Notes under the pieces: model-generated
Told to the model about the DNA's origin: nothing
Database searches by the model: none
The model's input: only the letters and a program-made list of their open reading frames with translations
Shown: piece after piece, positions 1 to 32,478 of the stretch
How the letters are laid out: each line of letters starts with the position of its first letter
Position numbering within the stretch: position 1 is the stretch's first letter
Source of the DNA: Cellulomonas algicola
GTDB taxonomy: Bacteria > Actinomycetota > Actinomycetes > Actinomycetales > Cellulomonadaceae
DNA: 32,478 nucleotides
Assembly (NCBI RefSeq): GCF_003851725.1
Contig: NZ_BHYL01000107.1
Span: 1 to 32,478, forward strand
Direction: 5' to 3'
Translations under genes and position numbers: made by a program

Positions 1-792
1 CTGCTGGGCCGGCGCGGGAGCCGCGGCCGGGACCGGCGCGGGCTGCGCCTGCTCGGCGGGAGCAGACGCGGGAGCCGCCTCGGGGGCGGGCGCGGCGGCG
101 GGAGCCGGAGCGGCCGCGGCACCGGAGCCCACGATCGCCAGGACGGCGCCGACCTCGACGGTCTCGTCCTCCTGGACGCGGATCTCCTGCACCGTGCCGG
201 CGACCGGCGACGGGATCTCGGTGTCGACCTTGTCGGTCGAGATCTCGAGCAGCGGCTCGTCGACCTCGACGCTGTCGCCGACCTGCTTGAGCCAGCGCGT
301 GACGGTGCCCTCGGTGACGGACTCGCCGAGCGCGGGGAGCGTGACCTCCTGGCCATCGCCGCCGCCCTGGCTGCCCGAGGACGGCTCCTGCGCGGCGGGC
401 GCGGGCTGCGCGGGGGCCTCGGCGGGCTCCTCGTGCTCCTCGACGGACTCCTGCACCGGCTGCGCCTCGGCGGCGGGCTGCTCGGCGGGCGCCTGCTGCG
501 CGGGCTCCTCCTGGGCCGGGGCCTCCTCGGCGGGCGCGGACGCACTGCCGCCCTCGCCCGTGCCGATGACGGCCAGCGTCGCGCCGACCTCGACGGTCTC
601 GTCCTCCTGGACGAGGATCTGCTCGAGCACGCCGGCGAACGGCGACGGGATCTCGGTGTCGACCTTGTCGGTCGAGATCTCGAGCAGGGGCTCGTCGACC
701 TCCACGCGGTCGCCCACGTTCTTCAGCCAGCGGGTGACGGTGCCCTCGGTGACGGACTCACCGAGAGCGGGAAGCTGCACGTTGTCGGACAT
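1..792 (-). CDS. sucB: Dihydrolipoamide acyltransferase (E2), N-terminal part; runs off the window
   Basis: E2 of a 2-oxo acid dehydrogenase complex, probably 2-oxoglutarate dehydrogenase; it carries acyl groups on swinging lipoyl arms. Only the first 264 codons are present. Two near-identical lipoyl domains are visible (about residues 1-75 and 140-215), each with the lipoylation motif [12 protein letters not shown] in which the lysine is modified. They are joined by long Ala/Pro/Glu-rich linkers; a third such linker runs to the window edge. The subunit-binding and catalytic domains lie outside. ATG start at 792, preceded by AAGGAG about 10 nt upstream. It lies 30 nt downstream of lpdA on the same strand, so E3 and E2 are probably one operon. 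Two lipoyl domains plus the lpdA neighbour fit the actinobacterial SucB/DlaT type; a pyruvate E2 cannot be excluded without the catalytic domain. Confidence 0.93.
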
Positions 793-822
793 GACCGCTC
801 GTGTCTCCTTCGATCGTGGGGG

Positions 823-2208
823 TCAGTTGTGGGCGTGCAGCGGCTTGCCGGCGAGCGCCAGGTGGGCCTCGCCGAGCGCCTCGTTCTGCGTCGGGTGGGC
901 GTGGATCAGCGAGGCGACGTCCTCGGGGTACGCCTCCCAGTTCACGATGAGCTGGCCCTCGCCGATGAGCTCGCCGACGCGGTCGCCGATCATGTGCACG
1001 CCGACGACGGGGCCGTCCTTCTGGCGCACGAGCTTGATGAAGCCCTGGGTGTCGAGGATCTTGCTCTTGCCGTTGCCCGCGAGGTTGTACTCGAGGGTCT
1101 CGACGGCGTCCTCGCCGTGGACCTCCTTCGCGGCGGCCTCCGTGAGGCCGACCGAGGCGACCTCGGGGTGCGAGTAGGTGACGCGGGGGATGCCCGACTC
1201 GACGATCGGCTGCGGGTTGAGCCCGGCGATCTGCTCGGCGACGAAGATGCCCTGCGCGAAGCCGCGGTGCGCGAGCTGGAGGCCGGGGACGATGTCGCCG
1301 ACCGCCCAGATGTTGCCGACGCCCGTGTGCAGCTTCTCGTCGGTGATGACGAAGCCCCGGTCGAGCGTGATGCCCTGCTCCTCGTAGCCGACGCCCGACG
1401 TGCGGGGACCGCGGCCGACGGCCACGAGCAGGAGGTCCGCGTCGAAGGACTTGCCGTCCTCGAGGGTGACGTGCACGCCGTTGTCGTTCTGGGTCACGCC
1501 CTGGAAGCGGACGCCGAGGTTGAACGCGATGCCGCGCTTGCGGAAGGCGCGCTCGAACGCCTTGGAGAGGGCGACGTCCTCGTTGGGGACCAGGTGGGGG
1601 AGCGCCTCGATGATCGTGACGTCCGCGCCGAAGGACTTCCAGACGCTCGCGAACTCGGAGCCGATGACGCCGCCGCCGAGGATGATCGCGGACTTCGGCA
1701 CGAAGTCGAGCGTCAGCGCCTGGTCGGACGTGATGACCCGGCCGCCGATCTCGAGGCCCGGCAGCGAGCGCGCGTAGGAGCCGGTCGCGAGGATGACGTG
1801 GTCGCCCGTGTAGGTCGTGTCGCCGACCTGGACGGCGTTCTGGCCGACGAGCTTGCCGTGGCCCTCGACCACGGTGATCTTGCGGGACTTGATGAGCCCC
1901 TGCAGGCCCTTGTAGAGGCCGCCGATCACGGTGTCCTTGTACTGGTTCACGCCGCCCATGTCGATGCGGTCGAGCGTGCTGTGCACGCCGAAGTGCGCAC
2001 CCTCGCGCGCGTTGTCCGCGAGCTCGGCGGCGTGCAGCAGGGCCTTGGTGGGGATGCAGCCGTTGTGCAGGCAGGTCCCGCCCACCTTGTCGGCCTCGAT
2101 GAGGGCGACGTTCTTGCCCAGCTGGGCGGCGCGCAGAGCCGCGGCGTAGCCACCGCTCCCCGCTCCCAGGACGACGATGTCGAAAGCGGTGCCGTTCGTG
2201 TCGGCCAC
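823..2208 (-). CDS. lpdA: Dihydrolipoyl dehydrogenase (E3)
   Basis: FAD flavoprotein that reoxidises dihydrolipoamide on E2 and reduces NAD+; shared by the pyruvate and 2-oxoglutarate complexes. 461 residues, the usual family length. The N-terminal FAD fold starts with VVLGAGSGGYAAALRAA. The redox-active disulfide is in GGTCLHNGCIPTK (about residue 45). A second nucleotide-binding motif, ILGGGVIGSEFAS, binds NAD. The C-terminal dimerisation domain has the catalytic His-Glu pair in HAHPTQNE. The GTG at 2208 was chosen because AGGAG lies just upstream (2216-2220) and the protein then begins directly before the FAD fold; the open frame extends further upstream without similarity. It precedes sucB by 30 nt. 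Confidence 0.96.
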   Translation of the reverse strand: MADTNGTAFDIVVLGAGSGGYAAALRAAQLGKNVALIEADKVGGTCLHNGCIPTKALLHAAELADNAREGAHFGVHSTLDRIDMGGVNQYKDTVIGGLYKGLQGLIKSRKITVVEGHGKLVGQNAVQVGDTTYTGDHVILATGSYARSLPGLEIGGRVITSDQALTLDFVPKSAIILGGGVIGSEFASVWKSFGADVTIIEALPHLVPNEDVALSKAFERAFRKRGIAFNLGVRFQGVTQNDNGVHVTLEDGKSFDADLLLVAVGRGPRTSGVGYEEQGITLDRGFVITDEKLHTGVGNIWAVGDIVPGLQLAHRGFAQGIFVAEQIAGLNPQPIVESGIPRVTYSHPEVASVGLTEAAAKEVHGEDAVETLEYNLAGNGKSKILDTQGFIKLVRQKDGPVVGVHMIGDRVGELIGEGQLIVNWEAYPEDVASLIHAHPTQNEALGEAHLALAGKPLHAHN

Positions 2209-2376
2209 GTGCAGACTCCTATGCGCAGGCGTGTGGGTCTCGAAGCTCGCCGACCATCTTGTCATCCCGTCAAGGTCCGAACGACCTCGGCGACCAGGCG
2301 CGGCGTGTGATGCTCGGAACAGTCGTCCCATGACTGCCGCTCGGCGCGGTCCCAGCGAACCCCCAGGGTGCCTCGA

Positions 2377-2382
2377 TACGCT
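2377..2382 (+). promoter_or_regulatory. -10 box TACGCT, leaderless promoter candidate
   Basis: TACGCT followed by 6 nt and the ATG at 2389. The transcript would start at or next to the start codon. No convincing -35 was seen. Confidence 0.45.
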
Positions 2383-2388
2383 CCCCGG

Positions 2389-2736
2389 ATGGCCTGGTTC
2401 TCGCGACGCCGCCACCGCACGCCCGACGCCGTGCCGTCGGACCGCGCCGCGCGCGAGGCGACGCTCGCGCACCTGCGCGAGTTCGTGACGACGCGCGTCG
2501 GCGTCGAGGCGTACGTCGAGCCGCCCACGAACGTCACGCAGACGACGATGATGCTGGTCGCGACGGACGGCGAGTGGACGCGTCGGCGCGTCCCGGACCC
2601 CAAGGTCGGGTGGGACCTGGCCCGCGAGCTGGGCATCCCCGTGTACGACGTGCAGCGCACCGGCTACCCGCAGCGCGTCCGTGACTGGAACGCGCGGCAG
2701 CGGATCGAGCGCGAACGGCGCCGCCGCGCCCTCTGA
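2389..2736 (+). CDS. Conserved actinobacterial protein of unknown function
   Basis: 115 residues; I do not recognise a named domain. It begins with a basic stretch (MAWFSRRRHR) and ends with a very Arg-rich tail. The middle has an acidic/aromatic segment and the motif KVGWDLARELGIPVYDV. No signal peptide or membrane segment. Overall it looks like a small conserved cytoplasmic actinobacterial protein family, sometimes given vague names. ATG at 2389 is preferred to an in-frame GTG at 2368 because a TACGCT -10 box sits exactly 6 nt before it, which suggests a leaderless transcript, and no Shine-Dalgarno is seen. It converges on pepA. Confidence 0.72.
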   Translation: MAWFSRRRHRTPDAVPSDRAAREATLAHLREFVTTRVGVEAYVEPPTNVTQTTMMLVATDGEWTRRRVPDPKVGWDLARELGIPVYDVQRTGYPQRVRDWNARQRIERERRRRAL

Positions 2737-2753
2737 CAGGCACGGCGGCGCCG
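2716..2753. terminator. Inverted repeat spanning a stop codon, bidirectional terminator candidate
   Basis: Perfect 11-bp inverted repeat (CGGCGCCGCCG at 2716-2726, CGGCGGCGCCG at 2743-2753) with a 16-nt loop holding the TGA of the upstream gene. It lies between the convergent 2389-2736 gene and pepA. No T-run follows. Confidence 0.5.
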
Positions 2754-2769
2754 CTCGGCGTCGGACGGG

Positions 2770-4254
2770 TCAGGCGGTCGCGCGGCCCTCGACGAGCGCG
2801 AGCAGCGTCCGCACGCCGACGCCCGTGCCCCCGACGGGCGTGTAGCCGTGCGCGGCCTTCTCGTTGAACGCGGGTCCCGCGATGTCGAGGTGCGCCCACG
2901 GCGTCGCGCCGACGAACTCCTGCAGGAAGATCCCGGCGGTCAGCATGCCGCCGAACCGGTCGCCGATGTTCGCGAGGTCGGCGACCTTCGAGCGCAGCCC
3001 GGCCTTGAGGTCGGCCGGCAACGGCATGGGCCAGAACTGCTCGCCCGCGGTCTCGGCGGCCGAGACGACCTCGCCGCGCACGTCGTCGGTGCCCATGACG
3101 GCGGACACGCGGTGGCCGAGCGCGACCAGCTGGGCGCCCGTGAGCGTCGCGATGTCGAGCACGACGTCGGGCTTCTCCTCGACCGCCGCGACGAGGCCGT
3201 CGGCCATGACGAGCCGCCCCTCGGCGTCGGTGTTGAGGACCTCGACGGTCTTGCCGCCGCGGATCGTGATGACGTCCGACGGCCGCTGCGCGGTGCCCGA
3301 CGGCATGTTCTCGGCGAGGCACAGCCACCCGGTGACCGCGACGGGCAGACCCAGGCGGGCCGCCGCGATCACGGTGTGCAGCACGGCGGCGGCACCGGCC
3401 ATGTCGGACTTCATGGCCTCCATGCCGGCGGCGGGCTTGATCGAGATGCCGCCCGAGTCGAACGTGATGCCCTTGCCGACGAGCGCGACGGTGGCCTTCG
3501 GGCGCGACGGCGCGTACGCGACGCGGACGAGGCGCGGGCCGCGGGCCGAGCCCTGACCGACGCCCACGAGTCCGCCGTACCCGCCCGACGCGAGCGCCTT
3601 CTCGTCGAGGACCGACACCTTGAGGCCCTTGGCGCCCGCTTCCTTGACGGCCGCCTTCGCGGCGTCGGCGAACGCCTCGGGGTACAGGTCGTTGGGCGCG
3701 GTGTTCACGAGGTCCCGCGTCGCGTGCACCGCGGCGGCGACGACCTCGGCCCGCGCGACCGCGTCCTTCGCGGCCTTCGAGCGTCCGAGCGACGTGACGA
3801 TCTGCACGTCGGCGACGGGCGCCTTGCTCGCCGCGTCGGACGCGCGGTAGCGGTGGAACGCGTACGCCCCGAGCAGCGCTCCCTCGACGACGGCGGCGAG
3901 CCGCTCCTCGTCCTCGGCGGGCAGCGTGAGCGCGACGGACGCGGTCCCGGCCAGCTCGCGCGTCGCGGCACCCGCCGCACGGCGCAGCGCCTCGGGCGTG
4001 AGGGCGTCCGCGGACCCGACGCCGACCAGCACGACGACGGGCGCCTTGGTGCCGATGCCCGGCACGCGGCGCACCTCGTCGGTCGCACCCGTGACGCCGA
4101 GCGCGACCGCGTCCCGGGTCAGCGACGTCCGCAGGTCCTTCGGCAACCAGGCGGCACCGAGCAGCGACGGCGCACCGTCGTTCTGGGCGACGCCGACGAC
4201 GACGGCGTCGACGGTGAGACGGGCGGGGTCAGCGGAGGTGAGGGTGACGGTCAC
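2770..4254 (-). CDS. pepA: Leucyl aminopeptidase, M17 family
   Basis: Cytosolic two-metal aminopeptidase that removes N-terminal residues from peptides. 494 residues, a normal M17 length. The N-terminal macro-like domain occupies about residues 1-165. The C-terminal catalytic domain carries the family signatures: GKGITFDSGGISIKP (metal-binding Lys and Asp), then MKSDMAGAAAV (Asp), then the M17 signature NTDAEGRL (Asp, Glu and the bicarbonate-binding Arg). All ligands appear present. GTG start at 4254, with a TACGAT box 7 nt upstream. Convergent with the small gene at 2389. Its closeness to sucB/lpdA resembles the Rv2213-Rv2215 arrangement in M. tuberculosis (from memory). Confidence 0.96.
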   Translation of the reverse strand: MTVTLTSADPARLTVDAVVVGVAQNDGAPSLLGAAWLPKDLRTSLTRDAVALGVTGATDEVRRVPGIGTKAPVVVLVGVGSADALTPEALRRAAGAATRELAGTASVALTLPAEDEERLAAVVEGALLGAYAFHRYRASDAASKAPVADVQIVTSLGRSKAAKDAVARAEVVAAAVHATRDLVNTAPNDLYPEAFADAAKAAVKEAGAKGLKVSVLDEKALASGGYGGLVGVGQGSARGPRLVRVAYAPSRPKATVALVGKGITFDSGGISIKPAAGMEAMKSDMAGAAAVLHTVIAAARLGLPVAVTGWLCLAENMPSGTAQRPSDVITIRGGKTVEVLNTDAEGRLVMADGLVAAVEEKPDVVLDIATLTGAQLVALGHRVSAVMGTDDVRGEVVSAAETAGEQFWPMPLPADLKAGLRSKVADLANIGDRFGGMLTAGIFLQEFVGATPWAHLDIAGPAFNEKAAHGYTPVGGTGVGVRTLLALVEGRATA

Positions 4255-4261
4255 GCGCTCG

Positions 4262-4267
4262 ATCGTA
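4262..4267 (-). promoter_or_regulatory. -10 box TACGAT before pepA
   Basis: On the minus strand TACGAT is followed by 7 nt and the GTG start of pepA at 4254. No Shine-Dalgarno is visible, so a leaderless transcript is likely. Confidence 0.45.
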
Positions 4268-4336
4268 GTTCGTCGCCCTCGCGACGTCGGGGGACCGGCG
4301 CGCGGCCGGGCGTCGGGCGCGACGCTGCGTCGCCGG

Positions 4337-4342
4337 TACGGT
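4337..4342 (+). promoter_or_regulatory. -10 box TACGGT before the membrane protein/pyrD operon
   Basis: TACGGT, then 8 nt, then the GTG start at 4351. This would serve the four-gene plus-strand unit ending at 6452. Confidence 0.4.
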
Positions 4343-4350
4343 GGGGCACC

Positions 4351-4710
4351 GTGATCGTGCCCCTCGCCCTGCTCGTCGTGGCGGTCTGCGTCGTCCTCGC
4401 CGGCTGGGCCGGGTGGTTCGTGGCCCGCGACCGCGCGGTGGTCCTGCGCCAGCTCTGGGGCGCGTCCGTCGTCGAGGGTCTCCTCGTCGTGCAGGCCGTC
4501 GTCGCGGGCGTCCTCGCCCTCACCGGGACGCCCGACATCGACGCCGCGCTCTTCTGGGGGTACGTCGTGACGCAGGCGATCGTCCTGCCGCTCGCCGCCG
4601 CGTGGGCGTTCGCCGAGCGGACGCGGTGGAGCTCGGTCGTCCTGCTCGTCGCCGCGCTCACGGTCGCGTTCCTGGAGTTCCGTCTGCTGCAGATCTGGGG
4701 GTCCGTGTGA
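4351..4710 (+). CDS. Small integral membrane protein, unknown function
   Basis: 119 residues made almost entirely of four predicted membrane segments (about residues 2-24, 33-56, 62-84 and 92-112), with short charged loops such as RDRAV and AERTRW. No catalytic motif is evident. It starts at GTG 4351, the only start that gives a purely hydrophobic protein. Its TGA overlaps the GTG of the next gene (GTGA), so the two are translationally coupled. They probably form a pair acting together in the membrane. I do not recognise the family by name. Confidence 0.7.
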   Translation: MIVPLALLVVAVCVVLAGWAGWFVARDRAVVLRQLWGASVVEGLLVVQAVVAGVLALTGTPDIDAALFWGYVVTQAIVLPLAAAWAFAERTRWSSVVLLVAALTVAFLEFRLLQIWGSV

Positions 4711-5174
4711 CCGACCGCACCGCCGCCGCCACCGGCCCGCGCCCGGGTGCCGGCCCGCGACCGACCGGCGCCGGCCCGGGCCGCCTCGTCGTCGCGGTCT
4801 ACGGCGTACTCGCGCTCGCCGCGACCGCCCGCGGCGTCTACCAGGTCGCGACGAAGCTCGACGAGGCGCCCGTCGCGTACCTCCTGTCGCTCGCCGCGGG
4901 CCTCGTGTACGTCGTGGCGACGTTCGCGCTCGCGACCGGCCGGCGCACGCTCGCGTGGGTCACCGTGGGCGTCGAGCTCGTGGGTGTCCTGACCGTCGGC
5001 GTGCTGTCGCGGGTCGACGTCGGCGACTTCCCCGACGAGACGGTGTGGTCCGGGTTCGGCCAGGGCTACGGGTACGTGCCGCTCGTCCTGCCGCTGCTGG
5101 GCCTGTGGTGGCTGTGGCGCACCGGGCGTCCGGTGGACGGCACCGGTGAGGCCGCCCGCCAGCCCCTAGGGTGA
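4707..5174 (+). CDS. Conserved actinobacterial membrane protein, unknown function
   Basis: 155 residues. A Pro/Gly-rich cytoplasmic N-terminus (residues 1-25) precedes four predicted membrane segments at about 27-46, 56-76, 82-102 and 120-138. Loops carry motifs I associate with a widespread actinobacterial integral membrane family: KLDEAPVAYLLS and FPDETVWSGFGQGYG. No enzyme motif. GTG start at 4707 overlaps the previous stop by 4 nt (GTGA). The stop lies 4 nt before the pyrD start, so the gene is cotranscribed with pyrD at least in part. Confidence 0.77.
   Translation: MTDRTAAATGPRPGAGPRPTGAGPGRLVVAVYGVLALAATARGVYQVATKLDEAPVAYLLSLAAGLVYVVATFALATGRRTLAWVTVGVELVGVLTVGVLSRVDVGDFPDETVWSGFGQGYGYVPLVLPLLGLWWLWRTGRPVDGTGEAARQPLG
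5167..5172 (+). promoter_or_regulatory. -10 box TAGGGT immediately before pyrD
   Basis: TAGGGT lies inside the 3' end of the upstream gene, followed by 6 nt and the GTG of pyrD at 5179. It may provide an internal leaderless promoter in addition to operon read-through. Confidence 0.4.
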
Positions 5175-5178
5175 TGTC

Positions 5179-6240
5179 GTGTACCGCCTCCTGTTCGACC
5201 TCGTGCTGCGCCGGCTCGACCCGGAGCGCGCGCACGAGCTCGCCTTCCGCCTGATCCGCGTCGTCGCCGCCGTCCCGGTCCTGCGCGACGTGGTGCGCGG
5301 GGTGCTCGCGCCGCCGTCGACGGGTGCGGTGCGGGTGTGGGGGCGGACCTTCCCCTCGGCGTTCGGTCTCGCCGCAGGCTTCGACAAGAACGCCGTCGGC
5401 GTCCCCGGCATGACGATGCTCGGCTTCGGGTTCGTCGAGGTCGGCACGGTCACCGCGCAGGGGCAGCCCGGCAACGAGCGCCCGCGGCTGTGGCGCGTCC
5501 TCGACCAGCGTGCCCTGCGCAACCGCATGGGCTTCAACAACGAGGGGTCGGCCGCGGTCGCGGCGCGGCTGCGCCGGCTGCGCGCGACGCCCGCCGGCCG
5601 CCGCTACGTCGTCGGCGTCAACATCGGCAAGACGAAGGTGACGCCCGCCGAGCAGGCGCCCGTCGACTACGCGACCAGCGCCGCGCGGCTCGCGCCGTAC
5701 GCCGACTACCTCGTCGTCAACGTCTCCTCGCCCAACACGCCGGGCCTGCGCGACCTGCAGGCCGTCGAGTCGCTGCGCCCCATCCTCGAGGCGACGCGCG
5801 TCGCGGCCGACGAGGCCACCGCGAAGGCCGGCCGCCGGCCCGTCCCGCTGCTCGTGAAGATCGCCCCCGACCTGTCCGACGACGACGTCGACGCGGTCGC
5901 GGAGCTCGTCGCCGAGCTCGGGCTCGACGGCGTCGTCGCCGTCAACACGACCATCGGCCACGACCTCGGCCCCGGCGGCCTGTCCGGGCCGCCCGTGCTC
6001 GCCCGTGGCCTCGACGTCGTCGCGCGGTTGCGCGACCGCCTCGGAGACGAGGTGGTCATCGTCGGCGTCGGCGGCGTCACGTCCCCGGCCGACGCGCGCG
6101 AGTACCTGGCCGTCGGCGCGACCCTCGTGCAGGGCTACACGGGCCTGATCTACCAGGGACCGGGCTGGGCCGGGCGGATCGGCCGGGCGCTCGCGGCGGA
6201 CGCGGGCCGGCGCGGCTCGAAGACGGCGACGGCGGCGTGA
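5179..6240 (+). CDS. pyrD: Dihydroorotate dehydrogenase (quinone), class 2
   Basis: Oxidises dihydroorotate to orotate in pyrimidine synthesis, passing electrons to the quinone pool at the membrane. 353 residues. The N-terminal helical extension typical of class 2 enzymes (YRLLFDLVLRRLDPERAHEL) is present. FMN and substrate motifs follow: AAGFDKNA, NRMGFNNEG, the catalytic serine loop VNVSSPNTPGLRDLQ, KIAPDLSD, VNTTI, GGLSGPPV and VGVGGVTSPADAREYL. GTG start at 5179, 4 nt after the preceding membrane-protein gene. The stop overlaps the next start (TGATG). As a quinone-linked enzyme it would share the quinone pool with the bc1/aa3 chain encoded further along. Confidence 0.97.
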   Translation: MYRLLFDLVLRRLDPERAHELAFRLIRVVAAVPVLRDVVRGVLAPPSTGAVRVWGRTFPSAFGLAAGFDKNAVGVPGMTMLGFGFVEVGTVTAQGQPGNERPRLWRVLDQRALRNRMGFNNEGSAAVAARLRRLRATPAGRRYVVGVNIGKTKVTPAEQAPVDYATSAARLAPYADYLVVNVSSPNTPGLRDLQAVESLRPILEATRVAADEATAKAGRRPVPLLVKIAPDLSDDDVDAVAELVAELGLDGVVAVNTTIGHDLGPGGLSGPPVLARGLDVVARLRDRLGDEVVIVGVGGVTSPADAREYLAVGATLVQGYTGLIYQGPGWAGRIGRALAADAGRRGSKTATAA

Positions 6241-6452
6241 TGGTCGTGCGCCCGCAGTGGGAGTGGCGGTTCGACGGTGCGGACGGCGCGCCGCTCGAGC
6301 GGCCCGTGAGCCCGGTCTTCACGACGCAGTTCGACGCCGAGCAGTGGTTGGGCGAGACGTGGCGCGTCCTGTCGTCGCAGGGCGTGCAGGCCGCGCGGCT
6401 CGTGCACGAGGGCGTCCAGGCGACGCCGACCCTCTCGATCCCGGCGGCCTGA
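6240..6452 (+). CDS. 70-residue conserved protein coupled to pyrD
   Basis: A short soluble protein starting MVVRPQWEWRFDGADG and containing QFDAEQWLGETWRVL and GVQAARLVHEG, ending near TLSIPAA. The Trp-rich beginning and LGETWR segment resemble small actinobacterial proteins I recall without a known function. Its ATG at 6240 shares the last base of the pyrD stop (TGATG), which indicates translational coupling. High GC at third positions supports coding. It ends 6 nt before the convergent yczR-like gene, with no room for a separate terminator. Confidence 0.72.
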   Translation: MVVRPQWEWRFDGADGAPLERPVSPVFTTQFDAEQWLGETWRVLSSQGVQAARLVHEGVQATPTLSIPAA

Positions 6453-6458
6453 CGACCC

Positions 6459-7919
6459 TCAGACGACGGCCCGGATCGGTGCGACCGGCTCCCACGTGAC
6501 CGAGCCCAGGTCGCCCCAGGCGGCCGCGAGCCCCTCGACGCCCCGACGCAGCACGTCGGGCGCCTCCGCGAACGGCACGCGCACGTGGTCCTCGAGGCCG
6601 CCGTCCACGCCGAACGCGGGGCCGGGGACCAGCCGGACGCCGTGCCGCAGCGCGGATGCGGCGAGCGCGGACGACACCGGTGCGCCGAGGTCGACCCACA
6701 ACGACAGCCCGCCGGCCGGGACCGGCACGTCCCAGGTCGGCAGGTGCTCGCGCAGCAGCCCGACGAGCAGGTCCCGACGTTCGCGCAGCACGGCCCGGCG
6801 GGCGGCCAGCACGTCGGCGGCGCACGCGAGGAGCTCCGCGACGACGAGCTGCTCGAGCGGCGGCGTGCCGATGTCGACGTGCGCACGTACCGACGCCAGC
6901 CGGGACACGAGGTCCGGGTGCGCGCGCACCCAGCCGACACGCAGGCCGCCCCAGAACGACTTCGAGGCCGAGCCGATCGCGACGACCACGTGCGACGCGC
7001 TGCCGTCGCCGGGGAAGGACGCGGGCGCGTCGCCGTCGATCGTGAGCTCGGTGAGCACCTCGTCGCCCACGACCGTGGTGCGGTGCCGTCGCGCGACCGC
7101 CCGCACGGCCGCGCGCTGGTCGGGGTCGAGGCTGGTGCCGGTCGGGTTGCGGTGGTCGGGGATGAGGTAGACGAGCCGCGGCGCGACCTGGCGGACGGTC
7201 GACTCGAGCAGGTCGACGTCGAGGCCGTCGGCGCCGGACGGGACGGGGACGGGCCGGGCACCGGCGGCCCGGACGACGTCGACCGCGTGCGGGTAGGTCG
7301 GCTGCTCGACGACGACGCGGTCGCCGGGACCGGCGTGCGCGGCGACGAGCAGGTGGATCGCCTGCTGCGCGCCGGTGGTGACGAGGATCTGGTCGGGCGA
7401 GGTCGGCGTGCCGCGCTCGGTGTACCAGCGCGCGACGGCCTCGCGCAGGACGGGCAGGCCGAGCGGCGCGTACCCGCTGCCCGCGAGGTGGCGGGGGAGC
7501 GCGTCGAGCGCGGCGAGGTAGGCGCCGTGCAGCGCGGACGGTGCCGAGGGAGCCGCGATGGAGAGGTCCGTGAGCGAGTCGTCGTCGACGCCGCCGAGGA
7601 CGGGCATCGGCCGGCGTGCGCCCGGACCGGACGGGAGCGTGGTGACGGTGCCGCTGCCGCGCCGGCTCACCAGGTAGCCCTCGTCGCGCAGCAGGCCGTA
7701 GGCGGCGGTCGCGGTCGTGCGGGAGACGCCGAGCGCGTCGGCGAGCTCGCGCTCGCCCGGGAGCCGGGTGCTGATCGGGAGCGTGCCGGACAGGATCGCG
7801 GCGCGCAGCGCGTCGGCGAGGGCGGTGTAGGCGGGACCGCCCTGCTGCCAGGCGCCGAGCAGGCGTGCGACCCGGGCGCCGGCGACGCGGCGGTCGGTGG
7901 GGAGGTCCGAGACCGTCAT
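6459..7919 (-). CDS. MocR-type regulator: GntR HTH fused to aminotransferase fold (YczR-like)
   Basis: 486 residues. The N-terminal winged helix-turn-helix of the GntR family (about residues 20-85) includes TRLPGERELADALGVSRTT. A linker leads to a class I aminotransferase fold (about 120-480) with SGYAPLGLPVLREAVARWY, TTGAQQAIHLL, the Asn/Asp region IPDHRNPTG and the PLP lysine motif GSASKSFWGGLRVGW. MocR proteins bind PLP as a sensor and often regulate the divergent gene. Here that gene encodes a YczE-like membrane protein, the pairing known for Bacillus YczR/YczE. The ATG at 7919 was chosen because the GntR domain begins right after it; the frame extends upstream over the operator. The gene probably also represses itself through the inverted repeats at 7922-7961. 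Confidence 0.9.
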   Translation of the reverse strand: MTVSDLPTDRRVAGARVARLLGAWQQGGPAYTALADALRAAILSGTLPISTRLPGERELADALGVSRTTATAAYGLLRDEGYLVSRRGSGTVTTLPSGPGARRPMPVLGGVDDDSLTDLSIAAPSAPSALHGAYLAALDALPRHLAGSGYAPLGLPVLREAVARWYTERGTPTSPDQILVTTGAQQAIHLLVAAHAGPGDRVVVEQPTYPHAVDVVRAAGARPVPVPSGADGLDVDLLESTVRQVAPRLVYLIPDHRNPTGTSLDPDQRAAVRAVARRHRTTVVGDEVLTELTIDGDAPASFPGDGSASHVVVAIGSASKSFWGGLRVGWVRAHPDLVSRLASVRAHVDIGTPPLEQLVVAELLACAADVLAARRAVLRERRDLLVGLLREHLPTWDVPVPAGGLSLWVDLGAPVSSALAASALRHGVRLVPGPAFGVDGGLEDHVRVPFAEAPDVLRRGVEGLAAAWGDLGSVTWEPVAPIRAVV

Positions 7920-7921
7920 GG

Positions 7922-7961
7922 AGCCACTTTCCCACAAGTGGCTATGTTCGACATAGCCACT
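7922..7961. promoter_or_regulatory. Triple half-site operator between yczR-like and yczE-like genes
   Basis: Three copies of an AGTGGCT half-site alternate in orientation. AGCCACTT (7922-7929) faces AAGTGGCT (7936-7943). AGTGGCTATG (7937-7946) and CATAGCCACT (7952-7961) form a perfect 10-bp inverted repeat around TTCGA. It occupies most of the gap between divergent genes, as expected for a MocR operator. The binding protein is inferred from position only. Confidence 0.75.
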
Positions 7962-7980
7962 GGGTCGAGAGGATGAGGCC

Positions 7981-8172
7981 ATGTCGCACGTGCTCGGCCT
8001 CACCCTCGTGTGGGGTCTCGTCGGTCTCGGTCTCCTCGCCGGCCTCGTCGTCGCGCTCGCCCGCCTGGTGCGCGGCGACGGACTCGGGCACCGGCCCCCG
8101 CCGCCCTGCCGTCCGGACTGGGCCGCGGGGAGCATGCTCGAGGTCCGGTCGAGCGTGCGGACCGGCCTGTGA
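7981..8172 (+). CDS. Small single-pass membrane protein upstream of yczE-like gene
   Basis: 63 residues: one predicted membrane segment (about residues 5-28), then RLVRGDGLGHRPPPPCRPDW, a Gly-His-Pro pattern that I associate with short actinobacterial membrane proteins of unknown role. ATG at 7981, with GAGAGG and GAGG-like purine runs just upstream. Its TGA overlaps the GTG of the next gene (GTGA), so the two are coupled. It would lie under control of the same operator as the yczE-like gene. It could be a spurious short frame, but the coupling and codon use argue for a real gene. Confidence 0.6.
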   Translation: MSHVLGLTLVWGLVGLGLLAGLVVALARLVRGDGLGHRPPPPCRPDWAAGSMLEVRSSVRTGL

Positions 8173-8828
8173 GCGGCGTGCTGCGCGACCTCGCGCACCG
8201 GCCCGTCCGTCGCCTCGTCCAGCTGTTCGCCGGCGTCGTGCTCTACGCGGTGTCGATCGCGCTCGTCGTGCACGCCGGGCAGGGGAGCATGCCGTGGGAC
8301 GTCCTCACGCAGGGGATCGCCCACCGCACCGGCCTGTCGTTCGGCACGATCACGCTGCTCACGAGCGTCGCGGTGCTGCTGTGCTGGTGGCCGCTGCGCC
8401 AGCGGCCCGGGATCGGGACCGTGGCGAACGTCCTCGTCATCGGCCTGCTCGTCGACCCGGTGCTCGCGCTGCTCGACCGCCTGCCCGACCCGTTGCCGCT
8501 CGCGGTGGCGATCGCGATGGCGGTGACCGGCATCGTGCTCAACGGCGTCGCGACGGGTCTCTACGTCGGCGCCCGCCTCGGCCCCGGCCCGCGCGACGGG
8601 CTCATGACCGGGCTCGTGGCGCGCACCGGGAGGTCCGTCCGGCTCGTCCGCACCAGCATCGAGGTGGCCGTCGTCTCCGTCGGCTGGGTGCTCGGCGGCA
8701 CCGTCGGCTGGGCCACGCTCGGCTACGCGCTCGGCGTCGGCCCGCTCGCGCAGGTCTTCCTGCGCCTGTTCACCGTCCCGCTCGACGACCCCGCACCCGA
8801 GCCGACCGCGGAGCCGGTCCCCGCCTGA
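8169..8828 (+). CDS. YczE/YyaS/YitT-like membrane protein
   Basis: 219 residues with about five predicted membrane segments (roughly residues 18-38, 52-72, 80-100, 112-135 and 160-190). The family-type motifs are GQGSMPWDVLTQGIA near the N-terminus and LGPGPRDGLMTGL in the middle. In Bacillus, YczE is linked to lipopeptide production, but transport substrates of the family are unknown. GTG start at 8169, coupled by GTGA to the 63-residue protein. Its divergent MocR-type neighbour and the shared operator suggest that PLP- or amine-responsive regulation controls its expression. The C-terminus is Pro/Glu-rich and probably cytoplasmic. A strong stem-loop follows. Confidence 0.85.
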   Translation: MSGVLRDLAHRPVRRLVQLFAGVVLYAVSIALVVHAGQGSMPWDVLTQGIAHRTGLSFGTITLLTSVAVLLCWWPLRQRPGIGTVANVLVIGLLVDPVLALLDRLPDPLPLAVAIAMAVTGIVLNGVATGLYVGARLGPGPRDGLMTGLVARTGRSVRLVRTSIEVAVVSVGWVLGGTVGWATLGYALGVGPLAQVFLRLFTVPLDDPAPEPTAEPVPA

Positions 8829-8832
8829 CGCG

Positions 8833-8877
8833 ACGGTGCCCCGCCCTGCCCGGAGACCGGGGAGGACGGGGCACCGT
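8833..8877. terminator. Terminator between convergent yczE-like and aldo/keto reductase genes
   Basis: ACGGTGCCCCG (8833-8843) pairs with CGGGGCACCGT (8867-8877), an 11-bp perfect stem. An inner GC-rich part (around CCCGG / CCGGG) extends the pairing. It can serve both strands. Confidence 0.7.
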
Positions 8878-8906
8878 GCGTGCCGGCTCGCGTCGGCGCA
8901 GCGTCG

Positions 8907-9917
8907 TCAGCGCGACGCGGGCGACGACTTCGCGGTCTCCGCGGGGTCGGTGACGACCGAGTCGCCCAGGACCTCGTCGATCCGGGCCATCAGCTCGGCG
9001 GGGATCTCGACGCCGGAGGCCTTGACGTTCTCCGCGACCTGCTCGGGACGCGACGCACCGATGATCGCGGACGCCACGTTCGGGTTCTGCAGCACCCACG
9101 CGATCGCGAGCTGCGCCATCGTCAGGCCGAGCTCGTCGGCGACGGGCCGCAGGTCCTGCACGCGGGCGAGCGTGTCCTCCTGCTCGAGGAAGCGCCCGAT
9201 CATGCGCGCGCCGCCCTTCTCGTCCGTCGCGCGCGACCCCGCGGGGGCCGGCTGACCCGGCTTGTACTTGCCGGTGAGCACGCCCTGCGCGACGGGCGAC
9301 CAGACGATCTGCGACAGCCCGAGCTCCTGCGACGCCGGGACGACCTCGCCCTCGATGACGCGCCACAGCGCGGAGTACTGCGGCTGGTTGGACACGAGCC
9401 GGAAGCCGAGGTCCTGCGCGAGCGCCTGCCCGGCGCGGATCTGGTCCGCGGTCCACTCGCTCACGCCGATGTAGAGCGCCTTGCCCTGACGGACGACGTG
9501 CGCGAACGCCTCCATCGTCTCCTCGAGCGGCGTCGCGTGGTCGTAGCGGTGCGCCTGGTACAGGTCGACGTAGTCGGTCTGCAGCCGCTCGAGCGAGCCG
9601 TCGATCGACTCGAGGATGTGCTTGCGCGACAGGCCCGAGTCGTTGGCGCCGCGCGGACCCGTCGGCCAGTAGACCTTGGTGAAGATCTCGAGGCTCTGGC
9701 GGCGCTCGCCCTTCAGCGCCTCGCCGAGGACCGACTCCGCGACGGTGTTCGCGTAGACGTCGGCGGTGTCGAACGTCGTGATGCCCGCGTCGAGCGCGGC
9801 GCGCACGCAGGCCGTCGCGGTGTCGTTCTCGACCTGCGAGCCGTGCGTGAGCCAGTTGCCGTAGGTGATCTCGGTGATCTTGAGGCCGGATCGGCCCAGG
9901 TGGCGGTAGTTGACCAT
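8907..9917 (-). CDS. Aldo/keto reductase
   Basis: NADPH-dependent oxidoreductase with a TIM-barrel fold, 336 residues. It opens with MVNYRHLGRSGLKITEITYG, typical of the potassium-channel-beta-like subgroup. The catalytic tetrad is visible: Asp and Tyr in TFDTADVYANT, Lys in FTKVYW and His in YQAHRYD. The NADPH-binding C-terminal motif is present as IIGASRPEQV. The substrate cannot be read from the sequence. ATG at 9917; a TAGGGT box lies 7 nt before it and no Shine-Dalgarno is seen. It is on the same strand as, and 64 nt downstream of, the DUF3043 gene but appears to have its own promoter. Confidence 0.92.
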   Translation of the reverse strand: MVNYRHLGRSGLKITEITYGNWLTHGSQVENDTATACVRAALDAGITTFDTADVYANTVAESVLGEALKGERRQSLEIFTKVYWPTGPRGANDSGLSRKHILESIDGSLERLQTDYVDLYQAHRYDHATPLEETMEAFAHVVRQGKALYIGVSEWTADQIRAGQALAQDLGFRLVSNQPQYSALWRVIEGEVVPASQELGLSQIVWSPVAQGVLTGKYKPGQPAPAGSRATDEKGGARMIGRFLEQEDTLARVQDLRPVADELGLTMAQLAIAWVLQNPNVASAIIGASRPEQVAENVKASGVEIPAELMARIDEVLGDSVVTDPAETAKSSPASR

Positions 9918-9924
9918 GCGATCA

Positions 9925-9930
9925 ACCCTA
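9925..9930 (-). promoter_or_regulatory. -10 box TAGGGT before the aldo/keto reductase
   Basis: On the minus strand TAGGGT is followed by 7 nt and the ATG at 9917, consistent with a leaderless transcript. Confidence 0.45.
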
Positions 9931-9981
9931 CGTCCGTCACCGGACCCTGCCGCGCGGGCCGGTCGCGGCCGGGTCGACGCG

Positions 9982-10581
9982 TCAGGCGGGCTTCTGCCCG
10001 TGCTTGACCTGCGGCTTCGGCATGCGCGACGGCCGGATCTGGAACGCGCGCAGGACGCCGTACATCGCGGTGCCGCGGACCACGGCCTTCTCGCCGAACT
10101 TGGCGATCAGCCGCTTCTTGAGGCCGCGCCACAGCAGCCACCCGTCGACGATCGCGGCGAGCACGTACACGTACAGCGCGACGATCACGTAGAACGCGAA
10201 CACGGGCGCCGTCTGCGCGAGCGCGAACTGCGCGACGAGCGCGACGGCCGCGACGGGGAGGAACAGCTCGCCGAGGCTCCACCGGGCGTCCACCCAGTCG
10301 CGCACGTAGCGACGGACGGGACCGCGGTCCTTGGCCGGCATGAAGCGCTCGTCGCCGGTCTGCATGGCCTTGTACTCGCGGTCGCGCTGCTCGCGCTGCG
10401 CCGCCCGGGCGGCCTTCGACGCGGCCTTGCGGTCCTGCGGCACGAGGGGACGCTTGTTGGCGGCCTGCGCCTCCTTGCGCTTGGGCGTGGGGCGTCCCTT
10501 GCCGCCGGGGAGGTCGGGGGTCGGAGCCGACTCCACGAGGCCGGGGATCTCGTTCACGGGCTCCTTGCTGCGTCCGAACAC
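9982..10581 (-). CDS. DUF3043 family membrane protein
   Basis: 199 residues. The first 100 are hydrophilic and rich in Lys, Arg and Ala (QDRKAASKAARAAQREQRDR). They contain the segment FMPAKDRGPVRRYVRDWVDA, which I associate with DUF3043. Two predicted membrane helices follow (about 108-128 and 132-152), then a basic C-terminal tail with GTAMYGVLRAFQIRPSRMPKP. Function unknown; the family is near-universal in actinobacteria (Rv2206 is the mycobacterial member, from memory). GTG start at 10581, with TACCCT 6 nt upstream. Divergent from the M20 peptidase, with only 32 nt between their starts, so the two promoters overlap back to back. Confidence 0.87.
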   Translation of the reverse strand: MFGRSKEPVNEIPGLVESAPTPDLPGGKGRPTPKRKEAQAANKRPLVPQDRKAASKAARAAQREQRDREYKAMQTGDERFMPAKDRGPVRRYVRDWVDARWSLGELFLPVAAVALVAQFALAQTAPVFAFYVIVALYVYVLAAIVDGWLLWRGLKKRLIAKFGEKAVVRGTAMYGVLRAFQIRPSRMPKPQVKHGQKPA

Positions 10582-10587
10582 CCCCTC

Positions 10588-10593
10588 AGGGTA
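10588..10593 (-). promoter_or_regulatory. -10 box TACCCT before the DUF3043 gene
   Basis: On the minus strand TACCCT is followed by GAGGGG and then the GTG at 10581. The purine run could alternatively act as a Shine-Dalgarno, but it abuts the start codon. Confidence 0.4.
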
Positions 10594-10599
10594 GTCGAG

Positions 10600-10605
10600 T
10601 ACCGT
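10600..10605 (+). promoter_or_regulatory. -10 box TACCGT before the M20 peptidase
   Basis: TACCGT, 8 nt, then the GTG at 10614. It lies only 7 bp from the divergent TACCCT box, so polymerases at the two promoters would compete. Confidence 0.4.
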
Positions 10606-10613
10606 GGCGATCC

Positions 10614-12017
10614 GTGACCGACCAGCGCGCTCCCGAGACCCCGACCGACCCCACCGCCCGCCTCGACGAGCTGCGCACGCGCACCGCGTCCGCGTTCGCG
10701 GGGATCCGCACGGACCTCGAGGCGCTGGTCCGCATCCCGAGCGTCTCGAACGCCGCGTTCGAGCAGGCCCACGTCCGGTCGAGCGCCGACGCGGTCGCCG
10801 ACCTGCTGCGCGGTGCCGGGCTCGACGAGGTCGACGTCCTCACCGTCACGACCGCCGACGGCCGCACCGGCGCCCCCGCGGTCGTCGCCCGCCGGCCCGC
10901 GCCCGCCGGTGCCCCCACGGTGCTGCTCTACGCGCACCACGACGTGCAGCCACCCGGTGACGCCGCCGCGTGGCAGACCGACCCCTTCGAGCCCACCGAG
11001 CGCGACGGGCGGCTGTTCGGCCGCGGTGCCGCGGACGACAAGGCGGGCGTCGTCGCGCACGTCGGCGCGCTGCGCGTGCTCGGCGACGAGCTGGGCGTCG
11101 GCGTGACGGTGTTCGTCGAGGGCGAGGAGGAGATCGGCTCGCCGACGTTCGCGGACTTCCTGCACGCGCACCGCGACCGGCTCGCGGCCGACGTCATCGT
11201 CGTCGCCGACTCGACCAACTGGTCGGTCGGCGTCCCGGGGCTCACGACGTCGCTGCGCGGGCTCGTCGACTGCACGGTCGAGGTCGAGGTGCTCACGCAC
11301 GCGGTCCACTCGGGCATGTACGGCGGCCCGGTGCTCGACGCCGTGACGCTCCTCGCGCGGCTCGTGGCGACGCTGCACGACGACGCGGGCGACGTCGCGG
11401 TCGCGGGCCTCGTGCACGCGCCCGACCCGGCGGTCGAGCTCGACGAGGAGCAGCTGCGCGCCGACGCGGGCGTGCTGGGCGGTGTGCGCCTCGCGGGCAC
11501 CGGTCCGATCACCGCGCGCCTGTGGACGCGTCCGGCCATCTCCGTCATCGGGTTCGACGCGCCTGCCGTCGCGACCGCGTCGAACACCATCACGCCGCGC
11601 GCGGCCGCGAAGCTGTCGATGCGCATCGCGCCCGGGCAGGACCCCGTCGCGGCGATGGCCGCGCTGCGCGCCCACCTCGAGGAGCACGCGCCGTTCGGGG
11701 CGCGCGTCACCGTGACGGACGGGGAGAAGGGGCGGCCGTTCCTCGCGCCCGCCGACACGCCCGGCATGCGCGCCGCGCGTCGGGCGTTCGGCGAGGCGTG
11801 GGGCACCGAGCCGGTCGACATCGGCGTCGGCGGGTCGATCCCGTTCATCGCGGACCTGCTCGAGGTCTACCCCGACGCGCAGATCCTCGTCACGGGCGTC
11901 GAGGACCCGGACAGCCGCGCGCACGGCGCGAACGAGTCGGTGCACCTCGGCGAGCTCGAGAAGGTCGTCCTGGCCGAGGCGCTGCTGCTCGACCACCTGG
12001 CCCGCGGCGCGTCCTGA
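10614..12017 (+). CDS. M20 family dipeptidase/metallopeptidase
   Basis: 467-residue zinc-dependent hydrolase of the dipeptidase/carnosinase-like M20 group. Metal and catalytic residues are visible in order: His/Asp in LLYAHHDVQP, bridging Asp in FGRGAADDKAG, the catalytic and metal Glu pair in VFVEGEEEIGSP, Asp in VIVVADS and the last His in AHGANESVHL. The lid/dimerisation domain sits between about residues 215 and 340, with the HSGMYGGPVLDA motif. No signal peptide, so it is cytosolic; it probably cleaves dipeptides or N-acyl amino acids. GTG start at 10614. It stands alone and is followed by a strong terminator. Confidence 0.93.
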   Translation: MTDQRAPETPTDPTARLDELRTRTASAFAGIRTDLEALVRIPSVSNAAFEQAHVRSSADAVADLLRGAGLDEVDVLTVTTADGRTGAPAVVARRPAPAGAPTVLLYAHHDVQPPGDAAAWQTDPFEPTERDGRLFGRGAADDKAGVVAHVGALRVLGDELGVGVTVFVEGEEEIGSPTFADFLHAHRDRLAADVIVVADSTNWSVGVPGLTTSLRGLVDCTVEVEVLTHAVHSGMYGGPVLDAVTLLARLVATLHDDAGDVAVAGLVHAPDPAVELDEEQLRADAGVLGGVRLAGTGPITARLWTRPAISVIGFDAPAVATASNTITPRAAAKLSMRIAPGQDPVAAMAALRAHLEEHAPFGARVTVTDGEKGRPFLAPADTPGMRAARRAFGEAWGTEPVDIGVGGSIPFIADLLEVYPDAQILVTGVEDPDSRAHGANESVHLGELEKVVLAEALLLDHLARGAS

Positions 12018-12028
12018 CACGCGACGCC

Positions 12029-12064
12029 CGTCCGGAGACGCCCTGATCGGGGCGTCACCGGACG
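12029..12064 (+). terminator. Terminator after the M20 peptidase
   Basis: Stem CGTCCGG-A-GACGCCC, loop around TGATC, then GGGCGTC-A-CCGGACG. Fourteen pairs with one internal A/A mismatch, 12 nt after the stop codon; it may also serve the convergent thioesterase gene. Confidence 0.75.
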
Positions 12065-12147
12065 GACGGCACCGGGACGGGCCTCAGCAGGTCGCGGCGC
12101 CGCGGTGCGAGGGCTGCGGGTGGGGGGACGTCGGGACGGGTGCCGCG

Positions 12148-12678
12148 TCAGGCGCGGTGGGCCACGTCGACCGCGGCCGCCCAGGCGGCGACGTCGTCGG
12201 GCAGCTCGGGTGCCTCGACGTGCTCACCCGCGAGGAGCTCGACCACGTCGGGGGCGGGGATCCGCCGGCCGTCGCGCGCGAGGAACCGCCCCGCGACGAC
12301 GCCCCGCGCGATGTGCTGGTCACCGCGCGCGAACGACTGCTCGAGGTAGCAGACGCGCTCGTCCCAGCCGAGCACGCGCGTCGTGACGGTGAACCGCTGG
12401 CCGAGCGTGAGCGACCGCCGGTACTTGACCGTGGACGCGGCGACGACCGGGTACCAGCCGTGCTCGGCGAGCAGCCGGTATCCGCCGAGGTCGGCGATGA
12501 AGTTCGCGCGCGCGACGTCCATCATCTGCAGGTAGACGCCGTTGTTGACGTGCCGGTAGAGGTCCAGGTCGCCCGGGTGCACGCGCATCGTCGTCACCGA
12601 CGGGGAGAACAGCGTCTGCCCCGGGACCGCGGGTCGGGGGCGGAACGTGGCGAAGGCGAGCTGGAGCGTCCGGGTCAC
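12148..12678 (-). CDS. Hotdog-fold acyl-CoA thioesterase (THEM6-like)
   Basis: 176 residues with one hotdog domain. The signature DLDLYRHVNNGVYLQMMDVA (about residues 37-56) contains the Asp and the HVNNG turn seen in 4-hydroxybenzoyl-CoA thioesterase relatives. VKYRRSLTLGQRFTV and DERVCYLEQSFARGDQ follow as the central strands. It probably hydrolyses an acyl-CoA in the cytosol; the chain length cannot be told. GTG at 12678 is supported by a TAACAT -10 box exactly 6 nt upstream. That box overlaps a perfect 12-bp palindrome, so the gene is probably repressed by a dimeric regulator not encoded next to it. It lies 53 nt downstream of the DJ-1-like gene on the same strand. Confidence 0.87.
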   Translation of the reverse strand: MTRTLQLAFATFRPRPAVPGQTLFSPSVTTMRVHPGDLDLYRHVNNGVYLQMMDVARANFIADLGGYRLLAEHGWYPVVAASTVKYRRSLTLGQRFTVTTRVLGWDERVCYLEQSFARGDQHIARGVVAGRFLARDGRRIPAPDVVELLAGEHVEAPELPDDVAAWAAAVDVAHRA

Positions 12679-12684
12679 GACGCG

Positions 12685-12690
12685 ATGTTA
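12685..12690 (-). promoter_or_regulatory. -10 box TAACAT before the thioesterase
   Basis: On the minus strand TAACAT, then 6 nt, then the GTG at 12678. This is one of the best -10 matches in the window. Confidence 0.55.
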
Positions 12691-12700
12691 CTCATGAGTA
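12689..12700. promoter_or_regulatory. 12-bp palindromic operator TACTCATGAGTA
   Basis: A perfect palindrome overlapping the first bases of the TAACAT -10 box of the thioesterase gene. A protein bound here would block that promoter. TetR- or MarR-type regulators use sites of this kind; the actual regulator is unknown. Confidence 0.6.
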
Positions 12701-12731
12701 GCAAAGCCGGTCGTCGGGTGCCGGACGCCGG

Positions 12732-13331
12732 TCACACCGGGGGAGCAGGGTCGTACTGGATGCCCCGCCGGACGCCTCGGGCGGCCTCCACCGAGTCGAG
12801 CCGCGCCACCAGGTGGAGCGCCATGTCGATGCCCGCCGACACGCCCGCCGACGTCACGACGTCGCCGTCGTCGACGAACCGCGCCTCGGTGTCCGGCAGG
12901 ACGCTCGGGTCGATCGCCGCGAGCTCGTCGAACGCCGCCCAGTGCGTCGTCGCCGGCCGCCCGGCCAGCAGCCCGGCGGCCGCGAGCACCAGCGCACCGG
13001 TGCACACGCTCGTGACCAGCGGGGTCGTCGCCCGGACGCCGCGCAGCCACTCGAGGTGCTCGGAGTCGGCCGCGAGCGGGCGCGTCCCCGCACCGCCCGG
13101 GTACACGAGCACGTGCAGCGGGCCGACCTCCTCGGCAGAGGTGTCGGGCACCAGGCCCAGGCCCTTCGCGCAGCGCACGCCCGCACCGTCGGCCGAGAAC
13201 GTCACGACCTCGGGGTGCAGGGGCGAGTGGGCCGCCCACGACGACAGCACGTCGAACGGCCCCACGACGTCGAGCTCCTCGGCTCCGTCGAAGACGAAGA
13301 TGCCGATCCGCAGGTGGTGGCCGGTGTTCAC
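12732..13331 (-). CDS. DJ-1/PfpI family protein, isonitrile hydratase-like
   Basis: 199 residues with the flavodoxin-like DJ-1/PfpI fold. It begins RIGIFVFDGAEELDVVGPFD. The nucleophile-elbow cysteine is in SVCTGALVLAAAG (about residue 110), followed by RPATTHWAAFDEL and TSAGVSAGIDMALHLV. The GIQYDPAPP ending resembles isonitrile hydratase and the N-terminal half of GlxA-type AraC regulators. No DNA-binding domain is attached, so it is a stand-alone protein, probably a hydratase, glyoxalase-like enzyme or sensor. It starts 6 nt after the nadA stop on the same strand and is therefore cotranscribed with nadA, an unusual partner. Confidence 0.87.
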   Translation of the reverse strand: MNTGHHLRIGIFVFDGAEELDVVGPFDVLSSWAAHSPLHPEVVTFSADGAGVRCAKGLGLVPDTSAEEVGPLHVLVYPGGAGTRPLAADSEHLEWLRGVRATTPLVTSVCTGALVLAAAGLLAGRPATTHWAAFDELAAIDPSVLPDTEARFVDDGDVVTSAGVSAGIDMALHLVARLDSVEAARGVRRGIQYDPAPPV

Positions 13332-13337
13332 GGGAGC

Positions 13338-14537
13338 TCAGTAGCCCGGCAGCGCCAGCATCTGGTCGAGCGCCACCCGCGCCCAGTGCGCGTCGTCCGC
13401 GTCGACCACGATCCGGTTCGGCACGCGGCCCGCGGCGAGCGACTCCATCGCCCACACCAGGTGCGGGAGGTCGATGCGGTTCATCGTCGAGCAGAAGCAC
13501 ACCGTCGAGTCGAGGTAGTGGACCTGCTTGTCCGGGTGCGCGTTCGCCAGGCGGCGGACCAGGTTGAGCTCGGTGCCGACCGCCCACGACGTTCCCGGCT
13601 CGGCCGCGTCGAGCGCCTTGATGATGTACTCCGTCGAGCCCACCATGTCCGCCGCGGTGACGACCTCGTGCTTGCACTCGGGGTGCACGAGCACCGTGAC
13701 GTCCGGGACGGCCGCACGGATGTCCGTGACGTTGCGCGCCGAGAAGCGGCCGTGCACCGAGCAGTGCCCGCGCCACAGGATCATGCGCGCGTCCTTGAGC
13801 TGCTGCGCCGTCAGGCCGCCGTTCGGCTTGCGCGGGTCGAACACGACGCAGTCGTCGAGCGACAGGCCGAGCTGCAGCACCGCGGTGTTCCGGCCGAGGT
13901 GCTGGTCCGGCATGAACAGCACCTTGCCGGTGCCGTCGAGCCCGCCGACCTTGTCGAACGCCCAGCGCAGCGCGACGTGCGCGTTCGACGACGTGCACAC
14001 CGTGCCGCCGTGGCGCCCCGTGAACGCCTTGATGGCCGCCGTCGAGTTCATGTACGTGACCGGGACGGTGTCCTCGGCGACACCCGCGTCGACGAGCACG
14101 TCCCACGCGTCCTCGACCTGGTCGATCGCCGCCATGTCCGCCATCGAGCAGCCCGCCGCGAGGTCCGGGAGCACGACCTGCTGGCTGTTCGACGTGAGGA
14201 TGTCCGCGGACTCGGCCATGAAGTGCACGCCGCAGAAGATGACGAACTCCGCGTCGGGGCGGGCCGCGGCCTCGCGCGCGAGCTTGAAGGAGTCGCCCGT
14301 CACGTCGGCGAACGCGATGACCTCGTCGCGCTGGTAGTGGTGGCCGAGCACGAACGCGCGGTCACCGAGCGCGGCACGCGCGGCGCGCGCCCGCTCGACG
14401 AGGTCCGGGTCGCTCGGCGCCGGCAGGTCCCCGACGCACTCGACCCCGCGCTCCGAGGCGAGGTCGACGCCGCGGCCCAGCAGCAGCAGGGCCGAGGGTG
14501 CGGGCTCCGTGAAGGCGGCGGAGGTCGTCAGCGTCAC
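13338..14537 (-). CDS. nadA: Quinolinate synthase
   Basis: [4Fe-4S] enzyme that condenses iminoaspartate with dihydroxyacetone phosphate to quinolinate in NAD synthesis. 399 residues. The three cluster cysteines appear in the conserved positions: IFCGVHFMAESADIL, WRGHCSVHGRFS and STVCFCSTMNRIDL. Substrate-binding motifs include LGHHYQRDEVIAFAD, GDSFKLAR, YMNSTAAIKA and HPECKHEV. GTG at 14537 was chosen because it gives the normal length and lies 8 nt downstream of GAGGA; a much longer open frame upstream is antisense to the glycerate kinase. nadB and nadC are not adjacent; the DJ-1-like gene follows instead. The enzyme would depend on Fe-S assembly such as the ErpA-like protein nearby. Confidence 0.96.
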   Translation of the reverse strand: MTLTTSAAFTEPAPSALLLLGRGVDLASERGVECVGDLPAPSDPDLVERARAARAALGDRAFVLGHHYQRDEVIAFADVTGDSFKLAREAAARPDAEFVIFCGVHFMAESADILTSNSQQVVLPDLAAGCSMADMAAIDQVEDAWDVLVDAGVAEDTVPVTYMNSTAAIKAFTGRHGGTVCTSSNAHVALRWAFDKVGGLDGTGKVLFMPDQHLGRNTAVLQLGLSLDDCVVFDPRKPNGGLTAQQLKDARMILWRGHCSVHGRFSARNVTDIRAAVPDVTVLVHPECKHEVVTAADMVGSTEYIIKALDAAEPGTSWAVGTELNLVRRLANAHPDKQVHYLDSTVCFCSTMNRIDLPHLVWAMESLAAGRVPNRIVVDADDAHWARVALDQMLALPGY

Positions 14538-14696
14538 GGGACCGATCCTCGCACACGGGCGTGCGCGCGAGCCCGGGACGTCCGACCGGTCGAACCGCAC
14601 CCGGGCACCCCGGTCGGTGCGCGGGCCGCCGTGCCGGGCGACGGCCCCCGTCGTGCCGCGCGAACGCACGGCCGTCGCGCGTGCCACCATGCCCGC

Positions 14697-15878
14697 GTGC
14701 GTGTCCTCGTCGCCCCCGACACCTTCGGCTCCGTCCTCACCGCCCGCGAGGTCGCGGCCACGATCGCCGACGGGTGGCGCGCGGCCGCGCCGCACGACGA
14801 CGTCGACGCCTGCCCGCTCGCCGACGGCGGCCCCGGGTTCGTCGACACGCTGCACGCCGCGCTCGGCGGGCAGACCGTGCCCGTGACCGTCACGGGCCCG
14901 CTCGGCGAGCCCGCGCCCGCGGTGCTGCTCCTGGTCGACGGTTCGAGCGGGCGCACCGCCTACGTCGAGTCCGCCCAGGCCATCGGCCTCCCGCTCGTCC
15001 CGCCCGAGCGGCGCGACCCGACGCGGACCACGACGTGCGGCGTCGGCGAGCTCCTGGTCGCCGCCCGCGAGGCCGGGGCGCGTCGCGTCGTGGTCGGCCT
15101 CGGCGGTTCGTCCACCAACGACGGCGGTGCCGGGATGCTCGTCGGCGCGGGCCTGGACGCGGCACCCGGGCGGCTCGACGCCGGCGGCGGGGCTCTCGCG
15201 GGGCTGCGTCCGGAGGAGCTCGGCGGCCTGCGGGCGCTCCGCGCCGCCTGGGCGGACGTCGACCTCGTCGCCGCGACCGACGTCGACGTCCCGCTCCTCG
15301 GGCTGCAGGGCGCGAGCGCGGGCTTCGCACCGCAGAAGGGCGCGACGCCCGAGCAGGCCCAGGCGCTCGAGCGCGCGCTCGCCGACCTCGCGCACGCCGC
15401 GACCACCGCGCTCGCCGACGACCTGCGTCCCGACCTGCTCGCCGGTGCACGCCCGTCGTCGGCCGCCGTACGCCTCACCGCGGCCCCCGGTGCCGGCGCG
15501 GCCGGCGGGCTCGGGTTCGGGCTGGCGCTCCTCGGCGCGCGCGTCGTGCCGGGCGCCGCGTTCGTCGCGGACCACGTCGGACTCGACGACCGGCTCGCCG
15601 CGAGCGACCTCGTCGTCACCGGTGAGGGCCGCTTCGACTGGCAGAGCCTGCACGGCAAGGTGGCCGCCCAGGTCGCCGAGCGCGCGCTCCGGCACGGTAT
15701 CCCCACCGTCGTCCTGGCGGGTGACGTGCAGGTCGGCCGGCGCGAGCTGTCCGCCGCGGGGATCACGGCGGCGTACGCGGTGGGGGAGACGCCCGAGGAG
15801 GTGCAGGCTGCGCTCGCCGACCCCGTCCGGACCCTGCGGGCACGCGCCGAGCGGGTCGCCCGGACGTGGTCGCGCTGA
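14697..15878 (+). CDS. Glycerate kinase (glycerate 2-kinase family)
   Basis: 393 residues of the GlxK/GarK family; phosphorylates D-glycerate with ATP. Typical features: VLVAPDTFGSVLTAREVA at the N-terminus, CPLADGGPGFVDTL, the glycine-rich GLGGSSTNDGGAGML, FAPQKGATPEQ and the C-terminal VVTGEGRFDWQSLHGKV. GTG at 14697 places the first beta strand directly at the start; ATG is not available in frame nearby. A CACCAT sequence lies 6 nt upstream, a weak -10 match in the same spacing as other genes here. Divergent from nadA. From memory the M. tuberculosis counterpart (Rv2205c) also adjoins an ErpA-like gene. Confidence 0.93.
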   Translation: MRVLVAPDTFGSVLTAREVAATIADGWRAAAPHDDVDACPLADGGPGFVDTLHAALGGQTVPVTVTGPLGEPAPAVLLLVDGSSGRTAYVESAQAIGLPLVPPERRDPTRTTTCGVGELLVAAREAGARRVVVGLGGSSTNDGGAGMLVGAGLDAAPGRLDAGGGALAGLRPEELGGLRALRAAWADVDLVAATDVDVPLLGLQGASAGFAPQKGATPEQAQALERALADLAHAATTALADDLRPDLLAGARPSSAAVRLTAAPGAGAAGGLGFGLALLGARVVPGAAFVADHVGLDDRLAASDLVVTGEGRFDWQSLHGKVAAQVAERALRHGIPTVVLAGDVQVGRRELSAAGITAAYAVGETPEEVQAALADPVRTLRARAERVARTWSR

Positions 15879-15890
15879 CGCCCGGGCGGT

Positions 15891-15919
15891 GCGGGCGGGC
15901 CGCGTACGACGACGCCCGC
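15891..15919 (+). terminator. Weak stem-loop after the glycerate kinase
   Basis: GCGGGCG (15891-15897) pairs with CGCCCGC (15913-15919) across a 15-nt loop, 13 nt after the stop. No T-run; it may be only a GC-rich coincidence. Confidence 0.35.
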
Positions 15920-15928
15920 GGACAGTCG

Positions 15929-15934
15929 TACCCT
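15929..15934 (+). promoter_or_regulatory. -10 candidate TACCCT before the ErpA-like gene
   Basis: TACCCT in the 127-nt gap upstream of 16006 would give a leader of about 65 nt. No clear -35 is seen. Confidence 0.3.
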
Positions 15935-16005
15935 GGACGGGAACAACGCGGCGCGCGACGCTGTTGCGCACCGTTGACGTGAGTTCCCCGGCACCAGGAG
16001 AGACG

Positions 16006-16356
16006 ATGAGCGAGACCACGCAGACCCAGACGCACGGCGTCCTGCTCACGGACGTGGCGGCGGACAAGGTCCGCAGCCTGCTCGAGCAGGAGGGCCGCGA
16101 CGACCTGCGTCTGCGCGTCGCCGTCCAGCCCGGCGGCTGCTCGGGCCTCATCTACCAGCTGTACTTCGACGAGCGCCTGCTCGACGGCGACGTGACGCGT
16201 GACTACGACGGCGTCGAGGTCGTGGTCGACCGCATGAGCGTCCCCTACCTCGAGGGCGCGACGATCGACTTCGCCGACACGATCGAGAAGCAGGGCTTCA
16301 CGATCGACAACCCGAACGCGGGCTCGGCCTGCGCGTGCGGCGGCTCGTTCAGCTGA
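16006..16356 (+). CDS. erpA: A-type iron-sulfur cluster carrier, ErpA/IscA family
   Basis: 116-residue carrier that receives an Fe-S cluster and inserts it in apo-proteins. The three conserved ligand cysteines are present: one in QPGGCSGLIYQL (about residue 46) and the C-x-C pair in GSACACGGSF at the C-terminus. The family motif FTIDNPNA precedes the latter. ATG at 16006 with AGGAG 5 nt upstream (15996-16000). It is followed by the strongest stem-loop in the window. Likely clients in this region are the Rieske protein QcrA and NadA; that is inference. It converges on the TusA/desulfurase-like pair. Confidence 0.93.
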   Translation: MSETTQTQTHGVLLTDVAADKVRSLLEQEGRDDLRLRVAVQPGGCSGLIYQLYFDERLLDGDVTRDYDGVEVVVDRMSVPYLEGATIDFADTIEKQGFTIDNPNAGSACACGGSFS

Positions 16357-16364
16357 CAACCGAC

Positions 16365-16419
16365 GCCCTGACGAGGGCCCGGCACCGGATCTCGGTGCCG
16401 GGCCCTCGTGCGTCAGGGC
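16365..16419. terminator. Strong terminator after the ErpA-like gene
   Basis: A perfect 16-bp stem: CGAGGGCCCGGCACCG (16372-16387), GATCT loop, CGGTGCCGGGCCCTCG (16393-16408). An outer GCCCTGACG/CGTCAGGGC pair extends it. It lies between convergent genes and can act on both. Confidence 0.85.
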
Positions 16420-16446
16420 TCCGTCGTCAGGCCTCGCGCGTGAACC

Positions 16447-16698
16447 TCACGCGGCAGGGGCGTCCCCGAGGCGGACCGTGAGGCGCCAGACGCCCTCGCC
16501 GTCGGTGCTCGACACCATCGTGTGGCCGCGCATCCGGGCCCAGGCGGGGACGTCGTGCCGCGCCGCCGGGTCGGTCGCGAGCACCGTGAGCTCGCTCCCG
16601 GGCGCCGCGGCGCGCGCGGCCCTCGCGAGCGCGATGACGGGCGCAGGGCAGCGCAGGCCGCGTGCGTCGACCACCAGCGGGTCCGGGTCCTCGGTCAC
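16447..16698 (-). CDS. TusA-like sulfur carrier protein
   Basis: 83 residues, a complete TusA/SirA fold. The sulfur-carrying cysteine sits in DARGLRCPAPVIALARAA, the family CPxP motif, followed by ATDPAARHDVPAWARMRGH. TusA proteins accept persulfide sulfur from a cysteine desulfurase and pass it on. The GTG at 16698 overlaps the stop of the desulfurase-like gene (GTGA), so the two are translated together and probably interact. In related actinobacteria I recall annotations in which the two are fused in one polypeptide; here they are separate. Confidence 0.88.
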   Translation of the reverse strand: MTEDPDPLVVDARGLRCPAPVIALARAARAAAPGSELTVLATDPAARHDVPAWARMRGHTMVSSTDGEGVWRLTVRLGDAPAA

Positions 16699-17915
16699 AG
16701 GCCGTCCACCCCGCCCGCCGCGCGCACGCGCGCGACGACCCCCGGCAGCACGTCGAGGAACCGCTCCACGTCCTCGGCGCGCGTGCCGCGGGGGAGCGCG
16801 AGCCGCACGTTCCCGTGCGTGAGCACCCCCATGGCGGCCAGCACGTGGCTCGGCTCGAGCGAGCTCGAGGTGCACGCCGAGCCGGACGCGACCGCGAAGC
16901 CCAGCGCGTCGAGCGCGGTCACGAGGGCCTCGCCGTCCACGAACAGGGACGAGAAGGTCACGACGTGGGGGAGACGGTCGTCGGCGTCACCGACGACCTC
17001 GGTGTCGGGCACCTCGGCCGCGACGCGCGCGCGGACCCGGTCGACGAGCGCACGCCGAGCGGCGTCGGCGGCGTCCCGGTCGGCGTGCGCCACCTGCAGG
17101 GCGACCGCGGCGGCCAGCGCGGCCGGCACGCTGACACCGCCGGGGAACCAGCGGTCCTCGTCCTCGGGCGCGACCGGCGAGCGCCGGACACCGCGGCGCG
17201 TCACGAGCACGCCGATGCCCGCGGGCCCGCCCCAGTCGCCCGCGTCGGCGGCCAGCACGTCCCACGCGTCGCCGACGTCGGCGTGCCCGAGGCTCGCACC
17301 GGCGTCGACCAGCAGGGGGACCCCGGCCCGGCGCGCGGCCGCGTGGACCTCCGCGACGGGCTGCCGCGTCCCGACCTCGCCGTTCGCGTGCTGGAGCGCG
17401 GCGAGCGCCACCCCGGGCTGCCCGACGGCGTCCACCATGCGCGCGACGTCGACGCGCCCGAGCCCGTCGACCGGGACGTCGACGCGCCGGCCGCCCGACG
17501 ACGCCACCGCGGTGTCGGCCGCGTGCAGCACGGCGGCCCGCTCGACGGTCGGGACCACGACGTCGCCGCCCGCGCGCCGGCGTCCGCGCGCGACCGTGAG
17601 CACGGCCGTGTGGAGGGCCGTGGTGTGCGACGGTGCGAGGTCGACGTCCTCGGTGCGCGCGCCGACGACGGCCGCGATCGCCTCGCGCGCGCCGTCGAGC
17701 AGCAGGCGGGCACGTCGACCCTCGGCGTGCAGACGTCGCGGGTCCGCCCAGCCCTGGTCCAGCGCCTCGACGAACGCGGCCCGCGCCTGCGGCAGCAGGG
17801 GAGCGCGCCCGCCCGCGTCGAGCACCACCCGACGGACCGCTGCGGGGGCAGTGGTGTGCGTCACACCGCGGTCGTCGACGGCCGGGACCGCGGGGGCGTC
17901 GTCACGGGGGCTCAC
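16695..17915 (-). CDS. Cysteine desulfurase-like protein lacking the PLP lysine
   Basis: 406 residues with a class V aminotransferase (NifS/IscS) fold. The C-terminal active-cysteine loop SGSACTSSSLEPSHVLAAMG is nearly identical to that of IscS. The PLP site is not: where IscS has SGHKIYGPKGIG, this protein reads AGDWGGPAGIG, so the Schiff-base Lys becomes Asp and the neighbouring His becomes Gly. The ring-stacking His of TEHKAVL is Arg (VERAAVL), and the Gln of VDATQS is Ala (VDAGAS). It probably cannot act as a normal PLP desulfurase but could relay persulfide to the coupled TusA-like protein. GTG 17915 is used; another GTG at 17864 is possible. Divergent from ctaC. Confidence 0.86.
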   Translation of the reverse strand: MSPRDDAPAVPAVDDRGVTHTTAPAAVRRVVLDAGGRAPLLPQARAAFVEALDQGWADPRRLHAEGRRARLLLDGAREAIAAVVGARTEDVDLAPSHTTALHTAVLTVARGRRRAGGDVVVPTVERAAVLHAADTAVASSGGRRVDVPVDGLGRVDVARMVDAVGQPGVALAALQHANGEVGTRQPVAEVHAAARRAGVPLLVDAGASLGHADVGDAWDVLAADAGDWGGPAGIGVLVTRRGVRRSPVAPEDEDRWFPGGVSVPAALAAAVALQVAHADRDAADAARRALVDRVRARVAAEVPDTEVVGDADDRLPHVVTFSSLFVDGEALVTALDALGFAVASGSACTSSSLEPSHVLAAMGVLTHGNVRLALPRGTRAEDVERFLDVLPGVVARVRAAGGVDGL

Positions 17916-17998
17916 CGGTGCACCGTAGCCCTGACCGGCGCGGTCGTCCGCCGTGCGCGGCCCGGCCGCACGTCGTGGACGTGCGCAGGAGACGTGGT

Positions 17999-18013
17999 GT
18001 GACGGTGCTGACA
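17999..18013 (+). promoter_or_regulatory. GTGACGGTGCTGACA motif upstream of ctaC
   Basis: Lies about 60-75 bp before the predicted ctaC transcription start. It matches, with one extra base, a motif upstream of ctaE (27440-27453). It overlaps a small palindrome, ACGGTG-CTGA-CACCGT (18002-18017). A shared activator or repressor site is inferred. Confidence 0.35.
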
Positions 18014-18062
18014 CCGTGTCGTCATCCGGCGTCGCGAGGACGAAACGTCGTGGTCGGCGCGC

Positions 18063-18068
18063 TAGGCT
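18063..18068 (+). promoter_or_regulatory. -10 candidate TAGGCT for ctaC-ctaD-ctaF
   Basis: TAGGCT in the 236-bp divergent gap predicts a start near 18075 and a leader of about 75 nt. No convincing -35 is seen. Confidence 0.4.
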
Positions 18069-18151
18069 GCACAGGTCGAGGACGAAGGTCCCGGGTGACG
18101 ACCGCCAGCAGCGGGGTCGGGCGCTGACGGGACGTGAGTGAGAGGTCCCCC

Positions 18152-19045
18152 GTGCACCCGGAACACCCCCGCCGGACGCGCCGCCCGGCCCTGCTGACGG
18201 CAGGACTCGCGGCCGTCGTCGTGGTCGCCCTGAGCGGTTGCTCCGATGAGGTCCAACGTGGCTGGCTGCCCGGCTCGTCGGACGCCGAGATCACCGACCA
18301 GACCGCCCGGATCGTCAGCCTGTGGCGCGGTTCGTGGATCGCCGCGCTCATCGTCGGCCTCATCACCTGGGGCCTGATCCTGTGGTGCGTCGCGGTCTAC
18401 CGGAAGCGCAAGAACGACGACGTGCTCCCCGTGCAGCTGCGCTACCACGTGCCGCTCGAGGTCATGTACGTGATCCTGCCGATCTTCATGGTCGGCGTGC
18501 TCTTCTACTACACGAACCGTGACGTCACGGCGCTGCAGGACACCTCCGCGGAGGCCGACATCCACGTGCAGGCCATCGGCAAGCAGTGGAGCTGGGACTT
18601 CAACTACCTCGACGACGACGCGTACGAGACGGGCCAGCACGCGCAGGACGTGGGCGGCAGCTCAGGCGCCCTGGCGGACCAGGTGACGCTGTACCTGCCG
18701 GTCGACGAGCGGGTCGAGTTCACGCTGGACTCGCGTGACGTCATCCACTCGTTCTGGATCCCCTCGTTCCTCTACAAGATGGACATGATCCCGGGGAAGA
18801 CCAACACGTTCCAGGTGACCCCCACCGAGGAGGGCACCTATCTCGGCAAGTGCGCCGAGCTCTGCGGCGAGTACCACTCGTCGATGCTGTTCAACGTGAA
18901 GGTCGTGTCCCGCGAGGAGTTCGACGCGCACATCCAGGAGCTCAAGGACAAGGGCCAGGAGGGCTCGCTGGGGCTCGAGTACAGCCGCCTGCAGGACGTC
19001 GACAGCGTCAGCAGCAGCACCACGCAGGAAGAGAGCGACCACTGA
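18152..19045 (+). CDS. ctaC: Cytochrome c oxidase subunit II
   Basis: Membrane subunit that takes electrons from the bc1 complex through the CuA centre. 297 residues. The N-terminus has a lipoprotein signal with lipobox ALSGC (Cys about residue 30). Two membrane segments follow (about 65-85 and 105-125), then the periplasm-side cupredoxin domain with the QWSWDF motif. The CuA ligands are complete in [17 protein letters not shown] 18152 is chosen because GAGAGG lies 5 nt upstream; an in-frame GTG at 18134 is the alternative. It overlaps ctaD (TGATG). The divergent neighbour is the desulfurase-like gene. Confidence 0.95.
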
Positions 19046-20865
19046 TGGCCACCGCCGTGGAGAAGATCCCCGGACTGGCGCCCTCGCGCCAGACGCTCGG
19101 GCGCACGGTGATCAAGTGGATCACCTCCACCGACCACAAGACGATCGGGTACATGTACCTGATCACGTCGTTCGTGTGGTTCGCGATCGGCGGGATCCTC
19201 GCGCTGCTCATCCGCGCCGAGCTGTTCACGCCCGGCATGGAGGTGTTCTCCTCCAAGGAGCAGTACAACCAGGCGTTCACCATGCACGGCACGATCATGC
19301 TGCTGCTATTCGCGACGCCCCTGTTCGCCGGCTTCGCCAACGTGATCATGCCGCTGCAGATCGGCGCGCCCGACGTCGCGTTCCCGCGGCTCAACATGTT
19401 CGCGTACTGGCTGTTCTTCTTCGGCGGCCTCATCGCCGCCGCGGGCTTCCTCACGCCGCAGGGCGCCGCGTCGTTCGGCTGGTTCGCCTACGCACCGCTG
19501 TCGAACACCGTGTACTCACCCGGTGTCGGCGGTGACCTGTGGGTCTTCGGCCTCGCCCTCGGTGGTTTCGGCACGATCCTCGGTGCCGTCAACTTCATCA
19601 CCACGATCGTCACCATGCGCGCGCCCGGCATGACGATGTTCCGGATGCCGATCTTCACCTGGAACACCCTGGTGACGTCGCTCCTGGTGCTCATGGCGTT
19701 CCCGCCGCTGGCCGCCGCGCTGTTCGCGCTCGGTGCCGACCGCCGCCTCGGCGCGCAGGTCTTCAACCCCGAGAACGGCGGCGCCATCCTCTGGCAGCAC
19801 CTGTTCTGGTTCTTCGGGCACCCCGAGGTCTACATCATCGCGCTGCCGTTCTTCGGCATCGTCACCGAGATCCTCCCGGTCTTCAGCCGCAAGCCGATCT
19901 TCGGCTACAAGGGCCTCGTCTACGCAACCATCGCGATCGCCGCCCTGTCCGTGACCGTGTGGGCGCACCACATGTACGTCACCGGCTCGGTGCTGCTGCC
20001 GTTCTTCGCGTTCATGACGATGCTCATCGCGGTGCCGACCGGCGTGAAGTTCTTCAACTGGATCGGCACGATGTGGCGCGGCAAGCTCACCTTCGAGACG
20101 CCGATGCTCTGGACGATCGGCTTCCTCGTCACGTTCCTCTTCGGCGGACTGACGGGCATCATCCTGTCCAGCCCGGCGCTCGACTTCCAGCTCTCCGACT
20201 CGTACTTCGTCGTGGCGCACTTCCACTACGTCGTCTTCGGCACCGTCGTGTTCGCGATGTTCGCGGGCTTCTACTTCTGGTGGCCCAAGATGACCGGCCG
20301 GATGCTCGACGAGCGGCTCGGCAAGATCCACTTCTGGCTGCTGTTCATCGGCTTCCACACGACGTTCCTCGTCCAGCACTGGCTCGGGGTCATCGGCATG
20401 CCCCGCCGGTACGCGGACTACTCGCCCGACGACGGCTTCACGTGGATGAACCAGCTCTCCACGATCGGCGCGGCCGTGCTCGCGGCGTCCACGCTGCCGT
20501 TCCTCTGGAACGTCTACGTCACGTGGCGCAACGCGCCGAAGGTGACCGTGGACGACCCGTGGGGGTACGGCGCCTCGCTCGAGTGGGCGACGTCCTGCCC
20601 GCCGCCGCGGCACAACTTCACGTCGCTGCCGCGCATCCGCTCCGAGCGTCCCGCGTTCGACCTGCACCACCCCGAGGTCGCGGCGATGGACCACGTCGAG
20701 CCCAACCCCGGTCCGTTCGACTGGGAGGCGGACCGCCGCGGTGAGACCGAGGTCGCGGTCGACCGCGTCGTGGAGGGCAAGGGCGAGCCCGAGCAGTCGT
20801 CCACGACGATCGTCGAGGACCGTCCGCAGGACCGTCCCGGCAGCGACAAGGAGGGTGACCGGTGA
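19045..20865 (+). CDS. ctaD: Cytochrome c oxidase subunit I
   Basis: Catalytic heme-copper subunit of the aa3 oxidase that reduces O2 and pumps protons. 606 residues with twelve membrane segments. Ligands visible: low-spin heme His in [11 protein letters not shown] (residue 81), the CuB His and the cross-linked Tyr in FGHPEVYI, the CuB His pair in WAHHMYV, and the a3/a heme His residues in VAHFHYV. The C-terminal ~60 residues form a charged Glu/Asp/Arg-rich cytoplasmic tail. ATG at 19045 shares a base with the ctaC stop (TGATG), and GTGA overlap links it to ctaF. In M. tuberculosis ctaD is elsewhere (from memory); here it is in the ctaC operon. Confidence 0.97.
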
Positions 20866-21260
20866 GGTTCGAGGCGAAGCTCTTCCTCTACGGCCTGCTG
20901 TTCTTCATCCCGGTCGGCCTGATCTACGCGCTGTGGAGCGACGGCGAGCCCGTCGGCACCGTCGGCATCCCGCTCGTCGGCGGCCTCGTCGGCATGATCG
21001 GCGCCTACTTCGCGCTGCTCGCGCGGCGCATCGACGCCCGTCCCGAGGACGACGAGTTCGGCGAGATCGAGCAGGGCGCCGGCGACCAGGGCGTGTTCAG
21101 CCCGTGGAGCTGGTGGCCGCTCGTCATCGGTGCCGCGGCGGCCGTCATGTTCCTCGGCCTCGCGATCGGCTTCTGGGTCGCGATCATCGGCGCGATCCTC
21201 GGCGTCATCGGCCTGGTCGGCTGGGTGTTCGAGTTCTCCCGCGGACAGCACGCGCACTGA
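20862..21260 (+). CDS. ctaF: Cytochrome c oxidase subunit IV, actinobacterial type
   Basis: 132-residue membrane subunit specific to actinobacterial aa3 oxidases. Four predicted membrane segments (about 6-26, 33-53, 85-105 and 107-127). The family start [20 protein letters not shown] and the [16 protein letters not shown] motif are present. GTG at 20862 overlaps the ctaD stop (GTGA). Last gene of the ctaC-ctaD-ctaF operon, followed by a stem-loop. In the obligate bc1-aa3 supercomplex this subunit sits with CtaC, CtaD and CtaE; ctaE is in the other respiratory operon of this window. Confidence 0.94.
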
Positions 21261-21277
21261 CCGGTCCCTGACCGCAC

Positions 21278-21321
21278 GACGGCCCCCTCGGTCCTCGCTC
21301 TGCGCGACCGCGGGGGCCGTC
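21278..21321 (+). terminator. Terminator after ctaF
   Basis: GACGGCCCCC (21278-21287) pairs with GGGGGCCGTC (21312-21321); an inner CGGTC/GACCG pair (21289-21293, 21306-21310) extends the hairpin. It begins 17 nt after the ctaF stop. Confidence 0.75.
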
Positions 21322-21415
21322 GCACGTCCCGGCACGTCGGCCCTGTCGCTCGTCGACCGGCGCGCGGCCCGCGAGGCGCGGGAACGTCACCACCGGGCGG
21401 CACGTCGTTCCCCAG

Positions 21416-21483
21416 GGCGCCAGCGCGTCGCTCATCGCTCCGTGGTACGTGGTCGCGCGGGGCGCCCGCGCGTCGCTCATCGC
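21416..21483. repeat. 45-bp degenerate tandem duplication at the comB 3' end
   Basis: Two 23-bp copies differing at one base (21416-21438 and 21461-21483) are spaced 45 bp apart. Read on the minus strand, each copy begins near ATGAGCGACGCGC. The second copy covers the comB stop codon. The sequence between also shows residual similarity, so this looks like an old tandem duplication. The rest of the 21322-21415 gap shows nothing clear. Confidence 0.6.
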
Positions 21484-22250
21484 CCGAGAGGCGTGACGTC
21501 GACGTAGGCGCCGTCGCGCAGGAGCGGCACCGCCACGCTCGTCCCGACCTCCGCCGCGACCGCCACGTCGGACGCGAAGCCCGCGTCGGTCAGCTCCACC
21601 CCGGTGCGGCTCAGGCGCAGCGCGCGCCCGGGCCGACGGGCGACCTCTCGCCAGGCGGTCAGCGCCGCGGCGGCGCGGGGCGACGCGACCGCAGGAGCGG
21701 TGGTCGTGAGGCCCTCCAAGACGGCTCCAGCACCCCAGACGTCCTCCGGAGCCTGGCGGACGCTCCCGTCGGCCCGACGCTCTCCTGCGGGCACGAGGGC
21801 GACGCGGAGGGGACGCGCTCTCTCGGCCGCGGTGGCAGCGATCCACGCGGCGACCGACGCCGCGTTGCGCAGCGACGCTGCCACCACGGCACGCTCGCCG
21901 GCGCCGAGCAGCCTGCTCAGCGTCGAGCCGTTCGGCGACGGCAGGACGAGTCGTCGCAGGCTGGCCGCCGCCCGTACGGAGCCGGGCGACAACGACACGT
22001 CGCCCGGGCGCGCCTCGGAACGACGGACGGCGAGCACGGCGTCGTGCTGCACGGCGAGCGTCGCCGCGTGCACGTCGTACGCCGCGCACGGCAGCACGGT
22101 GACGCCGCGGTCCGCGGCGACCGACACGGTCGTCGTGAAGGACAGCACGTCCACGACGACGGCCACGTCGACGTCGGTCCCCAGGGAGCGGGCGCCCGAC
22201 GGACCCCACACGAGCCGCACGTCGACGGGTACCTCGTTGTCTCCGCTCAC
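21477..22250 (-). CDS. ComB-family protein (2-phosphosulfolactate phosphatase family)
   Basis: 257 residues. ComB removes phosphate from 2-phosphosulfolactate in coenzyme M synthesis in methanogens; the role of bacterial members without coenzyme M is unclear. Family motifs seen: VVVDVLSFTTTVSVAADRG near the N-terminus, LPSPNGSTLSRLLG and ASLRNAASVAAWIA in the middle, and DVWGAGAVLEGL. GTG at 22250 with AGGAAGG upstream. Codon use is looser than in neighbours, with more GGA, GCT, CGT, AGA and TTG, which suggests recent acquisition. It sits alone between the cta operon and sodA. Confidence 0.86.
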   Translation of the reverse strand: MSGDNEVPVDVRLVWGPSGARSLGTDVDVAVVVDVLSFTTTVSVAADRGVTVLPCAAYDVHAATLAVQHDAVLAVRRSEARPGDVSLSPGSVRAAASLRRLVLPSPNGSTLSRLLGAGERAVVAASLRNAASVAAWIAATAAERARPLRVALVPAGERRADGSVRQAPEDVWGAGAVLEGLTTTAPAVASPRAAAALTAWREVARRPGRALRLSRTGVELTDAGFASDVAVAAEVGTSVAVPLLRDGAYVDVTPLGR

Positions 22251-22298
22251 CCGCCCCTTCCTACCACCGTGCCGTCCGGTGGCGTCCGCGTACGACGA

Positions 22299-22334
22299 AG
22301 GCCGCCCACCCCCGCGGACGGGAGCGGACGGCCT
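22299..22334 (-). terminator. Terminator candidate after sodA
   Basis: AGGCCGCCC (22299-22307) pairs with GGACGGCCT (22326-22334) with one mismatch; it lies 17 nt beyond the sodA stop on the minus strand. Confidence 0.55.
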
Positions 22335-22350
22335 CGTGACGACGCGAGCG

Positions 22351-22977
22351 TCAGGCGGGGACGATGAGGCCCCGCGTCTGCGTCCGGGCGCGGTCGAAGC
22401 GCGCGGCCGCGTCGGCCCAGCTCACGATGTTCCACCACGCCTTGACGTAGTCCGCCTTGACGTTGACGTAGTCGAGGTAGAACGCGTGCTCCCACATGTC
22501 GAGCACGACGACGGGCACGAGACCGAGCGCGATGTTGCTCTGCTGGTCGTAGAGCTGGACGATCACGAGCTTCTCGCCGATCGAGTCCCACGCGAGGATC
22601 GACCAGCCGGAGCCCTGGATGCCGATCGCGTTGGCGGCGAAGTGCTTCTGGAACGCCTCGAACGAGCCGAAGAACTCGTCGATCGCGGCCGCGAGCTCGC
22701 CGGTGGGCTTGTCGCCGCCCTCGGGGGAGAGGTTCTGCCAGAACACCGAGTGGTTCACGTGACCGCCGAGGTTGAACGCGAGGTTCTTCTCGTGCAGGTT
22801 GACGGCGGCCAGGTCGTCCGCCTCGCGCGCCGCGGCGAGCTTCTCGAGGGCCGTGTTGGCACCGGTGACGTAGGCCGCGTGGTGCTTGTCGTGGTGCAGC
22901 TCCATGATCCGGCCGGAGATGTGCGGCTCGAGGGCTGCGTAGTCGTACGGCAGGTCCGGAAGCGTGTAGTCAGCCAT
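22351..22977 (-). CDS. sodA: Superoxide dismutase, Fe/Mn type
   Basis: Cytosolic dismutase of superoxide, 208 residues, normal length. Metal ligands are all visible: His28 in [13 protein letters not shown], the second His in [15 protein letters not shown], and Asp and His in [13 protein letters not shown]. The [10 protein letters not shown] and QGS motifs are of the Mn-preferring kind, but metal choice cannot be fixed by eye. ATG at 22977 with AGAGG about 9 nt upstream. It is monocistronic with stem-loops on both sides. Its place between the oxidase and bc1 operons fits a role in respiratory oxidant defence, though that may be chance. Confidence 0.96.
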
Positions 22978-23044
22978 GCGTGAGTACCTCTCCTGCGTCG
23001 GTGCACGACCGTTCTGGTACGGCCGGGCGGGGTACGAAACGGAT

Positions 23045-23075
23045 CGGGCGGCCCGCCGTTACGGCGAGCCGCCCG
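23045..23075 (-). terminator. Terminator after qcrB
   Basis: CGGGCGGCCCGCCG (23045-23058), TTA loop, CGGCGAGCCGCCCG (23062-23075): 13 of 14 positions pair. It lies 27 nt downstream of the qcrB stop on the minus strand and separates the bc1 operon from sodA. Confidence 0.85.
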
Positions 23076-23101
23076 ACTCCACGGTCAACTCTGGTCCTTG
23101 A

Positions 23102-24871
23102 TCAGCGATTCCGCGTCTCGGGGGACGTCTCGTCCTGCGGATCGACGAGGTGCTGGCCGCCACCGGTGCGGCCGGACGCGCCGGCGAGCTCCGGGGTGCC
23201 GTGCGCCTCGGGGGCCGCCTCGACCTCGCCGTGGTGCCCGTGCGCCGCGTGCGCGGCCTCGAGCTCGGCGGGGGTCACCGGCTCCACCCGGTCCTCGTAG
23301 AAGACCTGCGAGAGCCGCTGGCGGATCGTGTCGCGGCGGTAGCCCTTGCGGCGGACGCCGCGCGAGTCCTCGGCCGGCTCGATCTCGAGCGGGCGGATGG
23401 CCTCGTGCTGCACGCGCAGCCAGCGCTCGTGCGCGTCGAGGGGCTTGTGCACCTCGATGTACTCGCCGCTCGCGAACCGCACGATGCGACCCGTCTCGTG
23501 CCCGTGCAGGACCAGCTCGCGGTCCTTGCGCTGCAGGCCGAGGCAGATGCGCTTGGTGATCCAGAACGCGAACCAGGGGCCGACGAACAGCAGCACGCGG
23601 AAGACCCACGTGATGTCGTTGATCGACAGGTGGAAGTGCGTCGCGATGAGGTCGTTCGACCCGGCGAGCACCAGGATGAAGAACGCCGTGAGCAGCGAGA
23701 CGCCGAACGCGGTGCGGAACGGGCGGTTGCGCGGGCGGTCGAGCACGTGGTGCTCGCGCTTGTCACCGGTCGCGAACGCCTCGATGAACGGGTACAGCGC
23801 GAGCAGCGTGAACAGGATCCCCGGCACCACCATCGCCGGGATGATCACGTTGAGGCTGACCGTGTACTGACCGAGCACGAACTCGGCCTGTCCCGGCATG
23901 AGTCGGAGCGACCCTTCCAGGAACAGCATGTACCAGTCGGGCTGGGCGCCCGCGGACACCGGTGACGGGTCGTACGGGCCGTAGTTCCACACCGGGTTGA
24001 TCGACATCGTCGCGCCCATGAGGGCGATGACGCCGAACACCACGAAGAGGTTGAAGAGCAGCTTGCCGGCGTACACCGGGAGCGCGGGGAAGCCGACGAC
24101 GTTGTTGTTCGTGCGGCCCGAGCCCGGGTACTGCGTGTGCTTGTGCATGACCATGAGCACGAGGTGCAGGCCGATGAGCGCGAGGATCAGCGCCGGCACC
24201 AGCAGGACGTGCACGGTGAACAGGCGCGGGATCAGGTCGGTCCCGGGGAACTCGCCGCCGAACACGAAGTACGACATGTAGCTGCCGATGATCGGGATCG
24301 CCTTGATGACGCCGTCCGTGATCCGCAGGCCGTTGCCGGACAGGACGTCGTCCGGGAGCGAGTAGCCCGAGAAGCCGGCGGCGAGACCGAGGATCAGCAG
24401 CACGAAGCCGACGACCCAGTTGATCTCACGCGGCTTGCGGAACGCACCGGTGAAGAACACGCGCATCATGTGCGTGACGATCGCGGCCATGAAGATCAGA
24501 GCGGCCCAGTGGTGGATCTGCCGCATGAGCAGACCGCCGCGGACCTCGAACGACAGGCGCAGCGTCGAGGCGAACGCCTCGGACATCTCGACGCCGTTCA
24601 TCGACGCCCACGGGCCCTCGTAGTGCGTCTCGCCCATGCTCGGGACGAAGAACAGCGTGAGGAAGACGCCCGAGATGAGCAGCGTCACGAAGCTGTACAG
24701 CGCAATCTCGCCCAGGAAGAACGACCAGTGGTCGGGGAAGACCTTCCGGGCGAAGAACTTGACCGCGTGGCCGAGGCCGGTCCGCTGGTCGAGGTAGTCG
24801 GCGGTCGCGCCGACGGCCCGCGCACCCGCCGACGGCGGGGTCGTGGCCTTGGAGGTGGTCGTGGTCGTCAC
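23102..24871 (-). CDS. qcrB: Cytochrome bc1 complex cytochrome b subunit
   Basis: Membrane diheme subunit that oxidises menaquinol. 589 residues, longer than the mitochondrial protein because of an actinobacterial C-terminal extension (about residues 420-589, hydrophilic, ending with His/Glu-rich sequence). Heme-binding His pairs lie in the second and fourth membrane segments, for example in RQIHHWAALIFMAAIVTHMM and TVHVLLVPALILALIGLHL. The Qo-site motif appears as PVWNYGPYDPSPV rather than the PEWY of other lineages, with PDWYMLFLEGSLR nearby. GTG at 24871 overlaps the qcrA stop (GTGA). Last gene of ctaE-qcrC-qcrA-qcrB. Confidence 0.97.
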   Translation of the reverse strand: MTTTTTSKATTPPSAGARAVGATADYLDQRTGLGHAVKFFARKVFPDHWSFFLGEIALYSFVTLLISGVFLTLFFVPSMGETHYEGPWASMNGVEMSEAFASTLRLSFEVRGGLLMRQIHHWAALIFMAAIVTHMMRVFFTGAFRKPREINWVVGFVLLILGLAAGFSGYSLPDDVLSGNGLRITDGVIKAIPIIGSYMSYFVFGGEFPGTDLIPRLFTVHVLLVPALILALIGLHLVLMVMHKHTQYPGSGRTNNNVVGFPALPVYAGKLLFNLFVVFGVIALMGATMSINPVWNYGPYDPSPVSAGAQPDWYMLFLEGSLRLMPGQAEFVLGQYTVSLNVIIPAMVVPGILFTLLALYPFIEAFATGDKREHHVLDRPRNRPFRTAFGVSLLTAFFILVLAGSNDLIATHFHLSINDITWVFRVLLFVGPWFAFWITKRICLGLQRKDRELVLHGHETGRIVRFASGEYIEVHKPLDAHERWLRVQHEAIRPLEIEPAEDSRGVRRKGYRRDTIRQRLSQVFYEDRVEPVTPAELEAAHAAHGHHGEVEAAPEAHGTPELAGASGRTGGGQHLVDPQDETSPETRNR

Positions 24872-25890
24872 GTCAGGCGCTCCCAGAAGCTCGGACCGAC
24901 GGGCTGGTGGAAGTCGCTCTGAGCGATCAGGTAGCCCTCGTCGTCCACGGTGATCGGCAGCTGCGGCAGCGGTCGCTTCGCGGGACCGAAGACGACCTTC
25001 GCGCTGTCAGCGACGTCGAACGTCGACTGGTGGCACGGGCACAGCAGGTGGTGGGTCTGCTGCTCGTAGAGAGCGACGGGGCAGCCCACGTGGGTGCAGA
25101 TCTTCGAGTAGGCGACGATGCCGTCGTACGACCAGCCCTCGCCCTGCTCGGACACGATGTCCCGAGGGTCGAGCCGGATCGCGAGGACGACCGCCTTCGC
25201 CTTCTCGTCGAGCGGGTGCTCGGCCTCGTCGAGGTCGGCCGGCTGGACGTGCGCGACCGATCCGATGGTGAGGTCCGAGGCCTTGATGGGGCGACCGGTC
25301 GGGTCGTACGCGAGCCGCGTGCCCTTGCGCCACATCGTGTGCTTGAACTTGCGGACGTTCCAGTCCTCGCCGACGTTGCCGACGATGGGCAGGACGATCG
25401 CGAGCGGGAAGAGCGCGATCGCCGTGACGGCCGCGCCGATGATCGCGCCGCGGCGCGTGAGGCCCGAGTCCTCGGCACCGTCCTTGAGCATCTGGACGGC
25501 GATCTCGCGCGTCGCGTCGTCGGTGCGCTGCGGGTGGCGCTCCTCGACGTACTCGCGGTTGCTCATCAGCACCTTGATGTAGTGGCTGCCGCCGATGCCG
25601 ATGCCGAGGAGCGAGATCGCGAGGCCGAGGCCCAGCGCGAGGTTGGAGGTGCGCATCGACTCGGGCGTCTCGCCCGGGGGGAGCGCGAAGTACGCGACGA
25701 TGAAGCCGATCGTGGCGAGGATCGACAGCGTGAACAGCAGGAGGACCTGCCGCTCGACGCGCTTGGTCGCCTTCGGGTCGATGTCCGCCTGGCGGTGGAC
25801 GTGCTCGTGGACGCCCGGGTCCTCGAAGCGCTGGGGAGCGCCGTCCGCGCCGCGGACGTCCAGCTCGGTGTGGGGGTCGTGCGTGCTCAC
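24868..25890 (-). CDS. qcrA: Rieske iron-sulfur protein of the bc1 complex
   Basis: 340 residues. The actinobacterial type has three membrane segments (about 50-70, 83-105 and 155-178) rather than one, then the Rieske domain. The [2Fe-2S] ligands are in CTHVGC and CPCHQSTFD, and the two cysteines that form the stabilising disulfide are also there. GTG at 25890 overlaps the qcrC stop by four bases (GTGA), and its own stop overlaps the qcrB start in the same manner. A longer open frame upstream is only qcrC read out of frame. Carries electrons from menaquinol to QcrC. Confidence 0.97.
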
Positions 25891-26672
25891 GAGGACTTGG
25901 CTCCGATCCAGACCGACAAACCGATGAGCAGGCCGAGTCCGACGACCCACGCCCAGAGGCCCTCGCTGACCGGGCCGAGCGAGCCGAGGTCGAGGCCACC
26001 GGGGGAGACGTCGCCCTGCTCGTTGATGAAGGCGATGATGTCGCGCTTCTCCTCGGGCGTGATGGTCGCGTCGTTGAACACGGGCATCGACTGCGGGCCC
26101 GTCTGCATCGCCTCGTAGAGGTGACGCGGCGAGGTCTCCCAGAGATTGGGCGCGAACTTGCCCTGCGACAGCGCGCCGCCGGCGCCGACCGCGTTGTGGC
26201 ACATGGCGCAGTTGGTGCGGAAGAGGGCCATGCCGTTGGCGACGTCGCCCTGCGCGGGGTCGACCATGTCGTCCGTGGGGATCGCGGGACCGGCGCCCAG
26301 CGACGCGACGTACGCGGCGAGCTGCTCGATCTGCTCGTCGTCGAACTGCACCGGCTTGGCCTGCGCCTGCGGGCCGTTCATCTGCATGGGCATGCGGCCC
26401 GTGCCGACCTGGAAGTCGACGGCCGCGGCGCCCACGCCGATGAGCGACGGCGCGTCCTCGGTGCCGCCCGCCGAGGGACCGTGGCACGTGGCGCAGTTGG
26501 CCTGGAACAGCTTCTCACCGGTGGCGACGTCGTCGGCCGTGGCCGTCTTGGGCGCGGCGTCCGCGGACGTCGGGGCCAGGACGGCGTACAGGCCGCCGGT
26601 GAGCAGCAGCGCCAGCAGGAGCAGCACGATCGGCGCACGCCGATCGTGCCTGCGGGCTGCGAGTGCCTTCAC
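25887..26672 (-). CDS. qcrC: Di-heme cytochrome c of the bc1 complex
   Basis: 261 residues. An N-terminal membrane segment (about 13-35), then two cytochrome c domains, each with a CxxCH site: NCATCH (about residue 65) and NCAMCH (about 165), both with Met ligands downstream. A C-terminal membrane helix (about 235-255) anchors the protein. Actinobacteria lack soluble cytochrome c, so QcrC hands electrons directly to CtaC. GTG at 26672 is chosen because GAGGA lies 8 nt upstream; an in-frame GTG at 26693 has no ribosome site. It overlaps qcrA by GTGA. Confidence 0.95.
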
Positions 26673-26735
26673 GGATCGATCCTCGTCTCGCACGTGGGGG
26701 ATGGGGGACTGGGTGGCGGGGCGAGCCGCCGGGCG

Positions 26736-27374
26736 TCAGCGGATCAGGTAGATGACCGCGAACAGCGCGATCCACACGACGTCGACGAAGTGCCAGTAGT
26801 ACGACGTCACGATCGCGGTGGTCGCCTCGTGGTGGCCGAAGCGCTTCGCCGCGAACGACCGACCGAGCAGGAAGAGGAAGGCGATGAGGCCGCCCACGAC
26901 GTGCAGGCCGTGGAAGCCGGTCGTCAGGTAGAACACCGAGCCGTACGGGCTCGAGGAGATGGTCAGGCCCTCGTGGACCAGCTCCGCGTACTCGAACACC
27001 TGGCCGCCGATGAAGAAGGCGCCCATGAGGTACGTGAGCACCATCCACTCGTTCATGCCCCAGCGGTTCACCTGGAGCAGCGAGCCCGTCCGGACGGGCT
27101 GGAACCGCTCGGCGGCCCACACGCCCATCTGGCACGTCACGGACGACAGCACCAGCACGGAGGTGTTGATGAACGCGAAGGTCAGGTTGAGCTTCTCGGT
27201 CTGCGTCGCCCACTCGTCGGGCACCGCTGCCCGGAGCGTGAAGTACATGGCGAAGAGGCCGGCGAAGAACATGAGCTCGCTGGCGAGCCACACGATCGTC
27301 CCCACCGACACCGGGTTGGGTCGGTTGACGCTCACGTGAGGCGCGGTGCGAGGGGCAGCCATGGCGGTCGACAC
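26736..27374 (-). CDS. ctaE: Cytochrome c oxidase subunit III
   Basis: 212 residues, five predicted membrane segments as in short bacterial subunit III proteins. Typical sequence: [49 protein letters not shown] and [15 protein letters not shown]. It stabilises subunit I. First gene of the ctaE-qcrC-qcrA-qcrB operon, so an oxidase subunit is coexpressed with the bc1 complex, in keeping with a bc1-aa3 supercomplex. GTG at 27374 is favoured over ATG 27362 because a CATAAT -10 box lies 6 nt upstream and there is no Shine-Dalgarno. qcrC follows after 63 nt. Confidence 0.96.
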
Positions 27375-27380
27375 GTCGTC

Positions 27381-27386
27381 ATTATG
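27381..27386 (-). promoter_or_regulatory. -10 box CATAAT for ctaE-qcrCAB
   Basis: On the minus strand CATAAT is followed by 6 nt and the GTG at 27374, predicting a leaderless mRNA for the bc1 operon. A TGACCC sequence about 19 nt upstream is a weak -35. Confidence 0.5.
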
Positions 27387-27439
27387 GCTGATCGCCGCTG
27401 TGCATGGGTCATTGGGCCTACCTCGTGGCGCGCGGTATA

Positions 27440-27453
27440 TGTCACACCGTCAC
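27440..27453 (-). promoter_or_regulatory. GTGACGGTGTGACA motif upstream of ctaE
   Basis: Direct repeat of GTGAC with 8-bp period, 66-79 bp upstream of the predicted ctaE start. It matches the ctaC upstream motif (17999-18013) apart from one base insertion. A common regulator of both respiratory operons is inferred. Confidence 0.35.
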
Positions 27454-27651
27454 GATCCTCGGGGCGTCGCACGTGGTCAGGGGAGCGAGAGTCGCGCGTC
27501 AACACGCGGAACTCGTCCTGCGACCGCGGACGGGACGACGTCTCACGCGCGCGTCGCCAGGTCTCGCGGCGTGCGGACGGCGCGGCGACTCGTGCTAGGG
27601 CTCGCGCCGGCACGAGCCGCGACGATGGCCCGGCGAGCAGCCCGGTCGTGC

Positions 27652-27657
27652 CAAGAT
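27652..27657 (+). promoter_or_regulatory. -10 candidate CAAGAT before the receiver-like gene
   Basis: CAAGAT about 39 nt upstream of the ATG at 27697. Unlike the leaderless cases, a Shine-Dalgarno (GAGGGAC) lies between it and the start. Confidence 0.35.
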
Positions 27658-27696
27658 GCCCCTCGGACGCACGTCGACGACGAGTGAGGGACGACC

Positions 27697-28128
27697 ATGA
27701 GCACGGCCCAGCCCGACCACGCACAGACCGCCGCCTCGGGACCCCGGGTCCTCCTCTACAGCGACGACGTCGACACGCGCGCCGAGGTGCGGCTCGCCGT
27801 CGGCCGCCGGCTGGGCCGGGGCGAGCCCGACATCGACTGGGTCGAGGTCGCGACGGCCGACGCCGTCATCACGACCACCGAGGCCGGCGGGATCGACCTG
27901 CTCGTGCTCGACGGCGAGGCGGACAAGGTCGGCGGCATGGGCCTCGGGCGCCAGCTCAAGGACGAGATCTACCGCTGCCCCCCGGTGCTGCTGCTCACCG
28001 GTCGCCCGCAGGACGCGTGGCTCGCGTCGTGGTCGCACGCCGACGCGGTCGTCAGCCGGCCGCTCGACCCCGAGCAGCTGCACGACGCCGTCGCGTCGCT
28101 CGTCAGCCGACGGACGCTCGCCGGATGA
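27697..28128 (+). CDS. Atypical stand-alone receiver domain protein
   Basis: 143 residues, a single response-regulator receiver fold without an output domain. [11 protein letters not shown] gives the acidic pair, [10 protein letters not shown] the phospho-acceptor Asp and [10 protein letters not shown] the Thr. The invariant switch Lys is Arg (VVSRPLDP instead of SKP), so phosphorylation signalling may be altered or absent. The first ~15 residues are disordered. ATG at 27697 with GAGGGAC upstream. Its stop overlaps the trpD start (ATGA), so it is tightly coupled to tryptophan synthesis. No histidine kinase is nearby. Role unknown. Confidence 0.82.
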
Positions 28129-29171
28129 CCAGCGCGCGCACCTGGTCCGACCTCTTCGCGACCCTCGTCCGACGCGAGGACCTGACCCGCGAGCAGGCCT
28201 CGTGGGCGATGGACGAGATCATGCGCGGCGAGGCCGACCCCGCGCGCGTCGCCGCGTTCCTCGTGGTGCTGCGCGCCAAGGGGGAGACGGTCGACGAGCT
28301 CCGCGGCCTCGCGGACCAGATGCTCGAGCACGCGATCCGCATCGAGGTCCCCGGCCGCACGGTCGACATCGTCGGCACCGGCGGCGACCGCGCGCACACC
28401 GTCAACATCTCGACCATGTCGGCGCTCGTCGTCGCGGGCACTGGCCTGCGCGTGGTGAAGCACGGCAACCGCGCCGCGTCGTCGTCGTCCGGGTCGGCGG
28501 ACGTGCTCGAGGTGCTCGGCATCCGGCTCGACCACGAGCCTCGCCGCGTCGCGGACATCGCCCTCGAGGCCGGCATCACGTTCTGCTTCGCGGGCCGCTT
28601 CCACCCGGCGATGCGCCACGCGGCCGCCGCCCGGAGCGCGCTCGGCATCGGCACCGTCTTCAACTTCCTCGGCCCGCTGTCCAACCCCGCGCAGCCCGCG
28701 GCGTCGGCGATCGGCGTCGCGGACGAGCGCATGGCGCCGCTCATCGCGGGCGTCTTCGCCGACCGCGGCAAGGACGCCGTCGTGTTCCGCGGGGAGGACG
28801 GTCTCGACGAGATCGCCGCCACAGGCACGACCCGCGTGTGGGAGGTCCGGTCCGGCCAGGTCGACGAGCACCTCGTCGACTGGGCGCGCGACCTCGGGCA
28901 GGTGCACGTCGACCTCGAGGACCTGCGTGGCGCCGACGCGGCGCACAACGCCGAGGTCGCGCGTCGACTCCTCGCGGGCGAGCCGGGCGCCGTGCGCGAC
29001 ACCGTCGTGCTCAACAGCGCCGCGGCGCTCGTCGCGGACGGCACGCTCCCCGGGATCGGCGAGGGCTCGCTGCTCGAGCGGCTCGACCGTGCGACCGCGA
29101 TCGCGCGGGAGTCGATCGACAGCGGCGCGGCGGCCGCGGCGCTCGAGAGGTGGCGCGCCGCCAGCGCGTGA
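28125..29171 (+). CDS. trpD: Anthranilate phosphoribosyltransferase
   Basis: Transfers phosphoribosyl from PRPP to anthranilate, the second step of tryptophan synthesis. 348 residues. Motifs: [17 protein letters not shown] (PRPP-binding GTGGD loop), [19 protein letters not shown], the [19 protein letters not shown] anthranilate region, [11 protein letters not shown] and the DGLDEI metal site. ATG at 28125 overlaps the receiver gene stop (ATGA). The other trp genes are not in the window; isolated trpD next to ctaE is also the arrangement in M. tuberculosis (Rv2192c/Rv2193, from memory). Ends 18 nt before the convergent small gene, with no terminator seen. Confidence 0.97.
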
Positions 29172-29189
29172 CGACGGCGTGGTCGACGT

Positions 29190-29528
29190 CTACGGCCGCG
29201 CCTTCTGTTGCTCGCGCAGCCGGCCTCGGAGCTCAAGCACCTCGTCCACCAGCACCGGTAGGTAGGTCCGCGCCGTCGCGACCAGATCGAGGCAGTCCGC
29301 GTCCGCCGGGCCGCTGTCGCGGTGCAGGTAGAGGTCCTCACGCCGGTCGCCGTCTGCTCCGACGAGGATGACGTCGTCACCAGCGACGTGATCGCGTCCC
29401 TCGACCGAGGACCGCCACGGCGGCGGGTCGCACCGGTCGGACAGCGCGCGCAGCGCGAGCAGGGCGTCGTCGGTCAGCCTCGGAGGCTCGGGGGCGATCC
29501 GCTGCTCACCGTTCCGCTGCGTGGTCAG
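29190..29528 (-). CDS. Small conserved protein without a canonical start codon
   Basis: Up to 112 residues. The core PPWRSSVEGRDH, then a GDDVILVG stretch, then DCLDLVATARTYLPVLVDEV resembles small actinobacterial and phage proteins with an EGRDH motif and a C-terminal helix; function unknown. No in-frame ATG, GTG or TTG exists between the end of the upstream gene and the conserved core. The only coupled option is CTG at 29528, overlapping the upstream stop (CTGA). A GTG at 29509 in the next frame would join this frame if the five-G run at 29490-29494 had one more base. Codon use is looser than in neighbours. It is either CTG-initiated, frameshifted by a sequence error, or decaying. Confidence 0.55.
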   Translation of the reverse strand: MTTQRNGEQRIAPEPPRLTDDALLALRALSDRCDPPPWRSSVEGRDHVAGDDVILVGADGDRREDLYLHRDSGPADADCLDLVATARTYLPVLVDEVLELRGRLREQQKARP

Positions 29529-29818
29529 TCCTCGAGGCCGAGGGCGAACGCGGTCTCGAGGTCGTGCTGGCTGTACGTGCGGAACGCGATGTAGGTCTGC
29601 GTCCGGACGACACCGTCGACCTTGCCGACCTTGTCGGCGATGACGTCGGCGAGCGCCTCGTGCTCGCGGACCCGCACGACGGCGATGAGGTCGACGTCGC
29701 CGGTGACGGAGTAGACCTCGCTGACCCCGCGGAGGTCGGCGATGGCGGTGGCGACCTCGGGGACCTTCGCGGCGTCGGCGTCGATGAGCACGATGGCGGT
29801 CAGCATGTCGCCCATCAT
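29525..29818 (-). CDS. Stand-alone Lrp/AsnC effector-binding (RAM) domain protein
   Basis: 97 residues forming one RAM domain, the ligand-binding half of Lrp/AsnC regulators: AIVLIDADAAKVPEVATAI, then GVSEVYSVTGDVDLIAVVRV (the conserved G-x-x-D-x turn), then VGKVDGVVRTQTYIAF. The N-terminal helix-turn-helix is absent, so it cannot bind DNA itself; such proteins may bind amino acids or modulate full-length relatives. ATG at 29818 overlaps the stop of the nuclease gene (ATGA). An internal ATG at 29803 would also give a complete domain. Confidence 0.88.
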   Translation of the reverse strand: MMGDMLTAIVLIDADAAKVPEVATAIADLRGVSEVYSVTGDVDLIAVVRVREHEALADVIADKVGKVDGVVRTQTYIAFRTYSQHDLETAFALGLED

Positions 29819-31665
29819 GCCGTGCTGGGCGCGGGGGCGACGAGCGACAGGTGCGGCCGGTGCGTCGTGCCGCCGCCCTGGTCACCGGCCGGGTCGACCT
29901 GCGCGTGCCGCGCGGCGCCCGCGACGGCCGCGGCCGGGTCGACGACCGCGACGGCGCTGCGGGCGGGCATCGACCAGCCGCCGGCGACCTCGACCAGTCG
30001 GACGCCGGGCTTGTCGAGCCAGGCGAGCAGGAGGTCGGTCTCCTCGGGGTGCGCGGCGGGGGCGGGCGACGGCGGCGCGGCGACGTGCTCACCGCTGGCC
30101 TGCAGCGCGGTGACGACGGGTCGCGGGTCGGTGCGCCGGTCGACGCGTGCGGTCCCCGCGAGCCGTCCGTGCCGGACGAGGACGAGCTCCCAGCCGCCGT
30201 CGTCGGTCCGTCGCGCGGCGACGAGCTCGGGGCAGCGGGACAGCGGTGCGACGCGCTGCGCGCGGGAGGCGCCGCGCAGGTACGCGGCGAGACGGTCGCG
30301 GACGGTCGCGGCCTCCTCGAAGCGCTCCTGACGCACGAGCCACGTGATGCGCTCGGCGTGCGCGGCGACGACCTCGGCCGGGTCGGACGACATGGCCGTG
30401 CGGACGCGCTCGACGACGGCGGCGTACGCGTCGACGGACTGCTGCCCGAGGCACGGTGCACCGCAGCGGCCGAGCTCGGCGAGCACGCACGCCGCCGCGC
30501 CGGCGGGGGCGACGAGGGGGAGGCGGCGGGTGCACTGGCGGACGGGGAAGGACTCGTGCAGCGCGTCGAGCGCGAGCTGCGCGGAGGCGCTCGACGAGAA
30601 CGGCCCGATGTACGCGGCGCCGTCCTCGTCGCGGACGTCGCGCACGACCGACAGCCGCGGGAACGGCTCGCTCGTGAGCCGTACCCACGGCATGCGCTCG
30701 GGGAAGCGCGAGCGGCGGTTGTACCGCGGTGAGTGCTCGGCGATGAGCCGCAGCTCGCGGACGCGGGCCTCGAGCGGCGTCGCGCACACGACCGGGTCGA
30801 CGCGGTGCGCGATGCGCACCATCTCGGTGATGCGCTGCCGCTTCTCGGCGGACGTGAAGTAGCTGCGGACCCGGGTGCGCAGCGACGTCGTCGAGGTCCC
30901 GACGTACAGGACCTCCTCGTGCGGGCCGCGGAACAGGTAGACGCCGGGCGCGTCGGGCAGGCCGTCGGCCAGCGTGCGCTTGCGACGCACGTCCGCGGGC
31001 ACCGGGTCGGTCGCGGTGGCGAGGTCCTCGAGGTGCGTGACGCCCAGCGGACCGAGGCGGCCGAGGAGCGCGTGCAGGACGTCGACCGTGGCGCGCGCGT
31101 CGGACAGCGCGCGGTGGTTGGGGGTCACGCTCGCGCCGAACAGTGCGGCGAGCGACGACAGCTTGTGGTTGGGAACCTCGTCGCGCGTGACCGCCCGGCG
31201 GGCGAGCCGCACGGTGTCGAGCACCTTGTTGCCCGGCCACGTGTGACCCGTCCGGGCCGCGGCCGCCTTGAGGAAGCCGATGTCGAAGGGGGCGTTGTGC
31301 GCGACCAGCACCGAGTCCCGTGCGAACTCGAGGAAGCTCGGCAGCACGGTCTCGATCCGCGGGGCCCCCACGAGCATCGCGGTCGTGATGCCGGTGAGGA
31401 CCTGGATGTAGGGCGGCACGGGCCCGCCGGGGTCGACGAGCGTCTGGAACTCGCCGAGCACCTCGCCGCCGCGGACCTTGACCGCGCCGATCTCGGTGAT
31501 CTCGCAGTCGGCGGGCGTGCCGCCCGTCGTCTCGAGGTCGACGACGACGAACGTGACGTCCGACAGCGGCGTGCCGACGTCGTCGAGCGTGAGCTGCACC
31601 GGTGCCGCGCCGGGCGCCGGGGACGCGTCGGCCCAGACGGGGCGCAGACGGCGGTCGGGCGACAT
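29815..31665 (-). CDS. DEDDh exonuclease fused to GIY-YIG endonuclease and UVR domain
   Basis: 616 residues, three parts. Residues about 35-205 are a DnaQ-like 3'-5' exonuclease with all DEDDh residues: VVDLETTG, AHNAPFD and HRALSDARAT. Residues about 235-330 are a UvrC/Cho-type GIY-YIG nuclease: APGVYLF, VLYVGTS, Arg in LRTRVRSYF, and the catalytic Glu in RELRLIAEHSPRYN. A cysteine-containing central part (RQCTRRLP, RCGAPCLG) follows, then a UvrB-binding-like UVR helix pair (ERFEEAATVRDRLAAYL). Likely a DNA repair nuclease; the same fusion exists in mycobacteria (Rv2191, from memory). ATG at 31665 with TACGGT 7 nt upstream. First gene of a coupled three-gene unit. Confidence 0.93.
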   Translation of the reverse strand: MSPDRRLRPVWADASPAPGAAPVQLTLDDVGTPLSDVTFVVVDLETTGGTPADCEITEIGAVKVRGGEVLGEFQTLVDPGGPVPPYIQVLTGITTAMLVGAPRIETVLPSFLEFARDSVLVAHNAPFDIGFLKAAAARTGHTWPGNKVLDTVRLARRAVTRDEVPNHKLSSLAALFGASVTPNHRALSDARATVDVLHALLGRLGPLGVTHLEDLATATDPVPADVRRKRTLADGLPDAPGVYLFRGPHEEVLYVGTSTTSLRTRVRSYFTSAEKRQRITEMVRIAHRVDPVVCATPLEARVRELRLIAEHSPRYNRRSRFPERMPWVRLTSEPFPRLSVVRDVRDEDGAAYIGPFSSSASAQLALDALHESFPVRQCTRRLPLVAPAGAAACVLAELGRCGAPCLGQQSVDAYAAVVERVRTAMSSDPAEVVAAHAERITWLVRQERFEEAATVRDRLAAYLRGASRAQRVAPLSRCPELVAARRTDDGGWELVLVRHGRLAGTARVDRRTDPRPVVTALQASGEHVAAPPSPAPAAHPEETDLLLAWLDKPGVRLVEVAGGWSMPARSAVAVVDPAAAVAGAARHAQVDPAGDQGGGTTHRPHLSLVAPAPSTA

Positions 31666-31672
31666 GCGACGG

Positions 31673-31678
31673 ACCGTA
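31673..31678 (-). promoter_or_regulatory. -10 box TACGGT before the DEDDh nuclease
   Basis: On the minus strand TACGGT, 7 nt, then the ATG at 31665. No Shine-Dalgarno; leaderless candidate. Confidence 0.45.
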
Positions 31679-31763
31679 CCCAGGCCCTCCGACAGCCCGA
31701 CGCACCCCGTGGTCGGTGCGGCGCGTCGGACGAGCGGCGGTCGAGGCGAGGTCGCCCGGGACC

Positions 31764-31769
31764 TAGGGT
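31764..31769 (+). promoter_or_regulatory. -10 box TAGGGT before the NYN-domain gene
   Basis: TAGGGT, 6 nt, then the ATG at 31776. Same layout as the pyrD box. Confidence 0.45.
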
Positions 31770-31775
31770 GCTGCC

Positions 31776-32478
31776 ATGAGCGGCGCCGGAGCACCTGAGG
31801 AGCCGCCGGCGCGAGCGCAGGACCTGCGCACCGGCGAGGTGCCGGCGGACGTGCGGGCGGCCCTCGTGCAGGTCGCGGCCGACGTGCTCGGCACGCTCGA
31901 CGGCTCCGACGTGCCGACGACGCTGCGGGCGGTCCGTCAGTTCGCGCCCCGGCGCCGCGCGTCGGCGGGTGCAGGGCCGCTGTGGTCGGCCCTCCAGGAC
32001 GACGGCTTCCGGGCCCGGGTGGCGCGTGCGTGGGCGACGGACCACCCGGACCTCGCACGTGCCCTCGCCGGCGGCACCGGCACCGACGCCGCCGACGACA
32101 CCGACGACACCGACGACACCGACGACACCGACGACGGTGCGGGTGCCGCGGGTGCGGTTGGCGCGTCCCCCGGCACGTCCGCCGCGGTCGGCGCGTGGCT
32201 GCTCGGGCACGACTGGAGGTCGTTCCTGCCGACCACCGACGCGCGGCCGTCGCAGGAGGTCGCGCGGCTCACGGAGCGGCTCGGCCGCAGCGAGGCCGAG
32301 GTCGAGCGGCTGCGCGACGACCTGACCGGCGCGCGCCGTGAGGCCGCCGACGCCCGGGACGCGCTTGCCGCCCTGCAGCGCGAGCTGCGTCGGCTCCGCT
32401 CGGACGCGGACCGGGCGCGCAGCGAGGGGCGTCGTCAGGCCGACGAGGCTGCGGCCGCGCTGGCACGCGCCGAGGAGG
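31776..32478 (+). CDS. Probable NYN-domain RNA-binding protein, N-terminal part; runs off the window
   Basis: 234 codons are present. Residues about 20-105 form a helical domain (DVRAALVQVAADVLG, TTLRAVRQFAPRRRA, GFRARVARAWATDHPDLARAL) that resembles the N-terminus of an actinobacterial family with a C-terminal NYN/PIN-like nuclease domain. A TDD repeat linker (residues about 107-120) follows, then a short domain with VGAWLLGHDWRSFL. A long coiled coil begins at about residue 165 (VARLTERLGRSEAEVERLRD) and continues to the edge. The nuclease domain itself is outside, so the name rests on recalled family architecture. ATG at 31776 is divergent from the DEDDh nuclease. Confidence 0.75.
   Translation, partial: MSGAGAPEEPPARAQDLRTGEVPADVRAALVQVAADVLGTLDGSDVPTTLRAVRQFAPRRRASAGAGPLWSALQDDGFRARVARAWATDHPDLARALAGGTGTDAADDTDDTDDTDDTDDGAGAAGAVGASPGTSAAVGAWLLGHDWRSFLPTTDARPSQEVARLTERLGRSEAEVERLRDDLTGARREAADARDALAALQRELRRLRSDADRARSEGRRQADEAAAALARAEE
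32091..32135 (+). repeat. Five 9-bp tandem repeats encoding (A/T)DD
   Basis: GCCGACGAC followed by four exact ACCGACGAC units, in frame within the NYN-type gene. It encodes an acidic flexible linker. Copy number may vary between strains by slippage without breaking the frame. Confidence 0.85.

Follow-up and report, generated by a model that had tools for sequence, protein, structure and literature searches.

What might a cysteine desulfurase-like protein do once it has lost the lysine that binds PLP and retained the loop cysteine that carries sulfur? The question is raised by a gene of Cellulomonas algicola that lies in a stretch of 32,478 nucleotides (contig NZ_BHYL01000107.1 of assembly GCF_003851725.1), hereafter called the window. 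In the usual view, cysteine desulfurases are the sulfur source for Fe-S clusters and thiolated molecules, and their loop cysteine serves PLP chemistry.

Genes and intergenic elements of the locus

The desulfurase-like gene (16695..17915, minus strand) begins with a GTG codon and encodes a putative IscS/NifS-like pseudo-desulfurase of 406 amino acids with the class V aminotransferase fold. Its product matches the class V aminotransferase domain PF00266 (106.7 bits, cut-off 21.5) and falls below the cut-off of TIGR03402 (204.8 versus 530.75 bits), as does the lysine-bearing Streptomyces relative L043 (272.6 bits). A protein 93% identical to it is present in a Cellulomonas fimi record. The partner gene (16447..16698, minus strand) encodes a TusA-like sulfur carrier of 83 amino acids, which passes PF01206 (75.8 bits, cut-off 28.6), carries the CPxP cysteine in an RCPAP motif (Cys17), and does not reach the NCBIfam TusA equivalog NF001423 (52.1 bits versus 78). 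The two coding sequences share 4 nucleotides (16695-16698), an overlap that the earlier note had read correctly. On the plus strand, the divergent neighbour is ctaC, which encodes subunit II of an aa3-type cytochrome oxidase (18134..19045), and the convergent neighbour encodes the A-type Fe-S carrier ErpA (16006..16356; NF010147, 120.5 bits, cut-off 117), followed by genes for glycerate kinase and NadA.

The longest possible open reading frame of the desulfurase-like gene would start at 18014 and encode 439 amino acids. A TAnnGTGC element (17916-17927) stands directly before the GTG codon and is conserved across the aligned Cellulomonas and Actinotalea loci. This element suggests a leaderless transcript and so argues for the start at 17915. 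The stretch that separates the desulfurase-like gene from ctaC also contains a 17-bp block, GTGTCAGCACCGTCACA (minus strand, 17998-18014). With three or fewer mismatches, the block recurs in 19 loci, all from Cellulomonas, of the 58 from named genomes, in three of 22 loci of family f1 and in one locus of family f31. Only 3 of 4,500 shuffled controls matched, and the block is a possible operator for the divergent pair. A short inverted repeat in the same intergenic stretch occurred in no more than 4 of 23 loci.

The active site of the window protein

BLASTP aligns the window protein with E. coli IscS at 27% identity and pairs its segment DVLAADAGDWGGPAGIG with DLMSFSGHKIYGPKGIG. In this alignment, Asp227 (codon 17235..17237, minus strand) falls on the Schiff-base Lys206, Gly226 on His205, Asp224 on Ser203, Ala207 on Gln183, and Arg126 on the stacking His104. 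A MAFFT alignment is concordant (His104 to Arg, Gln183 to Ala, Ser203 to Asp), and in it Asp180, Cys328 and Arg354 (E. coli numbering) are unchanged. Lys206 apart, columns such as His104, Gln183, Ser203, Asp180 and Arg354 are those that we take to be PLP or substrate contacts. The two alignments bear out what the earlier note had read by eye, namely that the Schiff-base lysine has become Asp, the adjacent His Gly, the stacking His Arg and a PLP-contact Gln Ala, with the catalytic-cysteine loop nearly unchanged.

This loop, SGSACTSSSLEPSHVLAAMG, is intact. The codons for Ser344 to Thr349 (SGSACT; 16869..16886, minus strand) encode a retained persulfide-type loop around Cys348 (codon 16872-16874), and the segment SGSACTSSSLEPSH matches the SSGSACTS-type motif that an excerpt of PMC8300815 assigns to class I cysteine desulfurases. 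Lys206 and Cys328 are named as E. coli IscS residues in an excerpt of PMC2854127.

The 406-residue protein contains no lysine, including the Schiff-base lysine of PLP-dependent IscS/NifS proteins, and one cysteine, Cys348; the additional part of the 439-residue frame is likewise devoid of lysine. The protein therefore cannot form an internal aldimine with a lysine of its own. The composition also rules out another lysine placed to bind PLP, which the earlier note had named as grounds for giving up its reading. Judging from its sequence, the gene product is very probably not a PLP-dependent desulfurase. PLP chemistry is likely covered elsewhere in this genome, which encodes SufS (above the cut-off of TIGR01979), an IscS-type enzyme beside an mnmA-like open reading frame recognised by eye, and a third class V protein, all three with an SGHK motif. 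Seven rhodanese matches were also found there.

The family beside ctaC

Relatives were gathered from 64 loci of named genomes, 297 genomes of the same order and 394 genomes of the class. Within the order, all 75 matches with E < 1e-60 were aligned, the window included; weaker matches were taken as paralogs, and one fragment was dropped. The rest of the class gave 192 matches, of which 96 were read and 93 entered the alignment. Because these 93 rows were picked to span families, 30 of them for low scores, the proportions among them are not frequencies. Sequences that were too short or had broken frames (L031, L036, L064, L069, L148, L154 and L157), another short one (L233) and a duplicate (L176, the same as G023) were dropped before counting. 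L066 and L071 are non-members and were excluded from the family counts, and L073 is the window itself. This left 126 lysine-less and 99 lysine-bearing rows besides the window (124 and 99 distinct), with two identical lysine-less pairs (L014/L075 and L023/L076). L145 was counted as having kept the cysteine, since the aligner still places a Cys in its altered loop, VGCGCTCG.

The gene lies divergent beside ctaC in 214 of the 225 relatives, namely in 123 of the 126 without the lysine and in 91 of the 99 with it. In a tree with 31 family rows, the actinobacterial family forms one clade (100/100), apart from E. coli IscS, the IscS of Archaeoglobus fulgidus and the genome's own IscS-type paralog. 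The closest comparison is with the lysine-bearing, ctaC-adjacent desulfurases of Actinobacteria, which are presumably active enzymes. They share with the window protein the family, the genomic place, the loop and a TusA partner, which in Streptomyces is fused. For example, L043 is 54% identical to the window protein and, unlike it, has kept the lysine, the stacking His and Ser203.

Repeated loss of the lysine

None of the 75 rows of the window's order, one of which is the window, has kept the lysine. Outside the order, it is present in 69 of the 93 aligned rows, a sample chosen to span families. At least some members carry it in 20 of the 26 families sampled there: it is found in all rows of 18 families, in some rows of two (f45 and f54) and in no row of the remaining six.

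Lysine state was placed on a tree of 142 non-redundant rows from which the active-site columns had been removed. Eight changes are needed, at least five of which are forced by starred branches, and lysine is present in the three outgroup rows. Because this quick tree leaves 49 of its 139 inner branches as open forks and includes some long ones, the losses can be counted only approximately. The former lysine site has changed 13 times within lysine-less clades. No replacement lysine was seen: the best lysine column is occupied in 8 of the 126 lysine-less rows, and 79 of the 126 domains have none. Conversely, 28 of the 99 lysine-bearing domains contain no lysine other than that of the active site, which indicates that these lineages shed lysines and spared that one while it was needed. 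On this tree, the lysine seems to have been lost repeatedly in Actinobacteria.

A separate observation concerns L214 of family f51, in which the site reads SAHMWGG. Here Met has taken the place of the lysine, but His104, Ser203 and His205 remain, and this looks like a recent loss.

Decay of the PLP site and constancy of the loop cysteine

The cysteine column holds Cys in all 99 lysine-bearing rows and in 124 of the 126 lysine-less rows (the other two are contig ends), and it is unchanged over a branch length of ~42 substitutions per site inside lysine-less clades. In 84 non-redundant lysine-less rows, Arg354 and Glu156 (E. coli numbering) are among the invariant columns. Arg354 is kept in 100% and Asp180 in 97.6% of the non-redundant lysine-less rows. 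The PLP-contact columns other than the lysine have 2.04 bits more entropy in the lysine-less set, versus 0.58 for 151 comparable columns, a gain reached in 1 of 20,000 draws; the lysine-less set is more varied overall too (mean 1.71 versus 1.25 bits), and its cysteine column has an entropy of zero. Entropy has risen at the T76, H104, S203, H205 and K206 columns. The stacking-His column is Arg in 83 of the 126 lysine-less rows and still His in 30, a survival that counts against the pseudo-desulfurase reading. Nor is the Gln183 column a diagnostic mark: 75 of the 99 lysine-bearing rows have Gln there, as do 4 of the 126 lysine-less rows.

The ratio dN/dS is 0.06-0.29 in 15 lysine-less pairs that differ, with two further pairs identical, and 0.14-0.25 in seven lysine-bearing pairs. 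These findings support the proposal of the earlier note that selection in the lysine-less proteins keeps the loop cysteine and not the PLP site.

Two alternatives can be weighed against these data. Lysine-mutated PLP enzymes can hold PLP as an external aldimine, and the lysine-less proteins might by analogy be working enzymes in disguise, binding PLP without a Schiff-base lysine and acting as slow desulfurases or in other PLP chemistry. The persistence of Asp180 and Arg354 is in line with such an enzyme, yet the entropy gained at the five columns named above and the lack of any lysine in the window protein make it very unlikely. It is just as improbable that the gene is undergoing pseudogene-like decay after its function was lost. 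Decay would agree with the finding that several families of the order (for example f6, f7, f13, f14 and f19) yielded only paralog-level scores among the sampled genomes, with an internal TAG in the gene of G242, and with the lack of TusA in several lineages. However, it fits poorly with the low dN/dS values, with a divergent ctaC in nearly every lysine-less row, and with the unchanged Cys, Arg354 and Glu156 columns.

Coupling to TusA

TusA does not adjoin the gene in 37 lysine-less loci, two of which are contig ends, and in three lysine-bearing loci; among lysine-less rows with enough flank, this amounts to 35 of 124. Where TusA does adjoin the gene, its CPxP cysteine is present in 96 of 96 lysine-bearing and 88 of 89 lysine-less loci. 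The exception, L145, is a second copy in the genome G159 (contig 6), with a flank that lacks ctaC. Its loop is altered (VGCGCTCGRHPSG), and in its TusA the CP cysteine motif is replaced by GNP, such that both cysteine motifs have changed together.

A PF01206 search was made of 35 genomes, comprising 28 lysine-less and two lysine-bearing ones without an adjoining TusA and five with it. No TusA domain was found anywhere in 11 of these 35 genomes, of which nine are lysine-less (G089, G232, G284, G274, G117, G061, G499, G358 and the 73% complete G040). All nine retain the cysteine, and a TusA relay therefore cannot be the whole job of these proteins. In the window's genome, the adjoining TusA is the only PF01206 match. 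Thus, the coupling to TusA that the earlier note had described is common, being present at most loci, but it is not obligatory, with 9 of the 28 lysine-less genomes searched lacking the domain altogether.

TusA is fused to the C-terminus in the Streptomyces rows. Such fusions occur in 39 lysine-bearing rows longer than 440 amino acids and also in L096, L243 and L246, which lack the lysine; fusion and lysine loss are therefore independent. The columns of Asp52 and Arg55, at which E. coli IscS docks TusA, are mostly kept in all groups. Because this holds even where TusA is gone, these columns do not discriminate.

E. coli IscS itself resembles the window protein in its loop, SGSACTSASLEPS, and in its TusA partner, and differs in being a PLP enzyme with Lys206. 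Excerpts of PMC2854127 describe its loop cysteine as docking ~4 Å from the TusA cysteine, and place TusA on one subunit of the dimer facing the loop cysteine of the other. This geometry would also suit a docking or regulatory subunit that modulates a lysine-bearing desulfurase of the cell, or TusA, by binding to it, with the cysteine loop as part of the binding surface. Retention of the loop, Arg354 and several other columns is compatible with this role. We nevertheless consider it improbable. The window protein and the IscS-type paralog of the genome share only 39% identity, so that a mixed dimer is unlikely, and a surface role alone leaves the long constancy of the cysteine unexplained.

Comparison with archaeal lysine-less IscS proteins

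A. fulgidus IscS (PDB 4eb5, 4eb7 and 4hvk) tops the PDB matches to the window protein. It has the same IscS/NifS-like fold, the same Lys to Asp change and a retained loop cysteine. According to excerpts of PMC7585200, it is inactive as a desulfurase and its cysteine is a ligand to the [2Fe-2S] cluster of IscU, and the catalytic lysine is also absent from IscS1 of Methanosarcina acetivorans, an archaeal protein that we liken to the window protein by this description only. IscS-like proteins that lack the lysine and still have a working cysteine are thus of a kind already known. The A. fulgidus protein differs in that it has kept His104 and Ser203, has Leu in the Arg354 column, possesses other lysines and, in the same excerpts, has IscU rather than TusA as its partner. 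Moreover, A. fulgidus and E. coli IscS group together (95/85) and the actinobacterial family stands separate (100/100). Common descent is therefore not indicated; the likeness is convergent, and the change of the lysine arose separately.

The precedent makes it possible, if rather doubtful, that the window protein is a cluster-ligand scaffold of the A. fulgidus type, which would move no sulfur, dock SufU or ErpA, and offer Cys348 as an Fe-S ligand. Like A. fulgidus IscS, it is an IscS relative that lacks the catalytic lysine and has kept the loop cysteine; ErpA is encoded next door, the SUF cluster of the genome contains a SufU-like open reading frame (recognised by eye), and a scaffold would account for the cysteine persisting without TusA. 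Against it stand the convergent nature of the likeness and the position of TusA as the commoner neighbour. In addition, the neighbourhood of the window's gene showed no recognisable IscU-type gene, and no ErpA gene turned up within 6 kb at three Kribbella loci (L034, L035 and L065); the flanks of other loci are often too short to judge.

A candidate persulfide relay

The reading that we favour, with roughly even confidence for and against, is that of a PLP-free pseudo-desulfurase in which Cys348 would take up persulfide and relay the sulfur to TusA or another acceptor rather than make it. The protein probably descends from a TusA-coupled cysteine desulfurase that depended on PLP and was encoded beside ctaC, an arrangement that appears to persist in at least some members of 20 of the 26 families sampled outside the order. 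The Cellulomonas order and several further lineages would then have lost the Schiff-base lysine, and their PLP pocket would have decayed; selection presumably continued to act on the loop, on its cysteine and on the Arg that belonged to the former substrate site. Cys348 might then receive persulfide made elsewhere, by SufS, the IscS-type desulfurase or the rhodanese domains in the genome, and exchange it with Cys17 of TusA or with another acceptor; we infer both the direction and the acceptor.

The linkage to TusA and the geometry of the E. coli IscS-TusA complex, as given in the PMC2854127 excerpts, favour the relay. The persistence of the cysteine without TusA and the A. fulgidus precedent, as described in the PMC7585200 excerpts, favour a ligand role or another partner. 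A bare cysteine carrier is also not fully satisfying, as Asp180 and Arg354 are kept and the need for them is not obvious. The copper site of CtaC faces outside the membrane. A role in copper-site assembly, as the earlier note had suggested, gained nothing here: the adjacency to ctaC is conserved, but no link of the protein to copper was found.

Implications

A search of the open-licence literature found no paper naming a lysine-less desulfurase family with TusA or ctaC in Actinobacteria, which does not prove absence in print. What is new is the repeated, order-wide actinobacterial version of a lysine-less protein with TusA. There is perhaps an even chance that in Actinobacteria a PLP-dependent desulfurase coupled to TusA has repeatedly become a thiol protein that has no Schiff-base lysine and retains a single cysteine as the last reactive group of the former active site. 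The result would be a recurrent class, still under selection, of PLP-free persulfide-relay or cluster-ligand proteins tied to the cytochrome oxidase locus. The name 'cysteine desulfurase' should not be taken as a function in the Cellulomonas order. It also becomes testable whether lysine-less IscS-like proteins, including the two archaeal ones in the excerpts of PMC7585200, represent a general type, and families f45 and f54, with lysine-less and lysine-bearing relatives in sister genera, offer ready experimental pairs. PLP has apparently been discarded several times and the cysteine kept, a natural experiment that parts the mobilisation of sulfur from its hand-over. If this reading is true, it would suggest that sulfur hand-over, and not cysteine desulfuration, is the conserved job in the lysine-bearing relatives too.
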